Below, one piece after another: positions 1 through 64,000 of a DNA stretch of 64,000 nt. A program made the position numbers and the translations under genes. Source of the stretch: a virus; IMG/VR virus record IMGVR_UViG_3300031957_002648, positions 1 through 64,000 of that record. The stretch is one strand, 5' to 3'. The notes under the pieces are model-generated. The model ran no database searches. It had not been told where the DNA came from and saw only the letters and a program-made list of their open reading frames with translations. How positions within the stretch are numbered: the stretch's first letter is position 1; every line of letters starts with the position of its first letter.

Positions 1-90
1 ATCGGCAAGCAAATCCTCCCATGCTTTTTTTACAAAATCAGGTACATTTCTAGGTTCAGTCATTGGTTGTTCTCTTCGTTGTTCAGTCAT
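1..90 (-). CDS. Unknown protein, N-terminal fragment
   Basis: Thirty in-frame codons run from an ATG at 90 to the window edge, so only the N-terminus is visible. The start is well supported: AAGGAGG lies 6 bases upstream and overlaps the stop codon of the gene before it, indicating a co-transcribed unit. A second in-frame ATG at 63 has no such site. The visible residues (M-T-E-Q-R-R-E and later F-V-K-K-A-W-E-D-L-L) are charged and probably helical. I do not recognise the family. Confidence 0.6.
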   Translation of the reverse strand, partial: MTEQRREQPMTEPRNVPDFVKKAWEDLLAD

Positions 91-103
91 TTAGATGTCC
101 TCC

Positions 104-457
104 TTAAGAATCGGAAAGTTTACGCATCAGTTCATCGTTCTCTTCAAACGTTCGTTGTCGAGCACGTTCAATGCCTTCTTCACCACAAACATCAGAATTT
201 GCTTGTGGAAGATCTACAACTTGTGGACGCATTGCTTGTTCTAGCTGGACTGCCAATACTGACGGACAAAGCTTTACCGTTGACTTGGTAGCACTTAGCC
301 ACTTAATCACTTGCTCCAACTGCCAGTCAGCAGCGGCACGCATACCTTCTACGAGGCAATCGTAATCATAATCATCGGGGTATTTTTCATACCAAGGTGA
401 CATCTCAACCAAGTGAGACATCTCTTCGATCATCTTTTCAGTCAGTGGGTGGGTCAT
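104..457 (-). CDS. Conserved hypothetical protein, 117 aa
   Basis: This is a soluble, acidic protein with no signal peptide or membrane segment. Its start codon overlaps the stop of the small membrane gene upstream (ATGA), and its stop runs directly into the ribosome binding site of the next gene, so it sits in a coupled string. The N-terminal half is rich in Glu, Asp, Trp and Tyr (for example W-Y-E-K-Y-P-D-D-Y-D-Y-D). The C-terminus is a charged helix. Small proteins of this kind recur in T4-like cyanophage early regions; I cannot give a function. Confidence 0.7.
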   Translation of the reverse strand: MTHPLTEKMIEEMSHLVEMSPWYEKYPDDYDYDCLVEGMRAAADWQLEQVIKWLSATKSTVKLCPSVLAVQLEQAMRPQVVDLPQANSDVCGEEGIERARQRTFEENDELMRKLSDS

Positions 458-588
458 TTGAAATTAGTGAGAGAATGGTACACTGCTTCGATGTGCATGT
501 TGCCTTTAACATATCCGGCCACTATAACACAGAGGGTGAAGAAAATCACCCCCAGTAGTGACAGAACTTGAGGAAGTGGACTCTTCAT
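454..588 (-). CDS. Small single-pass membrane protein, 44 aa
   Basis: This small ORF encodes a short N-terminus (M-K-S-P-L-P), one hydrophobic segment at about residues 8-27 and a polar tail. Both ends overlap neighbours by ATGA: its ATG overlaps the stop of the gene ending at 588, and its stop overlaps the ATG at 457. That double coupling is the main reason to believe it is translated. Function is unknown; the host inner or thylakoid membrane is the likely location. Confidence 0.6.
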   Translation of the reverse strand: MKSPLPQVLSLLGVIFFTLCVIVAGYVKGNMHIEAVYHSLTNFK

Positions 589-956
589 CACTTCATATAC
601 AGATAACCGCCAGCCCAGTCAGCATTTTCAAGCAACCACTCACGATCTTTGATCAGCAGTAGATTGAAACGAACACCTTTAGCAGGTGCTTTGAGTGATG
701 CTGGTTTGTAGACTTCGCCAGTCTTTTTATCAACAAAAGCATGAATAGAACGGGAACCAGCACCAGTTTCCATCCAGATCTTGTGATACTTACGTCCACC
801 ATCAATGTAGAACTTGTAGTCGCTGGTGCCACCATTGTTGCGACGTTTGAAGTTATCAAGCAGAGCATCACACAGCATCAGGCAATACTTACGGATGTTA
901 AGCTGAATAGTGTTTTGTGCATCCTGTTGAGCAGCGAAGTCAGCAAGTGCAGTCAT
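588..956 (-). CDS. Conserved hypothetical protein, 122 aa
   Basis: The open frame extends further upstream, but only from a TTG. The ATG at 956 follows AAGGGATGACC, a plausible ribosome binding site, so I start there. The protein is basic in its middle (D-N-F-K-R-R-N-N-G-G) and has the recognisable stretch D-K-K-T-G-E-V-Y-K-P-A-S followed by K-A-P-A-K-G-V-R-F-N-L. This looks like a conserved small cyanophage protein that I remember only as hypothetical. A -10-like TATATT lies at 982-987 without a good -35. Confidence 0.7.
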   Translation of the reverse strand: MTALADFAAQQDAQNTIQLNIRKYCLMLCDALLDNFKRRNNGGTSDYKFYIDGGRKYHKIWMETGAGSRSIHAFVDKKTGEVYKPASLKAPAKGVRFNLLLIKDREWLLENADWAGGYLYMK

Positions 957-1034
957 GTGGTCATCCCTTGAGAACATGGCCAATATACAGCAGCCACAGC
1001 ACCATGGGGAGAATGGTGTGCAGCTCAACAACTG

Positions 1035-1772
1035 TCACGCGATAACTTGATTTTCTGGAATTAAGTGCATATATTTTCTCATGATATTGTAACGCTTTTG
1101 TCTGAATAAAACATGAGGATCATACACATATTCATCCAATTTATCACATATTGGTTCATCATGCTTATCGGCAAGTTCTCCCCAATAATTCCATTCTCTC
1201 AAATCACCTAAGTTGTGTATGTAGCTGGTTGTCCAGAATACCATTGCAAGACGATCTCCGCGTGTTACTTCATTCACACGATGACCAATACCAGTCTCAT
1301 AAGTTATACCCCATCCAGCCTCTAATTTGAATTGAACTTCTTTACCATCCAACCAAAAAATCAATTCTCCACCATCATATTCCGATGGGTCATTCATAAA
1401 AATAGTCGTACTGAAATGACCATTATCAACCATGTCAAAATGTGGTTTGTAAAATCCTCCGGTTGGAGTTTTGGTAATCAATGGAGATGTGCTTTTCTTT
1501 GGATATGTGAAACGAACAAACTCTTTATTACCGTCAATGGCAGGCCAAATCCTGGTATTATTCAACTCTACATTTTCTGGTAGTTGATAATTTCTTTTTA
1601 TCTTGGACTTATCTCTGTTAGATTCTGGTGGAGCAATAAGTGATACTTTACCATCTATCCAATCAAAGTCTGTCGTTGCATCATCAACCATATCATTTAT
1701 ATCTTTAACTAGAGACTTAATCTCCCATTTAGTAAAGAACTTAGAAATATGAAATCTTGTAGATAGTGTCAT
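1035..1772 (-). CDS. 2OG-Fe(II) oxygenase, prolyl-4-hydroxylase type
   Basis: This is probably a 2-oxoglutarate- and Fe(II)-dependent dioxygenase that hydroxylates a protein side chain or other substrate using O2. The iron triad is visible: H111-F-D113, then H164 in G-I-G-H-R-V, with R174 in R-G-D-R-L-A-M as the likely 2-oxoglutarate anchor. The F-M-N-D segment and E-Y-D-G-G-E-L before the distal His are typical of the PiuC/P4H group. I use the ATG at 1772, which overlaps the upstream stop by ATGA, rather than a TTG nine bases earlier. It is the last of four clustered oxygenase genes. The substrate is unknown. Confidence 0.88.
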   Translation of the reverse strand: MTLSTRFHISKFFTKWEIKSLVKDINDMVDDATTDFDWIDGKVSLIAPPESNRDKSKIKRNYQLPENVELNNTRIWPAIDGNKEFVRFTYPKKSTSPLITKTPTGGFYKPHFDMVDNGHFSTTIFMNDPSEYDGGELIFWLDGKEVQFKLEAGWGITYETGIGHRVNEVTRGDRLAMVFWTTSYIHNLGDLREWNYWGELADKHDEPICDKLDEYVYDPHVLFRQKRYNIMRKYMHLIPENQVIA

Positions 1773-2968
1773 TTGAACCAAGTAACTAATGAATAACGTG
1801 TACCACTGGTGACAGGCATCACACGATGAGAAAATACAAAGTTTGATGGAAATGCTACGATAGATCCTTTCTTAAGTTTTGGAATATAACTTCCATACAA
1901 GAAAGCAAGATCTCCGCCTTCAAAATCATCTGGATCACTCAACAATGCAACCATTGAAAGTTCTCTGTGCTGTCGAGTTCCTGAATCAGCATGACAAACA
2001 TATTGTCCTCCAACATCATATCTCAACAGGAAATATCCTTCATCAGCTTGAACATCAACGAAGTCGTATAGTTTAGCATACTCTTGCGAAACTTTATTTA
2101 CTGCTTCATACAAACTCATGTCAATAAGTTTTGCCGCATCATCTTTGAGTCTACTGATTTCCAGAATATCATTAACTCTTTGTTTTGATTTTTTATTGCC
2201 ATCCATTTCATCACCAGCAGTTAAAGCTGGAGTCCATGCTTTATGGTCTCTATCAAAATACTCAACAATATGGTCACAAAGATCTGGATCTATTGCATCA
2301 TGAACTACATGAATATAATCTGATACTAATACTTCAGTCTTTCCGTATTTTGGTTTGTTGCACCGCCATCCAAGATCTATGAGTTCATTTCGCAATATCT
2401 TTGATCGTATTCTTCCTTCATGACATTTAATATCAGGAACGAAAACATCATCATTTACAAGTCTTGCACCATAACTATTCTCTCTCACATAATGTAAGAA
2501 GAATGCAGTGTAATTATTTCCCTCAAACTTCTCTCTCCAATGCTCATTGTGAACGCCAAGAAAAATCAATGCGTCTCCAATTTCCAACTCAATTTCTTGA
2601 GGATTATTGTCCCAATCTTCGATGTAAATTGGCCAATCATGATCTTTATTAAGTATTACACTCACAGATATTTCACATGCTGGTCTGTCAATGTGTTTTT
2701 TTAATTCCTCACCATTGCCATACACTCTAGAATATGAATATGTTGGTAAGAGAGGCTCTTCTACGAGGAGAGATAGTTTATCTAAATTATCAGACAATTC
2801 TTTCTCTGCTAGTGCATACTTATATTTTGCTGGTGATTGTGGACATTGACCATCTGGTTCCCACTCTTCACAATCTTTCAATACTTGTTGATAAAGAAAA
2901 TCTGCATGTTCCGCGCTAATAAAATTAGGAACATGCAGATAGTTTTTAGAAAGTAAATCAGCGTTCAT
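1769..2968 (-). CDS. Tandem-domain 2OG-Fe(II) oxygenase, 399 aa
   Basis: Two oxygenase-like domains are fused. The C-terminal one is canonical: H326-A-D328, distal H381 in F-S-H-R-V, and R391 in G-T-R-Y-S-L-V for 2-oxoglutarate, with the F-E-G-G-D-L strand between. The N-terminal one has H92-I-D94 and a possible distal His at H140 or H143 in V-H-N-E-H-W-R; it lacks the usual Arg spacing and may be divergent or use R145. About 200 residues per domain fits two complete folds. It overlaps the next oxygenase gene by ATGA. Substrate unknown; a two-step oxidation or one catalytic plus one binding domain are both possible. Confidence 0.85.
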   Translation of the reverse strand: MNADLLSKNYLHVPNFISAEHADFLYQQVLKDCEEWEPDGQCPQSPAKYKYALAEKELSDNLDKLSLLVEEPLLPTYSYSRVYGNGEELKKHIDRPACEISVSVILNKDHDWPIYIEDWDNNPQEIELEIGDALIFLGVHNEHWREKFEGNNYTAFFLHYVRENSYGARLVNDDVFVPDIKCHEGRIRSKILRNELIDLGWRCNKPKYGKTEVLVSDYIHVVHDAIDPDLCDHIVEYFDRDHKAWTPALTAGDEMDGNKKSKQRVNDILEISRLKDDAAKLIDMSLYEAVNKVSQEYAKLYDFVDVQADEGYFLLRYDVGGQYVCHADSGTRQHRELSMVALLSDPDDFEGGDLAFLYGSYIPKLKKGSIVAFPSNFVFSHRVMPVTSGTRYSLVTWFK

Positions 2969-2995
2969 GACAAAGATAAGATTTTAATTTTTAGA

Positions 2996-3136
2996 TTAGT
3001 GGGAGTGAACTACACCACTGGCATGAACATGTGGAATAGCACTGTTATAGATGTGGAATGACCCATGTTGAAGTCCTGCGCCAAGCAAAGCTCCTGCAAC
3101 AATTAAAGGAGCAAATCTTAAGATTCTCAAAGCCAT
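2996..3136 (-). CDS. Small membrane peptide with His-rich tail, 46 aa
   Basis: This short ORF starts at the ATG at 3136, five bases after the stop of the gene upstream. It encodes a basic start (M-A-L-R-I-L-R), a hydrophobic segment at residues 8-22, and a polar tail with six histidines (H-G-S-F-H-I-Y, P-H-V-H, V-H-S-H). It pairs with the adjacent small gene of the same design. Six His in 24 residues could bind metal, but that is inference. No clear ribosome binding site is present, so translation probably relies on coupling. Confidence 0.5.
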   Translation of the reverse strand: MALRILRFAPLIVAGALLGAGLQHGSFHIYNSAIPHVHASGVVHSH

Positions 3137-3141
3137 GAATA

Positions 3142-3276
3142 CTATTGTTGAATGACTGGTGTATTTATGTGAGAATGTTCGTGAGTGTCAAAAAACATCT
3201 GATGAGTAGATTCCCACAAAACAACAGATGCGACTGCAATTAAAATGTATTCAGATAATTTATAGAATTTTTTCAT
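3142..3276 (-). CDS. Small membrane peptide with His/acidic tail, 44 aa
   Basis: The ATG at 3276 overlaps the TGA of the oxygenase gene at 3273 (ATGA), which supports translation. The product has a basic amphipathic start (M-K-K-F-Y-K-L-S), a hydrophobic segment at about residues 10-21 and a tail with D-T-H-E-H-S-H. The layout is the same as the neighbouring 46-residue peptide. Two such peptides nested between oxygenase genes suggest a membrane partner or anchor, but nothing in the sequence proves it. Confidence 0.55.
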   Translation of the reverse strand: MKKFYKLSEYILIAVASVVLWESTHQMFFDTHEHSHINTPVIQQ

Positions 3277-3926
3277 GGATTTGGTTTCTTAAATGGTTCG
3301 TTAAAAGTTTTGTCATATAGCCAACCAGTGACTATGTATTTTGTTTCCGTTTTAGGAGGAAATCCTCTATGTAAGTATGTCCAGGTAGCAGGAAACAATA
3401 ACAGTTTACCACATTCTGGTTGGATTTTGGTGCCATCAATGAACTCAGTGTATCCATCCTCTTTTATATCATTTAGATACCAAATAAAAGTGAGTAGTCT
3501 GACACCAAACTCTTTTTCAAGATTGTAATCCGTGTGCCAATGATAATATCCTCCAGGTTTTGTTCTCTGTATTTGATAACCTCTATCCACAAATGGTGGC
3601 ATACTCCAAAAGTATCCACTTTCAGGATGGCAAAATCTATCACACCAATCATCAAGACCTTTATTTAAAGCCGTGTAGAAAACCTTGTCTTCATCTTTCC
3701 AATTATTTGTTGAGATAAAAAGATCATCTGAGGTTTTTATAGTTTGATCTACAATCCATTTTGTACCAATAGATCCAGGAGCAACGTCTGGATCGTTTTC
3801 AAACTTTTCAATACAGTGTTCGCAAAAATCTCTATCAAGGTTATTTGGGTATGTGAGAATAAAATCACTAGAGGCAAATTGCTGTTTTTCCTCTAATGGA
3901 GCATTTTTAGTTTTGAACCGAGGCAT
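3273..3926 (-). CDS. 2OG-Fe(II) oxygenase, 217 aa
   Basis: Motifs of an Fe(II)/2-oxoglutarate dioxygenase are clear: H131-T-D133 in H-W-H-T-D-Y, distal H186 in T-Y-L-H-R-G-F, and K196 in T-K-Y-I-V-T-G-W as a possible 2-oxoglutarate ligand. The P-P-x-T-x-x-K-Y-x-x-T-G-W-L ending is characteristic of the PKHD-like hydroxylases that are common in T4-like cyanophages. Its first 20 bases overlap the end of the deaminase-like gene, and its stop is coupled to a small membrane peptide. The target could be a phage structural protein, a host protein or a nucleobase; the sequence does not decide. Confidence 0.88.
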   Translation of the reverse strand: MPRFKTKNAPLEEKQQFASSDFILTYPNNLDRDFCEHCIEKFENDPDVAPGSIGTKWIVDQTIKTSDDLFISTNNWKDEDKVFYTALNKGLDDWCDRFCHPESGYFWSMPPFVDRGYQIQRTKPGGYYHWHTDYNLEKEFGVRLLTFIWYLNDIKEDGYTEFIDGTKIQPECGKLLLFPATWTYLHRGFPPKTETKYIVTGWLYDKTFNEPFKKPNP

Positions 3927-4293
3927 ATAAAAAACCTTCGTTAGTGCTGTAATATACGTTAGTTATACCTGCTTCTTTGATAGCCATTTCACAGATAGGA
4001 CATGGTTTTGCCATGCGTAATTTGCCTTGGGGATTGACCCTTGCAACAACTATTGTATCACATTCTTTCTTTGCTTTCACAAGAGCTGAAACCTCTGCAT
4101 GTAGATAAATCTTTTCCCGTAGACCAACACGTTCAGCAAGACTTGCCTGCAATGGATGAGTCTTTTTATCTTTATTGACTCCAATGCTAACAACCTCATT
4201 CTTCTTAAGTAGAATAGCACCAACCTGTTTGCTTGAGTCGGACATCTCCGCAACACAAATAGCTTTGTCAAAGAACTTTTCGTCAATCGGCAT
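3907..4293 (-). CDS. Cytidine/deoxycytidylate deaminase-fold protein
   Basis: The zinc site of the deaminase superfamily is intact: H65-A-E67 and P97-C98-P-I-C101. At 128 residues it is a minimal single-domain deaminase, shorter than T4 dCMP deaminase. The family hydrolytically removes the amino group from cytosine or related bases in free nucleotides, RNA or DNA; the target here is unknown. The gene overlaps oxygenase genes at both ends (20 bases downstream, 11 bases upstream), so it is made together with them. Nucleotide-pool supply (dCMP to dUMP, feeding ThyX) is the conventional reading; a role in base modification is the alternative. Confidence 0.8.
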   Translation of the reverse strand: MPIDEKFFDKAICVAEMSDSSKQVGAILLKKNEVVSIGVNKDKKTHPLQASLAERVGLREKIYLHAEVSALVKAKKECDTIVVARVNPQGKLRMAKPCPICEMAIKEAGITNVYYSTNEGFLYASVQN

Positions 4294-4849
4294 TGAAGTT
4301 GAAGTTAATTACAGAGCGAAGGTTGTTACTAGGTTGACTGCTAGCATGAAAGTGGTTCCCATCAAATATGATATATTTTCCCTTTTCAGGTTCTATCTCT
4401 TGCATGATAGTGCAACTATTCTTTATAGTACCATCATACTTCTCTTCAAAGAAATATGTTGGGCCGTCACTATCATTGACATAGTATAGTAGAACTGTGT
4501 GCTTATCAGTAGAGTCAACATGTGGGGTATGCCACATATAATCAACATCTCTAGGTAGGAGCATGTTGATCTTAATTCTTGATAAAAGTTCCTCGTCTAA
4601 GTTAAGTTCCCTAATGATAGGTCTACAAAAATTGTAGTATATCCAAGTATCAGACTCAAATTCATTATCGCAGAATACTGGACGGACAAGCTGCGGACCT
4701 TCACCCGCATTTTGAGTAAAAATGATAGCGGGATCGTCTGGTGGTGCAAGAGAGGTTTCCGTATCCAGAAGCCATTGGATTTTTGCATCTTTCATAATAG
4801 CAGTCTCAATATAGTCTGCTAATTGAGAACTAACCCTTCCTATTTTCAT
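4283..4849 (-). CDS. 2OG-Fe(II) oxygenase, 188 aa
   Basis: This is a compact Fe(II)/2-oxoglutarate oxygenase with H110-V-D112 in H-T-P-H-V-D-S, distal H166 or H168 in D-G-N-H-F-H-A-S, and R178 in N-N-L-R-S-V as the 2-oxoglutarate ligand. The P-x-x-x-D-Y-M-W-H-T-P-H-V-D segment resembles small viral and cyanophage members of the superfamily. Its start forms TAATG with the stop of the helicase gene. It is the first of the four oxygenase genes in transcription order. Confidence 0.83.
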   Translation of the reverse strand: MKIGRVSSQLADYIETAIMKDAKIQWLLDTETSLAPPDDPAIIFTQNAGEGPQLVRPVFCDNEFESDTWIYYNFCRPIIRELNLDEELLSRIKINMLLPRDVDYMWHTPHVDSTDKHTVLLYYVNDSDGPTYFFEEKYDGTIKNSCTIMQEIEPEKGKYIIFDGNHFHASSQPSNNLRSVINFNFNAD

Positions 4850-6096
4850 TAAACGTAACCAACAGCGGGGACACCTTTGATAAAGATGGTATCAACAATG
4901 CTTTGCAGACGACGTGCAGTTGCTGCCTGAGACTTGCCATAGACAGGAACAGTGATGTGACCGCATGGTTTGCGATAGAATTGCATCTCACCAGCAGGAA
5001 TACGACCGGAAGCAATATCAGCAGCATCATCGTGATCAACACGAATGACACGGCCGATAGTCTGTGCCATCTCAATCACAGGCAGTTGGCGAAGAAGAAC
5101 AGCGTGAGTCAGACCAGGCACGTTGATACCCTCAGACAGGATGCTGTAGTGAAACAGAACAAACTTGCGTGACTTGTCTTTACCCCATGCCTGAAGAGTT
5201 TCAAAGAACTGTTGACGAGTCACTTTGTTCTGATTAACATAAGCACCGTGCTTGCTAGTGATATGTAGCACGTCAAAGCCACGCTCACGCAGTTGATACA
5301 GAAGGTCAGATTTGCTGATGGTATTCCACAGCACGCGAGTATTAGGTGCAGCAACTAGAACTTTGCCGATACCTTTGATGTCATCGAGCACGTCAAGCAC
5401 AGTGTCACGATCAACACGGTGAGCATTGTGCTTGTCACGGGTGACATCACGCTCATAAGGAACAATCTGAGGAGGAATGATGCTACCGTTGCTGATAAGC
5501 TCTGGAGCAGGAACATTCATGATTGTGTTACCGAACACAAGAGAGTTATTCATACCACGACCAGCACCATTGCGAGAGAACTTAGGAGTCGCGGTGAAGA
5601 AGTATGCGTTGTCAGCATCCATGGACGTTGCAGCTACACCGACAAAGTGAGCACGTTGAGTGGCATTGTGTGCCTCGTCAAAGTATGCAATGTTGACATC
5701 AATGCCAGAATCAACAACACGACCAAGAGAATGATAGGTGGTGAAGATAAGTTCGTGAACACCAGCAGTCTTGCAAACTTCGTGATGGCACTCAATTTGT
5801 TGTGCTTTTGTGGTGCGATTGCCAGCAACGTCACCACTGTGAACGTGAAGAACACAGGCATCAACAACACCGTTGAGAGCAGCTGTGAACTCTTCAAACA
5901 GTTGAACAGCGAGCAGGATGCGAGGAGCAACCACAACGACAGTCTGACGCTCCTGAGAGGCGCTCAGACGACGCTTAAGGTCTTCGATCATGATGAACGT
6001 CTTGCCGCCGCCTGTAGGGCAATAGATGGTGCCTTTGGAAGCAGACTCAAGGGCATCGAGAGCGCGTTGCTGGTGGGGGCGAAGAGTGATGGGCAT
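4849..6096 (-). CDS. SF2 DEAD/DEAH-box helicase (UvsW-like)
   Basis: This is a superfamily 2 nucleic-acid helicase or translocase. Motif I is P27-T-G-G-G-K-T33, motif II is D140-E-A-H143, motif III is F-T-A-T-P at about 167-171, and motif VI is Q-T-I-G-R-V-I-R near residue 365. The N-terminal R-P-H-Q-Q-R-A-L is a Q-motif-like segment. The 415-residue length and type III restriction/UvsW-like layout fit a phage recombination or branch-migration helicase, but I cannot separate UvsW from other SF2 helicases. A sigma70-like promoter lies just upstream (6118-6145). Oxygenase genes follow in the same transcript. Confidence 0.82.
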   Translation of the reverse strand: MPITLRPHQQRALDALESASKGTIYCPTGGGKTFIMIEDLKRRLSASQERQTVVVVAPRILLAVQLFEEFTAALNGVVDACVLHVHSGDVAGNRTTKAQQIECHHEVCKTAGVHELIFTTYHSLGRVVDSGIDVNIAYFDEAHNATQRAHFVGVAATSMDADNAYFFTATPKFSRNGAGRGMNNSLVFGNTIMNVPAPELISNGSIIPPQIVPYERDVTRDKHNAHRVDRDTVLDVLDDIKGIGKVLVAAPNTRVLWNTISKSDLLYQLRERGFDVLHITSKHGAYVNQNKVTRQQFFETLQAWGKDKSRKFVLFHYSILSEGINVPGLTHAVLLRQLPVIEMAQTIGRVIRVDHDDAADIASGRIPAGEMQFYRKPCGHITVPVYGKSQAATARRLQSIVDTIFIKGVPAVGYV

Positions 6097-6117
6097 CGGT
6101 GTCCTGTTGATGTGGCC

Positions 6118-6145
6118 ATTATAGCAGAATAGGGCCCCCTGTGAA
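6118..6145 (-). promoter_or_regulatory. Sigma70-like promoter for helicase/oxygenase genes
   Basis: On the minus strand TTCACA (6140-6145) is followed after 16 bases by TATAAT (6118-6123). The start of the helicase gene is about 20 bases downstream. A perfect 8-bp inverted repeat (TAGGGCCC/GGGCCCTA, 6130-6155) overlaps the -35 and spacer. Confidence 0.6.
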
Positions 6146-6155
6146 GAGGGCCCTA
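6130..6155. repeat. GC-rich inverted repeat between genes
   Basis: TAGGGCCC and GGGCCCTA form a perfect 8-bp stem around a 10-base loop, just after the stop of the gene ending at 6181. No T-run follows on the minus strand, so it is a poor intrinsic terminator. It overlaps the helicase promoter and could act as an operator or mRNA-end hairpin. Confidence 0.5.
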
Positions 6156-6180
6156 CCAGTTGTCAGATTGTCACATGGAC

Positions 6181-7347
6181 TCAGGGTTGAGTCAGAGTGA
6201 GGCAATCACCTTGTGGGTTGAAAGTGATAGTTTCGCCGTACATATCGACGATGTTCTGTTCAGTAGGACGACCCTGATCTTTAGGGTCAGGCTTGATGTA
6301 CTGTGCCTTAAATCCTGCGAGTTTGACTTGAATACGAGACTCATCAAACTCACCACAGTCATCGAAGATGCTCATGGCAAACTTCACCCAAATCTCCTTC
6401 TGCTCATTCCATTCAGCGATGAACTTGTCACGGAACTCTTCAAGATCCTCCACACGATTCTGGGAGTAACCTACAACCCAGACAGGAACTCCATACTTGA
6501 TAGAGTTACTGATAGCACGAGCCCAGACGGACTTGTTGTTACCAGCACCAGAGCAATAGACGATGAATCCTTGCTTCTTGATTTCAGAAGCCGAGCGTCC
6601 ATCAATACCTTGCTTGGGTAGTCCTTGAGCAGAGATGAAACCATTCAGAGTGTTCTTACCGTGCCCAGTAGAGTTGTAGGTACGGAAGTTAGCGAAAGTT
6701 TCACACTGAGACAGTGAAGCCTTAAGGATCTTACCACGTTGTTGTGGAGTCTTGTCAGCAGCAATGATGTCAATGAAAGAAGCGATTGCTTCCTCAGTGT
6801 TCTCAATCAGACCACGTTCCTTGGCATTGACAACCTCCTTCACTACGTCGGTAGTCTTCTGCTCCAACTGAGGATTACAGTGGTGGTTGCTCACATTACG
6901 AGCAACAACTTCGGCATACTCACTCTCATAAGAGTAGATGTCGAAGATGTAACACTCTTGACCCAAGATGTCAAGAGCAGCACCACGGTTGAAACCAGCT
7001 TGTGCTTTCAGACCATACTGACTAGCATTAGCAGCATCGAAACATGCGATGGGTGGTTGTGCATCAAGACGATAACCAATCGTCTCAAAGTTGTTAGCGA
7101 GGTTACGAACGTGCTCCGTTTCGTTGTTCTTATCACGGGGCTGTTCTGACTCATCATATCGTACAAACTGACGAGGGATGATATAGCGACCGAGAAACTC
7201 AGCACCAGGAAATTCCTTGGGAGGTGCAGCTTCAAGAGATTCCTGCAAGATTTCCTCAGTTAAACCGAGAGGGTTGTTACAGGTTAGCAACACTTTAGCC
7301 CACATAGAGAGGACTTCAGCATTGACATTGGAAGTTGAAATGTTCAT
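6181..7347 (-). CDS. ParB/Srx-fold-like protein, 388 aa
   Basis: I do not recognise the whole protein. Residues about 58-130 have the pattern of a ParB N-terminal (sulfiredoxin-fold) domain: P-R-Q-F-V-R-Y near 59-64, R-N-L-A-N-N-F-E-T-I-G-Y at 81-92, P-P-I-A-C-F, then A-G-F-N-R-G-A-A-L-D-I-L-G where ParB has G-E-R-R. The rest is mostly helical with a charged C-terminus. ParB-fold phage proteins include DNA-binding proteins, nucleases and ATPases. The gene has its own sigma70-like promoter and a hairpin leader, suggesting early expression. Confidence 0.6.
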   Translation of the reverse strand: MNISTSNVNAEVLSMWAKVLLTCNNPLGLTEEILQESLEAAPPKEFPGAEFLGRYIIPRQFVRYDESEQPRDKNNETEHVRNLANNFETIGYRLDAQPPIACFDAANASQYGLKAQAGFNRGAALDILGQECYIFDIYSYESEYAEVVARNVSNHHCNPQLEQKTTDVVKEVVNAKERGLIENTEEAIASFIDIIAADKTPQQRGKILKASLSQCETFANFRTYNSTGHGKNTLNGFISAQGLPKQGIDGRSASEIKKQGFIVYCSGAGNNKSVWARAISNSIKYGVPVWVVGYSQNRVEDLEEFRDKFIAEWNEQKEIWVKFAMSIFDDCGEFDESRIQVKLAGFKAQYIKPDPKDQGRPTEQNIVDMYGETITFNPQGDCLTLTQP

Positions 7348-7366
7348 TAAATGAATAACAGTTGGA

Positions 7367-7406
7367 CATGTGACCTCGGGAGTTGAACTCCTGTCCCGAT
7401 CACATG
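7367..7406 (-). promoter_or_regulatory. Leader hairpin in mRNA 5' end
   Basis: CATGTGA (7367-7373) pairs perfectly with TCACATG (7400-7406), and TCGGG (7376-7380) with CCCGA (7395-7399), leaving a two-base bulge. The loop on the RNA strand includes GGAGTTCAACTCC, which resembles a tRNA T-arm. The predicted transcription start is near 7403, so the mRNA would begin with this hairpin, about 20 bases ahead of the start codon. Confidence 0.55.
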
Positions 7407-7409
7407 GCT

Positions 7410-7438
7410 AATATACGATGGTTTGCCTGGCCTGTCAA
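7410..7438 (-). promoter_or_regulatory. Sigma70 promoter for ParB-like gene
   Basis: TTGACA (7433-7438), a 17-base spacer, then TATATT (7410-7415) on the minus strand. Six of six match in the -35 box and optimal spacing make this a confident host-type early promoter. It overlaps the end of the gene at 7435. Confidence 0.8.
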
Positions 7439-7935
7439 CCCTTTTCCCAATCTTTTTTGAGTCTCACGCCGAGAACCCTCTTACATAACTCAAGAGATAC
7501 CTGTTGTGGCCTGCCTTTCCACCCATACCATTTAGTTTTCTTTCCCGTATCATATGGTGGATTCTCTCCTACTTCCCAGTATTGTTCTGCCGTACAATCA
7601 TACACAGTCTCACCATGTTGAGCCCACCAATGTTTCTCACCACGATAATCTTCTCCACTATATGATACTAACTCATCACTATCAATGAGATAGCACAATG
7701 CTTGTGTGGCATGATAACAATGACCATAGAATCGATTGAATCCCTTATCTTTGGGATACATCAATCTCTTTCCTTTTAATAGATCTACAGTCAGATGTGT
7801 CTGAATCAGATATAATACTTCCTCAACATCATCAAGGGACCAGGGCTCAAACTCAAGAACCCTAGTCCCTATGATAACATCACCATCATAACGATGTCTT
7901 TCTATAATCTTCATAGAGCCATCTGTCTCATTCAT
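7435..7935 (-). CDS. Conserved hypothetical protein, 166 aa
   Basis: This is a soluble protein with a conserved-looking core: Y-G-H-C-Y-H-A-T-Q-A-L near residue 75, then E-D-Y-R-G-E-K-H-W-W and Y-D-C-T-A-E-Q-Y, and a late K-W-Y-G-W-K-G-R-P. The Cys-His pairs (H-C-Y-H, K-H-W) could be catalytic or bind metal, and the papain-like Cys/His order is a weak possibility. I recall similar cyanophage proteins only as hypothetical. Start is uncertain: ATG at 7935 is nearest the promoter; another in-frame ATG is at 7914. Confidence 0.7.
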   Translation of the reverse strand: MNETDGSMKIIERHRYDGDVIIGTRVLEFEPWSLDDVEEVLYLIQTHLTVDLLKGKRLMYPKDKGFNRFYGHCYHATQALCYLIDSDELVSYSGEDYRGEKHWWAQHGETVYDCTAEQYWEVGENPPYDTGKKTKWYGWKGRPQQVSLELCKRVLGVRLKKDWEKG

Positions 7936-7949
7936 CCTGGACAAGCCAG

Positions 7950-7978
7950 ATTCTACACATATTTTAGATACTTGTCAA
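7950..7978 (-). promoter_or_regulatory. Sigma70 promoter, TTGACA-17-TAGAAT
   Basis: On the minus strand TTGACA (7973-7978) and TAGAAT (7950-7955) are separated by 17 bases. Transcription would begin near 7943, giving a leader of only about eight bases before the ATG at 7935. Confidence 0.7.
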
Positions 7979-7981
7979 GTA

Positions 7982-10663
7982 TTAAACGGCACTCGTTACA
8001 GTCTCCCAATCTGTTCCATTATAGAATTGAAGTTTATTCAGAGTCGTGTTGTAAATGACAGCACCAGCAATTAGAGCGATACCAGTAATTTCCGCATCTC
8101 TTTCAGTTGTGGTTAGCTTTGGTGGATACATCGCACCATCAGCAACTCTAGAACAGTCAATCGGACCTAAAGGTAGATTGGCATCATTGATGAGTCCATT
8201 GCTAGCTGGATTTGCAAAACTAATTCCCTTAGTGTAATCTATAACAAAATCACTATTTGATAGAAGAGCATTGATTGGATCATCAATTATTGTAATTAGT
8301 GAGTTAATATCATATTGATTTGCACCACTAAAAGTAAATACTGTGGATCCTGCTCCAGTATATTGACTTATAGTTGATACTGATAAGGAATTACGAACCT
8401 CAGCAGTATCAAGTACCGTGAGTTGATTGAACTGAGTAACTCCACTTGTTGTAGTAAAGTTTTGACTATTAGGAACAGTTATGGCTTGATCAAACGTAAC
8501 TGGACTTGTAAATGTACTGGAACCACCAACATTTATTCCACCACCAAGAATTTGAAGTTGATAGAAAGTGCTAATACCAGCAGTAGAATTGATGTAAGAA
8601 TTTCCGTTAGCTACGAATAGACCATCTACTTGAAGTTGTTGGTCTATTCTAACATCTTGCTGTGCGATTAGATTTTGAAATGTAGAAATTCCACCCGATG
8701 CACTTACTTGATGAATTGCAAAGTCACCATTCTCAGGTGTAAATTGACCTCTAACATTTAATTCATTGAAGGTTGTAATTCCAGTAGTTGTGTTATGATT
8801 GAAGTCGTTGAGTTGATCAATATTGAGACTGTTTGTAATCTCGACATTAAAGAATGTTGAAATGCCACTGGATTGGAATGTTGGACTGTTATCGGGTATC
8901 TTAATAAATGTCGGGTAGACATTATTAACTGTTAAATCGCCATTAACATCAAGATCATAGAATGTTGCAATACCAGCGGTTGCATTTGCAAATAATTCTC
9001 CTTTACCAAATATAGTTCCATCAATTACAACATCACCAAGAATGTATAAATCATCGGTTACATCAAATCTAAAAGCTGTAGAGACGCCAGCAGTAGAGTT
9101 AAACGTAACTCCTCCACCTATATTAACATCTCCTGAAATATCTACGCTTTGAGTAACATTTAATCTACCACTAACATCTAGATCAAATGCAGTAGAAATG
9201 CCAGATACTGTATTATATCTAACTCCACCTAGAATCTCAAGATCGCCACCAGTGATTGCAGCTGCACCATTTACAATTAGATCATTTCTAATGATTGTGC
9301 TTCCATTTACATCTAGTTTGGCAGTAGGAGCGGATATACCAATACCAATTTGGCCAGTATTATCAACGGCAAGCCATTCAACTGCTGGATTGCCTCTTCG
9401 TAGGAAGAATCCACCATTGCCCGTATCATTTTTATTGACATGAAGAATGATATCACTATCACCTTGGTTCGCTATTTCTAATGCTCCAGTATCATATGTT
9501 AGATTTGCTCTATCAACACCAGCAGCCTTACTATTTCCAAAATAGATTGCAGCAGAACCACTATCAGCAAGTAGTTCAATATCTGCATCGGATGCAGCTC
9601 TTACATTTAATGATGTGCTTGGATCTGCACTACCAATACCAATTAAAGGATCATCATTAGAACCACCAACTTTGAGGATTCTATCTCCTACGATTACAGG
9701 ATATGGTTGAGAACCAACAGTGTCAGTTACAGTCAGAATACCAGTAGAAACATACTCTGTTGAATTTGTTCTTGCAACTGTCATTGCAATGCCAAGTTCG
9801 GCATTGTTTGCACTTACCAAACCAACACGAATGTCAGGTATTCCAGTGAGTCCTCTTGCAGTTGATGCTGTTGCAGTAAGAGTATCTACAACTACTACAT
9901 CAAAGAATGTAGATATACCTGCCTCTACAAATACGTTTGAGAATACAAATGGTTGTTGATCTCCTGGTGTTGGGCTAATACTACCAATGAATCCACCAAG
10001 AGCAGTGAGAACACCTGTAATTTGTAGATTTTGTTCTAGTTTTGTATCTGGAATTGTGGGAATCTTTGATAACTCAAGGACTGGAATCCGAGCATTATCA
10101 ACAGTACCAAATGACAAATTAGTTGCATTTAGACTTGTGAGAAATTGTCCACTACCATTGTATGATGATGCAGTTACAACGCCAGTAAGAATAATATCAC
10201 CATAGTTAATACCTACACCACGATCAGTAGGTCCACCACCCTCAGCATAATCCCCTACCTGAAGTTCATACTGAGGTGAGGTGGTTGCGATACCAACATT
10301 TCCGCCATTGTATACACTAGAAACGCCAATACCAGTATCTACATCAACCCATTGGGATGTTGGAATGTTAGTTAGTAAGTTACCATCACCAACGAAAGTA
10401 ACAACTCCGCTTGTGGCTTGAACAACACCATCCTCGAACCTAAAAGTTCCAACATCTAGTCTATCACTAAATGTACTAGCAGCACTGATGAATACATTAT
10501 TAGATGCAGTAATAACTCCAGAGAAGGAAGAGTTATTTCTAACATCAAAGAACTCTGATGGAAGGGAAGTTCCAATTCCCACCAGAGAACCATTTACTAC
10601 AAATGTAGTTTCATCAACTTGTACACCTTCTCGGAAGTTGAATACCTTTCTGATATTAGCCAT
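7982..10663 (-). CDS. Tail-fibre-like structural protein, 893 aa
   Basis: This is a long repetitive virion protein. The N-terminus (M-A-N-I-R-K-V-F-N-F-R-E-G-V-Q-V-D) is followed by about 25 imperfect repeats with G-I-S-T-F-x-x-L-x-V, a beta-rich pattern seen in trimeric phage fibres. The C-terminus ends with G-A-V-I-Y-N-T-T-x-N-K-L-Q-F-Y-N-G-T, a tail-fibre ending frequent in cyanophages. The repeats resemble those of the 2,553-residue protein at 47439-55100, so the two are probably related. It follows the collar-bearing fibre gene, with a late-type motif (ATAAATAC) in front, and probably helps in host binding. Confidence 0.8.
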   Translation of the reverse strand: MANIRKVFNFREGVQVDETTFVVNGSLVGIGTSLPSEFFDVRNNSSFSGVITASNNVFISAASTFSDRLDVGTFRFEDGVVQATSGVVTFVGDGNLLTNIPTSQWVDVDTGIGVSSVYNGGNVGIATTSPQYELQVGDYAEGGGPTDRGVGINYGDIILTGVVTASSYNGSGQFLTSLNATNLSFGTVDNARIPVLELSKIPTIPDTKLEQNLQITGVLTALGGFIGSISPTPGDQQPFVFSNVFVEAGISTFFDVVVVDTLTATASTARGLTGIPDIRVGLVSANNAELGIAMTVARTNSTEYVSTGILTVTDTVGSQPYPVIVGDRILKVGGSNDDPLIGIGSADPSTSLNVRAASDADIELLADSGSAAIYFGNSKAAGVDRANLTYDTGALEIANQGDSDIILHVNKNDTGNGGFFLRRGNPAVEWLAVDNTGQIGIGISAPTAKLDVNGSTIIRNDLIVNGAAAITGGDLEILGGVRYNTVSGISTAFDLDVSGRLNVTQSVDISGDVNIGGGVTFNSTAGVSTAFRFDVTDDLYILGDVVIDGTIFGKGELFANATAGIATFYDLDVNGDLTVNNVYPTFIKIPDNSPTFQSSGISTFFNVEITNSLNIDQLNDFNHNTTTGITTFNELNVRGQFTPENGDFAIHQVSASGGISTFQNLIAQQDVRIDQQLQVDGLFVANGNSYINSTAGISTFYQLQILGGGINVGGSSTFTSPVTFDQAITVPNSQNFTTTSGVTQFNQLTVLDTAEVRNSLSVSTISQYTGAGSTVFTFSGANQYDINSLITIIDDPINALLSNSDFVIDYTKGISFANPASNGLINDANLPLGPIDCSRVADGAMYPPKLTTTERDAEITGIALIAGAVIYNTTLNKLQFYNGTDWETVTSAV

Positions 10664-10686
10664 TAACGTAGGTAGGGCGTTTAGAT

Positions 10687-10696
10687 GTATTTATTA
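10687..10696 (-). promoter_or_regulatory. Late-type promoter motif (ATAAATAC)
   Basis: TAATAAATAC on the minus strand overlaps the stop codon of the upstream fibre gene and lies about 25 bases ahead of the next start. It matches the T4-type late -10 element (TATAAATA). Confidence 0.5.
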
Positions 10697-13600
10697 CTTA
10701 CACCGAATGACGTAGTAAATTCCATAATAAGGAGGTAGATTTCTGTTTGTTCCAGAACTACCAGTTGGTGCAGCAGTGGCGTTGTGATTATGACCCCCAT
10801 TCTGACTCATCGTATGGTTGTGATTAGCCTGGGTTGGGATGTCATGGATATGTGAACCAGCATTTTGAGTAGTATGAGTGTGCGTTCCACCAGCATTTGT
10901 TTGGTGAACGTGAGCACCCTGCGTCCCAGCAGTGGCACCCCCATGATCATGACTACCAGAGGCATTTGTTGCGTGAGTGTGAGTACCATTCGCTCCCGTT
11001 GCGGCACCATGGGAGTGACCACCACCCGGATTGGTATTGTGGGCATGTTGTGTTGACTGGTTTATGTTGTGAGCATGGCCACCAGCGGCCCCTGTGGCAA
11101 TATTCTGACGGGCGTTGCCAGAAGCGTTGCCGCCTCTATTACCATACTCTACACTGTTGCTTCTGCGAGTATAGTTGTGTGAATGAGATCCACCAGATAC
11201 CGCAGTATGGCCATGAGTACCGCCCTGAGCAGTGGCACCATGGGCATGGGCAGGTTGTGTGTTAATAGTATGTGTATGGTTGGCAACAGGATCTACTTGA
11301 GCATGATCGTGATTAACTTCTATATCGATAGTGTGTCCGTGAGCTCCCTGAGAATCTGTATTTCCATGGTCATGGTTGCCAATAGGATCAACAGTATGTA
11401 AGTGAGTGCCTGCTGCTACAGTTTCGCCCCCATGAGCATGAGAACCAGCAGCATTATTGGTGTGATTGTGATTCGCTACAGCAGTATTTGTTATCGTATG
11501 TGTATGAGTCACTGTAATTGCATCAGCAAATCCACCAGTTCCACCAGTTGTGTATGCCAAACCAGCTGCAACAGGGAACCTATCAATGAGGTTTGGAATT
11601 ACAAATGTTGATCCAGATGGATTCGGTCCATATGGGAATACTGTTCCACCAGATGTTAGCGCATCATATAGTTCTGGGAATTCCGCTTGATTGAGAGTCT
11701 GACCATCACAAACTCTGTAATATGTGGTAAGTCCAGTAATTGTTCCCGCCCACATTTGAATAGATCCAATCGGGGGAATGTTGGGAACATTCAGGAACTG
11801 TGCAGATAGTGTTCCAACAACATCAAGATCGCCATAATTTCTAGTTAAATTGGTGCTAGATCTTAGAGATAGGTCATTTGTAGTGGATTCAATTTCATTT
11901 GTTGATGTACCTGCACCAACTTCAATATCACCTAGTTTTGCACCAGCTTGACCCTCAATTATTCCCTGGAATGTAGAAACGCCAAGTACATTAAGTGATC
12001 CACTAATATCGAGAGATCCAGAAGCATTAAGGCTTCCAGTAACTTCTAAGTTTGCGTCAATCTTGGTATTACCATTGATGTTCATCACATTGTTGACGGT
12101 CAATGGGCCATCAAATTGTGATAGTAGTGTCTTGGATGCGCCACCTTCGACAACTAGTCTCTCTTTGATGATTACTTCATCAAAGATAACACTTAAAACT
12201 GAAGGATCTTCACCACGAACTGTGGGGATAGGAGCATTGAATGTAGATTCTTCACCAGTGGAAGGATTGATAATCTTGTTACCAATGAAGAAGTCACCAT
12301 CGTTGTTCATTGCAGTATAAACTACAATACCACCACCTCTTTGTTGGGATTGTGTTAGGAACTCCTCTTTAGGTGTAAGTGTGATATTCTGAACTTGAGG
12401 CAATCCAGTTGAGTAGTTACCAGGACCATAACCTAGATATTCAAATGTATGGCCAGATGCACGAAGAATAGATGGTCTACGAAGTTCTGTGCCATAGATA
12501 TTGATCTTACGAATCTGAGTTCCATTTTTGTGTGGTTTAGTATCAGATCCAAGATAACCACGAATTACACCAATTTCATCATTTGCAGGACCAAGTAGAG
12601 TCTTGGTCGTGATTCTCATAATCTCACCATCTACATCAATATAATCTCCTAAAGAGAATCTCTCAGCAGTTCCAATGCCAGAATTGGGTAGACTAATCTT
12701 AAATTGATTATCTGCCTCACCATCACCAATGTCCTCAACTAGGAGTGCAGATTCATTTGCAAAGAAGTTAAATCCGCGAGATCCTAGATTCTCACCCTCA
12801 ACAGTAATTGTTCCACCTTTTGCATCATATGCTGTAGGTACAACATAGTTTGGATTTGTTTGTAGATCAATAGTTGTACGAGCTGTAAGAGTTAGAATAC
12901 CAACCCTTTCCAACACGTTGAATTGTCCAACATTATTATTATTTGTATCCAAAATCTGGAAACTATTTCCAGAAATTAAACCATGAGCATCATTTGTAGT
13001 AATAGTAGCCACACCAGTGAGATTTCCACTATCTGATGTGAAGACAATCGTATTGATTCCGATTGATCTACCAACATTTACCATGTATTGGCCTAATACA
13101 GGCAATGGATCTCCACCAGTGTATGCAAATGACACCTCAGTAGTAGAGGGAATTGCAGAAATTCTATATGAACCGTCAGATGTAGATCCAATACCAGTAA
13201 GTTGAATAGAGTTACCGATAGCGGTAGAAATACCAGATGTGTTGATGGTGATTTCTGCACCAGTAAATCCAGATAGATCTAGAATCTCTCCATTAGTGTA
13301 TGCACTACCAGGAGCTTGAACTTCAACACTTTCTACAGCACCGCCAGAACCAACAATAACTTTGGCTGTTGCGCCATCATGAGTTGATGTTCCATCATTT
13401 AGAAGTTTGACATTATAGTATTCACCTTCAGTAAATCCACTTCCCGCAGTTAAAGAAGTATAAGTTGAAATACCAGAAAGATTGTGTGGTCTATCAAGAG
13501 TTATTGTAGCAATACCAACTACACTATTAGTTTCAATTTGAATGATTGTTCGGCCAATACCAATAGTTCTATAGACGGTATCAATGCTTTCTCTTGTAAT

Positions 13601-16600
13601 GCTATTTTCAGGATCATCAACTACTACATCTCCAATAGGATCTCTCTTAGCATATGATTTTGCTGCATTTGGATTGGTGTTTGGATTATCTCTATCCAAT
13701 TGAGGATAGAAATTCTCAATTCTAGGTAGATATCCAAGTTGAGTAAACTCTTCTTCAATGTAATTATCAGCGGTTAAGATATTGAAGTGATAGACACCAT
13801 CAGAGATGTTTGGGATGTGTTCTTGAATAACCTCAGAACGATAGATGGTAGCATTGATCTGGTTGTTTACTCTCTGATAGCGAGCATTGAGAGAATCTCT
13901 AGTATCGACATCAGTATTAAAATCGCCAGGCAATCTAGAATCACCATCAATATCTGTAGTGTTATATTGAAACTCTAGTTCATTGTTTACTGTAGTTACA
14001 ACAAAATCTCCATTATATCCACTTTTTGCTATTCCAGCTAAGTTTGTTGTACTCTTGGCATCAACAATTTTTACAGTATCACCAACTCTAATGTTGTGAG
14101 GAAGTTCAGTCTGTACAGTTACTACACTACCAGCAGCTGTACAGGTTGCAATGTATCTGGGATTGCGTTGGAAATCGTAATCATCTAGATCAATGGTTGT
14201 GATTGTAAAGTCTTGATCATTTCTAAGATTAGTTGTATTACTATCCTGCAAAACAAAGTTTTCTACAGGGTTTCTTCCAAGAGTTGCCTCTTTAGGAACA
14301 AAATATCTAAGTTTATAAATTTTATCACCAAGACTTCTATTGTCTGGATTTCTACGAATATAAGATTCATTAGTTTGATCACCAAGACCAGCAACACCCT
14401 GACCAGCTGCTAATAAACCATTGTAGATAGCATTGTTTGCTTCAACGTGAATAAACCAGTTGTTGTGATTTGGATCATATAAAATTGGACAACCAATCTC
14501 GTTCTGATCATGATCAGATACTCTACTCTCTACTCGTAAGTCTGTACCACCATATACCGTAATAGAAACACCCTTCAAAGCATCAGATAGAGTAGATGCT
14601 ACCTTAAATTCACTATTACTTACTTTAATACAATAATAAATTGTTTCTGGCTCTAGATTTTCAGGAAGATCGCCATCTGCGGATATAATACGAATCTTTT
14701 CACCGGTAACTAAATTGTGATTAAATCCGGTGTTAAACTCACTAGCAGCACTGAGACTCGTAATCTTTGTAATTCTTTCCTTAGACCCTGTTCCCGTAGC
14801 AACTGTGCTGGATGTAGATACTAAAGCATCACTAATTAAAATACTTGCTTGATATGTTGTGGTATTGGATCTATCACCGACATTGCTAAGATCAACAAAT
14901 AATTGGTCATTTTGTTTAGCACCAATTCTATAACCCTGAACAATATTTTGTGGTGGATTATCAGCATCTTTGAACCCAAAGAGATATAGATGACTAGAAA
15001 CACCAACGGCCGTTGTCAAGCCAACATCAAGAGTTACAAGGTCAATCTTTCTACTAACAGATCTATCGATCTCTTGTGGAGCAATAATAGAAGTTACATA
15101 TCCTTGATCATCTTTTGCAAATGCCTCAGCTTTAAATCCACTAGAGATAAGTGCAATCTGACCAAAGTTTGAGTTGGAGTTGGTAATAGATGCGTCACCA
15201 CCAGTCTCACATAAGAAGTGAGCATTGAAACCAATAGCGAACACAGACACCACCTGAATGATGGAATCATTACTCATTTTAATATGAGCAGTTTCCCATC
15301 CAGTTCTATAAATTGCTGTGCTATCTAAGTGATAAACCGTATTCGTATTTGTAGAACTTGATCCAGAAGAAAGTTCAGCACCTGTTACTTTGGCAATGGG
15401 AATACCATCATAAGTTCTAGATACAGGGTTATATTTAACAAATGCACGGTCATCCTTTTGTAGAGATACAGCAGTGTACTGTGCAACAACCATTGAACGG
15501 AAACCGGTGGATTTTTTACCATCGGCAAGCATACCATTCATTCCATATACGCTTCTCAGAGAGCAGTTGAAAACGTATGGAGATGCACCAGTAACTGTAT
15601 CAGTCTCGATAGTTACATTTGCGCCAGAGACGATTGCAGTGGCAACTAGGGTTGGGCTTACAAATGGTAACAGATATGTAAACTGATCAGTCGCAGGTAC
15701 TGATCTTACAAATGTGGAGATGTTGTAATCGCTGGGAGATGCTCCGCGAATCTTTACAGGAGTACCTACAGTAAGCCCGTGTGGACCTTGTGTTCTGACA
15801 GTAACTAACTGAGTTGCTACAGCACCATCACCAGAAATAATGCTTTCAATTTTAACTGGGTCAGAAGCAAATGCACCTACAATTTCATATTCAATTCTAG
15901 ATTTAGAGAATCCTTGTGATTGTCCAGGGAATTTCTGGTCAATATTTCTACCCGAAGATTCATTAAAAGCATTAGATAGTTTACTATAGTACATGTCAAG
16001 GTCAGATAGACCTGTTTCTTGTACTACAGTTATTCCATCAGCAAACTCAAATCCAGTAAGTTTATGGTGAGAGAATGTAGGAACTGATTGATTTGTTGCA
16101 GAGAAGTCTTGGTTGTCAGTATATACTCTTCTTTCTTGTGGACCGTCAAAGAGAGTAAAGTCTCTAAAGTAACAAGTACCAGTTAAACGAATCAGAGCTG
16201 ACTTGGGTACATCAGGGTCAGTTGGGTTGGGAACATATAGCGGCCGAATCTTTGTCTTTCTTAAATCTAGACCAACAATTGATGTGCCTCTTGGAAGAAT
16301 ACATCCACCATTTACGCTGTTAAACTTGTACAGCATATTGTCTTCGACATCCAAATCGAAGACAGATTCTAAAGATAGAGTGAGAGTAGATTGTGCTAAA
16401 GTCTCTACACCCGAAGGAGAAATGGCTCTTGCAATTCCCAAACTATCCTTAATTTTGAAACCAGGACGGTTATCAATTAAGTGTTCTCCAGGAAACAACA
16501 GAATAGTAGTTCTATCAAATAGATCATTATCGTTTCCCCTTACATAAGAGAAACGAGCTGATTCTATTAAAGCCCTCTGAATAGTCTTAAAGGGTTGAGA

Positions 16601-16714
16601 TAATGAATTACCCTGGTTATCAATGCTATCGGTTGCGCCAATATCGTTAGGGTTAACGTAAAGAATCTTACCCTCAGTGTTCTTGATAAAATTCTGTAGC
16701 TTACTAAGAGGCAT
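10694..16714 (-). CDS. Tail fibre with collar domain and His-rich tip, 2006 aa
   Basis: This is a giant virion protein. Near the N-terminus, I-L-Y-V-N-P-N-D-I-G, then Q-P-F-K-T-I-Q-R-A-L-I-E-S-A, is the signature of a right-handed beta-helix domain also present in the 1,729-residue protein. Residues about 1650-1735 form a tail-collar domain (G-S-I-Q-M-W-A-G, Y-R-V-C-D-G-Q, F-x-I-P-N-L-I-D-R-F). Residues 1737-1978 carry 21 H-x-H motifs spaced 10-12 residues apart, interrupted once by about 33 residues. The protein closes with N-R-N-L-P-P-Y-Y-G-I-Y-Y-V-I-R, as in T4 gp12-type fibres. It probably binds the host, with metal-filled trimeric tip. Confidence 0.85.
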   Translation of the reverse strand: MPLSKLQNFIKNTEGKILYVNPNDIGATDSIDNQGNSLSQPFKTIQRALIESARFSYVRGNDNDLFDRTTILLFPGEHLIDNRPGFKIKDSLGIARAISPSGVETLAQSTLTLSLESVFDLDVEDNMLYKFNSVNGGCILPRGTSIVGLDLRKTKIRPLYVPNPTDPDVPKSALIRLTGTCYFRDFTLFDGPQERRVYTDNQDFSATNQSVPTFSHHKLTGFEFADGITVVQETGLSDLDMYYSKLSNAFNESSGRNIDQKFPGQSQGFSKSRIEYEIVGAFASDPVKIESIISGDGAVATQLVTVRTQGPHGLTVGTPVKIRGASPSDYNISTFVRSVPATDQFTYLLPFVSPTLVATAIVSGANVTIETDTVTGASPYVFNCSLRSVYGMNGMLADGKKSTGFRSMVVAQYTAVSLQKDDRAFVKYNPVSRTYDGIPIAKVTGAELSSGSSSTNTNTVYHLDSTAIYRTGWETAHIKMSNDSIIQVVSVFAIGFNAHFLCETGGDASITNSNSNFGQIALISSGFKAEAFAKDDQGYVTSIIAPQEIDRSVSRKIDLVTLDVGLTTAVGVSSHLYLFGFKDADNPPQNIVQGYRIGAKQNDQLFVDLSNVGDRSNTTTYQASILISDALVSTSSTVATGTGSKERITKITSLSAASEFNTGFNHNLVTGEKIRIISADGDLPENLEPETIYYCIKVSNSEFKVASTLSDALKGVSITVYGGTDLRVESRVSDHDQNEIGCPILYDPNHNNWFIHVEANNAIYNGLLAAGQGVAGLGDQTNESYIRRNPDNRSLGDKIYKLRYFVPKEATLGRNPVENFVLQDSNTTNLRNDQDFTITTIDLDDYDFQRNPRYIATCTAAGSVVTVQTELPHNIRVGDTVKIVDAKSTTNLAGIAKSGYNGDFVVTTVNNELEFQYNTTDIDGDSRLPGDFNTDVDTRDSLNARYQRVNNQINATIYRSEVIQEHIPNISDGVYHFNILTADNYIEEEFTQLGYLPRIENFYPQLDRDNPNTNPNAAKSYAKRDPIGDVVVDDPENSITRESIDTVYRTIGIGRTIIQIETNSVVGIATITLDRPHNLSGISTYTSLTAGSGFTEGEYYNVKLLNDGTSTHDGATAKVIVGSGGAVESVEVQAPGSAYTNGEILDLSGFTGAEITINTSGISTAIGNSIQLTGIGSTSDGSYRISAIPSTTEVSFAYTGGDPLPVLGQYMVNVGRSIGINTIVFTSDSGNLTGVATITTNDAHGLISGNSFQILDTNNNNVGQFNVLERVGILTLTARTTIDLQTNPNYVVPTAYDAKGGTITVEGENLGSRGFNFFANESALLVEDIGDGEADNQFKISLPNSGIGTAERFSLGDYIDVDGEIMRITTKTLLGPANDEIGVIRGYLGSDTKPHKNGTQIRKINIYGTELRRPSILRASGHTFEYLGYGPGNYSTGLPQVQNITLTPKEEFLTQSQQRGGGIVVYTAMNNDGDFFIGNKIINPSTGEESTFNAPIPTVRGEDPSVLSVIFDEVIIKERLVVEGGASKTLLSQFDGPLTVNNVMNINGNTKIDANLEVTGSLNASGSLDISGSLNVLGVSTFQGIIEGQAGAKLGDIEVGAGTSTNEIESTTNDLSLRSSTNLTRNYGDLDVVGTLSAQFLNVPNIPPIGSIQMWAGTITGLTTYYRVCDGQTLNQAEFPELYDALTSGGTVFPYGPNPSGSTFVIPNLIDRFPVAAGLAYTTGGTGGFADAITVTHTHTITNTAVANHNHTNNAAGSHAHGGETVAAGTHLHTVDPIGNHDHGNTDSQGAHGHTIDIEVNHDHAQVDPVANHTHTINTQPAHAHGATAQGGTHGHTAVSGGSHSHNYTRRSNSVEYGNRGGNASGNARQNIATGAAGGHAHNINQSTQHAHNTNPGGGHSHGAATGANGTHTHATNASGSHDHGGATAGTQGAHVHQTNAGGTHTHTTQNAGSHIHDIPTQANHNHTMSQNGGHNHNATAAPTGSSGTNRNLPPYYGIYYVIRCK
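10777..11508 (-). repeat. 21 H-x-H motif repeat encoding fibre tip
   Basis: This stretch encodes 21 H-x-H motifs with 10-12-residue spacing in the C-terminal part of the 2006-residue fibre. There are eleven motifs, then a linker of about 33 residues rich in Gly, Asn and Arg, then ten more. Most units read roughly G-x-H-x-H-x-x-x. The periodicity is visible as recurring ATGxxxATG-like CAT/ATG triplets on the DNA. Confidence 0.85.
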
Positions 16715-16728
16715 GGATATAAGATGGC

Positions 16729-16759
16729 AGACTTGCTTTATGTTGTATTTAGCAAGTCT
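16729..16759. repeat. Inverted repeat overlapping late promoter
   Basis: AGACTTGCT (16729-16737) and AGCAAGTCT (16751-16759) are a perfect 9-bp inverted repeat with a 13-base loop. The right arm shares bases with the late-type motif CTAAATAC. Confidence 0.6.
16745..16752 (-). promoter_or_regulatory. Late-type promoter motif CTAAATAC
   Basis: CTAAATAC on the minus strand lies about 31 bases before the start of the 2006-residue fibre gene and matches the motif found before the other virion gene groups in this window. Confidence 0.55.
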
Positions 16760-16782
16760 TATCTATAAAGCCACTCATTGGA

Positions 16783-16867
16783 TGCGAGTAGGGAGACTTG
16801 AACTCCCACGACCGTAATGGTCAACAGATTTTAAGTCTGGTGCGTCTACCGATTCCGCCATACTCGC
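16783..16867 (-). tRNA. tRNA-Leu (UAA)
   Basis: This is an 85-nt class II tRNA. The acceptor stem GCGAGTA/TACTCGC is perfect, the anticodon loop is CTTAAAA giving UAA, a long variable arm (GTTGACCATTACGGTC region) is present, and the T-loop is TTCAAGT. The discriminator is A and CCA is not encoded. It reads UUA and UUG, which are abundant in an AT-rich phage. It is last in the tRNA operon. Confidence 0.95.
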
Positions 16868-17047
16868 AAGGCATTACACTTATCCGAATGCTTGCTATGG
16901 GGCAATTAAACCCAACATTCTGATAGTTTGTAATGGAGTAGGACAGGGGTCCACCCTGAACATCCAAAGGGGGCTGATTCCCAACTACAGGGTTTCGGTA
17001 TATCCGAACCGCTGGGCACCTTTGGTTGGAACGTCTCAAGTTCCTTA
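16868..17047 (-). ncRNA. Candidate structured RNA within tRNA operon
   Basis: These 180 bases lie between tRNA-Met and tRNA-Leu and hold no tRNA and no convincing ORF, yet they fold well. In plus coordinates: GGAAC/GTTCC (17028-17032 with 17040-17044); CCAAAGG/CCTTTGG (16964-16970 with 17019-17025) enclosing CCCA/TGGG (16980-16983 with 17013-17016) and GGTTTCGG/CCGAACC (16991-16998 with 17004-17010); CAGGG/CCCTG (16944-16948 with 16954-16958); and a long hairpin with CATTACA/TGTAATG (16872-16878 with 16929-16935) plus TATC/GATA and GAATG/CATTC. This resembles in position the T4 stable RNAs C and D of the T4 tRNA cluster. Function unknown. Confidence 0.6.
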
Positions 17048-17120
17048 TGCTTCCTGAGAGGATCGAACTCTCCTTAGGCGAATTATGAGTTCGCTGCATT
17101 CACCAGATTGCTAAGGAAGC
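17048..17120 (-). tRNA. tRNA-Met (CAU)
   Basis: This is a 73-nt tRNA with a perfect 7-bp acceptor stem (GCTTCCT/AGGAAGC), anticodon stem GCGAA/TTCGC, loop CTCATAA (CAU) and T-arm GAGAG-TTCGATC-CTCTC. The fully paired first base pair argues for an elongator, not an initiator. A lysidine-type tRNA-Ile2 is possible, but a separate UAU tRNA-Ile is present beside it, which favours Met. Confidence 0.9.
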
Positions 17121-17123
17121 AAA

Positions 17124-17195
17124 TGGTTCTGCCGAGAATTGAACTCGGTTCACACGCTTATAAGGCATGGGCTTTAACCAATAAGCAACAGAACC
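17124..17195 (-). tRNA. tRNA-Ile (UAU)
   Basis: This is a 72-nt tRNA: acceptor GGTTCTG/CAGAACC, D-stem GCTT/AAGC, anticodon stem CATGC/GCGTG with loop CTTATAA (UAU), T-arm CCGAG-TTCAATT-CTCGG and discriminator A. It would read AUA directly, which many bacteria do with a lysidine-modified CAU tRNA instead. It is the first tRNA in the operon, four bases ahead of tRNA-Met. Confidence 0.9.
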
Positions 17196-17202
17196 ATCAA
17201 AC

Positions 17203-17397
17203 TCACCAATCAGTTGTGAGAGCAATCTCCGCCCATTCAACATCTGCACCGCAGGCATAACAATAATTTAGAACTCGTTGAAATTGTTCTCCGTTTTCAC
17301 ACTCTAGAGCCCTTTCGGATCCTTCTTCACCGACCAAAAGAAAACTGAGAGTACAAATGTCTGCCACAACGCCCAGAAGAGTTTCGTTGGTGTTCAT
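17203..17397 (-). CDS. Small hypothetical protein, 64 aa
   Basis: This is the first gene of the tRNA operon, starting about 20 bases after a near-consensus promoter and ending seven bases before tRNA-Ile. The product is acidic, with a hydrophobic N-terminal third (L-L-G-V-V-A-D-I-C-T-L-S-F-L-L-V-G) and paired cysteines in N-Y-C-Y-A-C-G. I do not recognise it. Placement suggests it is made early along with the tRNAs. Confidence 0.65.
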   Translation of the reverse strand: MNTNETLLGVVADICTLSFLLVGEEGSERALECENGEQFQRVLNYCYACGADVEWAEIALTTDW

Positions 17398-17419
17398 AGT
17401 CTTGGTTGATTACAGGCCT

Positions 17420-17448
17420 AGTATAGCACCACCGGGCCCCCGTGTCAA
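17420..17448 (-). promoter_or_regulatory. Sigma70 promoter of the tRNA operon
   Basis: TTGACA (17443-17448), 17 bases, TATACT (17420-17425) on the minus strand. The -10 region GTGCTATACTAGGC is identical over 14 bases to the promoter at 38161. It reads into the 64-residue gene, three tRNAs and the structured RNA. Confidence 0.85.
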
Positions 17449-18227
17449 GCCCCTTGCTGGAACGTTCTTACTTGTGCCAAACGAGTCTCTGTTTCCTTCT
17501 TTCCAAAGGTGAGAGTCCATCTCTCCTTCAACAACTCTTCTCTTTCTGCTTTAATTGCATCGGATCTCGATTTAGCAGAAGATCTTATTGGATTACTTCC
17601 TTCAGTAGCTAAATCTGCAAGAGCTTGTGTCTGTTGATTGTACAGATTGATACAGTTTCCACAAGAAATTAGTGGTTCTACATTTTGTAAACGATAGTAT
17701 TCAACTTGATCTCCATCTGCAATAAATGTATCCTGTCCGTCTCCTAGATTTCCAGACTGAATGGTTGTGGGACTTGCTGCACTTACAATGTTTATACTCC
17801 CAACGTCTTTTAATGGTTCAGTTCCACCATATGTTCCACTGTTTAAATTCTTTTTATCGGCTTGACAGACATCATAGTTCACAAATTGTGTTGTTCCAAT
17901 GCTAACAGTCGTAACACCAACAAAACTACATCCACAAGAAATACCATCATCTGATGCGGACTTAATTATATTAATGTATTGATTGTATGCAACTACAGAC
18001 TCTGCCATTTGTCTGTCTGTCGGAGCTGCTCTAACTACTAATTCTTTTTGTATAGGATCAATATTTTTGATCTGATCTTGAAGAAATTCAATATCTCTTT
18101 CATAACCCTCAGATTTTCCAATATAATAGTCTTTTAGGCTTGCATTCTTCTGATAACTTCCACCAACTGGTGAGATAATGTCCTCGATATTATCTACAAA
18201 ATCAATAGGAAATGTTGAAATTGGCAT
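17445..18227 (-). CDS. Structural (tail) protein, 260 aa
   Basis: This is probably a virion protein of the baseplate or tail, judged from its position at the end of the hub gene run and its closeness (one base) to the preceding gene. It has a helical N-terminal part (R-D-I-E-F-L-Q-D-Q-I-K-N-I), a beta-rich middle with S-C-G-C-S-F-V-G and S-C-G-N-C (possible Cys pairs), and a charged helical C-terminus. I do not recognise a T4 counterpart. Confidence 0.7.
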   Translation of the reverse strand: MPISTFPIDFVDNIEDIISPVGGSYQKNASLKDYYIGKSEGYERDIEFLQDQIKNIDPIQKELVVRAAPTDRQMAESVVAYNQYINIIKSASDDGISCGCSFVGVTTVSIGTTQFVNYDVCQADKKNLNSGTYGGTEPLKDVGSINIVSAASPTTIQSGNLGDGQDTFIADGDQVEYYRLQNVEPLISCGNCINLYNQQTQALADLATEGSNPIRSSAKSRSDAIKAEREELLKERWTLTFGKKETETRLAQVRTFQQGA

Positions 18228-18228
18228 G

Positions 18229-19131
18229 TCAAGGCAGTGGATCTGGTCTTCTTACATATTTATCGTTAGCATAGTCACCATTTGCAAGAATTTTTGTAGA
18301 TGACTTTCTATAATCTTCTACACTAGTTCCTTCATACTCAACCACCAGTGGTTTAGTATCTTTTCTTTCTGCATGAATAATGTAATAATACTCTAAAGTT
18401 GTTGCCTGATGGCCAACATATACTTTATTGTCCTCAATTTTTTTGACATGTAATGTACTACATGCCTTTCCAATCGGAGTTAACTGTACTGTAATCGATT
18501 CTTCATGAACTAATCCTGTCCAATAATATGGCAATTCAATTACTTTTTCCGTAGTTTTTCCACGAAAATATACGCCCATTTCTGGACCTTCTAAGGCAGC
18601 ATATACTAATCTGTAATTTTCTTTAAGTGGATGTGCAATATTAAATGTTTTGAATGGTGCGGCAACTGAAGCAAAAACTCCTAAACCTGCAACAGTGGTT
18701 GAAGCTGTGGTTGTTCCGGCAGTTGCTTGTGCAGAAGCATTTGCCTTAGGCCCTGCTTCTGCTTGAGCGCCAGCAACTGCTGTTACACCGGCAGAAGCAT
18801 CTGCTCCAATAGTTAATGACACTCCAGTAATAGTTGTGGCACCATTTAGAAAGTTGATACCATTTGAAATCAGAGCACAAGGAGCTGCCGTAATCTCTAA
18901 TCCGCAAACTCCGGGTAAAGGAATTGGTGCGATCGGGCCAGTAACTTTGGTTCCGATACTTACAGTGGCGCGATCAATTCCAAGACCAGGGCATAGTCCG
19001 AAGTATGCTGGTCCAGAAGTTGTAAATAGTCCAGGGAGAACCTTCCCCAAAGTAATTCCAGAGAGAATATCTCCAGATACATTACCTACATTTAATTTTT
19101 TTGTGTTAATTGCTTCGTTTGATAATGACAT
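18229..19131 (-). CDS. Structural protein with fibre C-terminal domain, 300 aa
   Basis: The first 160 residues are low-complexity Ala/Gly/Thr-rich sequence (A-G-A-Q-A-E-A-G-P-K-A-N-A-S-A-Q-A-T-A). From about residue 170 a conserved module begins: F-N-I-A-H-P-L-K-E-N-Y-R-L-V-Y-A-A-L-E-G-P-E-M-G, then V-Y-F-R-G. I know this H-P-x-K and L-E-G-P-E pattern from cyanophage and other viral fibre proteins. It is probably a short fibre or spike attached near the hub. It overlaps the spike-like gene by one base. Confidence 0.7.
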   Translation of the reverse strand: MSLSNEAINTKKLNVGNVSGDILSGITLGKVLPGLFTTSGPAYFGLCPGLGIDRATVSIGTKVTGPIAPIPLPGVCGLEITAAPCALISNGINFLNGATTITGVSLTIGADASAGVTAVAGAQAEAGPKANASAQATAGTTTASTTVAGLGVFASVAAPFKTFNIAHPLKENYRLVYAALEGPEMGVYFRGKTTEKVIELPYYWTGLVHEESITVQLTPIGKACSTLHVKKIEDNKVYVGHQATTLEYYYIIHAERKDTKPLVVEYEGTSVEDYRKSSTKILANGDYANDKYVRRPDPLP

Positions 19132-19730
19132 TAGAGTAAACTACCTGAACCTGTTCTAATAGCAGTGGCAACGTCAGTGAGTGTTTGCATCCAATTTCCA
19201 CTAACGAGATTTTTAATTGAACCAATAACTGATGGGTGGCCAGAATTTTTTACATCTCCAATGAGATATAAGAAACCATTACCATCAAGAACTAATTTAT
19301 TTTCTCCTGCGATAATAGTGTTGCCACCGTGAATTCTAATCTCCTCATCAGTTTTAATTGTGACAAATCCATTACCAATAATATCAACATTACCTCCAGG
19401 CGAAATGTCACTGGCTTCAAGTAAAATATTCTTCGCCTTTACCTTAAAATTTCCTTCCGCAATTAAAACAATATCACCATTTGCAGCATGGATCAATTTG
19501 CCAACCATTTCCTCCTTAACACTTTCTGGATCCGTATGAACTTTTTCAATTGATGCTCCAGAAATTTTTTGAGTATATGCTCCGTTACTCCAGTGAGTCA
19601 TAAAGTTTCTAACTTTATTCACCCATATCGTAAACGATCTTCCAGTATCTAAATCTTGGCGACCAGAACCACCGAACATAGTAACATGTTCAGTATCAGC
19701 AATTCTACGAGTTCTTGATTGATTTGCCAT
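19131..19730 (-). CDS. Beta-helix spike-like baseplate protein, 199 aa
   Basis: Residues about 85-165 show short alternating beta repeats (G-D-I-V-L-I-A-E-G-N-F-K-V-K-A, then G-N-V-D-I-I-G-N-G-F-V-T-I-K) like the triple-stranded beta-helix of T4 gp5 C-terminus or VgrG spikes. The gene starts immediately after gp5 ends, so I infer that the central spike is made as a separate chain here. The N-terminus (T-R-R-I-A-D-T-E-H-V-T-M-F-G-G-S-G-R-Q-D) probably docks on gp5. Confidence 0.65.
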   Translation of the reverse strand: MANQSRTRRIADTEHVTMFGGSGRQDLDTGRSFTIWVNKVRNFMTHWSNGAYTQKISGASIEKVHTDPESVKEEMVGKLIHAANGDIVLIAEGNFKVKAKNILLEASDISPGGNVDIIGNGFVTIKTDEEIRIHGGNTIIAGENKLVLDGNGFLYLIGDVKNSGHPSVIGSIKNLVSGNWMQTLTDVATAIRTGSGSLL

Positions 19731-22079
19731 TTATATAACGCATTTAATAATTTCGAGTGGGCCACCTAGAACTTTATTATCATTCTGATCAAGGATCACA
19801 TCACTCGATTCATTTAAATAATCATCCAAGATAATGAAAGTGAGTTGAGCGCGAAGTTGTGCTCCAGCACCAGTCTCACTATTTATTCTAATCTCTGGAA
19901 TACCAATAAATCCACAAACCCTACCAGTTATCTCGACGCCAACTATTTGACCAAACTCTGTAAACAATCCTTTAAGTTCTAGTCCAGGAATTTCTGGAAT
20001 GGTTACAAGTTCATCATCCGAAGAATATCCAAATCCAGTATCCAAAACTGTAATAGACTCTAAACAACCAACAACTGATGTTGTAATAAATCCAGGATTG
20101 TCAGAGCCAGGAGATGGTGCTGGATATACTACATCAACTGGATTATCAGGATCAAAAGGCCAATCACCGCCTGGTTCCACACCAACATTTCCTCCAGGAG
20201 GAACATATTCATAACCTCCAGTTGGAGGACTATCAGGATCAAATGATTGTTCTGGATTTGGACCAACAATTGGAGAGCTTGGATAAGTGATTACCTCTCC
20301 ATCATTACCAATATAAATTGCAGTGGTGATTCCGGGATCTCCAATCGGATTTCCAGGATCTGTTATTACTGGGCTGAAAGAGTTTGATCCATCTGGTACT
20401 GGTAGATAACCATAACCAGGATGAGTTATTACAATCCTATCAATTCCACCATCATCAGGATTAACAACGCAATAACCAGCAGCTCCATAACCACGTCCAC
20501 ACCTATCATCAAAAGTTACAAATGGGGTACTTTTATATCCTTTGCCACGATCCAATCCAACAGCACCAACAACTTGTCCGTATTGATTAACTACAGCACT
20601 GTATCGTGCCTCAACCACTGGAATACCAGCAAAAATATTAACTTCTGGCGGACCACATTGTTCTGGTTCCTTATTACATCCAAGATCAGCTCCTTTCTTG
20701 AATCCTACCTTATCTAACCAATTAGATGCAGTAGTTCTAAGATTTGGAGGCAAATCAAAATCGTTCAAAAAATCCTTATAATCATCTCTCAGAGCTTTGG
20801 TCGGACCAGCCCAAGGACTAGCATTAAATTGTACGATCTCGATACACTTTTTCTCTAGACATAAGAATCCAAGTAATCCCAATATCGCATCAACAGCACC
20901 AAAAATCTCTCCACTAATTTTTGCAATTTCTCCAAATGCAGTGCCGAGAGCATCTAATGCTCCCTTAAGTAATTCATCAAGTTTTGATGCGATATTGTTT
21001 AGTAATGCATTTAAAAATTGTTCCGCAGCGCAGACCGGAGCACTTGCAAGTTCTCCAATAATTCCAGCAATAAAATCTCCAATTAAAGATGGAAGATCTT
21101 CAATTACTTGCTGGAAAATACAAAATATTTGATCCAGAATTACCGCAAGAATTCCATCTTTTAAATCTTTTAATTCATCTCCAAAAAAGATTTCAAAAAT
21201 ATCCTTAATACCTGCCTTAATTTTTCTAAGAATATAATTTCTAGCTCTCTGAACTAAAGTTCTTGCAACAGCAGCTATATCCCTAATAGCATTACGAATC
21301 TGACCAATTACATCAGTAATTTTATTCAGAGTTCCAACAACATAAAACTGATAGTATTTCTTTACTCCTTTAATAATAGAGACAATTTTTGCTAGAGCTA
21401 TTCTAACCCTAGCTACGTCACTTTTTCCACAATTGTTCGGTCCAATAATAGGTTCATCTAGTTTATCTCTTTCTTCTGAATCTGAATTACTAGGAACTGG
21501 TGCTCCACCATCATCTCCTCTTTCATTGGATGAATTATCTTTGCCAGAGCTTTCAGTCACCCTTCCCTGATTATTACCATCACCACCACCGGCAACTGTT
21601 TGGAGTGTCTCAGATACTGGTTCTGGATCTGGATTTTTCTGTGCCGCAGAAACTCTCCATGCTGGAATATTGTTTTGTGAATAATAATTTGTAGAGAAAA
21701 ATCCAGTAGATTTTCTGTTATTTGCATCTGTTGATGATATCTCTGATCGAGATACACTTTTGTCGATAACTCCAGTAATTATAGGTTGCTGCCCATCATC
21801 ACCGTCAAGAAAGAAACCAATTACAAATTCTCCACCCTCAATGGCACTACTAGCTCTATTTCCAGCTCCAGCAGTTGTTGGTTTTGAAATCAATGCAAGT
21901 GGTAATTGATCATCAGGCAATATGGATCCATCTTCGGGATGATAGCCAAGTATCCTTACAGGAACTCTTTCTCCCCAAGTATCTTGCGATGGAGTTGAAT
22001 TTGGAGGAACTTGTCCTAACCACCACCTATATCCATCTCTACCAATGAAGCTACTCTTTAATATTGCTTGATCAATCAT
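19731..22079 (-). CDS. 5: Baseplate hub subunit gp5-like (OB-fold), 782 aa
   Basis: The N-terminal 110 residues look like the gp5/VgrG OB-fold domain (Y-R-W-W-L-G-Q-V, then V-R-I-L-G-Y-H-P, F-V-I-G-F-F-L-D-G, G-V-I). A long linker rich in acidic residues and Asn follows. The middle (about 230-410) is strongly helical and hydrophobic, and the C-terminal half is Gly/Pro-rich beta sequence with repeats such as G-Y-G-Y and G-F-G-Y-S. I see no T4-type lysozyme domain; the adjacent 661-residue protein carries a transglycosylase instead. The start forms TAATG with the preceding gene. Confidence 0.8.
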   Translation of the reverse strand: MIDQAILKSSFIGRDGYRWWLGQVPPNSTPSQDTWGERVPVRILGYHPEDGSILPDDQLPLALISKPTTAGAGNRASSAIEGGEFVIGFFLDGDDGQQPIITGVIDKSVSRSEISSTDANNRKSTGFFSTNYYSQNNIPAWRVSAAQKNPDPEPVSETLQTVAGGGDGNNQGRVTESSGKDNSSNERGDDGGAPVPSNSDSEERDKLDEPIIGPNNCGKSDVARVRIALAKIVSIIKGVKKYYQFYVVGTLNKITDVIGQIRNAIRDIAAVARTLVQRARNYILRKIKAGIKDIFEIFFGDELKDLKDGILAVILDQIFCIFQQVIEDLPSLIGDFIAGIIGELASAPVCAAEQFLNALLNNIASKLDELLKGALDALGTAFGEIAKISGEIFGAVDAILGLLGFLCLEKKCIEIVQFNASPWAGPTKALRDDYKDFLNDFDLPPNLRTTASNWLDKVGFKKGADLGCNKEPEQCGPPEVNIFAGIPVVEARYSAVVNQYGQVVGAVGLDRGKGYKSTPFVTFDDRCGRGYGAAGYCVVNPDDGGIDRIVITHPGYGYLPVPDGSNSFSPVITDPGNPIGDPGITTAIYIGNDGEVITYPSSPIVGPNPEQSFDPDSPPTGGYEYVPPGGNVGVEPGGDWPFDPDNPVDVVYPAPSPGSDNPGFITTSVVGCLESITVLDTGFGYSSDDELVTIPEIPGLELKGLFTEFGQIVGVEITGRVCGFIGIPEIRINSETGAGAQLRAQLTFIILDDYLNESSDVILDQNDNKVLGGPLEIIKCVI

Positions 22080-22306
22080 TAGTCTTCATAAATCCTACAT
22101 TCATCTGCTTCTGGATTTGCGTCACAATATAACTCAAGTGGTGTAGGATCATGATGATCTCCTGCTTCAATATCTGCTTTATGATTCTCTGCGTATTCTT
22201 CTAGTTCATGCAATTCTCCCTCAATATGCCGACGTTGTTGAGGAGAAATAGTGGGATCGTGAAGAATCTCTCTATCCTTCTCAATGTGCTTTTCGATGCT
22301 TTCCAT
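22079..22306 (-). CDS. Conserved small protein between hub genes, 75 aa
   Basis: This is a charged, helical protein (M-E-S-I-E-K-H-I-E-K-D-R-E-I-L) with D-P-T-I-S-P-Q-Q-R-R-H-I-E and a C-terminus with L-E-L-Y-C-D-A-N-P-E-A-D-E-C-R. It lies between gp27-like and gp5-like genes with one-base spacing, a placement I associate with a conserved cyanophage hypothetical. A chaperone or minor hub role is possible but unproven. Confidence 0.7.
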   Translation of the reverse strand: MESIEKHIEKDREILHDPTISPQQRRHIEGELHELEEYAENHKADIEAGDHHDPTPLELYCDANPEADECRIYED

Positions 22307-22307
22307 T

Positions 22308-23564
22308 TTACTTTTCGTTGTAGGTGTCTCTTACGAGTTTTAAATAAGTAAGCGATTGATTCATTGGACTAATGAAATGACACAATTCCTTAATCAAATA
22401 CTTACCACTTAATTTATCGTCCTTTTTGTTTTTGTCAAGTTCTGGAAAATTGCAAATAATACATTTTCCAGCAGTTAGATTGAAGTTGCTAGATACTACA
22501 ATATTTATAACGTGTCTTAGCAAAATATTATATCGAAGAGGAGATATTGCCATATAATCATCTGGTTCAATATTAACTTCTTTTAACTCCGTTCGATTTA
22601 AAGCTCCAATATCCCTAACACCAACAAATATACGAGAGGGACTTGTAGCTAAAGTGCCTTCAGGAGATATTGAATCTTTTCCCAATTTAGCGATCTTTTT
22701 ATCCAAGTTTCCAGAAGTGATGACATTATTAGATCGTGTAATTGTAGTTCTCAGTGGATCAAACACATATGAAATCGAAGAATACACTCCAAGTTGAAGT
22801 GCCTCAAAGGTATCATATATTTTTTCCATATTAAAGGCGTGAATCTTAGTCGCATTCACTTGATTTAATTGATCCGAATCATTTACATTAGTGTATATGT
22901 ATTCTTGGACTGGTTCCTGAGCCGATAAAGAATCAATCGATCTGTAATTAAAACCCTCGGAAGTTTCATAGAATAGAAATCCAGAAGATTGTCCTTCGGA
23001 TGCTACTGTTCTAGCGGCAAGACTCATAATCACAGTAAAAGGTTTTTTCTGATTACCCTGCCATGCCATTTGTGTGGGCGTAGTATCTGTAATTACTCTT
23101 TTATCACTCTGCAGTTCTTGCCTCACTATACTTTCCACATTGATATGTGTTCCTACTGGAGGTAATCTTCTCCCCACTCTAGAAAATTCATTTGTAAATG
23201 CTTCTCCAGAAATCATGTTTAGAGTAATAACTTGTTTCTGCTGATCTCTTTGTGAGCTGGAGATACGACTCACAAACATATTACCAGGATTTAATTTCAG
23301 GGTTTGTTTTGCTGGATTTATAATTTCAATTTCACAAGTCTCGTTTGTTCTGAGTGGTAGTCCTGTAGCTACGTTAGTTCTTTTTCCATCAAGAAATACG
23401 TTACCGGTGTCTAAAAAAGTAACACTTGCAGTAACTGTTGGTGAAAATATATCCTCATAATAATAAAACCCAGATACACCTTCAATAATATTTACTTGCC
23501 TTCCAGATGTATCGGCAGCAAATAATGTAAATGTTTTTAAATTTGACTTCTCAGATGCAGACAT
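22308..23564 (-). CDS. Baseplate hub protein gp27-like, 418 aa
   Basis: This is likely the baseplate hub scaffold that seats gp5 and the tail tube. The fold cues are a beta-rich N-terminal domain (V-N-I-I-E-G-V-S-G-F-Y-Y-Y-E-D-I-F-S-P-T), the phrase I-S-S-S-Q-R-D-Q-Q-K, and a C-terminal L-S-G-K-Y-L-I-K-E-L-C-H. That ending is typical of gp27/gpD-type hubs. Position next to gp5 supports the call. It begins directly after the transglycosylase gene ends. Confidence 0.7.
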   Translation of the reverse strand: MSASEKSNLKTFTLFAADTSGRQVNIIEGVSGFYYYEDIFSPTVTASVTFLDTGNVFLDGKRTNVATGLPLRTNETCEIEIINPAKQTLKLNPGNMFVSRISSSQRDQQKQVITLNMISGEAFTNEFSRVGRRLPPVGTHINVESIVRQELQSDKRVITDTTPTQMAWQGNQKKPFTVIMSLAARTVASEGQSSGFLFYETSEGFNYRSIDSLSAQEPVQEYIYTNVNDSDQLNQVNATKIHAFNMEKIYDTFEALQLGVYSSISYVFDPLRTTITRSNNVITSGNLDKKIAKLGKDSISPEGTLATSPSRIFVGVRDIGALNRTELKEVNIEPDDYMAISPLRYNILLRHVINIVVSSNFNLTAGKCIICNFPELDKNKKDDKLSGKYLIKELCHFISPMNQSLTYLKLVRDTYNEK

Positions 23565-25550
23565 CTATGTATAAGCTAGGATAACCCTTGATATACTATT
23601 TAACACACTTGCAGTATCATCTCTTTGTACCCTATACATGGTACTTCCCGGTGCTGGTGCTGGAGATTCCATTCTCGGAGTTCCAATGACAACTGCGTTT
23701 CTTCCTCGTCTATCTTGAACTGTTCTTCTTATCTGAGGTCTTTGTCTTGATCTAGCTGCAACACTATCTTGAGATACCAAACTAGCTTGAGATCCTGGAG
23801 CTCCATGAGATACAGTTATATTATTTGTACCAATAATAACTGCTTCTCGACCATATCCAGATCTCCAACGCCACTGCCTTACGGCAAATGGGAATGTTGT
23901 TTTTGATCCAACCTGAGATGGGAAAGTTTGAGGAGCTGTTGGGTGATGTTCTTGAATATCAACAGCAGCACTACTTCTTCTTCCATGAGCTTGCTGCTCT
24001 GCTGCAATTAAAGATTTGAGATCTTGATCTGATATACCTCTCCTAGCATCTCTTCCAATACTTCCAAAATGTACCCATGATCCTCTGGCAAACATTGCCT
24101 TAACTGCACGGAAAGCAACGTCCCTAATTTCTGCCAGTTGTGACGCAGACGGATTTCTTGGGCCATCAATATGAAAATGTGTCCCATATTCTGTTTCAGA
24201 CGAATCACTAGATCCACCTTGAATAAATCCAGGTTCTCCCATTCTTACTGGTATTAAACCTGTTCCAGCAATTGGAGTTCTTCTCCGTACAGGTCTCTGT
24301 GTAGTTTGCCTCCGTGTAGTTTGCCTCTGTGTGGTTTCTGATGTGCCAGTATTGAATCGTCTAAGTTGTTCTTCACCACCTGTAAGTTTTATAAAGTTTA
24401 TATACTCTTCCAATGAGATACTTCCATCTTTATTGCCATAGATCAAATCAATATTTTTATTTTCCACATATGCGGCGCTGGGTGATGAATATAATGCTGA
24501 ATTCATATTCAGTTTACCAAGATCTGCTGGTCGTATGTTAGCCAGTGCAAGATTTCCCATCCCACCTGCAGTTCTAAAGAATCCAGCGTCTTGTAAATAT
24601 TTTTCATGAATCGCTACTTGATCTGCCCTAGACAATCTTCTAAATTGTTCTTGAGTATATCCATATCTAACATCCCCAAATGATCCACCAAACATTAGTT
24701 GGAATAATCCAGTTGCAGCATCATTCTCTGGATTGACTATGCTGGGGTCTAATCTAGACTCTGCATTATATAAAGACATCAATTCGGATGGATTTACTTT
24801 TGCTCTCGCTGCTAGTTTCCTCACTGCCTCCTGAAACTCAACATCTTGTTCTATATCTTCAACTGGAGCAGATCCAGTTACATTTAACAAAGAACCACCT
24901 GCTGTTGGATCATCAGGATCCTCAGATGCAAGATCCTCAGCAAGTTTCTTTACCTCAGCCGTCATCTCATCCCATTGCTTATTCAAATCATCAAAACTTT
25001 TATTCATTTCATCAATTTTTTCTTGTATCTTTCCTTCACTATCCCAAAAATCAAGTCTTTTCCAGTTCTCTATAGTTTGAGTCACAACAGCTGTCATACT
25101 ATTAAATACTGTTCCCATTTGCATAACAAGTCTTTTGATAGATGCAAAGATCTTCTGTATTCCAGAGAAGAAAATCTTTACCTTTTTGATAAAAGAAGGG
25201 ATAAATTTAATCAACCATCCAATACCAATCATCACCAAGGCATCAAGAATATTGCCCATAACACCTGCTTTGCCACTCACACCTTTCGGGTTCTTCTTAA
25301 ATAATTCTGTTTTTGATTCTAATTTTGTCTCTCGATCAAATTTTCTTTGCTTATCTCTAGCAATTATTTTATCTCTTTTTTGTTTTTTTACTAACTGTTC
25401 TTCTCGCTTTTTTTTATCAAAATAAAATTTATATAATTTTGCTGTAGATTGCTTTACTAAAACTGTAGACTCAATGACATTGGCCAAGCTATTGCTAATC
25501 GAATCACTCGGTTTGGATCTTGGTAAAAACTTCTGAGTATTAAGAGTCAT
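23565..25550 (-). CDS. Tail protein with lytic transglycosylase domain, 661 aa
   Basis: N-terminal 140 residues: charged helix (K-K-K-R-E-E-Q-L-V-K-K-Q-K-R-D-K) then a hydrophobic block I-G-I-G-W-L-I-K-F, shared with the next protein upstream. Residues 237-325 form an SLT-type lytic transglycosylase, with probable catalytic E264 in Y-N-A-E-S-R-L-D-P and A-A-T-G-L-F-Q-L at 278-285. An EF-hand-like loop follows at 371-382 (Y-G-N-K-D-G-S-I-S-L-E-E), then T/R/Q low complexity. Then comes a metal-site-like G-T-H-F-H-I-D at 456-462. It probably cuts peptidoglycan during DNA entry, replacing the T4 gp5 lysozyme. Confidence 0.75.
   Translation of the reverse strand: MTLNTQKFLPRSKPSDSISNSLANVIESTVLVKQSTAKLYKFYFDKKKREEQLVKKQKRDKIIARDKQRKFDRETKLESKTELFKKNPKGVSGKAGVMGNILDALVMIGIGWLIKFIPSFIKKVKIFFSGIQKIFASIKRLVMQMGTVFNSMTAVVTQTIENWKRLDFWDSEGKIQEKIDEMNKSFDDLNKQWDEMTAEVKKLAEDLASEDPDDPTAGGSLLNVTGSAPVEDIEQDVEFQEAVRKLAARAKVNPSELMSLYNAESRLDPSIVNPENDAATGLFQLMFGGSFGDVRYGYTQEQFRRLSRADQVAIHEKYLQDAGFFRTAGGMGNLALANIRPADLGKLNMNSALYSSPSAAYVENKNIDLIYGNKDGSISLEEYINFIKLTGGEEQLRRFNTGTSETTQRQTTRRQTTQRPVRRRTPIAGTGLIPVRMGEPGFIQGGSSDSSETEYGTHFHIDGPRNPSASQLAEIRDVAFRAVKAMFARGSWVHFGSIGRDARRGISDQDLKSLIAAEQQAHGRRSSAAVDIQEHHPTAPQTFPSQVGSKTTFPFAVRQWRWRSGYGREAVIIGTNNITVSHGAPGSQASLVSQDSVAARSRQRPQIRRTVQDRRGRNAVVIGTPRMESPAPAPGSTMYRVQRDDTASVLNSISRVILAYT
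24405..24440 (-). other. EF-hand-like calcium loop in tail hydrolase
   Basis: The codons for residues 371-382 read Y-G-N-K-D-G-S-I-S-L-E-E. Positions 3, 5, 6, 8 and 12 fit an EF-hand loop (N, D, G, I, E); position 1 is Tyr rather than Asp. Confidence 0.45.
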
Positions 25551-25552
25551 TT

Positions 25553-27736
25553 TTAGAACAGAACATTATAGATCGATCTCGAAAGCATTCTATAAGGATT
25601 TGAAGTATCATAAGTTTTCAAATTAGGAACCGTACTTCCACCACTAGGAGTGGGTGGTTGTATTGGTTGTGGTATCTGCATTGTACTTACATCAACCGTT
25701 ACCTGTTGCCCCTCATATTCTGCATTTAATGCAACATTCCTTGTATTGGATGTTTCTCTTCCGTCCAACGAACCATCAAGGCCTGCATAGGCTGAGTCAG
25801 GAAATACACTAGGAGTCATAGCGTCAAGTTGATCCTGAGTATACATATCAAGATTTTCCTGATCATAAGGAATTGTAGGAGTATCACCATGAGCAGGCAT
25901 CACTGGAGTCGTGGGAGTAACTGGTACTTGTTGCCGCCGAGCAATATCTGCAGGAGAACTTGTGTTATCATCTGCATCTCCTCCTCCTCTGGGAGGAGAA
26001 ATTGGAGTTGTAGGTTCAACTGGTTGCTGAGTCTGCTCTTGATTTCTCTTCTCTTCTTCCGCTTCTTTCTGGAGGCGACGCCGACGGGATCTATAGATCC
26101 CGTGGAAGTCATTTTTAGTTATTGGATTTCCAGAAACATCGAAATATTTATCCTCAGGAAATCCAAACATGTTTCTTCCAGCTACTACGGTTCCCACACC
26201 TGGGAATCTTACATTCTTCCCAGCACCAGAAGGGGTACTTCGTACCTCTTTGTGGGCTTCTGAAAGTTCAAGAAGTTGCTGCTGAGCACTTTTTGGTGCT
26301 GGAGTTTCAACATTCCCTCCTTTTTCCGTAAGTTGAAATGTATCCTCATTGTTTACTGTTACTTTTTTGAGCAATCCTTTCGTCTGACCAACTTGAAATA
26401 ATGCATTTAAATTTGTAAGTCGATTCTTAGTTTTAAGTTCTTCATCGTCGGGTAAAAATGCACCAAACAGTCCTTTCGTCAGGTATTCTCCATAATTTTT
26501 ATAATATCGTTTATTTACAGGATCGTAATAACCTCCGGCCGCTTTTAATTCAGCCTGTCGTTTTTCGTCTTCTTTTGCAGTTCTATCAAGTTGGATAGTA
26601 AGATTTTCTATTTTTTGCAATACTTCAAGGTCACTCAAATTAGAGAACTTTGCAATTGCAATTTGATCAAGAACAACTGGTTCTAAAAGTTCCGCCGTCA
26701 TCAAGGCCAACATGGCGTAGCCTGCGCCACCACCCATACCCGGTCCACCTGATCGACCCACCCCAGGTGTTCCTGTCGAAACTCCTCTCCCAGTCCTAGT
26801 AAATCCTTGTCCAAATCTTTGAAATCTTTGCCGGAAAGTATTTCCACCTCTACCTTGGGTAACATTCGGTTTCGTTCTAAGAGGATTACGGAACTGACCA
26901 CTTTGAGTTACTCCTCTATTAAGGCCTCTAGGATTTCTACTTGCAGGTAGATTTCCCCCTGGGCCGGGTGGAGTTACTGGGCGTCGTAAGACACCAAATC
27001 TTTGTAGTATACGCCTACCAATAGCTTGAAGTGGTTTTAACACTAACCATTTAAAAGGTTTCCAAACTAACCACTTTGCAAGTTTTTTGCCAAATACTCC
27101 CAAACCAAAAATAATTGCGCCGAGACCTCCAGATGCCAGAGCAAGGGATGATCCCATAACTGCAAGACCTGCCGTTATTTCTCCCTTTAATTCTTCTAGT
27201 TTATCAAAATCACCTTCTCGTTCTGCTTTGAAATACTTGACAAACTTGTCAGTTAACCATCCAATTCCTAGCAAAAATAGAGCATTTTTGATTTTCTCGA
27301 AGGGATTTCCCAAGGCATTATTCACAGCCTGGAATGGTGCTTTCAGTGCTTTCTTTAATAAACCACCACCTTCTAAAAGTTTCTCTGATGCCGAAGATTT
27401 TTTCTTCTCTTGTAATATACGAGCATCTTTTTGTTGTTTTTTATATTGTTTGCTCTTATTCTTTTGATCTTTTATTAATACAGTATAAATTTTGGTGATA
27501 TTCGCAGAAACATCACGAAGATTATTATTGACTTCTTTTAATTGATCATTTACAATCTCATTATTAGCAGTCGGAACACTTTGAGTTATCTTCCTGAAAG
27601 AGTCTGCAAAGCTTCCCTTTGGTTTAACAGGAATAGTTGTGGAATTAATTGGAGACGCAAAGCCAGCCGACCGTTTTTTCTCTTGGAAAAAACTACCAAA
27701 ATTAAAACTGGGTCGTGCTGGACTTTTAGATACCAT
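25553..27736 (-). CDS. Large tail/baseplate protein, tape-measure-like, 727 aa
   Basis: The N-terminal 140 residues are Lys/Gln-rich helix with a probable coiled coil (V-N-D-Q-L-K-E-V-N-N-N-L-R-D-V). A hydrophobic block follows with L-L-G-I-G-W-L-T-D-K-F-V, repeated in the downstream 661-residue protein, and then membrane-like helices at about 190-250. The rest is Pro/Gly/Arg-rich. The architecture fits a tape measure or hub-associated protein such as T4 gp29 or gp28, but the match is structural only. Its ATG overlaps the end of the gp51-like gene. Confidence 0.65.
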   Translation of the reverse strand: MVSKSPARPSFNFGSFFQEKKRSAGFASPINSTTIPVKPKGSFADSFRKITQSVPTANNEIVNDQLKEVNNNLRDVSANITKIYTVLIKDQKNKSKQYKKQQKDARILQEKKKSSASEKLLEGGGLLKKALKAPFQAVNNALGNPFEKIKNALFLLGIGWLTDKFVKYFKAEREGDFDKLEELKGEITAGLAVMGSSLALASGGLGAIIFGLGVFGKKLAKWLVWKPFKWLVLKPLQAIGRRILQRFGVLRRPVTPPGPGGNLPASRNPRGLNRGVTQSGQFRNPLRTKPNVTQGRGGNTFRQRFQRFGQGFTRTGRGVSTGTPGVGRSGGPGMGGGAGYAMLALMTAELLEPVVLDQIAIAKFSNLSDLEVLQKIENLTIQLDRTAKEDEKRQAELKAAGGYYDPVNKRYYKNYGEYLTKGLFGAFLPDDEELKTKNRLTNLNALFQVGQTKGLLKKVTVNNEDTFQLTEKGGNVETPAPKSAQQQLLELSEAHKEVRSTPSGAGKNVRFPGVGTVVAGRNMFGFPEDKYFDVSGNPITKNDFHGIYRSRRRRLQKEAEEEKRNQEQTQQPVEPTTPISPPRGGGDADDNTSSPADIARRQQVPVTPTTPVMPAHGDTPTIPYDQENLDMYTQDQLDAMTPSVFPDSAYAGLDGSLDGRETSNTRNVALNAEYEGQQVTVDVSTMQIPQPIQPPTPSGGSTVPNLKTYDTSNPYRMLSRSIYNVLF

Positions 27737-27911
27737 GTTTCTGCTTATACTTGAGTTCTTCCTGTTCTAAGAAATTAACTAAAAGAGAAACATAAACTTC
27801 TCTTTCCCACGGCATCATTTCTTCTAACTCTGTCAAGCTATATTTATGGTGCTGCATTAAAGCGAAATTAGTTTGATAATAGCTCCCCAACGACTCATGC
27901 GCTAGGGCTAT
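27726..27911 (-). CDS. 51: Baseplate hub assembly protein gp51-like, AUA start
   Basis: A 61-residue frame bridges gp26 and the next gene. It reads x-A-L-A-H-E-S-L-G-S-Y-Y-Q-T-N-F, then H-H-K-Y-S-L-T-E-L-E-E-M-M-P-W-E-R-E-V-Y-V-S-L-L. This E-E-M-x-P-W-E-R-E-x-Y pattern and the 26-51 order are what I expect of gp51, a baseplate hub assembly factor. There is no ATG, GTG or TTG in a suitable place: the frame begins at ATA (27911-27909), which overlaps the gp26 stop as ATAG. Its stop overlaps the next start (ATGGTATCTAA). Either AUA initiates or the start is elsewhere. Confidence 0.6.
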   Translation of the reverse strand: MALAHESLGSYYQTNFALMQHHKYSLTELEEMMPWEREVYVSLLVNFLEQEELKYKQKHGI

Positions 27912-28624
27912 GCGAAAAAACTTGCTAGACCTTCCAGAACATGCTCACTTTTCTTCTTTGTTTTAGGATTAGTTACCTTAATTGTATGAGATAACTTTGG
28001 CATCGTTGAGAAAAACTTCTCGACCAATTGAAACTGTGATGATGTTAGATCACCAACGAATTCTTCTAGTTCTTCTTTCGTACAATCAGAGGCTGCCCAT
28101 GATTCTTCTTCATTATAAACTTGCTCAATACACTGACCAATCATAGAAAATCCTTCATCAATTCCCAGATCTTCTCCTGTGAAATTACTCTCAACAAACT
28201 GCTTGAGAGAGGGATATTTCATTCTAAGTTTTAGACCTCCTCCTAGATCAATGTCTCTACTATGATCTTCGGATTCTTTCACTTTAATATCATCAATATT
28301 AATCTTGAGATCAACCTTAGTTTCTCCATCATCAGGACAAGTGACAGTTACTTCAATAACTTCACCCACAGACTTTCCACGAACATTCAAAAATAGATAC
28401 TCGATATCAAAAGTAGATAAACTTTCGATATTAAAATCTTTGCTTATAATACATGCGGTTAAAACGTTCTTTAGAGCTTCCGTGATTTGTTTAATATCGT
28501 TGCTTTCAAGAGCTAAAATAAGAACCTTCTCTTCTTTTACTAAAAATGGACGATATTTAATTTTCTTTTTACTTGAGGGCAATTCCAATTCATAGACTGG
28601 AGTCGTGGACTTTGGTAAAGGCAT
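27908..28624 (-). CDS. 26: Baseplate hub subunit gp26
   Basis: This is a T4 gp26-type baseplate hub protein: M-P-L-P-K-S-T-T-P-V-Y-E-L, then K-Y-R-P-F-L-V-K-E-E-K-V-L-I-L-A-L-E-S, V-L-x-A-C-I, and F-D-I-E-Y-L-F-L-N-V-R-G-K-S-V-G. The last two are family hallmarks I know. C-D-D-type beta residues follow and the C-terminus is helical. A late-type motif (CTAAATAT, 28650-28657) lies upstream and overlaps the stop of gp54. Confidence 0.88.
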   Translation of the reverse strand: MPLPKSTTPVYELELPSSKKKIKYRPFLVKEEKVLILALESNDIKQITEALKNVLTACIISKDFNIESLSTFDIEYLFLNVRGKSVGEVIEVTVTCPDDGETKVDLKINIDDIKVKESEDHSRDIDLGGGLKLRMKYPSLKQFVESNFTGEDLGIDEGFSMIGQCIEQVYNEEESWAASDCTKEELEEFVGDLTSSQFQLVEKFFSTMPKLSHTIKVTNPKTKKKSEHVLEGLASFFA

Positions 28625-28649
28625 AATAACCCAATAAATTCAGATGCAA

Positions 28650-28657
28650 ATATTTAG
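28650..28657 (-). promoter_or_regulatory. Late-type promoter motif CTAAATAT
   Basis: CTAAATAT on the minus strand sits 26 bases before the gp26 start and shares bases with the gp54 stop codon. Confidence 0.55.
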
Positions 28658-29628
28658 AAGAGCCGTTCCGGCCGGATATTATCAGTGCCAGTGGCTGGAC
28701 GGTCGGCCGTAGTTCCGCTCTGCGCTTGATTGCCCTGTGTCTCAGGCGTTCCACCATTACTTACATCTCCTTTGACACCCCTACCTAACCCTATAGAAGC
28801 ATCAAAATTGACATTATACGCTGATTGATTGAAAATATTTTTGTCCCATGGAATTCCGTTTGTAAAAACTTCTTTTAAGTCTTCAGGATAACCTATATTA
28901 TCAAGTGTGAATGATTGGTCAAAATTGGTAAGTTTTAGAAGACGTTTTCGTGTTTCTTCATCTAGACTCCCAAAGTAGTCTGGACTAGAACCGTTATTAC
29001 TAGAAGATGAAGTTTTATACGCACTTAGACCCGTTGTCGATGTTGCAAAGTATCTTTCATAGTTAAAAGATACATTTACACGCAGCAATTGGGACTGTTC
29101 ATATGATACTGGAGTTGCAGATACTTGTTTTGGAAATAGTCTTACAAAATTATATTGAATTCCGTTCGTATAATTTCTATCGAATTTTGCAATAGTTGGA
29201 TAAATTTTATACCCATTATCTCCTTCTGGATATCTCATTCTGTAAAAATATCCAGGATTATTGGGAGCCTGTGTAGATCCTCCTCCAGATATATACTCCA
29301 TCCAAGTCTCAAAAAACATGAGAACTTTATATTCACTATCACAATAAAATCCCATATCAATATTGGGAAACTGTCTAGTGTGAGCATATTGTTGCTGAAC
29401 ACCAGTAAAATTGCCCTCAATATTTGTTGTTGCTAAAGCAGAACCAGGTAGAGATGCATCATAGCACAACAGTCCAATTTTTGCAATATCTTCGGATGAA
29501 ATTCCCCTAGAATTCAATGCAGTTTCTAATCCTCCCCTGAAACCAGTGAAATTAACCAAGTAATGAGAGGACAAGGCAACATCCATTAGTGTGCCTTTAA
29601 GATCAGATATGGTTGTTAGCTTTGTCAC
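28654..29628 (-). CDS. 54: Baseplate tail-tube initiator gp54
   Basis: This is a probable gp54, which with gp48 caps the baseplate and starts tail-tube growth. Recognisable features are I-G-L-L-C-Y-D-A-S-L-P-G-S near residue 52, Q-Y-A-H-T-R-Q-F-P, M-F-F-E-T-W near 105, Y-R-M-R-Y-P-E and F-P-K-Q-V-S-A-T-P-V-S-Y. These follow a tail-tube-like fold. The C-terminal 100 residues are low-complexity Ser/Gly/Asn. It is divergent from gp4, with only 30 bases between them. Confidence 0.82.
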   Translation of the reverse strand: MTKLTTISDLKGTLMDVALSSHYLVNFTGFRGGLETALNSRGISSEDIAKIGLLCYDASLPGSALATTNIEGNFTGVQQQYAHTRQFPNIDMGFYCDSEYKVLMFFETWMEYISGGGSTQAPNNPGYFYRMRYPEGDNGYKIYPTIAKFDRNYTNGIQYNFVRLFPKQVSATPVSYEQSQLLRVNVSFNYERYFATSTTGLSAYKTSSSSNNGSSPDYFGSLDEETRKRLLKLTNFDQSFTLDNIGYPEDLKEVFTNGIPWDKNIFNQSAYNVNFDASIGLGRGVKGDVSNGGTPETQGNQAQSGTTADRPATGTDNIRPERLF

Positions 29629-29629
29629 T

Positions 29630-29637
29630 CTAAATAC
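29630..29637 (+). promoter_or_regulatory. Late-type promoter motif CTAAATAC
   Basis: CTAAATAC on the plus strand, 22 bases before the gp4 start, in the short divergent region between gp54 and gp4. Confidence 0.55.
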
Positions 29638-29658
29638 CTGTAGTGAAAATTTTTGTAA

Positions 29659-30093
29659 ATGTCATATAAAGGAAAATATAGTCCCACAAACTGTAAAAAA
29701 TACAGAGGAGACCCAACTAACATTATTTATCGTTCACTTTGGGAAAGAAAGTTTATGGTCTATTGTGACACCAGTGAACATATTCTAGAGTGGGGAAGTG
29801 AAGAGTTTTGGATTCCATATCGTTCACCAGTTGATAATAAACCACATAGATATTTTCCAGACTTTTACATTAAAAGACTCGATAAAGATGGAAAGATTAG
29901 AAAATATGTAATTGAAATTAAACCAAAAAGACAGTGTAAAGAACCTAAAATTCAACAGAAAAAAACAAAATCATATATTCGTGAAGTTACAGAATATGTA
30001 AAGAATCAGGCAAAATGGAAAGCAGCCCAAGACTTTTGTGAAGATCGAAAATGGACATTCAAAATTCTAACAGAAGATGACCTCGGAGTATGA
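29659..30093 (+). CDS. 4: Head completion protein gp4
   Basis: This matches the T4 gp4 (gp50/65) head completion family: Y-R-S-x-W-E-R-K-F near 24-32, W-G-S-E-E-F-W-I-P-Y, and H-R-Y-F-P-D-F-Y-I. The sequence has a PD-(D/E)XK-like core: E44 or E48, P67-D68, and E86-I-K88 in V-I-E-I-K-P-K. The family finishes packaged heads before tail joining. The next gene's ATG overlaps this stop. Confidence 0.9.
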   Translation: MSYKGKYSPTNCKKYRGDPTNIIYRSLWERKFMVYCDTSEHILEWGSEEFWIPYRSPVDNKPHRYFPDFYIKRLDKDGKIRKYVIEIKPKRQCKEPKIQQKKTKSYIREVTEYVKNQAKWKAAQDFCEDRKWTFKILTEDDLGV

Positions 30094-30440
30094 GCAGAAT
30101 TCAACCAATTATTGACGATCTCATTGGCACTGAGACTCCAGATGATTTGATGTTAAAAATCATGGAGGTACTTCCTCAGGCAGAACCAAATGAGTTGGAG
30201 GTTGGAAACTTTTGCACATTCATATATCAACCAAAGACTTTCTTCGTACAATACGATGAGCATCCTCTAGTTGCAGTCACTTTGGTAGATGAGTGGGGAA
30301 TTAGAGGAATCAACTATCACTGGAATGAATTTCGTAATTATAGTTGGGATGAATTTATTGGAGAAGTCTATTTGTTTGATAGAAGTGAACTATCAGATCT
30401 TAGAACATTACAGTATCAAAAGTATCGCCTAAATATATAA
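30090..30440 (+). CDS. Conserved hypothetical between gp4 and gp48, 116 aa
   Basis: This is a soluble protein whose conserved-looking residues are F-x-Y-Q-P-K-T, Y-D-E-H-P-L-V, E-W-G-I-R-G-I-N-Y-H-W-N and S-W-D-E-F-I-G-E-V-Y. Its start overlaps gp4 and its end carries a late-type motif for gp48. I recall this position being held by an unnamed cyanophage protein; an assembly or virion role is likely from context. Confidence 0.75.
   Translation: MSRIQPIIDDLIGTETPDDLMLKIMEVLPQAEPNELEVGNFCTFIYQPKTFFVQYDEHPLVAVTLVDEWGIRGINYHWNEFRNYSWDEFIGEVYLFDRSELSDLRTLQYQKYRLNI
30429..30436 (+). promoter_or_regulatory. Late-type promoter motif CTAAATAT
   Basis: CTAAATAT on the plus strand, 23 bases before the gp48 start and inside the end of the preceding gene. 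Confidence 0.5.
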
Positions 30441-30458
30441 AAGGTTTGCTGTATAAGT

Positions 30459-31343
30459 GTGGCTGAAAACATCCCAATTGCCAATTTAAGATATCCTCTT
30501 GCTAATATCGATAATGAAAGCGATTTCCTTTTCATGGAAATTTATCGATATAACAGAAGTGAAGGTGATTTTTTAGTAAATCAGCAAGTTCAAAGAAAAA
30601 TTAAACGTACAGGAACAAAAGCAAATGATTTTGTCACAAGTATATTACTTCCAATCCCCAGTAATCTAATAGACTCTAACGGAGTATCTTGGGGAGATTC
30701 TTCTTTAAATGTATTGCAGGCCGAAGGAATCCAAGGTCTTGAAGGAATTATGGGTTCTGATTTTGGAAATGCTCTAGACAAAGTTGGCGAAGCTATTCAA
30801 GGTTTAGGGAACGCGGCGGTTGATCTTCAATCAGAAGGAGGTGCTTTGACCAGTGCAATTGCAGCATCAATTGTGAGTAGTTTTGGTCCACAGGTTACTT
30901 TAGAAGATGTTATTGGAAGAAGAACCGGAAAAGTTTTAAATCCAAATATGGAATCACTTTTCCGTGGTCCTAACTTAAGAAAGTTTTCATTTAATTTTCA
31001 ATTTAGTCCAAGGACTGATAAAGAAAGTGGAGTGATAAAACAAATTATCAGGCAACTAAAGCAAAGTATGGCTCCAAGAAGAGGAGATAGTGGTGCATTC
31101 CTACAAACTCCAGATATATTTCAACTGTCTTTCAAAGGAAAAGGTGGAACAGATCATGAGTATCTGTTTAACATGAAACCAATGGCACTTGTAAATATGT
31201 CAGCGAACTACACTGGTTCTGGAACATATGCAACATACTGGGATGGATCTCCAGTTTTAACTAACGTTCAACTCACATTCCAAGAGATTGCACCAATTTA
31301 TCAGGATGATTATACAACAGATATTAAAGGAGTTGGATACTGA
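30459..31343 (+). CDS. 48: Baseplate tail-tube cap gp48
   Basis: This is a gp48-type baseplate protein: N-terminal R-Y-P-L-A-N-I-D-x-E-S-D-F-L, I-L-L-P-I-P-S-N-L, G-R-x-T-G-K-V-L-N-P-N-M-E-S-L-F-R-G-P-x-L-R-K-F-S near the middle (the last phrase is split by family variation), and F-S-P-R-T-D-K-E. N-P-N-x-E-x-L-F and F-x-F-x-F-S-P-R are typical of tail-tube-like caps. It starts with GTG; no strong Shine-Dalgarno is visible. The gp53 ATG overlaps the stop. Confidence 0.85.
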   Translation: MAENIPIANLRYPLANIDNESDFLFMEIYRYNRSEGDFLVNQQVQRKIKRTGTKANDFVTSILLPIPSNLIDSNGVSWGDSSLNVLQAEGIQGLEGIMGSDFGNALDKVGEAIQGLGNAAVDLQSEGGALTSAIAASIVSSFGPQVTLEDVIGRRTGKVLNPNMESLFRGPNLRKFSFNFQFSPRTDKESGVIKQIIRQLKQSMAPRRGDSGAFLQTPDIFQLSFKGKGGTDHEYLFNMKPMALVNMSANYTGSGTYATYWDGSPVLTNVQLTFQEIAPIYQDDYTTDIKGVGY

Positions 31344-31987
31344 TGTCTTATTTTGAACTATTGCCAAATGTAGAATATCCTAATCCTTTACCAGATAGGG
31401 TATCTAATAATTCATATCTGAAAGTAAAAAATATTTTTAGAAGAGTCAAACTTAGAGATGATCTAATACAAAATCTCGCTCTGTTTAACTCTTATGAAAT
31501 TCAAAATGACGATAGGCCCGATATAGTTGCAGAGAAAGTCTATGGGGATCCTAATCTAGATTGGTTAGTTCTTATTTGTGCTGGTGTGGTCAGTATTAGG
31601 GATCAATGGCCAATGACTGACCAAGAACTCTATGATTTTTGCGTAGAAAAATACGGACTCGAAAACATAACAGCGCCAGCTCGTTATGAAACTATCGAAG
31701 TCCGTGACAGTCAGAAACGTTTAATATATCCTGCTGGAGTTGTAGTTGATAGTGACTTTACAATTACAGATCCAGAGAATCTTACTACTTTGAATCCAGT
31801 AAGATCAGTCACAAACTACGAGTTAGAAAGAATAAAGAATGATGATAGGAGATTAATTCAAATGTTGAGACCTATTTACGTTGAAGAGGCTGTGAACGAT
31901 ATAAGAGAACAACTATTTTATGATAAGTCGTCTCAGTTTATCGATCGCAGCCTCATTAGGTCAGATAACGTTAGAATTCTAGATTAG
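31343..31987 (+). CDS. 53: Baseplate wedge protein gp53
   Basis: This is the gp53 baseplate wedge family: M-S-Y-F-E-L-L-P-N-V-E-Y-P at the start, Y-E-I-Q-N-D-D-R-P-D-I-V-A-E-K-V-Y-G-D-P-N-L near 50-72 (split here by a break), D-W-L-V-L-I-C-A-G and Y-E-L-E-R-I-K-N-D-D-x-R. A LysM-like hub seen in T4 is not obvious. The stop overlaps that of gp32 on the opposite strand by four bases, so the two operons converge with no space for a terminator. Confidence 0.88.
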   Translation: MSYFELLPNVEYPNPLPDRVSNNSYLKVKNIFRRVKLRDDLIQNLALFNSYEIQNDDRPDIVAEKVYGDPNLDWLVLICAGVVSIRDQWPMTDQELYDFCVEKYGLENITAPARYETIEVRDSQKRLIYPAGVVVDSDFTITDPENLTTLNPVRSVTNYELERIKNDDRRLIQMLRPIYVEEAVNDIREQLFYDKSSQFIDRSLIRSDNVRILD

Positions 31988-32895
31988 AAATCACCAAGCA
32001 TTTCTTGGAACTTCTGCAGATCTGGATGAATGTCATCGTCATCAAATGTGGTTGACGCAGGCCCTGCGGCAGCTACTGAAGCAACCTCTTTCTGCCAGTT
32101 GTCCTCTTCATCCTCAACCTCGGGATCCATCTTAGGAGCAGGAGGTGCGGTGTTGAGTACAGTATTCATGCGCTGAGTTAGTTCTTCGTAAGACTTGAAC
32201 TTATCAGCAGCAATGATTTCTGCAAGAGAATGGCATTGGTTCCAGATTCCTTCCATTGCATCATCGTCATCTAGAAGAGATGCAGGATTGGCAAAGGAAG
32301 AGTCATCGTAGTTCCAGTATCCACCAACTTTCTTGATCTTGATCTTGAAGTTGGCACCAGTCCAGAGATCAAAGGCATTGATGGGAGTCTCATCCTCATA
32401 CTTGGGTTGCATGGCAGCCATGATCTTCTCATGGATCTTCTCGCCATACTTGTAGAGGAAGACCTTACCTTCATTCTCAGGATTAGCAGAATCCTTAACA
32501 ACATAGATGTTGCTGTAGTAAGACTTCTTACGCTTACGATCACTCACAACGTCTTTGACGTGCTGAGGAACAGAGCGATAGTCTCCGCCATGCTGATTCA
32601 CTAGAGCACGGTTTGCATCGGCAACTGGATCTTTCTGACCGATGGTGGTGAGACAGTTCTCAAAGTAAGTGCCACCGTCACCCTTGAAATAGTGAGTGAA
32701 CAGTTTTACAAAAGGCATGTCCTCTCCATCAGGAGCGGGGAGGAAACGAATGACTGCATAACCATTACCTGCTTTGTCTACTACAGGTTTCCAGAATCGC
32801 TCATCTTTGTTTGATTCTGATTTCTCTACTGCCTGAATCAGTTTTTCAGTCAGATTGCCGAGACTAGATTGCTTTTTAAGATCTTTGAAAGACAT
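31984..32895 (-). CDS. 32: Single-stranded DNA-binding protein gp32
   Basis: This is gp32, which coats single-stranded DNA in replication and recombination. The cooperativity-type N-terminus is M-S-F-K-D-L-K-K-Q-S; the core has W-K-P-V-V-D-K-A-G-N-G-Y-A-V-I-R-F-L-P-A and K-Y-G-E-K-I-H-E-K-I; the C-terminus is acidic (E-V-E-D-E-E-D-N, F-D-D-D-D-I-H). Of the T4 zinc ligands, H68 and C81 fit, but the C-P-V-C pair is replaced by D-P-V-A (89-92). It has its own sigma70-type promoter, fitting early expression. Confidence 0.93.
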   Translation of the reverse strand: MSFKDLKKQSSLGNLTEKLIQAVEKSESNKDERFWKPVVDKAGNGYAVIRFLPAPDGEDMPFVKLFTHYFKGDGGTYFENCLTTIGQKDPVADANRALVNQHGGDYRSVPQHVKDVVSDRKRKKSYYSNIYVVKDSANPENEGKVFLYKYGEKIHEKIMAAMQPKYEDETPINAFDLWTGANFKIKIKKVGGYWNYDDSSFANPASLLDDDDAMEGIWNQCHSLAEIIAADKFKSYEELTQRMNTVLNTAPPAPKMDPEVEDEEDNWQKEVASVAAAGPASTTFDDDDIHPDLQKFQEMLGDF

Positions 32896-32934
32896 TGTGT
32901 TTGGCCTGTGGGTTTACTTGTGTGTTGCTTGACT

Positions 32935-32963
32935 ATTATAAGGGATTTGGGATCACTCGTCAA
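32935..32963 (-). promoter_or_regulatory. Sigma70 promoter for gp32
   Basis: TTGACG (32958-32963), 17 bases, TATAAT (32935-32940) on the minus strand, overlapping the end of the upstream gene. The leader to the gp32 ATG is about 33 bases. Confidence 0.82.
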
Positions 32964-33285
32964 GCATCTGATCCCTGATGTTTTGAAGTTCTTCTCGCAT
33001 CTCACTGAAAACAGAGTTTACATCCATACCATCCCAACCCATCATGGAGATGAATTCTTGGATGGCCTCTTTTCTTTCCTCCGCATCTGGATCATCGCTC
33101 AGACTCATGCGAATATACATGGACTGTTGCAATTCTAGAAGTTCTTCTAGTTTTTCCAAATGTTCTACTTTTTGCTCCGGCGTAGGATAAAGATTGCCGG
33201 AAATTTCAGAAAAAATTTCTCGTTGGAGCGAATCTATTTTATCCAATTGTTCTCGCACAATTGGCGAGTCCATAAATTTTCCCAT
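32953..33285 (-). CDS. Conserved hypothetical, DUF1825-like, 110 aa
   Basis: This is a helical acidic protein: F-M-D-S-P-I-V-R-E-Q-L-D-K-I, then E-H-L-E-K-L-E-E-L-L-E-L-Q-Q-S, M-Y-I-R-M-S-L-S-D-D-P-D-A and M-R-E-E-L-Q-N-I-R. The pattern resembles the cyanobacterial DUF1825 family, which also occurs in cyanophages (from memory; not searched). It lies between gp33 and gp32 and is preceded by a late-type motif. Confidence 0.72.
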   Translation of the reverse strand: MGKFMDSPIVREQLDKIDSLQREIFSEISGNLYPTPEQKVEHLEKLEELLELQQSMYIRMSLSDDPDAEERKEAIQEFISMMGWDGMDVNSVFSEMREELQNIRDQMLDE

Positions 33286-33304
33286 ACTGATACAAAATCC
33301 CGTA

Positions 33305-33312
33305 ATATTTAG
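33305..33312 (-). promoter_or_regulatory. Late-type promoter motif CTAAATAT
   Basis: CTAAATAT on the minus strand, about 20 bases before the DUF1825-like start and across the gp33 stop codon. Confidence 0.5.
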
Positions 33313-33563
33313 ATAGGTAGCCGAGCCTTGGATGTTTTCTTAATATAATTAAGACGAATTGCATCCCATTTCAGTTTTTCTTTCAATGGTTTTGTCACCA
33401 GTTTTGAAACAGACTCTACCTCAATATTATTATTATCGCAAAACAATACGATAGCATCAATGTAATTGATTTTTTCCTTTAGAACAATAGATTCAATTTC
33501 TTGAGCAAACTTTTCTGCTGTTAAAAATTTTCTACTAAGTTCTTCTCTTAGTTCATTGTTCAT
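33309..33563 (-). CDS. 33: Late transcription co-activator gp33-like
   Basis: This is a small protein resembling cyanophage gp33, which joins host RNA polymerase to the sliding clamp at late promoters. Features: F-A-Q-E-I-E-S-I-V-x-K-E, N-Y-I-D-A-I-V-L-F-C-D-N-N, I-E-V-E-S-V-S-K-L-V-T-K-P-L-K-E-K-L-K, ending S-K-A-R-L-P-I. The ATG at 33563 overlaps the nuclease gene by 11 bases; the longer frame from 33632 lies entirely inside that gene. Its presence fits the CTAAATA motifs before virion genes. Confidence 0.75.
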   Translation of the reverse strand: MNNELREELSRKFLTAEKFAQEIESIVLKEKINYIDAIVLFCDNNNIEVESVSKLVTKPLKEKLKWDAIRLNYIKKTSKARLPI

Positions 33564-34230
33564 GATGTTCCCGATACCGTCTGAGATAGTTGACCAGTAG
33601 GTTAGCGTATTTTTTCTTGTCGTATTCTTCATAGACTACACAATCTCCATTCTCGCATGACATGATAATCACAAATTTCTTTACCATTATACCAGTAAGT
33701 TCGTATAACATGCAAGCATATGCTGCACATTGTACAAAGTAATGGTCAATCCATTCTCTAGGTTTCTCTTTTTTGCTGGTTTTGAAGTCAATAATGGCAA
33801 GTTCACCATTATATTCTGCAATACAGTCTACTGTTCCAGCAACACCAAGCCCAAGACTATACAGGGGTTGTTCTAGACAATGAATGTTGTCTATCTTCTT
33901 AAGTTCATCCTTTGCAATGAGATATAGAAACTCAGACAAAGGTTGAACTGATCCAGTTGGAAGTTCATCATTCTTGAGCAGATGTTCAATTAGAGTATGA
34001 GTATCAGTACCACGACTCGCTGCTCTAGTTGTGATCTTGTTTGCCTCTTCTTCACCTACACGTTTTCTCCAAGAAGAAAACTTGTCTCTGTTAATCCAGC
34101 TTATAACTGAAGTAACAGAGACAAGATGTTTTAGTGTATTATTTTCAGGCACAACGTAGTGCCTGACTCCATTAATTTCTTTCCTCTTCGGTTTAGGAGG
34201 AAAATCAACATTCACATGATTAAAACTCAC
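33553..34230 (-). CDS. RecB-like PD-(D/E)XK exonuclease, 225 aa
   Basis: This is a probable DNA exonuclease of the RecB/Cas4 PD-(D/E)XK group. Motifs: R-G-T-D-T-H at 73-78, E120, D135 in A-G-T-V-D-C, D148-F-K150 in A-I-I-D-F-K-T-S, and Q167-x-x-x-Y171 in V-Q-C-A-A-Y. The order H-E-D-D/K-Q-Y matches RecB nucleases. No iron-sulfur Cys cluster is seen. It sits between phoH and gp33 and may recycle host DNA or act in recombination. Confidence 0.85.
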   Translation of the reverse strand: MSFNHVNVDFPPKPKRKEINGVRHYVVPENNTLKHLVSVTSVISWINRDKFSSWRKRVGEEEANKITTRAASRGTDTHTLIEHLLKNDELPTGSVQPLSEFLYLIAKDELKKIDNIHCLEQPLYSLGLGVAGTVDCIAEYNGELAIIDFKTSKKEKPREWIDHYFVQCAAYACMLYELTGIMVKKFVIIMSCENGDCVVYEEYDKKKYANLLVNYLRRYREHHEQ

Positions 34231-34982
34231 AAATCAAGTTCCTCCTTTGCAACTAAGTATTCTTTAACAAGACCAGACCGAACAATATCATCAGTATTGA
34301 ATTCCACCAATTCAAACGAAGACATTCTTCGTAAAATATTCATGAAACTGTCAATACCATTTCGTTCATTCTGTTTGACTAAATCCGATTGTTTTGCGTC
34401 ACCACAGAAAATAATTCTAGTATTTTCACCGACACGGGTAATAATAGAATCTAGCTCATGGAAATTGAGGTTTTGAAACTCATCAATAATGAGAATAGCA
34501 TTATCAAACGTTGTTCCACGAATAAATGATGTGCTCCAGAAACTGATTGTCTCTTGTTCTTTTAGTTTACCATAAAGCATGTCATAGTCAACATCTGTAT
34601 CTAGATCAAACATACTTTGAACCATGTTCTTATATGGAATTTGATACAAAGATGACTTATCCTCATGATCTCCAGGAAGAAAACCAATTTCTCTCGTAGC
34701 TACAAGAGACCTTACAAGATAGATTTTTTCTGCGGGAGTAATTTCATTAAAAACATCCCTCAACGCATTGTAAAGTGCAATAAAAGTTTTTCCAGTTCCT
34801 GCAGATCCATAAGCTACAAGGTGTTTTCCCTCGTCAAATGCTTCAAAGAATTTTTTTTGATTATCTGTCAGAGGAACGATTCTATCTAATTTATCAGAAT
34901 CGATTGGTTTTTTGCGGCGCATTTGTTTAGCCGAAAGACCAACTCCGACATTGGAACTAGACCTCTTTTTTCTTGCTGGCAT
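34227..34982 (-). CDS. phoH: PhoH-family ATPase
   Basis: This is a PhoH-like P-loop ATPase: Walker A G59-S-A-G-T-G-K-T66, Walker B at 164-168 (I-I-D-E-F-Q-N), R-S-L-V-A-T-R-E-I-G-F-L-P-G-D near 91-105, and F-C-G-D-A-K-Q-S-D near the C-terminus. PhoH is one of the commonest cyanophage host-like genes and is named for phosphate regulation in E. coli, but its role in the phage is not settled; RNA helicase-type activity is discussed for the family. It overlaps the nuclease gene by four bases. Confidence 0.93.
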   Translation of the reverse strand: MPARKKRSSSNVGVGLSAKQMRRKKPIDSDKLDRIVPLTDNQKKFFEAFDEGKHLVAYGSAGTGKTFIALYNALRDVFNEITPAEKIYLVRSLVATREIGFLPGDHEDKSSLYQIPYKNMVQSMFDLDTDVDYDMLYGKLKEQETISFWSTSFIRGTTFDNAILIIDEFQNLNFHELDSIITRVGENTRIIFCGDAKQSDLVKQNERNGIDSFMNILRRMSSFELVEFNTDDIVRSGLVKEYLVAKEELDL

Positions 34983-34992
34983 AGGAAATTTA

Positions 34993-35241
34993 CTAGATTT
35001 TTTTTACTCTGGAACCGGGAGATTTTGCTGCTCGGCCGAGCACTTCATTCCATCCGGGATTTTTGCTGACAAGTTTATCTCTCCACTCACCCACCTCACA
35101 GGCAGATGGTGCAGTAGAGGGATCCGACCAATCCCTTTGCCAATCTGGGTTCTCATCACACCACTTTGTCCATGCATGTACGCTGAGACGAACCTCTTTC
35201 TGTTCACCAGTTTTGGTGTTCACTACGGGGTATGTTGCCAT
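34993..35241 (-). CDS. Conserved small hypothetical protein, 82 aa
   Basis: The product is M-A-T-Y-P-V-V-N-T-K-T-G-E-Q-K-E-V, then W-C-D-E-N-P-D-W-Q-R-D-W and E-V-G-E-W-R-D-K-L-V, N-P-G-W-N-E-V-L-G-R-A, ending basic. This N-P-D-W and N-P-G-W pattern is familiar from cyanophage phoH neighbourhoods, where I know it only as hypothetical. A late-type motif overlapping the thyX stop lies in front. Confidence 0.78.
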   Translation of the reverse strand: MATYPVVNTKTGEQKEVRLSVHAWTKWCDENPDWQRDWSDPSTAPSACEVGEWRDKLVSKNPGWNEVLGRAAKSPGSRVKKI

Positions 35242-35260
35242 AAGTTAGAATCTCCACATA

Positions 35261-35268
35261 TTATTTAG
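35261..35268 (-). promoter_or_regulatory. Late-type promoter motif CTAAATAA
   Basis: CTAAATAA on the minus strand overlaps the thyX stop codon, 20 bases before the next start. Confidence 0.4.
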
Positions 35269-35911
35269 TGTGCTCAGTCCACCCCATTGCTTCCGCGATT
35301 GTAGGAAACTCACCAGCAAAAGTACACTTACATTGATTGGCAATATCCATATGCTCTTTCTGTGTGCCATTGGCCGAGCGTAAATCAATGTAATGCATCC
35401 AAGACCTAAGTGTTCCAGTCATGTAGATCCTAGTGGGCGTGGCTAGGGGCAAAACGAACCTTGCACACTCCTTTGCAATTCCCAGATCAAGCATCTGCTT
35501 GTAGATACTCATAGCAGAATCAAAGTGTCGCTTGATAACGATCTCCAGTTCCTGCTTGGTGAAAGGATCAACATCATCAATAGAATTTTGACGATTCTTT
35601 GTGTCTTGACGACGTAGTTCAAACATAGGAATCTTATCGGCAAGCAGAGAGGAATCTGCATACCGTTGAGAAAACTCCTGAAATGTAAAGGACCTATGTC
35701 GAAGAATTTGGGCTGCGATTCCTCTAGTAGTGTTGATCTCTAGAGTCATAGAAGCCTGCTCAAAGATACTCCAGTGCTTGTGTTTAATACAATACCGGAG
35801 CAATCCTGCGCTATTCTCGTTGTCTTGATTTGCTGGGTTGCTTACTCTTGCACAGTATGCAATAAGTGCCTCAGCATCGGGAGTCTTTGAGATCAGTTTG
35901 ACATTTTCCAT
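35261..35911 (-). CDS. thyX: Flavin-dependent thymidylate synthase ThyX
   Basis: ThyX makes dTMP from dUMP using FAD, methylenetetrahydrofolate and NADPH. The ThyX signature R-H-R-x7-S-x-R is exact: R71-H-R73 through S81-Q-R83. Other supporting features are H46-W-S near residue 46, Y-A-D-S-S-L-L, and a C-terminal substrate-binding R-S-W-x-H-Y-I-D-L-R. The 216-residue length is normal. Together with the deaminase and glutaredoxin it would raise deoxynucleotide supply. Confidence 0.95.
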   Translation of the reverse strand: MENVKLISKTPDAEALIAYCARVSNPANQDNENSAGLLRYCIKHKHWSIFEQASMTLEINTTRGIAAQILRHRSFTFQEFSQRYADSSLLADKIPMFELRRQDTKNRQNSIDDVDPFTKQELEIVIKRHFDSAMSIYKQMLDLGIAKECARFVLPLATPTRIYMTGTLRSWMHYIDLRSANGTQKEHMDIANQCKCTFAGEFPTIAEAMGWTEHTK

Positions 35912-36023
35912 TCTGTTTTTTCAAGTCACGTTGTTTCTTAATTAGTCTAGCATACTGTAGATCACCATCAGTAAATAATTCAGGATGTTTGATTATGTAT
36001 TTGATGGCTTTTTTGGTTTTCAT
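35871..36023 (-). CDS. Small basic protein overlapping thyX, 50 aa
   Basis: The ATG overlaps the stop of the gene ending at 36020 (ATGA). The product (M-K-T-K-K-A-I-K-Y-I-I-K-H-P-E-L-F, then D-L-Q-Y-A-R-L-I-K-K-Q-R) is basic and helical. Its last 41 bases overlap the start of thyX in another frame. The coupling and composition favour a real gene; the family is unknown to me beyond a sense that similar short proteins precede thyX in cyanophages. Confidence 0.65.
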   Translation of the reverse strand: MKTKKAIKYIIKHPELFTDGDLQYARLIKKQRDLKKQNGKCQTDLKDSRC

Positions 36024-36334
36024 CGTTTACCTTTTTTCTTGGAGTCTGGTGGTTGATAACCGTATAGTTTCGGTTTCACAGTGCCCTTTGTCCACTCAAA
36101 AGAAATTAAGTTAGTTTTGAACTTGTCATAATACATATCAAATAATTTGACTTGTTTTCCGCATCGGGCAATATCATAGAATATCTCTTCATCTACTGAG
36201 TATTTAACCAAGTAAGCATCAGTAGGTAAAGACCGGTCTTCAGCGTCAGCTGGACGGCAGTTATGCTTCAGAACTGTACATCCGTAAATTTTCTTACAAG
36301 TTTGAAGCTCTTCTTCCGTCCACAACTCAACCAT
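36020..36334 (-). CDS. Conserved hypothetical protein, 104 aa
   Basis: I start at the ATG at 36334, four bases after the preceding stop; a longer frame overlaps that gene. The product begins M-V-E-L-W-T-E-E-E-L, has C-K-K-I-Y-G-C-T-V-L-K-H-N-C-R with three Cys, then P-T-D-A-Y-L-V-K-Y and F-D-M-Y-Y-D-K-F, and a basic tail. The pattern is familiar from cyanophages as a conserved unknown. The Cys residues might bind zinc. Confidence 0.75.
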   Translation of the reverse strand: MVELWTEEELQTCKKIYGCTVLKHNCRPADAEDRSLPTDAYLVKYSVDEEIFYDIARCGKQVKLFDMYYDKFKTNLISFEWTKGTVKPKLYGYQPPDSKKKGKR

Positions 36335-36338
36335 TTGG

Positions 36339-36794
36339 TCAATCTCGATTTCTTTCCCAAACGATGTCCTCGTAGGCTTCGGTGACAACGTTTTTAGTGA
36401 TTCTGTATTTCTTTCCAATTTGTTTGTCCTTTACTAAACAAAGAAGTTCTGCTTCATCCTTATGAAGGGATTCCAACAATTCAATATAGAGAGATTCTCT
36501 ACGATTGCGACTAATGTCACGATTTCCGCTCTCAATGAAATTATAGAAAGTCCTATAAGTGCTAGAGAGACGAGAAAGACCGTCTGGTACGGTGTTATCG
36601 TTTGGTGTGTAAGGAACTTCTCCTTCTGGTAAAGCAGATTTGACAGTGGTGTCAAAGTTCCAAATCAAAAGTGAAACTAGCGCAGGATTTCTAAATTGCC
36701 TTAGAATATCTACTTTTTCCTTTTTAGTCTTTGCGCTAGATACTGCTTGCAGAATTTCGCTCTGCATTGGGTTGGGTGGTAATCGTTTAGCCAT
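36339..36794 (-). CDS. Conserved phage protein, DUF6433-like, 151 aa
   Basis: Features are A-K-T-K-K-E-K-V-D-I-L near 22-32, L-P-E-G-E-V-P-Y-T-P-N near 57-67, F-I-E-S-G-N-R, R-R-E-S-L-Y-I-E-L-L-E-S-L-H and D-E-A-E-L-L-C-L-V-K-D-K. This layout is the common T4-like phage family I know as DUF6433 (name from memory). Its function is not established. I start at the ATG at 36794; only a TTG lies further upstream. Confidence 0.78.
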   Translation of the reverse strand: MAKRLPPNPMQSEILQAVSSAKTKKEKVDILRQFRNPALVSLLIWNFDTTVKSALPEGEVPYTPNDNTVPDGLSRLSSTYRTFYNFIESGNRDISRNRRESLYIELLESLHKDEAELLCLVKDKQIGKKYRITKNVVTEAYEDIVWERNRD

Positions 36795-36808
36795 GGGTAA
36801 ATACAAAG

Positions 36809-37030
36809 TTAATCTTCATAATAGTCTTCATCTTCAAATGAATTTTCAAACCTAAATGCAATCAATTGGTCTGGAAGTATACCTCCAGTCTCATCATACA
36901 TTTCTGGATGCAGATCTTGGGGAACGTTGAAGGCGATTACATTTTCCCGTATAATCCATCCAAAAATTGATCCTGTCAGAAAGGCACCAATCATAAGGAA
37001 AGTTCCTAATACGAGAGATACTGCTAACAT
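36809..37030 (-). CDS. Small membrane protein with acidic tail, 73 aa
   Basis: Residues 3-28 are hydrophobic (L-V-L-G-T-F-L-M-I-G-A-F-L-T-G-S-I-F-G-W), followed by a cytoplasmic-like tail with D-L-H-P-E-M-Y-D, G-I-L-P-D-Q-L-I-A-F-R-F-E-N and a very acidic end. A strong Shine-Dalgarno (AGGAGG) lies 7 bases before the ATG. The H-P-E-M-x-D and A-F-R-F-E-N phrases recur in cyanophage proteins near nrdC, as I recall. Function unknown. Confidence 0.8.
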   Translation of the reverse strand: MLAVSLVLGTFLMIGAFLTGSIFGWIIRENVIAFNVPQDLHPEMYDETGGILPDQLIAFRFENSFEDEDYYED

Positions 37031-37041
37031 GGTTACGCCTC

Positions 37042-37224
37042 CTATATCTTTTTTGAATCAAAAGAAAAACTTATTGTGTATTTTCTTTTGAAAAGTCTAA
37101 ATCCTAGCTGTAAGTCGATTGTTTTTTTAGGTTTTTGTACTCCATTAAGAATTAGATCTACACCTCTATTTATAGGTATATCAGAGGATATTTTCCTCTC
37201 TGAAAAATTTTGCGAGGTCAACAC
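37042..37224 (-). CDS. Doubtful small ORF lacking an ATG, up to 60 aa
   Basis: This open frame spans the gap between nrdC and the membrane protein gene. It has no ATG; its only near-standard start is a TTG at 37224 inside nrdC, preceded by GGAGG. The C-terminal part (G-V-D-L-I-L-N-G-V-Q-K, F-R-L-F-K-R-K-Y-T-I-S-F) looks beta-like and not random. A late-type promoter (TATAAATA) lies within it, which argues that some or all of the stretch is regulatory. I keep it as possible only. Confidence 0.3.
   Translation of the reverse strand: MLTSQNFSERKISSDIPINRGVDLILNGVQKPKKTIDLQLGFRLFKRKYTISFSFDSKKI
37167..37174 (-). promoter_or_regulatory. T4-type late promoter TATAAATA
   Basis: TATAAATA on the minus strand is a perfect match to the T4 late -10 element. 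It would drive the small membrane protein gene at 36809-37030 and those after it. Confidence 0.55.
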
Positions 37225-37417
37225 ATCCTCCGATTACTTGTCCATCTTTGATAATTTTTGGAAATGTAGATCCTTCACCAAATAAAGTATAAAACTCATC
37301 TTTAGTAAAATCTACATCTAGAGTATACACGATATATTTCTGTTCTGTCAAGTCTAGAAGAGTTTTAGCTTTTATACAGTAAGGACAATTTGATTTTGAA
37401 TAAACTGTAAATGTCAT
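37181..37417 (-). CDS. nrdC: Glutaredoxin NrdC
   Basis: This is a 78-residue glutaredoxin with the redox site C11-P-Y-C14 in K-S-N-C-P-Y-C-I-K-A, the cis-Pro F-P-K-I, and I-G-G-C at the GSH site. It would reduce ribonucleotide reductase. I use the ATG at 37417, which has AGGAGGTGA just upstream and overlaps the preceding gene; the longer frame has no site. T4 NrdC is the counterpart. Confidence 0.92.
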   Translation of the reverse strand: MTFTVYSKSNCPYCIKAKTLLDLTEQKYIVYTLDVDFTKDEFYTLFGEGSTFPKIIKDGQVIGGCVDLAKFFREENIL

Positions 37418-37650
37418 GCATTCACCTCCTTTCTCTTTTTTACGAATTTCAATTCTTTCCAATACTGAGAATAGCAAAGAACGAGAACGTGAGTCTTCTT
37501 ATGAAAAACTACAAGATCATCAGGTTTTTCTTTTACAGCTACCTCAATGGTTATGTAGTCTTTACAAACAAAATAAATCCATCCTTCAGTTCTGCAACCT
37601 AATTCATCTATCCAAATTACATAATCATTAATTTTAGGAATATAGGTCAT
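37414..37650 (-). CDS. Conserved hypothetical protein, 78 aa
   Basis: A small basic protein of probable beta fold: Y-V-I-W-I-D-E-L-G-C-R-T-E-G-W-I-Y-F-V-C-K-D-Y-I-T-I-E (split by a break), V-K-E-K-P-D-D-L and K-K-T-H-V-L-V-L-C-Y. It is the type of unnamed protein I expect next to nrdC in cyanophages. The stop overlaps the nrdC start and the end carries nrdC's ribosome binding site. Confidence 0.75.
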   Translation of the reverse strand: MTYIPKINDYVIWIDELGCRTEGWIYFVCKDYITIEVAVKEKPDDLVVFHKKTHVLVLCYSQYWKELKFVKKRKEVNA

Positions 37651-37834
37651 CTTCCAAATCCAAACGAATTGGTTCTAGATGTTCAAGAAATGTCCATTTT
37701 TCTGGTTCTTTTCCATCGACGACAAATTCAAGAAAAACCGATGTGGCATCATCATGTCGGCCTTCCTCAAAAAGGTGATCTAGTGTTGTCATGTAGTAGT
37801 CTTCGATGACTTCAATGCACTTTTCTTTAGACAT
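37634..37834 (-). CDS. Small acidic hypothetical protein, 66 aa
   Basis: The ATG at 37834 overlaps the preceding gene; a TTG six bases upstream is less likely. The product is acidic and helical (M-S-K-E-K-C-I-E-V-I-E-D-Y-Y), with T-L-D-H-L-F-E-E-G-R-H-D-D-A and L-R-L-D-L-E-D-D near the end (I-R-L-D-L). Coupled within a run of small early-type genes. I do not recognise it. Confidence 0.65.
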   Translation of the reverse strand: MSKEKCIEVIEDYYMTTLDHLFEEGRHDDATSVFLEFVVDGKEPEKWTFLEHLEPIRLDLEDDLYS

Positions 37835-37973
37835 TTTCAATTTCAGAGAGTAGTTGTTTCAAGTTAGCAATTTCTTCCGAATTTTCTTTAATTTTATTTT
37901 CAAGGTAGGACACCCGTTCCATCATGCTACATTTTAAATTAGCATAAATGTCGGTCTTTTCTTCAGACATCAT
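37827..37973 (-). CDS. Small coiled-coil protein, 48 aa
   Basis: The start is the ATG at 37973 (or 37970), with GGGGAAG upstream, overlapping the previous gene. Residues about 17-46 have heptad spacing (M-E-R-V-S-Y-L-E-N-K-I-K-E-N, then I-A-N-L-K-Q-L-L-S-E-I), so a coiled coil is likely. Possibly a small regulator or bridging protein; no function can be assigned. Confidence 0.6.
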   Translation of the reverse strand: MMSEEKTDIYANLKCSMMERVSYLENKIKENSEEIANLKQLLSEIENV

Positions 37974-38139
37974 GATCTTCCCCTTTCTCAAAACTTTTCC
38001 AAAAATCCTCCCAATCAGCTTTACTTGCTTCCTCAATGTCTGCTGAAGGAATCAGCAGATACGGATGAATTTTCTTCACCCAGCGATGAAGAGCAAAATA
38101 TCGCTCTCTCCAAATTGCCGCCTCGTCCATGTGGTCCAT
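37963..38139 (-). CDS. Small hypothetical protein, 58 aa
   Basis: The ATG at 38139 has AAGG four bases upstream. The product is M-D-H-M-D-E-A-A-I-W-R-E-R-Y-F-A-L-H-R-W, then P-Y-L-L-I-P-S-A-D and W-E-D-F-W-K-S-F-E. It is the first gene after the fused terminator-promoter at 38161-38195. It overlaps the coiled-coil gene by 11 bases. Confidence 0.6.
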   Translation of the reverse strand: MDHMDEAAIWRERYFALHRWVKKIHPYLLIPSADIEEASKADWEDFWKSFEKGEDHDV

Positions 38140-38160
38140 ATGCCTTGGATTGCTTCGCCT

Positions 38161-38188
38161 AGTATAGCACAAAAAAAGAGGGTCGCAA
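38161..38188 (-). promoter_or_regulatory. Sigma70-like promoter fused to terminator
   Basis: TTGCGA (38183-38188), 16 bases, TATACT (38161-38166) on the minus strand. The -35 lies in the loop and right arm of the terminator at 38171-38195, and the T-run is the spacer. GTGCTATACTAGGC is identical to the tRNA-operon promoter. Confidence 0.65.
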
Positions 38189-38195
38189 GACCCTC
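38171..38195 (-). terminator. Intrinsic terminator
   Basis: On the minus strand GAGGGTC-TTGC-GACCCTC, a perfect 7-bp stem with a four-base loop, is followed by seven T. It ends transcripts of the small genes at 38202-38722. Confidence 0.88.
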
Positions 38196-38201
38196 TTGAA
38201 T

Positions 38202-38294
38202 TTATTTATAGAGAAATTTTATTTCTCTATAGATCAGAAACATGATAGCAATACAACCTAGGGATATGATCCCACTAATTTGTAATGCTTGCAT
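38202..38294 (-). CDS. Single-pass membrane peptide, 30 aa
   Basis: This 30-residue ORF begins two bases after the preceding stop (TGACATG). It has a hydrophobic segment at residues 8-21 (G-I-I-S-L-G-C-I-A-I-M-F-L-I) and a basic end. The size resembles small photosystem or cytochrome subunits, but no specific match is recognised. Its codons end just ahead of the terminator. Confidence 0.5.
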   Translation of the reverse strand: MQALQISGIISLGCIAIMFLIYREIKFLYK

Positions 38295-38295
38295 G

Positions 38296-38460
38296 TCACT
38301 TAGCGTAAGTGTGACCGCGATAGCAGAATGTGCCGTGAACTTCTTCACCGCTCTGCTTGCACTCATACTCAACACCACGATAGGCTGTCATAGCAATCTG
38401 TGCATCGTGAAGAGCAGAAGCCTTTTGAATCTGCTTTCTGATCATATTGAGTGTGTTCAT
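38296..38460 (-). CDS. Small conserved protein, DUF4278-like, 54 aa
   Basis: The ATG at 38460 has AGGAG eight bases upstream, which fixes the start; the longer frame is not supported. The product (M-N-T-L-N-M-I-R-K-Q-I, then Y-R-G-V-E-Y-E-C and H-G-T-F-C-Y-R-G-H-T-Y) carries two Y-R-G repeats typical of the DUF4278 family in cyanobacteria and their phages (recalled, not searched). Function unknown. Confidence 0.75.
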   Translation of the reverse strand: MNTLNMIRKQIQKASALHDAQIAMTAYRGVEYECKQSGEEVHGTFCYRGHTYAK

Positions 38461-38527
38461 TGGTAGTCTCCTAAAAGAATGGAAAGTTAACCTTCTCTGC
38501 CGTAGCAGGATCCGTTTTCCCGTTCCT

Positions 38528-38722
38528 TCAGTCGTGTGCGTCCTTGGTATCAAAACAACTGGGTTCAGTATGTTCGATCCATCTTGTGATGATATCAAAC
38601 TTCTGAGAAGGAGTAAACAGAGTAGAACTCTGAATTCCTTCTTTTAACCATTCATAGTCTTCACACCGAAGATAATCTTCAGGTGGGACATGCATGAATA
38701 ACACAGTCAGCAGTGATAACAT
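38528..38722 (-). CDS. Riboswitch-controlled small protein, 64 aa
   Basis: This short ORF begins 2 bases after a downstream-peptide-type riboswitch region. A GGAG at ten bases upstream could be its ribosome binding site. The product (M-L-S-L-L-T-V-L-F-M-H-V-P-P-E-D-Y-L) has a short hydrophobic start, then W-L-K-E-G-I-Q-S-S, Q-K-F-D-I-I-T-R-W-I-E-H and S-C-F-D-T-K-D-A-H-D. The start may also be the second Met. In cyanobacteria such RNAs precede peptides linked to nitrogen control, so a nitrogen-status regulator is a fair guess. Confidence 0.65.
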   Translation of the reverse strand: MLSLLTVLFMHVPPEDYLRCEDYEWLKEGIQSSTLFTPSQKFDIITRWIEHTEPSCFDTKDAHD

Positions 38723-38723
38723 A

Positions 38724-38810
38724 GGATGAACGCTCCGTTCCGCGACTTACTTGCGTCCTGTGGCGTCTTTCTAGACTATCTGCCTAGCGACTACCACCCG
38801 GATGAACGTA
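38724..38810 (-). ncRNA. Probable glutamine-type (downstream-peptide) riboswitch
   Basis: The leader between promoter 38816-38844 and the 64-residue ORF holds CGTTCATCC (38808-38800) and GGACGCAAGTAAG (38758-38746), close to the C-G-U-U-C-A and G-G-A-C-G-x-A-A-G-U-A-G-G cores of the glnA/downstream-peptide RNAs. Between them a stem forms: TCC/GGA, GTGG/CCAC, GTC/GAC and CTAG/CTAG. A second CGTTCATCC (38732-38724) near the start codon can pair with the preceding GAACG to form a hairpin holding the GGAG. That offers a simple on/off switch. The class was known upstream of short peptides in marine cyanobacteria and a phage. Confidence 0.6.
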
Positions 38811-38815
38811 TGGCC

Positions 38816-38844
38816 ATTATATGACCTTTCGATTATTTAGTCAA
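38816..38844 (-). promoter_or_regulatory. Sigma70 promoter of riboswitch operon
   Basis: TTGACT (38839-38844), 17 bases, TATAAT (38816-38821) on the minus strand. Transcription would begin near 38809, at the first conserved CGTTCA of the riboswitch. Confidence 0.82.
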
Positions 38845-38868
38845 GTATTTTTGTAACATATGATACAA

Positions 38869-39057
38869 TCACAATTCATAGTCTTTTGACTCTTCAATCA
38901 ATTCATCAATAATCGTCTTTTCTCCACCAGCCCTCTTAATTTGTAAAAAGTTGGATTTTGAGAATTTCTTCAATTTTTTATATTTCTTCAAAAGAGCACT
39001 CATACTTTCTTTAGAAATTTCAACGTCAACTTTCTCTACATCAAATCCTTTACTCAT
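38869..39057 (-). CDS. Small charged protein, 62 aa
   Basis: A Lys/Glu-rich helical protein: M-S-K-G-F-D-V-E-K-V-D-V-E-I-S-K-E, then L-L-K-K-Y-K-K-L-K-K-F-S-K-S-N and a closing I-I-D-E-L-I-E-E-S. I do not recognise it. It is last in the transcript that starts at 39723, ending just before the next promoter. A weak hairpin (CGGAA/TTCCG) with a run of six T precedes it at about 39080-39110. Confidence 0.6.
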   Translation of the reverse strand: MSKGFDVEKVDVEISKESMSALLKKYKKLKKFSKSNFLQIKRAGGEKTIIDELIEESKDYEL

Positions 39058-39128
39058 TTTTGAAAATCCTGTGGCTTGAAAAAATGGCGGAATAATTTTT
39101 CCGAAATATATGGAAGCTAAAGTCGATT

Positions 39129-39293
39129 TTAGCCAGAGAACTCATTTAACATATCTAGTATCTTATTGTATGCATCATGAGCACCATCATGCCAATCACC
39201 ACTTTTGTTTCCATGCACTCCATTATATAATTCATTCTTCATTTTGTAAACTCTTCCTAGTACAGTAGGCTTGTCAATTTGACCTCTCGCCAT
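39129..39293 (-). CDS. Small conserved protein, 54 aa
   Basis: This short ORF starts at the ATG at 39293, overlapping the previous gene by 20 bases. It reads M-A-R-G-Q-I-D-K-P-T-V-L-G-R-V-Y-K-M-K-N, then Y-N-G-V-H-G-N-K-S and W-H-D-G-A-H-D-A-Y-N-K-I-L. The D-G-A-H-x-A-Y-N phrase is familiar from T4-like cyanophages as a conserved unknown. A possible hairpin (GCTAAA/TTTAGC) straddles its stop. Confidence 0.65.
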   Translation of the reverse strand: MARGQIDKPTVLGRVYKMKNELYNGVHGNKSGDWHDGAHDAYNKILDMLNEFSG

Positions 39294-39504
39294 TGATTCG
39301 TTCTGCATTTAGTTTATCTAGGTATTTTCTCTCTTCAATATACAAATGATTGTGATTTTTGTCAATATATATCAGTATTCCCTGATGTAACTCAGGAATC
39401 AGCCATTGATCAATACGATAACAATATTTCCAATTGACTGGTCGAATACAATTCATCACCACGACAGACCAGAATGCCGTTAGATGGTTGATAATAGTCA
39501 GCAT
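39274..39504 (-). CDS. Hypothetical protein, 76 aa
   Basis: A small basic protein with a hydrophobic first 20 residues (M-L-T-I-I-N-H-L-T-A-F-W-S-V-V-V), then Y-R-I-D-Q-W-L-I-P-E-L-H and a charged C-terminal helix (E-E-R-K-Y-L-D-K-L-N-A-E-R-I-N-G-E-R). It begins eight bases after the preceding stop. No family recognised. Confidence 0.55.
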   Translation of the reverse strand: MLTIINHLTAFWSVVVMNCIRPVNWKYCYRIDQWLIPELHQGILIYIDKNHNHLYIEERKYLDKLNAERINGERSN

Positions 39505-39511
39505 TGATCAG

Positions 39512-39700
39512 TCATGAGAGTGAAGGTAGATTTAGAGTAAGAATAACAAAGATAAAAGCAGAAAATAGAATTGATAATACCACAACACCAGCCGTATCAG
39601 GGTGTTCAACTGCCCAATCAACAAACCGCGCAACACCGAATGCAAGACAGATTCCAAGAAATACGGAGGAGAGTGCAAGAGATAACAGTGAAACAGTCAT
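39512..39700 (-). CDS. Small two-helix membrane protein, 62 aa
   Basis: Two hydrophobic segments (about 3-24 and 36-57) are joined by V-E-H-P-D-T-A-G. It is the first gene after a consensus promoter at 39723-39751, with a leader of about 16 bases and no clear Shine-Dalgarno. Its nearness to psbD may be chance since a terminator separates them. Possibly a thylakoid or inner membrane protein. Confidence 0.65.
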   Translation of the reverse strand: MTVSLLSLALSSVFLGICLAFGVARFVDWAVEHPDTAGVVVLSILFSAFIFVILTLNLPSLS

Positions 39701-39722
39701 GAGTTTGATTGATTACGAAGTC

Positions 39723-39751
39723 ATTATACAATAAAAAACCACCCCTGTCAA
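39723..39751 (-). promoter_or_regulatory. Consensus sigma70 promoter in terminator loop
   Basis: TTGACA (39746-39751), 17 bases, TATAAT (39723-39728): both boxes are perfect. The -35 hexamer is exactly the loop of the psbD terminator. Confidence 0.88.
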
Positions 39752-39759
39752 GGAGTGGT
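39733..39759 (-). terminator. psbD intrinsic terminator
   Basis: On the minus strand ACCACTCC and GGGGTGGT (39752-39759 and 39738-39745) pair as an 8-bp stem with one G-T, loop TTGACA, followed by six T. It lies 20 bases after the psbD stop. Confidence 0.87.
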
Positions 39760-39778
39760 GGACGGTTTGGGAAGTGGT

Positions 39779-40834
39779 TTAGAGTGCGTTGCCTCTCGGG
39801 AGAACTTCCTCTGGAAATACAAACTGCTCGTGTGGCTGATCTACTGGTGCCATCCATGCACGGAGCCCTTCGTTGAGCAAGATGTTCTTCGTGTAGAAGG
39901 TCTCAAATTCAGGATCTTCTGCTGCTCTAATTTCTTGAGAGACGAAATCGTAGGCACGAAGATTAAGAGCCAAGCCAATAATGCCAATGGAAGAAGTCCA
40001 GAGACCCATAACAGGAACAAAAAGCATAAAGAAATGCAACCAACGCTTATTGGAGAAGGCGATTCCAAAAATCTGGGACCAGAAACGATTGGCAGTAACC
40101 ATCGAATAGGTCTCTTCTTCTTGAGTAGGCTCGAATGCCTTGAAAGTATTTGATTGTTCACCGTCTTCATAAAGTGTGTTTTCTACAGTAGCACCGTGAA
40201 TAGCACAGAGCAGTGCTCCACCCAGTATACCAGCAACTCCCATCATGTGGAAGGGGTTGAGCGTCCAGTTGTGGAACCCTTGTAGGAACAACAGGAACCT
40301 GAAGATTGCTGCCACACCGAAGGAGGGAGCAAAGAACCAGGACGATTGTCCCAGAGGATAGATAAGAAAGACGCTGACAAAGACAGCGATGGGACCCGAA
40401 AAAGCAATCGCATTATAAGGACGGATTCCAACTAATCGAGCAATCTCAAACTGCCTGAGCATGAAACCTATGAGAGCAAAGGCTCCGTGGAGCGCCACAA
40501 AATTCCAGAGTCCGCCAAGTTGGAGCCAGCGGACGAAATCTCCCTGAGACTCAGGACCCCAAAGTAGAAGAAGAGAATGACCCATAGCGTCAGCAGGAGT
40601 TGACACAGCTGCCGTGAGGAAATTAGCGCCCTCAAGATAACTAGACGCCAATCCGTGGGTATACCAGCTTGTAACAAACGTCGTGCCAGTAAGCCAGCCA
40701 CCAATTGCCAGATAAGCAGTGGGAAAAAGTAATAGTCCAGACCAGCCCACAAATACAAAGCGGTCTCGTTTAAGCCAGTCATCGAGGACATCGAACCACC
40801 CCCTTTGCGGTATATTTAGTGTACTTGTTGTCAT
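39779..40834 (-). CDS. psbD: Photosystem II D2 protein
   Basis: Full-length D2 (351 residues), the partner of D1 in the photosystem II core: [16 protein letters not shown] near the N-terminus, G-C-x-type D2 helices, [13 protein letters not shown]-like end (here I-R-A-A-E-D-P-E-F) and L-P-R-G-N-A-L at the C-terminus. It would be placed in the thylakoid membrane to keep photosynthesis running during infection. Its ATG overlaps the stop of the small gene ahead. No intron. A terminator follows. Confidence 0.97.
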
Positions 40835-40980
40835 TTTTTGTCTTCCAAAGTTTTGTTTGTAATGATGATCCTCTGACCATCGTGAGTAAATTGCAATTCG
40901 TCATCAGGATGCCACAGTAACTCTTCATACATATCATCGAGTTTCTGGATGTCCTTCCATAGTGCATCTGGATCAGGCAT
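40831..40980 (-). CDS. Small acidic protein upstream of psbD, 49 aa
   Basis: This small ORF's stop overlaps the psbD ATG (ATGA), and its own start overlaps the preceding gene by eight bases, so it is well supported. Product: [17 protein letters not shown], then [21 protein letters not shown] do not recognise it. Translation of psbD is probably coupled to it. Confidence 0.68.
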
Positions 40981-41293
40981 GATGACCTCTAAGCTCAGGG
41001 TTTGGTTGTGACTTAGTTAGGTCCCTACGGGATTGGTTTTTAATAATAATGAAAGCATCTTTATTATACTTACGAGTGCCAATCGGTGACTGCCACTTCT
41101 TATTGTACTCTTCGCCAACATCAATACCAGATACAGATGTACCACCAATCTCTACATCAATCTCGTCAGTTGATTCCCAACCTAGAGTCTTGATTGTTGC
41201 TTGTACTGTGTCCATGATACCGCCTTCTTTCCAGGCAAAGTATTGTGGATCATCTTCCATAACGTGTTCTTCAGGATCGAGTTTACCAATCAT
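40973..41293 (-). CDS. Hypothetical protein between psbA and psbD, 106 aa
   Basis: I start at the ATG at 41293; the frame goes on only to a TTG. The product is acidic: M-I-G-K-L-D-P-E-E-H-V-M-E-D-D-P-Q-Y-F-A-W-K-E-G, then V-Q-A-T-I-K-T-L-G-W, V-G-E-E-Y-N-K-K-W and a basic C-terminus. It follows the psbA terminator and leads into the psbD unit. Function unknown. Confidence 0.7.
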   Translation of the reverse strand: MIGKLDPEEHVMEDDPQYFAWKEGGIMDTVQATIKTLGWESTDEIDVEIGGTSVSGIDVGEEYNKKWQSPIGTRKYNKDAFIIIKNQSRRDLTKSQPNPELRGHHA

Positions 41294-41340
41294 AATAATA
41301 CCACACAAAGTAAAGGAAGTGCAATAGATGAAATACCTAT

Positions 41341-41368
41341 AAAAAACCCCGCCACATGAGTGACGGGG
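41341..41368 (-). terminator. psbA intrinsic terminator
   Basis: On the minus strand CCCCGTCAC-TCAT-GTGGCGGGG makes a 9-bp stem with one wobble pair, followed by six T. It lies just beyond the psbA stop. Confidence 0.92.
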
Positions 41369-41389
41369 TGAAAACTACCGTCAGGCATA

Positions 41390-42469
41390 TCAGCCGATAG
41401 TAGGTGCAGTTAGAGCAACAGGAGTGGACTCAACAGCAGCAAGGTCGAGAGGGAAGTTGTGAGCATTACGCTCATGCATGACTTCCATACCAAGACCAGC
41501 ACGGTTGAGGACATCAGCCCAAGTGTTGAGGACTTTACCCTGACCGTCCATAATGGACTGGTTGAAGTTGAAACCGTTCAGGTTGAAGGCCATGGTGCTA
41601 ACACCAAGTGCAGTGAACCAGATACCAACGACAGGCCATGCTGCGAGGAAGAAGTGCAGTGAACGGGAGTTGTTGAAGGATGCGTATTGGAAGATTAGGC
41701 GACCGAAGTAACCGTGAGCGGCTACAATGTTGTAGGTCTCTTCTTCTTGTCCGAACTTATATCCGTAGTTCTGGGATTCGTTCTCAGTCGTCTCTCGAAC
41801 GAGAGAAGACGTAACCAGACTTCCGTGCATAGCACTAAACAGAGAGCCACCAAATACCCCAGCAACACCGAGCATATGGAAGGGATGCATGAGAATATTG
41901 TGTTCAGCCTGGAAGACGAGCATGTAGTTGAACGTTCCAGAGATTCCCAAAGGCATTGCGTCAGAGAAGGAACCTTGACCGAAAGGATAAACAAGGAAGA
42001 CCGCAGAAGCAGCAGCAACAGGAGCGGAGTAAGCAACACAGATCCAAGGACGCATCCCCAGACGATAAGAGAGTTCCCATTCGCGACCCATGTAAGCATA
42101 GATACCGATAAGGAAGTGGAAGACAACTAGTTGGAAAGGACCACCGTTGTAGAGCCATTCGTCAAGCGAAGCGGCTTCCCAGATGGGATAGAAATGAAGT
42201 CCAATAGCATTGGACGAAGGGACAACAGCACCAGAGATGATGTTGTTACCGTACATCAGAGAACCAGCGACGGGTTCACGGATGCCGTCGATGTCCACTG
42301 GGGGAGCACCGATGAAGGCGATGATGAAACAGGTTGTAGCAGCAAGTAGGCAAGGAATCATCAGGACTCCGAACCAGCCTACATAGAGGCGATTGTTGGT
42401 TGAAGTTACCCAGTTGCAGAACTGTTCCCAAGTATTCGATTGTTGTTGACGTGAAAGAGTAGCAGACAT
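41390..42469 (-). CDS. psbA: Photosystem II D1 protein
   Basis: Full-length D1, 359 residues, from the ATG at 42469 (M-S-A-T-L-S-R); a frame upstream has only a TTG. It contains all D1 landmarks, such as [11 protein letters not shown] near 57-66, E130 in G-R-E-W-E (the residue typical of high-light D1), G-S-F-S-D and [12 protein letters not shown] with a C-terminal extension of 16 residues. No group I intron interrupts it, unlike some cyanophage psbA genes. It has its own promoter, a 160-base structured leader and a terminator. Confidence 0.98.
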
Positions 42470-42490
42470 TAGTTTGAACAAAAAAGTAAG

Positions 42491-42589
42491 ACCATCAGGG
42501 AAATGGTGGAGTTACTATTTCCTGTCACCCTTAGACAGGATATGAGAGACGTGCTTTATACACCCTATAGGTCTCGGTTTACGGGGTGT
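42491..42589 (-). promoter_or_regulatory. psbA leader with three hairpins
   Basis: The psbA 5' leader can form ACACCC/GGGTGT (42560-42565 with 42584-42589), TCCTGTC/GACAGGA (42520-42526 with 42534-42540) and ACCAT/ATGGT (42491-42495 with 42503-42507). The last lies 22 bases before the start codon. No clear Shine-Dalgarno precedes the ATG. Confidence 0.55.
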
Positions 42590-42636
42590 TACAATGGATT
42601 AAAAACCGTTACGTTTCTTAACCCGTTGACCTATTT

Positions 42637-42665
42637 AGTATAGTACGGTTTTCTACCCTCGTCAA
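42637..42665 (-). promoter_or_regulatory. Sigma70 promoter for psbA
   Basis: TTGACG (42660-42665), 17 bases, TATACT (42637-42642) on the minus strand, about 165 bases before the psbA start. Confidence 0.8.
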
Positions 42666-42670
42666 GGCCC

Positions 42671-43213
42671 CTAGACCCAAACTACGTTTGATTCTGATAG
42701 GAAACCAGGAGGTGTGTCGTATTGCAACTGTACATCGACCTCATCAATGTTAAATCCACGTCTTCGCGCTGGGTTTCCACCAGAGCCGCCGGTCTGTTCA
42801 AGAAAGACTTCTAACTCCGATCCATTTTGAAGTGCTAAGATACTTGCATCAAAGTTAAATGTAATATCATTAAAAGCTGTTCCTGCTGGTAAGGTAGTAA
42901 TTGTAGAACTTGCCCGAACTGTTTTATTTCCTAAACCATCATCCTCTTGTATTCCAATTGAATAAGTAGGATTATTTGGAGCTAAGTCTGTTCTTTGAAA
43001 TCTAACTCTAGCTGTTTGTAGTCCTACTCCAGTCCGAAGATCTCCAGGTGGTGTAGGAAACGAAACTGCGAGTCTGATATCACCAGATCCAGACCAATTA
43101 ACTGTGGCTCCATCTGGAGTATCAACACCACTATCAATATCAGTTACTACACCCGTTAAATTTGTGAGTTCAGTAATAGCATCTGGAACTAAAGTAATAA
43201 AAGCAAGTGCCAT
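42671..43213 (-). CDS. Virion-associated beta protein, 180 aa
   Basis: Residues 1-50 and 60-110 alternate like a jelly-roll (A-T-V-N-W-S-G-S-G-D-I-R-L-A-V-S-F-P-T). It has no signal peptide or His tip. It is the last of six structural genes that begin at 60645, ending next to the psbA promoter. It may be a fibre or head decoration protein, but I know no family. Confidence 0.6.
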   Translation of the reverse strand: MALAFITLVPDAITELTNLTGVVTDIDSGVDTPDGATVNWSGSGDIRLAVSFPTPPGDLRTGVGLQTARVRFQRTDLAPNNPTYSIGIQEDDGLGNKTVRASSTITTLPAGTAFNDITFNFDASILALQNGSELEVFLEQTGGSGGNPARRRGFNIDEVDVQLQYDTPPGFLSESNVVWV

Positions 43214-43215
43214 AA

Positions 43216-44511
43216 TTAACGATGAACTAAACGAAGAGCTACGGTTACTAGTGAAACCCCAGATGCAGAATCAACTTCAAACTCTAGAATGTCTCTTGCA
43301 CTCAAGGTTGTTGTCCATGTTGTGAGTGTAAGGTCTTCTGCTTTTTGCGCCGCAGAAAGAGTTGGAAGTTCTGTTCCTGCAATAGAGGCTGTTGTTGGGA
43401 AGTTAGTAAACGTAGCTCTATTTACATCAACAACAATACTACCACTTGCATTTGCAATCACAGTCCATCCAGTGACGGTATAATCAGCATCAATTACAAC
43501 GTGTCCTTTGATTCCTGTCGTAATGTCAGCACCATCACCATCAATAATAAAGTTTAAAGTTTTTGTGTTCGATACGAATGACGCTGCACCCGTTCCATCA
43601 AACTGAAGAACTTCGTTAGCAGCTCCGACTGTCGCTGGAAGTGTTATTGTGTAGTCTGCGGAAGGATTATCAAACTTAATTGCACCATAGTTTGTGCCAG
43701 TGGCATTATAAAAACGAAGAGACGTATTGTTTAAGATATCAATAAAGGTTGCATCAAGATTAATCTCAGTCGATGCAGTATTGGAAATTGTATTTCCATC
43801 AAGTCTAAGACTATCAACATCTAATAGTCCAGTGGTGATAATACCAGTAGAATTAATTTGTTCCACAGAAAGGGTATTACTTACCTGATCATATGCAAAT
43901 GCTGCCTCACCTGTGAAGGTTCCTCCAACATTATATTGAACCTCTCCATTACCTGCACCGCCAGGGTTTTGTGTGGTTCCTGAAGGAGGAATACCCCATG
44001 CAGTATCAGCCTCTGTAGCAGAAACTGGTGGTTGTAAGATAAGAGCATCACCTGCATTACCAATGCTGGATGGTAGATTAATCTTAATGTTTTGAGCTAA
44101 ATTAGTAGATGCTCCAAGAGCAACATACTCCCCACCATTACCATCTTCAAATCTAATCTCATTGCCATCAGAGATGTAAAGATGAGTGCCATCTGTCGTG
44201 GCAGCCATACCAGCAAGAGTTGCTCCACCATCATTATATTGTATCTGTGTATCAGAACCACCTGGAGCTGCCGATACAGTCGTGAATGTAGTAACACCAC
44301 TTGCTTCAATTGAAAGCACTTGGCCCACTGTTCCAAGTTCCTCTGGGAGAGTTAATGTATATCCTGTCCCTATTCTAATATCATCTGGTGCTTTTAAATT
44401 GATAGATTTATTACCAGAACCATCGTCAAGTTGAACCGTTCCACCAGCACCGGCAACACCACCAACAACTTCAGGATACTTTAATATCTGACCTCTACTT
44501 AATTCAGCCAT
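43216..44511 (-). CDS. Tail-fibre-like structural protein, 431 aa
   Basis: N-terminus: M-A-E-L-S-R-G-Q-I-L-K-Y-P-E-V-V-G-G. The rest is Gly/Thr-rich beta sequence with L-R-L-D-G-N-T-I-S-N and Y-G-A-I-K-F-D-N-P-S-A-D-Y-T-I-T-L, which often repeats in cyanophage fibre proteins. The stop of the upstream gene overlaps its ATG. Likely a fibre subunit or adaptor. Confidence 0.65.
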   Translation of the reverse strand: MAELSRGQILKYPEVVGGVAGAGGTVQLDDGSGNKSINLKAPDDIRIGTGYTLTLPEELGTVGQVLSIEASGVTTFTTVSAAPGGSDTQIQYNDGGATLAGMAATTDGTHLYISDGNEIRFEDGNGGEYVALGASTNLAQNIKINLPSSIGNAGDALILQPPVSATEADTAWGIPPSGTTQNPGGAGNGEVQYNVGGTFTGEAAFAYDQVSNTLSVEQINSTGIITTGLLDVDSLRLDGNTISNTASTEINLDATFIDILNNTSLRFYNATGTNYGAIKFDNPSADYTITLPATVGAANEVLQFDGTGAASFVSNTKTLNFIIDGDGADITTGIKGHVVIDADYTVTGWTVIANASGSIVVDVNRATFTNFPTTASIAGTELPTLSAAQKAEDLTLTTWTTTLSARDILEFEVDSASGVSLVTVALRLVHR

Positions 44512-47429
44512 TACGCTTGTGCCTCCGTCCAGGATAGAATAATGTCAATGTCTGCTGTCTGACCACTATTATTCCTAATGACCAGAGCTAGAGTCTCTGG
44601 ACCATCAGGATAAACATAATTTCCTCCAAGAATAGAATTCTGAAGTTCTTTCACTTCTTGATTAACTTTAAAGTCAACTGTTCCTGAAGAGTTTAAGAAT
44701 CTAAACAGAACTTGACCATCTGTAGGAAGAGTTGTAGTAGTGTTCTCATACTGTGCAAATGATGGTTGAGATGCAACAAGACCACCGGCAATAGTAACCT
44801 CATTGCAATTTAACCAAGTAATGTCTGCTAAATTCCTTGGATTTAATATTGCAGCAATTTCTAAATTCCTTCCTTGTGGGTTGCCAATCTGAACAGACCG
44901 TATCTTAGTGATAGATCTATTGGTAACTTCCCTTTGGCCATATTCTCCAGGAAGACTATCACTCACAGATGGAGCTGGTCTGAATAAAAGAACTGTCTGA
45001 GTTGAGGAAGATGGGAAGTTGGCAATAGTTTTTGAAAGTGTGAACACATATCCGTCGTCCTCGTCAAACGTACCATCCATAATTACGGATGATCCCCAGT
45101 GTGAAATGTTTGGAGAAAACCTACTCATAAGTATAACACCAGTTCCAACTGGATGATCATATGAATTGTTTCCGCTACCATCACCAAAACGTTCTCCAGC
45201 AGAGAAAGATCTATTTTGACCTGCCATCCATGCGGTATATGATGTAGCTGTCGTCACTCCAGTTAGTTGATTTCCAGTTTTACCGGTGTAACTCATAATT
45301 TCATTACGAATAGTACCGCTTTGGTTGCTAGTCAAATAAACATACTCTGGATAAGTTGCTGATGGTGTGGGGAATCTAGATGCATCCTTAAGATTAAGAA
45401 CAGATGTTGTCAATCCAGTTGCAACGGTAAGAGGAGACCCATGATCTCCATTAGAAATTTCATATTTAGTTGGAAGATTTCCACTTCTCATATAAGCTTC
45501 AATATTTCTATTGTTATTGGCAATTCTATGTGCAATAATCCAGTCTCCCAAAGGACCACGAATCATATAGTCAACATGTCCGGCACCATACCAAGAGTAT
45601 TGAATACCAACCATCTGCATTAGAATTGTTGACCCATACAAAGGCATTTTGTATCCTGATGGGCCGGTTCCATCCAACTTATCAAAGTTGAAAAGCCTCT
45701 GTGGAATTCTTTCTTCTTTTACTTTTGTTGCTTGAACATTTGATACTGTTACCCCTCTGAATGAAGGAGAGATGTGCAGTTCTGTATCACTAGTGATAGA
45801 TGTCACAAAGTAAGCTCCACCTCTAATCTGAATACAGTCACCAACGGTCAACTGCTCAGTAAATTTTGTTGGGGTTCCTCCTTGAGTAACTGTGGTGATT
45901 CCAGTAGTGACATCAATAGTTCCGGCTAGTTGGTAAGTAGAAGATCTCTTAACAACATTTATCTCTTGACCATCATACTCCCAATATACTCCATTGAGAT
46001 CATCAAACATTCCAGTCTTAATTGTACTTCCTGTCCAAGTATTGATTCCAACAGTAGTAAAATCGCTAAAAATAGCAGGAGTTGCTGCTGGTGTCGCAAT
46101 GGCATCTACAACAAATGTATATGCGTCTTCAATTCTTTTTACTAGATACGTTCCATCATATCCAGATGTTTCAATACCATCAATCTCAATGCCAATGCCC
46201 GTTTGAAGACCATGTTCAATCTGTGTTTTAAATTCAATTTCTCCTAGTCCAGAATCATAATCAGCCTGTCTTAAATCATAAACTGGATTAAATAAGACGC
46301 CCGTACTATAGTTAATTGCCTTTCCAGACTGATATCTGAAGTAACGCTTAGTCTGTCTCTTTGCAGTTTGTCCTGCTACTGGTAGTCCAACACCTACCTC
46401 TACACCACCATCAAATGGTCTATGCGTAAAGATTGAATCATTTAATGCAAATAATGAAGTTGTCTCTAAACTAATACCACCAGTTGCATCAGCTTGAATA
46501 TCAAAATCAAACTCTGTTCCAGATGTAACTGTACTGATAAAGAACCTACCATCATAAGGTTGAGCCCCAGTGTTGCTATCTACAAATACAATTGGACTGC
46601 CCGGAAATAATCCATGTTCTTGTGTAGTAGTAAGTGAAATTGTTCCAGCTGCATTTCCAGTGGCAGTTTGAATTGCAATTGCTGATTCGGAATATGCAGC
46701 ACCAACTTTAACTTGTGTATAAGGAGTGTTTATAGTTCCTGCTGCGACAACACCCTTGGCTTTGTAAACAGATGTTGTTCCTGTATCATTAAACGGAATA
46801 AAAATTCCTTCAGCATCCCTCTCATTATCCAATCCACTAACTTCAATTGCAGTGATAGTAAGTCCAATTCCAGGACTAGCGACTGCATAGGTGACGGTAA
46901 TGTTGGAGAAAGGTGAAGCTCCATCACTGGAAATTGAGGTTATATCTTCCTGAGGACCTTCATAGGTATAGAATGAGGGTTTTCCTCTATTAACTCCAAG
47001 ATTCTGCCATTTAGTATCTTGAAGTCCATATTCAAAGTCGGCATCAATCAAAGACTGTGGATTAGATACTTTAATTCTTTCTACCGCATCGACTGCAGCA
47101 TCAAACGGCCTAATTGTTAAACCTCTTAACTCATCCTCATAGTAAACTAACAGACGATCATTGTCTGCCATTCCGGCACCGGCAGTATCAAAATCAAATG
47201 TAAAAGTACAAGTGCCATCAAGTGAATATGGGAAGTCAGCATCCTGACCTAGAGGCAAATGCTCATGCTGTCTAGTGGCACCTTTTCCAAGAGTTCCCGT
47301 TGCAAAAATAATAGTCTCACGAGTAACATTGATAACTGCGAGAAGAGCTTCAAGTTCAATGTGACCAGGGACTTTTAAAGTCCCTGCCGAAGCATCAAAT
47401 ACATATCTTTCTTCTTGTCTTTTTGCCAT
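44511..47429 (-). CDS. Large fibre or baseplate structural protein, 972 aa
   Basis: A beta-rich protein beginning M-A-K-R-Q-E-E-R-Y-V-F-D-A-S-A-G, with T-Q-E-H-G-L-F-P-G-S-P-I-V-F-V and E-F-K-T-Q-I-E-H-G-L-Q-T-G-I-G repeats (H-G-L-x-x-G modules) and R-Q-T-K-R-Y-F-R-Y-Q-S-G-K-A in the middle. H-G-L-x-x-G modules also occur in the 2006- and 1729-residue proteins, so these three are built of shared parts. Possibly a proximal fibre or adaptor. Confidence 0.65.
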   Translation of the reverse strand: MAKRQEERYVFDASAGTLKVPGHIELEALLAVINVTRETIIFATGTLGKGATRQHEHLPLGQDADFPYSLDGTCTFTFDFDTAGAGMADNDRLLVYYEDELRGLTIRPFDAAVDAVERIKVSNPQSLIDADFEYGLQDTKWQNLGVNRGKPSFYTYEGPQEDITSISSDGASPFSNITVTYAVASPGIGLTITAIEVSGLDNERDAEGIFIPFNDTGTTSVYKAKGVVAAGTINTPYTQVKVGAAYSESAIAIQTATGNAAGTISLTTTQEHGLFPGSPIVFVDSNTGAQPYDGRFFISTVTSGTEFDFDIQADATGGISLETTSLFALNDSIFTHRPFDGGVEVGVGLPVAGQTAKRQTKRYFRYQSGKAINYSTGVLFNPVYDLRQADYDSGLGEIEFKTQIEHGLQTGIGIEIDGIETSGYDGTYLVKRIEDAYTFVVDAIATPAATPAIFSDFTTVGINTWTGSTIKTGMFDDLNGVYWEYDGQEINVVKRSSTYQLAGTIDVTTGITTVTQGGTPTKFTEQLTVGDCIQIRGGAYFVTSITSDTELHISPSFRGVTVSNVQATKVKEERIPQRLFNFDKLDGTGPSGYKMPLYGSTILMQMVGIQYSWYGAGHVDYMIRGPLGDWIIAHRIANNNRNIEAYMRSGNLPTKYEISNGDHGSPLTVATGLTTSVLNLKDASRFPTPSATYPEYVYLTSNQSGTIRNEIMSYTGKTGNQLTGVTTATSYTAWMAGQNRSFSAGERFGDGSGNNSYDHPVGTGVILMSRFSPNISHWGSSVIMDGTFDEDDGYVFTLSKTIANFPSSSTQTVLLFRPAPSVSDSLPGEYGQREVTNRSITKIRSVQIGNPQGRNLEIAAILNPRNLADITWLNCNEVTIAGGLVASQPSFAQYENTTTTLPTDGQVLFRFLNSSGTVDFKVNQEVKELQNSILGGNYVYPDGPETLALVIRNNSGQTADIDIILSWTEAQA

Positions 47430-47438
47430 TGTACTTTT

Positions 47439-50400
47439 TTATCCGAAAATAATAGCGTTAATGATGGATGTCTCTTGGGTAACATATGCAACAGATGGTG
47501 CAATCGTCAATCCGTAGATGATTCCGAAGAATGCTGCCCCAGCTCTTGGTGCCTCAGCAAAATTCAGTGTAATTGGATCCGTTGTTCGATCAGTACCACC
47601 ACTTATATAGTATCCAACTTGTTGGAGAACATCAGGTTGTTGAACGATACCGCCAACGGAGATTAGTAATCTGGCAGAGGTTGTTATTTCACTATTTAGG
47701 TAGTTAGTGCCATCCGTTGAAAGAGTAAATTGCGTTGTAATACCATTGAATCCACTAGAAATATCATCTGCAAATTTAAACTCAGTAACATTTTGAGCAG
47801 TGAGAATTCCAACTACATTTAGATTTCCACCAATTCTAGCGTCACCACCTACATCTAGAAGCTCTTGGGGATTGGCACTACCAATACCAACAGAAGCAAT
47901 GCCTGCGTTTCCGGGTAAGAAATTATAGAATGCGGTTAGAATTGTTCCACCGACACCAACATTGAACTGGTCAAATACTGTGGCAGAAGTTCCAACAAAG
48001 TTGGTAACAACACCCGTGACTGCATAGAGTTCTTGAGTATCGACAACGGTAGAGAATAAGTTTGTGGTTCTCAGATCAGTAACTACACCAGTGACGGCCT
48101 GTAGAGTTTGTAGATCTCCAACACTGTAGTAAGCGTTGGTTCCACTCAGGTCGGTAACAACACCAGCAACAGCTTGAAGTGTTTGTAGATCTCCAACACT
48201 GTAGTAAGCGTTGGTTCCACTCAGGTCGGTGATGACGCCAGCAACACCTTGGAGAGTTTGGAAGTCACCAGTTGTGTAGTATGCATTAGATCCACTGAGA
48301 TCCGTTACAACACCAGCCACACCTTGCAGAGTTTGGAAGTCGCCAACACTGTAGTATGCATTAGTACCTGACAGATCAGTAACAACACCAGCAACTCCTT
48401 GAAGTGTCTGAGCATCTACGACACTATAGAAAGCATTGGTTCCACTTAGATCAGTAACGACACCAGATACAGCTTGGAGTGTTTGTAGATCTCCAACACT
48501 GTAGTATGCATTGGTTCCACTTAGATCAGTAACGACACCTGTAAGTCCCTGAAGCGTCTGAGCGTCAACTACATCATAGAATGCATTAGTACCGGAGAGA
48601 TCCGTTACGACACCTACAACTCCCTGAAGTGTTTGAGCATCAACAACATTATAGAATGCGTTAGTACCGGAGAGATCCGTTACAACACCAGTGACGGCTT
48701 GAAGTGTTTGGAAGTCACCAACACTGTAGTATGCATTAGTACCGGAGAGATCCGTTACGACACCAGCAACACCTTGGAGAGTCTGTGCATCAACTACGCT
48801 GTAGTAAGCGTTAGTACCACTTAGGTCAGTTACGACACCAGCAACTCCTTGAAGTGTCTGAGCATCAACTACATTATAGAATGCGTTAGTACCGCTAAGA
48901 TCAGTTACAACACCAGTTACAGCCTGAAGTAGTTGTGCATCCAGAGTATTGACAAACAAAGAATTGTCAATATTCAGATTGGTAATAATACCAGAGACTG
49001 CATTAAGTGTGGTGATACCTGCATACTGAATATATGCATCAGTTGCAATGAATCCAAAGGTAGTAAGAATACCAGAGATAACTAGATCATTAACCTCAAG
49101 TTGATTGAGAGTTGTAATTCCAGTGACCTCAAGGTTTCCACCAACAGCTCCATCACCATCAATGACAAGGGATGGTGTCTCAACTGGTCCTTCAAATGTA
49201 GATGGACCAGTGACGAATAGATTATTAGTAGTTACTACACCTGTTGCTTCTAAAGTCTCACCAACAAATCTAAGTGCAGTAACAATTCCAGTAAAGTCTC
49301 CGTTACCATCGCTGCTGATTGTAACAGCAATACCAATGGTAGGATCTCCTACATTCAATCCAACTCTTGCAGTAACAAGGCCAATCGAGTCTACATTTCT
49401 GACATCTTCATAAGTGAGAACTCCACCAACTGCCAAGTCACCTGTGACAGTTAGATCCTGAGTAATTGTTGCGAATCCATTGACCTGAAGGCCTCCTTGA
49501 ACTGTTACATCAGTAGAAGTTAATGTCGTTACTACACCAGAAACTCCTTGTAGAGTCTGAGCATCAACAACATTATAGAATGCATTAGTACCAGACAGAT
49601 CCGTAATTACTCCAACAACTCCTTGTAGAGTCTGGAAGTCACCAACACTATAGAAAGCATTTGTTCCACTCAGATCTGTAATTACACCAGACACACCCTG
49701 AAGTAGTTGTGCATCCAGAGTATTAACGAAGAGTGTATTATCAATGTTTAGATCAGTTATAACACCAGAGACTGCATTAAGTGTCTGAACATCTACAGTG
49801 TTGTAGAAAGCATTAGTACCAGACAGGTCAGTAACAACACCGGTAACTGCATATAACTCCTGTGTATCAACTACATTAGAGAATATATTGGTGGTGTTTA
49901 AATCGGTAATTGTTGCAGCGGTGCCAGTGAAGTTTGTAATTACACCACTAACTGCATATAGCTCCTGAGTATCAACAACTGTGGAGAATATATTGGTGGT
50001 GTTTAGATCGGTAATTGTTGATGCAGTGCTAGTAAAGTTTGTGATTACACCAGACACACCCTGAAGTAGTTGTGCATCCAGAGTATTAACGAAAAGTGTA
50101 TTATCAATATTCAGGTTAGTAATAATACCAGAGACTGCATTTAAAGTCTGGAAGTCACCAATGTTATAGAATGCATTGGTTCCATTTAGATCTGTGATAG
50201 TACCGGTGCCAGCATTGATGTTTCCATTGAATGCGTTGGCAGTAACAACACCAAGAACATTTACATCACCTTCAATAAGAACTTGTCCGGTGAGAGTGGT
50301 GAGTCCTACAACATCTAGAGCCGTGACGGAAGCAATACCACCGATAACACTAGTGGCAACTCCAGATAATTCAGAGAAGTCTGCTGATTGAGCTTCTTGT

Positions 50401-53400
50401 ACTCTAACAATATCTACATCAACGATTGTCCCATCAACAATATTTGGAGTAACAAGTACAGTGAGACCAGTTCCAACAAAGTTAATTGTTGTGAAAGATG
50501 CGCCAACAAAATCGCCTGCAGACTGAATACCAATCGCAGCATTAAAGTTACTGCTAAGACCACTGAATCTATTATCAGCCGTACCATCAAATCTGGATGC
50601 AGTAACTACGCCAGTAGAGTTAAGTTGATCTACCGAGGCGAGACCACCAGTAAAGTTGGTAATAACACCAGTTACAGCCTGAAGTAGTTGTGCATCCAGA
50701 GTATTAACAAACAAAGAATTGTCAATACTTAGATTAGTAATAATACCAGTGACGGCTTGTAGAGTCTGGAAGTCTCCAACACTATAGTAAGCGTTAGTAC
50801 CACTGAGGTCAGTTACGACACCAGTTACAGCATAAAGTTCTTGAGTGTCAGTAACCGTAGAGAATGAATTGGTTGTCCTTAGATCAGTAATTGTCGCTGC
50901 AGTTGCAGTAAGATTTGTAACTACACCACTAACTGCAAAGAGTTCTTGAGTATCGACAACGGTAGAGAATGAGTTTGTAGTTCTCAGATCGGTGACAACA
51001 CCAGCAACAGCCTGTAGAGTCTGGAAATCACCAACGTTATAGAATAGGTTGGTTCCACTGAGATCCGTTACAACACCAGTGACGGCTTGTAGGGTTTGGA
51101 AGTCACCAACGTTATAGTATAGGTTGGTTCCATTTAAATCTGTTATAGTGCCGGTGCCAGCGTTAATGTTTCCATTGAATGCGTTAGCAGTAACAACACC
51201 AAGAACATTTACATCACCTTCGACTAGGACTTGCCCGGTTAGAGTAGTAAGTCCGGTTACATCTAGAGACGTGACAGAAGCAACACCACCAATGACATTA
51301 ATTGCTGTCTCAGCTTCATCAGCACCAGCAACTCTGAGGATGTTGATATTTCCTTGAGTGATGTTGCCTGGTTCTGGATCAACTGTAACAACTAGATTTG
51401 TACCACTGAAATTGAGATTGGTAAATGCTCCACCAACATATGTTCCCGCAGAAGATAGTCCAACAGCAGCATTAAAATTGCTACTTAGACCAGTAAATCT
51501 ATCATCAGCAGCACCAATAAAGTTAGTGGCAGTAATAACACCACCGACACTAATGTCATTCTCAACCAGAACTTGTCCCGTAAGAGTAGAAATGCCAGAG
51601 ACATCTAGAGTAGTTACGGAAGCAATACCACCAATGACATTGATTGCTGTCTCAGCATCATCAGCAGCAGCAACTCTAAGGATATTGATATTTGCTTGTG
51701 TAATGTTTCCGGGTTCTGGATCAACAGTAACTTCAAGGTTTGTGCCGATAAAGTTTAGTTGAGTAAAGGCACCACCAACATATGTTCCTGCAGATAGAAT
51801 ACCAACAGCAGCATTGAAGTTGCTGCTAAGACCACTGAATCTATTATCAGCGGTTCCGTCAAGTCTAGAAGCAGTAACTACGCCAGTAGAGTTAAGTTGA
51901 TCTACTGAAGCAAGGCCACCAGTGAAGTTGGTAATAACACCAGTGACTGCATTTAGAGTTTGTAGATCACCAGTTGTGTAGAATGCATTAGTGCCGCTAA
52001 TATCAGTAACTACACCAGCAACAGCCTGTAAAGTCTGAGCATCAACTACACTGTAGTATGCATTAGTACCACTTAGATCTGTAACAATACCAGTAACAGC
52101 CTGTAGAGTCTGAGTATCTACAACACTGTAGTATGCATTAGTGCCAGAAAGATTCGTTACGACACCAGTTTGAGCATACAGTTCTGTAAAGATTCCAACA
52201 TTAGCCTTAACAGTGCCACTTACATCCAAATCAGCGTTAACATCAACAAAGTCTTGGAAAGTGGATACTCCAGTGACTTGTAGTTGTGCTAAAGAAGTAA
52301 TACCTGTGGCATAAAAATCTTTAGTAGTAAGAATGCCACTAAAGTTACCATTGATTGCATTAATATTATCAAGACTTAAATCTTCAGCAATGTATAGATC
52401 GCCACCAACATATAGATCGCCACCGGTTGTGGTGATGCCACCTTGGCCCGCCAAAGTTACAGCAATACCAGTAGGATCTGCTAGTCCAGCAACAGATAGT
52501 GCAGTTCCGACTAGAACATTCGTGAGAGTTGTAAATCCAGCACTGTTAATATTTTCAATAGTAGCAGCAGTGCTAGTGAAGTTAGTGATAACGCCACTAG
52601 TATAATACAGATTCTCACCACTCATAGTGGTGCCAATACCAACTTCAGTGTTCAGAATATCAAAGTTTCCATAGTCAAAGTCAGCATTTTGTCCTGCCAG
52701 AGCCGTAATAAATCCAGTCTGTGCAAATACTGATCTGATGCCAGCGTTGTTATTGACAACAAGATCATCAGTTATTAGATTGGTAATTGTACCAATACCA
52801 GATAGAATTTGACCATTGAAGGTTAGAGCTGTAGCAACTCCAAGAACAATAAGTTCTCTCAGCTCACCAACATCTTCAAGACTTGACTCTGTAATAGTTG
52901 GACCAAGGACTCCTGCAGAAAGAACAGTATCTACTCCAACCTTATATGCACCAGTTGCAGTGACACCTAATCCAGTATCAGATTGAAGAACGCCAGCACT
53001 ATATGAATAAACAAAATTCTTTTGAATGTTCTCGGATCCAATTCCAATACCTGCTCCGTCAAGTAAGAACTCGGTTGCAATACCAGTAGCGATAGCAACC
53101 TTGAAGTCGGCAAGTTCAATGATGGAAGAGTCTACAGTAAACTGACTACCATCAACGAATAGATCTCCTCTGATCCTTACAATACCACTATTAATTCCAA
53201 GTGGAGATTGTGGATCAATGAAGATAATTTCTGGGCCAAGAATAGTATCTGTACTGATTGTAAAACCAGAAGATCCTGCACCAGTTACAAAGAGTGGAGC
53301 ATTAATTGATGATCCAGCAGAAACCGTTCCGTCAAGTCTAGATTCACCAATAACACTTAATCCACCACCAACTAAGGCGTCACCTTGTACATCTAAAGTG

Positions 53401-55100
53401 TTGTTGATGTCAGTAAATCCACCAATGGTGGTGACACCAGTAATAATAACGCTAGATCCAATAGAAACATTCTCATCAAATGTTGAGTTCTGTTCAAAGA
53501 ATGAGATGTTTTGGAATGTAGTTACACCGGTTACTAGGAAATCGGAATCAACAATGACAGAATTTCCAGCAGAGTCAAGTGTTAGAATTCCAACATTAGT
53601 ATCAATAATATTTTCTCCAGTGATTGCTAGATTAATATCATTAATTCTAGCTCCATTGTTTGCATCAAGGAGATCATTGAGTGTAGTGATTCCAGTAACG
53701 AGTAAGTTCTCATCAATCGTTACATCAACCAAGAAGGAAGCATCACTCTGGAATGTAGAAGGTCCAGTGACAGTAGAAGCACCACTGACAAGTAGATTTT
53801 GATCTACAGTTGCATCTTGTTGGAAGGTAGCATCAGACTGGAAGGTAGAAATACCCTCAACATTTAGAGAACTATTTGCATCAATCGCACCGGCAAATGT
53901 AGAGACACCAGATACGTTAAGATCATCTAGCTCAGTTTGTCCATCGACATCAACATCACCATTGGCATCAAGAGCTCCAGTTAGTGTAGTAACACCAGCA
54001 ACAGTCAATCCAGCACCTAAAACATTTAGTGTGCGAGCTGTGGCAATACCAGTTACATTCAATAATATTGTAGTAAAATCTTCTACATTAACAAACTTGG
54101 CATCAACTGTACCAGTGCTAAGAATGCCACTACGAATAGTTGTACCACCACCAACAAAAACAGTAGTATCTTCACTGAATGTAGCAATACCAGCATCTAC
54201 ATCTAAGAAATCTCTGACAGTTAATACACCAATATTAGCCTGGTTTACAGTAATACCAATACCAGTAAAGGTGGCAATGCCCTGACTTCTAAACTGTACA
54301 GTTTCAAAATCAAATACATTTACAAAATTAGCATCAACAGTACGAGTGCTGATGATACCGCTAGTGATGGTAGTTAAACCACCGACTTGTAATGGGCCTC
54401 CAGTAGATGCAATGGAAATGCCATTAAAGAATGTAGATGGTCCTACAAATGTAGAAATGCCATTTACAAATAAATTTTCAGTTTCAATATCACCAAAGTC
54501 ACCAAAAGATCCATCGATACTAAGAGCCGTCAGGACACCAGTAACGTTTAGATTACCATCGATCTGAGCATCACCAACTACATCTAAGAAGTATTGAGGG
54601 ATAGTGCTACCAATACCTACCTTACGAGTGGTGTAGATACCAGCAGTTTCTTCATCTGTAGATTCACCAGACCTATCTCTAAGCCATCTGGGATCCAATC
54701 TAATATCAGCTAAGTTCGGGTTGATTGTGTTTGTACTAATACCCAACAACTGATCTGAAATAATGTTAATTCCTGTGAAGGAAGTAACACCTAAAATATC
54801 TCCGTCTTCTGCAATAAAAATAGCGTTCGTATCAAAAGGTGGGGCTGCCACCCATCTCAGTCCATCAATATCTCTGGTTAGGAAGTATGCAAACTCACCA
54901 TCAGAACCATCAACGTCAATAATTCTTGTTGCTTTGAGATCTCCTCTTATATCTAAATTATAATCGGCAACAAATTCAGTCGAACCTATACCCGCACGAC
55001 CAACAAGACCGAAGACATCCCTCTCTTCAGAAAATCCAGGTACGCCGATTCTGGAGTCTGGTACTCTGCCATTAGAGTACCTGATTGGTTGCTTCGCCAT
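47439..55100 (-). CDS. Giant repetitive tail-fibre protein, 2553 aa
   Basis: The N-terminus (M-A-K-Q-P-I-R-Y-S-N-G-R-V-P-D) and Gly-Ile-Ser-Thr-Phe repeats link it to the fibre at 7982-10663. Residues about 1000-2400 hold long runs of 24-26-residue units such as G-V-V-T-D-L-S-G-T-N-A-Y-Y-S-V, including twelve exact 25-residue copies in a row. There are also three copies of a larger block (S-S-N-F-N-A-A-V-G-I to G-V-V-T-A-N). The C-terminal 120 residues (L-N-F-A-E-A-P-R-A-G-A-A-F-F-G) are a separate domain typical of fibre ends. Likely a long flexible fibre. Confidence 0.8.
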   Translation of the reverse strand: MAKQPIRYSNGRVPDSRIGVPGFSEERDVFGLVGRAGIGSTEFVADYNLDIRGDLKATRIIDVDGSDGEFAYFLTRDIDGLRWVAAPPFDTNAIFIAEDGDILGVTSFTGINIISDQLLGISTNTINPNLADIRLDPRWLRDRSGESTDEETAGIYTTRKVGIGSTIPQYFLDVVGDAQIDGNLNVTGVLTALSIDGSFGDFGDIETENLFVNGISTFVGPSTFFNGISIASTGGPLQVGGLTTITSGIISTRTVDANFVNVFDFETVQFRSQGIATFTGIGITVNQANIGVLTVRDFLDVDAGIATFSEDTTVFVGGGTTIRSGILSTGTVDAKFVNVEDFTTILLNVTGIATARTLNVLGAGLTVAGVTTLTGALDANGDVDVDGQTELDDLNVSGVSTFAGAIDANSSLNVEGISTFQSDATFQQDATVDQNLLVSGASTVTGPSTFQSDASFLVDVTIDENLLVTGITTLNDLLDANNGARINDINLAITGENIIDTNVGILTLDSAGNSVIVDSDFLVTGVTTFQNISFFEQNSTFDENVSIGSSVIITGVTTIGGFTDINNTLDVQGDALVGGGLSVIGESRLDGTVSAGSSINAPLFVTGAGSSGFTISTDTILGPEIIFIDPQSPLGINSGIVRIRGDLFVDGSQFTVDSSIIELADFKVAIATGIATEFLLDGAGIGIGSENIQKNFVYSYSAGVLQSDTGLGVTATGAYKVGVDTVLSAGVLGPTITESSLEDVGELRELIVLGVATALTFNGQILSGIGTITNLITDDLVVNNNAGIRSVFAQTGFITALAGQNADFDYGNFDILNTEVGIGTTMSGENLYYTSGVITNFTSTAATIENINSAGFTTLTNVLVGTALSVAGLADPTGIAVTLAGQGGITTTGGDLYVGGDLYIAEDLSLDNINAINGNFSGILTTKDFYATGITSLAQLQVTGVSTFQDFVDVNADLDVSGTVKANVGIFTELYAQTGVVTNLSGTNAYYSVVDTQTLQAVTGIVTDLSGTNAYYSVVDAQTLQAVAGVVTDISGTNAFYTTGDLQTLNAVTGVITNFTGGLASVDQLNSTGVVTASRLDGTADNRFSGLSSNFNAAVGILSAGTYVGGAFTQLNFIGTNLEVTVDPEPGNITQANINILRVAAADDAETAINVIGGIASVTTLDVSGISTLTGQVLVENDISVGGVITATNFIGAADDRFTGLSSNFNAAVGLSSAGTYVGGAFTNLNFSGTNLVVTVDPEPGNITQGNINILRVAGADEAETAINVIGGVASVTSLDVTGLTTLTGQVLVEGDVNVLGVVTANAFNGNINAGTGTITDLNGTNLYYNVGDFQTLQAVTGVVTDLSGTNLFYNVGDFQTLQAVAGVVTDLRTTNSFSTVVDTQELFAVSGVVTNLTATAATITDLRTTNSFSTVTDTQELYAVTGVVTDLSGTNAYYSVGDFQTLQAVTGIITNLSIDNSLFVNTLDAQLLQAVTGVITNFTGGLASVDQLNSTGVVTASRFDGTADNRFSGLSSNFNAAIGIQSAGDFVGASFTTINFVGTGLTVLVTPNIVDGTIVDVDIVRVQEAQSADFSELSGVATSVIGGIASVTALDVVGLTTLTGQVLIEGDVNVLGVVTANAFNGNINAGTGTITDLNGTNAFYNIGDFQTLNAVSGIITNLNIDNTLFVNTLDAQLLQGVSGVITNFTSTASTITDLNTTNIFSTVVDTQELYAVSGVITNFTGTAATITDLNTTNIFSNVVDTQELYAVTGVVTDLSGTNAFYNTVDVQTLNAVSGVITDLNIDNTLFVNTLDAQLLQGVSGVITDLSGTNAFYSVGDFQTLQGVVGVITDLSGTNAFYNVVDAQTLQGVSGVVTTLTSTDVTVQGGLQVNGFATITQDLTVTGDLAVGGVLTYEDVRNVDSIGLVTARVGLNVGDPTIGIAVTISSDGNGDFTGIVTALRFVGETLEATGVVTTNNLFVTGPSTFEGPVETPSLVIDGDGAVGGNLEVTGITTLNQLEVNDLVISGILTTFGFIATDAYIQYAGITTLNAVSGIITNLNIDNSLFVNTLDAQLLQAVTGVVTDLSGTNAFYNVVDAQTLQGVAGVVTDLSGTNAYYSVVDAQTLQGVAGVVTDLSGTNAYYSVGDFQTLQAVTGVVTDLSGTNAFYNVVDAQTLQGVVGVVTDLSGTNAFYDVVDAQTLQGLTGVVTDLSGTNAYYSVGDLQTLQAVSGVVTDLSGTNAFYSVVDAQTLQGVAGVVTDLSGTNAYYSVGDFQTLQGVAGVVTDLSGSNAYYTTGDFQTLQGVAGVITDLSGTNAYYSVGDLQTLQAVAGVVTDLSGTNAYYSVGDLQTLQAVTGVVTDLRTTNLFSTVVDTQELYAVTGVVTNFVGTSATVFDQFNVGVGGTILTAFYNFLPGNAGIASVGIGSANPQELLDVGGDARIGGNLNVVGILTAQNVTEFKFADDISSGFNGITTQFTLSTDGTNYLNSEITTSARLLISVGGIVQQPDVLQQVGYYISGGTDRTTDPITLNFAEAPRAGAAFFGIIYGLTIAPSVAYVTQETSIINAIIFG
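48024..48923 (-). repeat. Tandem repeat, 12 x 75 bp, in fibre gene
   Basis: Twelve in-frame units of exactly 75 bp (25 residues) lie end to end over 900 bp. The consensus is (A/G)-V-x-G-V-V-T-D-L-S-G-T-N-A-(Y/F)-Y-S-V-x-D-x-Q-T-L-Q. The DNA units differ mainly at third codon positions. Shorter arrays of the same unit lie near 49.5-50.2, 50.7-51.1 and 51.9-52.2 kb. Confidence 0.9.
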
Positions 55101-55107
55101 TTCAATC

Positions 55108-55452
55108 TTAGATGTTTGTTGTTTCTAGAACGCTTAATAAAAACTTTAGGCCTGGAGTTGTGCTACCAACTGTCACTAACTTATCTCCTGTTTCCAGAAC
55201 AAGTTTTCCAGATAGAAGAGCCGCTGTTTCATCTGCAGGAATAGGAATAGATTTTATCAGATCAACATCATCTTGACCTTCTCTTCTAAAACCTAGAGTA
55301 AATGTTTCTGTCTCAGTGCTGATGTTTGTTGTTTGGGCAAGGAGAACAATGCCAACAAATCCAATAGGAGCTTCATATACCTCAGTGGTATTGATTCCAA
55401 CAATTTGTGTAACTGTTTTAAACTGATTAACAGCTGCTGCTGCAATTGCCAT
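55108..55452 (-). CDS. Small structural protein, 114 aa
   Basis: A beta-rich protein, M-A-I-A-A-A-A-V-N-Q-F-K-T-V, with Y-E-A-P-I-G-F-V-G-I-V-L-L-A-Q and T-F-T-L-G-F-R-R-E-G, close to an immunoglobulin or neck-protein fold. It is packed between the two largest fibre genes, so a fibre or baseplate link is likely. No specific family is recognised. Confidence 0.65.
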   Translation of the reverse strand: MAIAAAAVNQFKTVTQIVGINTTEVYEAPIGFVGIVLLAQTTNISTETETFTLGFRREGQDDVDLIKSIPIPADETAALLSGKLVLETGDKLVTVGSTTPGLKFLLSVLETTNI

Positions 55453-55455
55453 TGA

Positions 55456-58400
55456 TTACTCTCCTCCTAGTGCCAGAATGAATGGTGTTACCTGTACAAA
55501 TAAACTCTTAGAATAATCTCTACCAGATACTGTACCTGTTGTTTGGTTAATCACAACCCCATCACCGATTCTAAAGTTACCTCTTTCATCCGTGCTTGTG
55601 TAAATAACCTCACCACCATCAACTTTGATGACTTCATCCTCTTGTCTGGAAACTCCACCGCGAGATGGATATGCAAATTCAATAGTGTTACCTGCTCCAA
55701 TAAACTCAAATGAATGAGATGATGCAATTTGCAGGCTCTGTCTAGAGAAATATGCAGTGCTTCCTACACCTACGTCATTATTTAGGGTCTGTACCAAAGT
55801 CACTGTGCTGATTCCAGCGTAAGGAGTTGTAGCAGAATCAACACCATAATAAACTGGAGTCATTAATGCTGTAGCAGCTGCTCCAACTCCTGTAGTATCT
55901 CCTGGTTGATTGGTAAAAGTAATGCTAGGAGCATACTGATACTGTAGACCCTGAGACAATAGATTGACTGTGGTTACTTTACCATCAGCATCAATGCTAG
56001 ATGTTGCCTGAGCATTAATTGCGTTACCAGGACCAGTTGGGAATTCTATATTAACTTTTGGTGGTAATGTATATCCAGATCCACCATCAGTAACTAAAAT
56101 GTCCTCAATAGTCGTGTATAATTCATCAAAGTATAATGCCTGACCACCATAAGGTTTGAATGTACCGACACCAGAAACTTGTATTGTAGAACTTCCTCTA
56201 GTAGACGTATTGACAACTCTAGCAGTATATCTATCAGCAGAGCTTGTAGTATTATCACCAACGCCAATAGCAATCAGACCTCTAGTACCAAAAGAAGAGT
56301 TGGAGTTAGTAAGGTCAAGTTGACCACCCTTGACTGCAGAGATAGCAGTATCACAACAGATAGTAAAGATTGACACCAACTGACAATAAGCACCGTTGGA
56401 TACGGAAACACCAATGCCACCTTGGTTGAACTGAGTGTAAGAGTCCACGTTGAATGAACCCTGAATGCCCAGATCATTTTCCTGATCTCCCTCATCAGCT
56501 GCAAATCCATCGATTCTAGCACCAATACTATTCTTGATAAAGTTGGTGCAGTTAATAATATATGGTCCCTTACGAATGATACCTACACCTTGAGAAGGAA
56601 TTGCATCGGGATCAGTCTGACCAGCTCCAGCGTTACCAGGATATGTGGTCGTAAAACCTGCCCATGGTTCTGGGGCTGTAGTTCCAAGTCCAACATTATC
56701 AAGATAATTTTGTAGAATACCAGTTACAATACCAATACAAGATCTAATAGCAGAGACTACGTTTGCACATCCTTGTAGATCTCTGTTCCAACCAAAGACA
56801 GGATCTCCCTGCATGGATAGGTCTCTTAGTTGAGTAAACTCTTCTTGGAAATTTCCAAATCTTTGGACGGTTCCTCCACTTGTATAAATGTGGTTGATTG
56901 TCGAAATGCCTACTACGGATTCAAATCTAGTAGAATCAATAACTTTATACACATCATAAATTTGGCCAAGTCTGGCGGATGGGAACACAACTTCCGTAAC
57001 TCCACCATCATATAAACATGTAAATCCTAGACCAACAAGTTCGACTGGATCGTCAATCGATAAGTTATGAGATTCGTTTGTTGTGATAGTTACAATACCA
57101 ATATCATTATCATATTCAGCAGCAATAACATTTACATTCGTTCCGATTGGGAATTGACCGGCACCAACATTATTGATTACAGATCTAACAGGTTTGAATA
57201 CATGATTCAAAGTTGCAATGGTCTGTTCAATTTCTTCATTCCTTCTGAGGAATGTATCAATCAATGATCCATCATCATTGAAGTATGACTTTGCAGCACC
57301 AATACACTTGGAGTTACCACCCCTAGTGATGTCATGGGCTACTGATAGGAGAATAGTTCCGACATCTAGAGCACACTTGTCAATATCATCAATGTCAACA
57401 CCAAACACTGTTGTAATTCCAGTGAGGTAAGATACTCCTGTTCCAATACTGTTGGTCACAATGCCTGCCAGGTTCTCAATGGTAGCACCAACTGCAACAC
57501 ATCCTTCAGATACTCTGAGAACAGATGGGCTAATAGATTGTCCTAATGTTGTATACTTCTTAACTTTCTGAGAACTGCCGGTGTCTGGAATATAATTGTG
57601 AATGATGCTGGAGATACCAACATTTGTGACGTATGTGGTGAGACCAACAACGCTATCAACAACAAAATTGAGACCTCTTGGACTTAGATTGAGATCTTCT
57701 ACTGGGAAAACATTTGTCGTAACACCAGATACTCTAACAATACCTCCACTGACATATGTGTGTGCAAAACCTACAGTCTCAATAGGAATAGTAAAATCTG
57801 TAGACGTTCCTACAGAGCTAACAGTGTAGTTACCAATATACTTAACACCATATAAGAATCCACCACTGTCATAGACATGATCAATTGTGGAAATTCCAGC
57901 ATTGATTGTTAATGTGCTGGAACCAACAGATATAACTTCAAATTCACTACCTTGAGTTCCATCTGGGAATACTGTAGTAGTAATACCAATCTTAATTTTA
58001 CCACCCTGATCATAAGTATGAGCGATGGTGCTGATACCAACGTTCGTAACTAAAGTTGTTCCAGCAGAACCAGCTAGAACATTGTAAATGAATCCTTGTG
58101 TACCATCTGGGAAGAACGTAGTCGTAACTCCAGCGTGCTCTACAGAACAAGTAAATTCAATATCACGAAGTTCTACTAAATCACCATCGATTAATCCGTG
58201 ATTCTCTACAGTAAGAATCGTACTTACTCCAGTCGCAGCATCATACTGGAAATCATAAATTAAAATCTCGTTATTATATGGCAAGCATGTAAATGCAACA
58301 CCAGTCAGATTGACCGTCTCACCAGCAGTAATGTTATGATCTTTCTTCAGAGTGACTGTTGATAGGCCGGTGCTCTTATCATATTCAAAATCTTGAATTG

Positions 58401-60645
58401 CAAATTCAATACCAAGTCTGCTTGGGAATATGTTAGTAGTGATTCCAGTCTGTACTGTTCCGCCACTAACATAAGTATGAGCAAATCCAACTGCACCAAC
58501 GTTAGCTTCAAATTGATTTCCAGAATTTACTTTCTGTACTTTATATTGATCTGCGTATTGTACTTCAGATAAGATACCATGAGAAGCATAGGTGTGAGCA
58601 ATAGTAGAAATGCCAGCATTGATTACAAGAGTAGAGGAACCAACAGAGACAACTCTAAACGTATCACCTTGAGTTCCATCTGGGAAGATAGTTGTAGTGA
58701 CACCAGCGTGTTCTACTCCACAAGTAAACTCAATGTCAGCTAGTTTAACGTCAGCACCTGCTAAGATATTATGATTTTTATTTAAGGTAATTGTAGAAAC
58801 ACCTGTTGACTCAGTGTAAACAAAGTCGGAAATACCATACTCGATACCTTGAGTGCTTGGGAATACATCTGTTGTGATTCCAGTCTCTACACTACCGCTC
58901 CCTTCATAAACGTGAGGAATGGTTGACGTACCAACTTGAGTTGTGAATGTGGTAGAACCAACAGCAGTGATGACTGTGTTAAAGATTCTCCCATTAGTGC
59001 CATCAGGGAAAATGGTTGTAGTGACACCAGCGTGCTCAACTGCACATGAGAACTCAAGGTCAGAAAGCCTTAGAGACATTCCTCTGTTGAGTAGGTGAGG
59101 AGCATCGGTGGTAACTGTTAAGATGCCACTTACATTATCATAAGAAGCTGTAGAGATTCCAAAGATGGTATCAAAACCTTTGGAACATTCCATCTTAATG
59201 TCATGGAATTTGATTGCCATCCCAGCAGCTAGAAGATGATCTCCACTGGTAGTCACTGTCATGACACCAGAAACGTTATCATAGTCAGCAGCGGTGATAC
59301 CTAGAAGACTATCATAAGATTTTGTACAACTAAACTCTATACCATCAAATGAAACTGCTTGTCCGGTTGTAATTCCATGAGCAGTCTTTGTGATTACTGT
59401 AGAAACTCCTGAGACATTATCATATTGGAAATCGTAAATATCAACTGTATTATTATATGGTGAGCATGTAAATGCTAGACCAACTAGATTGACAATATCA
59501 TTTGCAACAAGACTATGTGCAACTCCCGTAGTTACAGTGGCTACACCAGTTGATTCTGTATAGTCAAACGAATTAATATTAAGAGCATTGCCAACTAAAA
59601 GACCACTACTATATGGACGGTTGTTAATGACATCAGTTGAGATGGCTACGGCACGTTCAATTGCCTCAATAGTTGCATCCGCAATACTATATCCATTACT
59701 ATCAACACCATCAACGTGATCTAGAACTCCACCAGTAAAGTATGACTGTGCTGCACCAATAGATTTTTTATTGCTATTAGACTTGAGATCATTAGAGATA
59801 GCTCTAATCAAATCTTTAATATCATCACTGCAATTATCAGCACTGAGAGGAGCACCACCACTATCACTAATAACAAAAGGAGGATCTAGATAATCGGTAG
59901 ATGTTAGATATCCAACTGCTTCTTCCGCAATAAAATCAATATTTTGATCAAGTAATCTAGCAGCATCCTGTGCTCTGTTTCCACCAGCAAATCCACTGAG
60001 TCCACTGGTCAAAAAACCAACTGCTTCAGTTCTAAGGTACTTTAGATTCTGTCTAATGAGTCTTGCAGCATCAAAGAATCTATCAGAGGAAACTCCTAAG
60101 AGTGGTCTAAAAGCAATTACAGCTGCATCATTACTGACTGTACCAACAAAAGAAAGATCCTGAACTGTTCCACCACCACCCAACCAAATTAAATCTTCTG
60201 TGGTATTCTGTGGTTGAAGTAAAGTGTTTCTAAGATCGGCACCCGCAAGGGTGACGAAATCTTGCATTACAATTGGATTGTCTTCGATGTAAGTTCCGCC
60301 ATCGATTTTAATGACATCTCCAGGAGTCGCAATGCCAGCGGCTTTCTTGATGGTAAGGAAGGGGAAGTCGGGGGAGTCGCCTTGGTTAAGATCATCACCA
60401 TTTGTTGCTACAAACCATGTATTTCCAGGAGGAACATTGTTGATATTGATTATTCTTGTACCAACACCAACACCTGCAGTATCTTGTTTTACTGACAGTG
60501 TACCATCAAAATAATTATAAGCTAATTCACCTTGAAGAAGATCATCAACGCTAGGTCTTCTACCTTTAACGGATGTCCTTCTAGTTTGTATTCTCGTAGA
60601 GCTATTAACTCCTACATTTATTGAATCGCTATCAGGTGCTGCCAC
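55456..60645 (-). CDS. Giant beta-helix fibre protein, 1729 aa
   Basis: N-terminus: V-K-G-R-R-P-S-V-D-D-L-L-Q-G-E-L-A-Y-N, then a DUF1565-like start of a right-handed beta-helix (T-N-G-D-D-L-N-Q-G, P-F-L-T-I-K-K-A-A, P-G-D-V-I-K-I-D-G-G-T-Y). From about residue 380 to 1100 come repeated units of V-E-H-A-G-V-T-T-T-I-F-P-D-G-T-Q-G and A-H-G-(I/L)-x-x-G. The C-terminal 150 residues contain G-R-D-Y-S-K-S-L-F-V-Q-V-T-P. The 1729-residue length and the helix start match the 2006-residue fibre. A late-type motif lies 28 bases upstream. Confidence 0.75.
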   Translation of the reverse strand: MAAPDSDSINVGVNSSTRIQTRRTSVKGRRPSVDDLLQGELAYNYFDGTLSVKQDTAGVGVGTRIININNVPPGNTWFVATNGDDLNQGDSPDFPFLTIKKAAGIATPGDVIKIDGGTYIEDNPIVMQDFVTLAGADLRNTLLQPQNTTEDLIWLGGGGTVQDLSFVGTVSNDAAVIAFRPLLGVSSDRFFDAARLIRQNLKYLRTEAVGFLTSGLSGFAGGNRAQDAARLLDQNIDFIAEEAVGYLTSTDYLDPPFVISDSGGAPLSADNCSDDIKDLIRAISNDLKSNSNKKSIGAAQSYFTGGVLDHVDGVDSNGYSIADATIEAIERAVAISTDVINNRPYSSGLLVGNALNINSFDYTESTGVATVTTGVAHSLVANDIVNLVGLAFTCSPYNNTVDIYDFQYDNVSGVSTVITKTAHGITTGQAVSFDGIEFSCTKSYDSLLGITAADYDNVSGVMTVTTSGDHLLAAGMAIKFHDIKMECSKGFDTIFGISTASYDNVSGILTVTTDAPHLLNRGMSLRLSDLEFSCAVEHAGVTTTIFPDGTNGRIFNTVITAVGSTTFTTQVGTSTIPHVYEGSGSVETGITTDVFPSTQGIEYGISDFVYTESTGVSTITLNKNHNILAGADVKLADIEFTCGVEHAGVTTTIFPDGTQGDTFRVVSVGSSTLVINAGISTIAHTYASHGILSEVQYADQYKVQKVNSGNQFEANVGAVGFAHTYVSGGTVQTGITTNIFPSRLGIEFAIQDFEYDKSTGLSTVTLKKDHNITAGETVNLTGVAFTCLPYNNEILIYDFQYDAATGVSTILTVENHGLIDGDLVELRDIEFTCSVEHAGVTTTFFPDGTQGFIYNVLAGSAGTTLVTNVGISTIAHTYDQGGKIKIGITTTVFPDGTQGSEFEVISVGSSTLTINAGISTIDHVYDSGGFLYGVKYIGNYTVSSVGTSTDFTIPIETVGFAHTYVSGGIVRVSGVTTNVFPVEDLNLSPRGLNFVVDSVVGLTTYVTNVGISSIIHNYIPDTGSSQKVKKYTTLGQSISPSVLRVSEGCVAVGATIENLAGIVTNSIGTGVSYLTGITTVFGVDIDDIDKCALDVGTILLSVAHDITRGGNSKCIGAAKSYFNDDGSLIDTFLRRNEEIEQTIATLNHVFKPVRSVINNVGAGQFPIGTNVNVIAAEYDNDIGIVTITTNESHNLSIDDPVELVGLGFTCLYDGGVTEVVFPSARLGQIYDVYKVIDSTRFESVVGISTINHIYTSGGTVQRFGNFQEEFTQLRDLSMQGDPVFGWNRDLQGCANVVSAIRSCIGIVTGILQNYLDNVGLGTTAPEPWAGFTTTYPGNAGAGQTDPDAIPSQGVGIIRKGPYIINCTNFIKNSIGARIDGFAADEGDQENDLGIQGSFNVDSYTQFNQGGIGVSVSNGAYCQLVSIFTICCDTAISAVKGGQLDLTNSNSSFGTRGLIAIGVGDNTTSSADRYTARVVNTSTRGSSTIQVSGVGTFKPYGGQALYFDELYTTIEDILVTDGGSGYTLPPKVNIEFPTGPGNAINAQATSSIDADGKVTTVNLLSQGLQYQYAPSITFTNQPGDTTGVGAAATALMTPVYYGVDSATTPYAGISTVTLVQTLNNDVGVGSTAYFSRQSLQIASSHSFEFIGAGNTIEFAYPSRGGVSRQEDEVIKVDGGEVIYTSTDERGNFRIGDGVVINQTTGTVSGRDYSKSLFVQVTPFILALGGE

Positions 60646-60672
60646 AGTTATTACATGTAGGTCCGGTTATGG

Positions 60673-60680
60673 TTATTTAG
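60673..60680 (-). promoter_or_regulatory. Late-type promoter motif CTAAATAA
   Basis: CTAAATAA on the minus strand, 28 bases before the start of the 1729-residue fibre gene; first of a divergent pair with the motif at 60716. Confidence 0.55.
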
Positions 60681-60715
60681 TAAATCCAAATAAACTTATT
60701 TTTGTCTAAATAGCA

Positions 60716-60723
60716 TCGAACAC
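60716..60723 (+). promoter_or_regulatory. Late-type promoter motif CTAAATAG
   Basis: CTAAATAG on the plus strand, 15 bases before the secreted protein gene at 60738. Together with 60673-60680 it makes a divergent late promoter region. Confidence 0.55.
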
Positions 60724-60737
60724 CAAATTATCCTTAA

Positions 60738-61229
60738 ATGAAAAAAGCATGGATTGCTTTTGGAATGATTCTGATGACGGCAAGCGCAGCGCGAGCCGAT
60801 ATTTCGCATAGAATTTCTTCTTCAGTGCAACTCACCGTAGATGCAGCCGCTTCGCAAGCAACTAGACTTGGATCTTCATATTCGGTAAGTGGTAGCAATA
60901 TTAGTGTCACTACGGAGGGTGGACTTGGAGCACTTACTCCTGGTAGCGCAGTTGGTTACACAGCAGCCGACTACTCTGCCCCCACCGATGGAACCTCATG
61001 GTCTTTCAGTGAAGCCTTCACCGAAGGAGACGCAACCCCAACAGGAACGACCATTACTAGCGGTGTGGCTGCATCCATCCCCGCGTTTGGAAGTGTCACA
61101 ACAACTGCTGGTGGGGTGGCTGGTAGCCTCGCTGGTAGCATCGATTCTTCTGGCACAATGTCATTAACTGCTGGTGGTGCTGGAACAAGTGCTACTGGAC
61201 AATTTGTTTCTGAAATTACCATTAAATAG
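60738..61229 (+). CDS. Secreted structural protein with signal peptide, 163 aa
   Basis: A signal peptide is visible (M-K-K-A-W-I-A-F-G-M-I-L-M-T-A-S-A-A-R-A, cleavage about residue 20). The mature part is Ser/Thr/Gly-rich (I-S-S-S-V-Q-L-T-V-D-A-A-A-S-Q-A, G-S-S-Y-S-V-S-G-S-N), which I know from T4-like cyanophages as a conserved virion or exported protein. Its function is unknown. A homing endonuclease gene on the other strand begins to overlap its neighbourhood six bases after its stop. Confidence 0.78.
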   Translation: MKKAWIAFGMILMTASAARADISHRISSSVQLTVDAAASQATRLGSSYSVSGSNISVTTEGGLGALTPGSAVGYTAADYSAPTDGTSWSFSEAFTEGDATPTGTTITSGVAASIPAFGSVTTTAGGVAGSLAGSIDSSGTMSLTAGGAGTSATGQFVSEITIK

Positions 61230-61235
61230 TAATGT

Positions 61236-61243
61236 CTAAATAT
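61236..61243 (+). promoter_or_regulatory. Late-type promoter motif CTAAATAT
   Basis: CTAAATAT on the plus strand overlaps the stop codon of the HNH gene. It would read through the HNH gene in antisense toward the gene at 61656. Confidence 0.45.
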
Positions 61244-61709
61244 AACGAGCGGTATATCCTTTATGAATTTTTCTGTGACCGCCAGCAACAGCAAGGAGAT
61301 GTGTAGAATTTAATCCCAATTCTCTGGCAATATCAGTAATTACACCAGTATATTTTTCACCAGTTTTGGTATTAATAACTTCTCCTTGTTTTGCTCTAAC
61401 TCTATTAGACCAACTATTCTGGCCAGAGTTTTTTACACTAACTCCTTTTTTAGATTTAGAAATTTTCTTTTTAGTTTCTTCTGATAAAGGACGACCTTTG
61501 TTCCACCCAGCAACAAAACTTTCTTCACCTTTCAGCATCTTCCATGCTTTAAAATCCGAAGCAAGTCCCAACCGTTGCCACTCACAAAAATGGAACATAC
61601 AATGTTGAGTATAAGATACTTCAACTAAATTAGATGGGTCATCATTTCCACCTCTATGTTTAGGTATAATATGATGTTTATACTTTTTAACTTCATTAAG
61701 ACAAGACAT
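61236..61709 (-). CDS. HNH homing endonuclease, 157 aa
   Basis: A free-standing homing endonuclease of the HNH/NUMOD kind. It has H12-H13-I-I-P-K-H-R-G-G near the start, N-L-V-E-V-S-Y-T-Q-H as the second part, then a NUMOD3-like K-G-R-P-L-S-E-E-T-K-K-K-I, and a C-terminal helix-turn-helix-like segment (I-A-R-E-L-G-L-N-S-T-H-L). It lies on the minus strand among plus-strand genes and overlaps the first 54 bases of the next gene. Such genes move by cutting uninvaded relatives. Confidence 0.88.
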   Translation of the reverse strand: MSCLNEVKKYKHHIIPKHRGGNDDPSNLVEVSYTQHCMFHFCEWQRLGLASDFKAWKMLKGEESFVAGWNKGRPLSEETKKKISKSKKGVSVKNSGQNSWSNRVRAKQGEVINTKTGEKYTGVITDIARELGLNSTHLLAVAGGHRKIHKGYTARYI

Positions 61710-62135
61710 TTGTGGAGGTTCCGAACTTTACTTCCATTATTATTTATACAAATGTCTCCCGCTATGGCGGTTCCAGTCGTGCCTAATTTTAGTCAAGGTT
61801 CGATGACATCACACACAGAGACAACTCAAAAAATTACAGAGACCATCAATTCTATGGATTACAGTACAGGGTATCAATACTCTGCAACTGGATCTGGAAT
61901 TACAGCAAATGGAAACCTATCTCCCGGAACAGGAGATACAAATGTAACTATCGATGGAGTGACATCATCATGGACAGGCGTGACCAGCAAACCAACATTC
62001 ACACAAACAACACCAGGAACTGCGTTTCAATTCACAGAAACGTATCAAGGGCCCGGTTTAAAGAATCAAACAATAATTCAAAGAGTCACAGAAATAACAA
62101 GCGTAACAGACACTACAAGTATCTTCTCGCAATAA
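61656..62135 (+). CDS. Secreted structural protein, signal-peptide start uncertain
   Basis: The open frame begins at an ATG at 61656 inside the antisense HNH gene. A TTG at 61710 gives a better signal peptide: W-R-F-R-T-L-L-P-L-L-F-I-Q-M-S-P-A-M-A, cleaved before V-P. The mature protein is Ser/Thr-rich (S-Q-G-S-M-T-S-H-T-E-T-T-Q-K-I-T-E-T). It is one of a group of cyanophage conserved secreted proteins. HNH insertion may have moved its start; the true start cannot be settled here. It ends ATAA against the next gene. Confidence 0.7.
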   Translation: MFRYNMMFILFNFIKTRHLWRFRTLLPLLFIQMSPAMAVPVVPNFSQGSMTSHTETTQKITETINSMDYSTGYQYSATGSGITANGNLSPGTGDTNVTIDGVTSSWTGVTSKPTFTQTTPGTAFQFTETYQGPGLKNQTIIQRVTEITSVTDTTSIFSQ

Positions 62136-62818
62136 TTTCTCTTGGAATACTATCCCCGACTACGGCAATGGGTGAAACTGTGGGTGGTGTTAGCGCCACA
62201 GCTGCTCCTGTTGCTAACTCTTCAGGTTCTGTTACTAACCAGGCAATACAAGTTCTACAAGGCCCGTACATCACAAACACTTACGGTGCCGGGATCCAGT
62301 GTCAAGGACCCACACTCAACTTCACACCATATGTGACCGGAAGTGCAACTGCTGCCAAACCATACGAGCCATATTATTATGATCCTGTGTATGATGTGCG
62401 GGATCTCGATGAGGATGGTGCCCCTGATAATCCTGGGTCTGTTCTTTATCGCATTCCAGTAAGAACTGGACAAAAGGATAACTATAATTTGAGTATAGGA
62501 TTCTCTGCCACTTGGTCAACACCTCTGGACAAAAAACTCCAGAACCAATGTAAAGAAGCAGCTGCCGCTAACATCGCAATGATGAAACAACAAACTGCTA
62601 ATAAAAGATTGGATTTTGAAATTGCGAGATTAAAAAATTGTGGCGAACTCATGCAAAGAGGCATTCTATTCCGTCCTGGCACAGAGATGGCAAAGATTTG
62701 TGCTGATGTAATGGTGATGAATAAGAATGCAATTGCTCCACACCGTCATTCTATTCCTACTTCCTCAGGTCCCGCTGCAACTGGCGTCTCTCTTCAACAG
62801 AAAGCACCTCAGCCTTGA
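62132..62818 (+). CDS. Secreted structural protein with AUA or lost start, 228 aa
   Basis: Mature part: V-G-G-V-S-A-T-A-A-P-V-A-N-S-S-G-S, then T-N-T-Y-G-A-G-I-Q-C-Q-G-P-T, N-K-R-L-D-F-E-I-A-R-L-K-N-C-G-E, a conserved cyanophage virion protein as I recall. A signal peptide is readable (K-Y-L-L-A-I-I-S-L-G-I-L-S-P-T-T-A). No ATG, GTG or TTG lies at its start. The first candidate is ATA at 62132, which overlaps the previous TAA as ATAA. An upstream ATG at 61970 lies wholly in another gene and is unlikely. The C-terminus overlaps the convergent gene by 62 bases. Confidence 0.72.
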   Translation: MISLGILSPTTAMGETVGGVSATAAPVANSSGSVTNQAIQVLQGPYITNTYGAGIQCQGPTLNFTPYVTGSATAAKPYEPYYYDPVYDVRDLDEDGAPDNPGSVLYRIPVRTGQKDNYNLSIGFSATWSTPLDKKLQNQCKEAAAANIAMMKQQTANKRLDFEIARLKNCGELMQRGILFRPGTEMAKICADVMVMNKNAIAPHRHSIPTSSGPAATGVSLQQKAPQP

Positions 62819-63422
62819 CACCTATCTTATCTTGTGCTTTTTTAACTATCTTTTTCACTAAAGGTTTGATAAGTTTTAATAGAAGCTCCGCCAATGGTTT
62901 TCCAAAGACTGCTGCTCCTGCTGCTGCTACGGCAATAGTAACTGTTGTTGATACTTCTTCTGCTGACGGCAAGTATTTCTCCACAAATGTTGGTTCTTCG
63001 ATTACCTCTACAGATTCTTCCTTCTTCTCTTCTTTTGTGATAGCAGTGACAGGAGGTGCTGGTGGAGGAGTATCCAATACTGGTGTTTCTGGTATCTCTG
63101 GCGTCTCACCCTCATAAGAAGGTACAGGTTTAGGAGGTCCGGTAAATACCATACCTTCTGGCGTATAATCAATTGGATTAAATGACGGAACTTGCCCATC
63201 ACAATATATCATTTTACCACTAGGATCATCTTCAATCAGTCCAGGGCCATCTGGATGAGATTCCACACACCCTGGCACATCTACAATAGGAGTTCCTATC
63301 GTTACTGTGACAGGAACAGTTCTAGTTATAATTGGTTCAGGAAGGCCCGTAAAGACACTTCTTACCGGTGGAATACCAATTTCTCTAATAGGTTCAATTT
63401 TCACATCACGAATATCAGGCAT
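62757..63422 (-). CDS. Conserved Pro-rich membrane protein, 221 aa
   Basis: Features: M-P-D-I-R-D-V-K-I-E-P-I-R-E-I, then P-G-C-V-E-S-H-P-D-G-P, L-I-E-D-D-P-S-G-K-M-I-Y-C-D-G-Q, and a long Pro/Glu linker (E-T-P-E-I-P-E-T-P-V-L-D-T-P). A membrane helix lies at about 164-180 and a basic Lys-rich C-terminus follows. I recall similar cyanophage proteins as hypothetical. Its 3' end lies antisense to the end of the previous plus-strand gene. Confidence 0.75.
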   Translation of the reverse strand: MPDIRDVKIEPIREIGIPPVRSVFTGLPEPIITRTVPVTVTIGTPIVDVPGCVESHPDGPGLIEDDPSGKMIYCDGQVPSFNPIDYTPEGMVFTGPPKPVPSYEGETPEIPETPVLDTPPPAPPVTAITKEEKKEESVEVIEEPTFVEKYLPSAEEVSTTVTIAVAAAGAAVFGKPLAELLLKLIKPLVKKIVKKAQDKIGVKAEVLSVEERRQLQRDLRK

Positions 63423-63532
63423 TAGTCTTTAAAGATATTGGCAAGTGCAGTGAACAGGTGAAAGAAAATCACATACAAGAAAAACTTGTCTTGATTATCA
63501 TTCCTCTTTTTCGCTGGTACTGATCTAGCCAT
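63422..63532 (-). CDS. Small single-pass membrane protein, 36 aa
   Basis: The stop forms TAATG with the next start, so it is coupled. It reads M-A-R-S-V-P-A-K-K-R-N-D-N-Q-D-K-F-F-L-Y and V-I-F-F-H-L-F-T-A-L-A-N-I-F, giving a basic N-terminus and one membrane helix. Confidence 0.65.
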   Translation of the reverse strand: MARSVPAKKRNDNQDKFFLYVIFFHLFTALANIFKD

Positions 63533-63568
63533 GGTCTAGACATGAAACTTCATTACTATTTAACAATT

Positions 63569-63811
63569 TCATAGTGGAAGAACACCACCTGTTGCTTTTG
63601 GCAACTCTTTAGGTGCTGGAATCTCTGGCATAGCAGCATCTACCATACCAGGAAGTGCCTCTGTGATTGCTTCTGTGATTGCTTCTGTTGCTCTCTGACG
63701 AGCGTCTTCAATAAGTGCATCCTTATTGACATAAAGATAACCCGCTGCCCCTACAATGGACAGAGAGACCAAACCAGAAAGAAGGGCAATGGTGTTAACT
63801 AACTTTTGCAT
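63569..63811 (-). CDS. Small membrane-anchored protein, 80 aa
   Basis: The first 28 residues form a membrane helix (L-V-N-T-I-A-L-L-S-G-L-V-S-L-S-I-V-G-A-A-G), then a helical charged domain with the repeat A-I-T-E-A-I-T-E-A and a Pro-rich end (E-I-P-A-P-K-E-L-P-K). Commonly seen in this cyanophage neighbourhood as unnamed. It overlaps the preceding gene by 17 bases. Confidence 0.72.
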   Translation of the reverse strand: MQKLVNTIALLSGLVSLSIVGAAGYLYVNKDALIEDARQRATEAITEAITEALPGMVDAAMPEIPAPKELPKATGGVLPL

Positions 63812-63956
63812 TTTCCTCTCCGTGGGCTAGTGAATAAAGACCTGTAAGTAATTCTTTGATACCATCATATTCTTTGTAATTTCCACGATGGAGATACTCC
63901 ACCTGTTTATTTCTCACAATAGCTTCGACTTGTTGCCATTGTCGTTGATCCATCAT
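63795..63956 (-). CDS. Small hypothetical protein, 53 aa
   Basis: Product: M-M-D-Q-R-Q-W-Q-Q-V-E-A-I-V-R-N-K-Q, then Y-L-H-R-G-N-Y-K-E-Y-D-G-I-K. The first ATG (63956) overlaps the preceding TGA as ATGA. The second ATG (63953) has GAGGG four bases upstream and may be the real start. Helical and soluble; no family recognised. Confidence 0.6.
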   Translation of the reverse strand: MMDQRQWQQVEAIVRNKQVEYLHRGNYKEYDGIKELLTGLYSLAHGEENAKVS

Positions 63957-64000
63957 CCCTCTAAGGTTCCGTGTGCTCTACGAATCTCACGAAGTTCTTC
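63953..64000 (-). CDS. Unknown protein, C-terminal fragment
   Basis: Only the last 15 codons and a TGA are visible, with E-E-L-R-E-I-R-R-A-H-G-T-L-E-G. Its stop overlaps the next gene's start. The rest lies beyond the window. Confidence 0.5.
   Translation of the reverse strand, partial: EELREIRRAHGTLEG

Follow-up and report, generated by a model that had tools for sequence, protein, structure and literature searches.

A putative strand-swapped double glutamine-I-like aptamer enclosing a small open reading frame in cyanophages

The locus in the window and among cyanophages

The window analyzed here, a stretch of 64,000 nucleotides, belongs to a 76,087-base virus record (IMGVR_UViG_3300031957_002648) and carries psbA, psbD, and the PhotoRC-II RNA, which identify the virus as a marine T4-like cyanophage. 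Searching the window against Rfam at the gathering thresholds returned only PhotoRC-II and tRNAs. The PhotoRC-II RNA (positions 42507-42601, minus strand, 80.2 bits) lies directly 5' of psbA, as is ordinary in cyanophages, and the genes for tRNA-Leu(TAA), tRNA-Met(CAT), and tRNA-Ile(TAT) are clustered at 16779-17196, also on the minus strand.

All features of the locus considered here are on the minus strand. A sigma70-type promoter (38816-38844), composed of TTGACT (38844-38839), a 17-nt spacer, and TATAAT (38821-38816) and found with the same spacing in most relatives, is predicted to start the RNA at ∼38809, one base ahead of the first copy of CGTTCATCC (38808-38800). A hairpin loop and stem region (38759-38799) separates this copy from GGACGCAAGTAAGTCGCGGAACG (38758-38736), which is followed by GGAG (38733-38736), the second copy of CGTTCATCC (38732-38724), and an open reading frame (ORF) of 64 codons with an ATG start (38528-38722; phrog_13397). 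Farther downstream lie a predicted competing hairpin (38471-38531), a DUF4278-like gene for a 54-residue protein with two YRG motifs (38296-38460; phrog_545), and a terminator-like hairpin with a T-run (38171-38197) that, judging from its sequence, would end the transcript. The initial annotation had listed the promoter, CGTTCATCC, an intervening stem, the second motif, and the small ORF in that order, and all of these elements exist as described, on the minus strand. They are, however, half of a larger object: a second GGACGC...GGAACG strand (38543-38521), which shares bases with the final codons and the stop of the 64-codon ORF, had been overlooked. The motif CGTTCAYCC occurs twice in the 64 kb (mean of 0.41 in shuffled sequences, with two copies reached in 6 of 100), and GGACGCAMR-gap-GGAACG also occurs twice, against an expectation of 0.

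Two further features accompany the locus. The upstream regions of the window (38811-38833) and of its relatives contain an inverted repeat centered on the -10 box, mostly 9 to 12 bases ahead of CGTTC. Perfect 6-bp arms are present in 87 of the 129 nonredundant upstream regions (shuffles: mean of 7.4, maximum of 14), and the arms vary in sequence with their complementarity kept (GGTCTATAATAGACC, TGTGTTAGTATTAACACA, TATGGTATAATTACCATA); the copy in the window, GGTCATATAATGGCC, is imperfect. A short hydrophobic peptide (MQALQISGIISLGCIAIMFLIYREIKFLYK) may be encoded at 38202-38291 (minus strand), in the gap that separates the DUF4278-like gene from the terminator, and similar peptides are found downstream in loci L238 and L188.

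Hundreds of cyanophage sequences share this arrangement, among them those of cultured laboratory phages such as Syn9. Blast matched 364 phage records, all of them from Synechococcus or Prochlorococcus phages or cyanophages, and scanning viral contigs for the pattern and for the proteins enlarged the set of loci to 439 sequences. Three forms can be distinguished among the relatives: a single classic glutamine-I aptamer, an ORF-less double form, and a double form with an ORF between its last two strands, B5 and B3 (see below). The double element is read as phage-specific, since among 84,980 prokaryote genomes it was found in only 7 stretches, at least one of which, QCLS01000003.1, matches a viral contig in size (189,106 bases).

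Nested pairing and class assignment

Two CGUUCAUCC strands (A5, 38800-38808; B5, 38724-38732) and two GGACGC...GAACGG strands (A3, 38736-38758; B3, 38520-38543) flank and overlap the 64-codon ORF, which has its UGA stop within B3. In general form, A3 reads GGACGCAAGUA-P3-GGAACGG and B3 reads GGACGCA-P3-GAAGGAACGG. Covariation among the relatives argues for two interlocked three-way junctions. The outer aptamer would consist of A5:B3 (P1), A5:A3 (P2), and A3:B3 (P3, common to both junctions), and the inner one of A3:B5 (P1', which hides the GGAG) and B5:B3 (P2', which closes over the ORF). In the window, outer P1 would pair 38808-38804 of A5 with the GAACG of B3 (38525-38521), and outer P2 would pair 38802-38800 with the GGA of A3. 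P3 would be formed by AGUCG (38747-38743) and CGACU (38534-38530), P1' by GAACG (38740-38736) and 38732-38728, and P2' by 38726-38724 and the GGA of B3 (38543-38541). In addition, A3 supplies the pocket CGC and the AAGUA of loop E, and B3 supplies the CGC of the inner pocket, the GAA of loop E, and G38520 for a pocket pair.

The clearest compensatory change is seen in P1'. Of the distinct elements with a readable A5, 166 have GAACG/CGUUC in P1' and 42 have CAACG/CGUUG, with no mixed pairs; the scan that collected the latter class left the fifth base of B5 free. Elements without a readable A5 add 41 and 5, respectively, and A5 and B3 stay CGUUC/GAACG in both classes. The GAACG-GAG-CGTTC hairpin, in which the initial annotation had let the second CGTTCATCC hide the GGAG, is thus backed by variation in the relatives. 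These counts take in related sequences; in a tree built from the downstream gene, only 6 independent P1' pairs fall on well-supported branches, all of them concordant (P = 0.03). Being adjacent, A3 and B5 could also co-move by recombination.

The other helices vary across the ORF. P3 occurs as AGUCG/CGACU, AGUCA/UGACU, AAUCG/CGAUU, and AGACU/AGUCU, with further changes in the longer-P3 class, and the P2 helices change from UCC/GGA to UCU/AGA (12 outer, 6 inner) or CCC/GGG (4 inner). In two distinct inner aptamers, the pocket pair matching C19:G41 in the crystal structure of glutamine-II (PMC6698751) is swapped to G:C; the other pocket letters are invariant in both junctions. No AAGUA/GAA loop-E motif is present in the inner aptamer. 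Outer P1 is constant in all double forms; homology, the alignment by Rfam, and exclusion are therefore the grounds for its assignment. In several single glutamine-I aptamers (L348, L350, and L352 to L356), P1 is CGUUG/CAACG, so that the CGUUC/GAACG pair covaries in the single form, too.

When 27 distinct short-P3 cores were aligned as concatenated blocks with the intervening sequence cut out, the nested fold paired 99.8% of the cells and included 6 pairs changed on both sides, a result that none of 500 shuffles equaled. For side-by-side aptamers in the same cores, the figure was 95.6%, and 12 of the 27 rows had neither P1 helix intact. Side-by-side aptamers and a glutamine-II pseudoknot both lost to the nested fold on the alignment.

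In the covariance-model search that the initial annotation had named as its own test, the window itself scores below the cut-offs of both glutamine models, with 15.6 bits for RF01704 (glutamine-II, downstream-peptide; cut-off of 33) and 14.3 bits for RF01739 (glutamine-I, glnA motif; cut-off of 35). Among relatives, all three single and three ORF-less double forms searched pass RF01739, the latter with 46.4 (L161), 43.6 (L275), and 37.3 (L202) bits, and none of the six is above the cut-off for RF01704 (best score, 28.1 bits). In L161 and L275, RF01739 aligns to A5, P2, and A3 as far as P3, leaves out ∼40 bases, and continues with the P3 strand and the GAAGGAACG of B3. In these two of the three ORF-less relatives, the alignment is the outer nested aptamer; in L202, which has the lowest score, it covers only the inner B5-B3 part. 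Since the ORF-less relatives pass RF01739 and none passes RF01704, the element is assigned on sequence grounds to a glutamine-I-like class; the kinship with glutamine aptamers proposed in the initial annotation holds, and its downstream-peptide label does not. The features of glutamine-I, namely P1 CGUUC/GAACG, P2 UCC/GGA, and the AAGUA...GAA loop E around P3, are present in A5, A3, and B3 combined. The hallmark of glutamine-II, a GAACG in the P2 hairpin loop that forms a pseudoknot with CGUUC, is absent, because covariation gives A3:B5 and exclusion gives A5:B3. Very probably, the element works like glutamine-I aptamers and derives from them, as a double, strand-swapped version with an ORF in the inner P2 loop.

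The enclosed ORFs and the downstream gene

In all 222 ORF forms, the stop codon lies within B3. An ATG is found 10 or 11 bases past the start of B5 in 198 of them, and 21 have no in-frame ATG. The 179 distinct nested proteins comprise 35 to 66 amino acids; exactly two cysteines are present in 178, the N terminus includes a hydrophobic stretch in 76%, and 175 end with DA plus one to three residues, a C terminus dictated by the RNA strand B3. The protein of the window conforms to this pattern, with a hydrophobic N terminus, two Cys residues, and the C-terminal KDAHD encoded by B3. In the short-P3 class, the P1' loop contains GAG (giving GGAG) in 157 of 191 ORF forms versus 1 of 12 ORF-less forms. 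This distribution is as expected for a ribosome-binding site, and the GGAG is the likely one of the nested ORF. The nested protein has no Pfam match and matches only families of unknown function in PHROGs. Its predicted structure is a helical hairpin (pLDDT, 83.6) that has no match in the PDB (best E value, 2.1).

The outer P2 loop can be occupied as well. In ∼50 loci (e.g., L138, L255, and L282), the hairpin region between A5 and A3 is replaced by a second ORF for a small two-cysteine protein that starts ∼10 bases after A5 and stops at or within A3, either with a TAG over the first G of A3 or with the TAA in AAGTAA. In Syn9 (outer slot L221:1290-1517), both slots are filled (gp196 and gp197), with gp198 next. 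If transcription begins at A5, the outer-slot ORF has scant leader space.

The initial annotation took the 64-residue ORF for the target of the riboswitch. This ORF does not qualify as a downstream peptide, as it lies within the aptamer, and the conserved gene downstream is the DUF4278-like one (38460-38296). The YRG motif of DUF4278 is found in 243 of the 245 distinct downstream proteins. The gene is termed only DUF4278-like because its product in the window scores 19.2 bits against PF14105, under the Pfam gathering score of 25.3, while genes at the same place in relatives reach 24.6 and 29.5 bits and the families phrog_545 and phrog_5049 match each other. In cyanobacteria, DUF4278 covers the N-terminal region of IF17, an inactivating factor of glutamine synthetase; glutamine riboswitches ahead of DUF4278 genes activate expression, i.e., are ON switches (PMC6316151).

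Strand B3 has an alternative partner next to this gene. In the window, CUGAAGGAA (38531-38523, in B3) would pair with UUCUUUUAG (38479-38471), which overlaps the Shine-Dalgarno (SD) sequence AGGAG (38472-38468), and B3 can pair at or beside the SD of the downstream gene in 247 of 255 relatives. GAA or AAA in B3 covaries with UUCAGG or UUUAGG at the SD (79:75 versus 0:56; P ∼ 1e-14, uncorrected for relatedness); after tree correction, about 5 of 8 independent pairs agree, which is not significant. As predicted from sequence, the aptamer and SD pairings of B3 are mutually exclusive, as in a translational riboswitch. Locking B3 in folding calculations raises the mean accessibility of the SD region in the window from 0.24 to 0.54, yet makes two SD-core bases less accessible; accessibility rises in 184 of the 246 loci folded. 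The ON direction is thus favored by precedent, while the folding of the window leader is ambiguous on direction.

Proposed mechanism and competing explanations

Comparison of the relatives establishes the nested pairing, the ORF within it, and the conserved alternative pairing of B3 with the SD of the next gene. The explanation that we favor, with a probability of roughly 0.6, is a nested double glutamine-I-like aptamer with an ORF inside, in which B3 would switch between the aptamer and the downstream SD. The host-type promoter would start the RNA at the beginning of the double aptamer, and two ligand pockets would arise from exchanged strands, A5, A3, and B3 outside and B5, B3, and A3 inside, around one common P3. 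The 64-codon ORF would form the inner P2 loop, with its GGAG in the P1' hairpin and its last codons and stop serving as aptamer nucleotides. The RNA is presumed to bind a ligand, putatively L-glutamine, and both the number of binding sites (two) and the direction of the switch are what we infer. High glutamine would lock the double aptamer, turning the nested ORF off and withdrawing B3 from its second site, so that the DUF4278-type protein is made; low glutamine, or ribosomes traversing the ORF, would open the aptamer and flip the balance, ribosomes on the ORF and a folded aptamer being mutually exclusive.

A glutamine-II riboswitch controlling the 64-residue ORF would account for the weak RF01704 match in the window and for the shared core CGUUCAYCC...CGC...GGAACGG, but nothing exceeds the RF01704 cut-off in the window or the six relatives searched, GAACG is outside any P2 hairpin loop in the covarying fold, and the ORF lies within the element and not after it; this reading is very improbable. 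Two ordinary tandem aptamers (A5:A3 and B5:B3), pseudo-cooperative and with the ORF merely between the parts, are a further alternative: 157 doublets of glutamine riboswitches have been reported (PMC9481103), CGUUC and GAACG are identical in most sequences and permit either pairing, perhaps as an alternative state, and RF01739 matches the B5-B3 part of L202 by itself. Nevertheless, such a tandem would be mismatched in both P1 helices of the 42 distinct CAACG/CGUUG elements, A3 alone lacks the consensus GAA and B3 alone lacks the AAGUA that the two have together, and RF01739 aligns A5-A3-[loop]-B3 in L161 and L275. We regard it as quite unlikely.

It is unlikely, too, that the nested aptamer mainly senses translation, with ribosomes crossing B3 to expose or hide the next start and glutamine sensing lost or secondary. 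Such a device would fit with stop codons that always fall within B3, with a B3 that can pair at the SD of the next gene, and with ORF slots in both P2 loops, but all pocket nucleotides are either invariant or covarying, and ORF-less and single-aptamer forms also precede a DUF4278-like gene of the same kind. An extremely improbable reading is that the repeats are DNA elements, e.g., recombination sites for exchanging small ORFs, with incidental RNA pairing: one slot is indeed filled by different small ORFs, and the flanks are much better conserved than the ORFs, but several helices, to either side of the ORF, show compensatory changes, and the position directly after the promoter is conserved.

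With glutamine-I (RF01739), the favored nested double aptamer shares CGUUCAUCC, GGACG-AAGUA, GAAGGAACG, the three-way junction, and the position ahead of DUF4278-type genes, but here P3 leads into a second, strand-swapped junction, the P2 loops hold ORFs, and the window scores below the cut-off. Glutamine-II (RF01704) has the same pocket letters, CGC and GGAACGG, whereas the element has no pseudoknot into the P2 hairpin loop and no match above the cut-off. In its crystal, glutamine-II formed a domain-swapped dimer, and the RNA also binds glutamine when assembled from two pieces (PMC6698751); a pocket split between exchanged strands is therefore plausible. Like the common tandem glutamine riboswitches, the element has two aptamer-like units ahead of one gene, but these are interlocked by swapped strands and a common P3 and enclose an ORF; the survey of tandem riboswitches left out arrangements with intervening ORFs (PMC9481103). 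Glutamine riboswitches have already been reported in cyanophages (PMC9964418, PMC9602691). In the literature accessible here, no description was found of an ORF inside a glutamine aptamer or of interlocked aptamers, and the interlocked fold with its enclosed genes is provisionally considered new. Group I introns likewise carry ORFs in their loops, and there, too, a gene occupies a peripheral loop and overlaps the core of a functional RNA. The element described here differs in being a presumed sensor of a ligand and in encoding small proteins that look exported.

Riboswitches are normally read as leaders before genes. In the present case, the sensor encloses the gene, and in hundreds of cyanophage sequences the end of a coding sequence presumably serves as ligand-binding RNA as well. 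More tentatively, at somewhat under even odds, the locus may be a natural strand-exchanged glutamine aptamer dimer that houses one or two genes for small, exported-looking proteins with two cysteines. Since the stops and last codons of these genes belong to the aptamer, the RNA could either bind its ligand or have the housed genes translated, but not both, and it would toggle between their products and the DUF4278-like one. If the nested double aptamer is right, some phage "tandem glutamine riboswitches" may need to be re-read as interlocked double aptamers (the ORF-bearing form in the window escaped the standard covariance search), and viruses of very abundant ocean phototrophs would have a concrete route to couple small-protein expression to the nitrogen state of the host.

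A few relatives depart from the basic layout. Contigs L024 and L057 carry two double elements each, and the pair in L024 seems to share strands, possibly forming a chain of interlocked units. In Synechococcus phage S-H68 (L223:1504-2325), the inner slot spans ∼800 bases with two annotated genes, and B5 is degenerate (GCGTAAGC), with the outer P1 and P3 strands intact.
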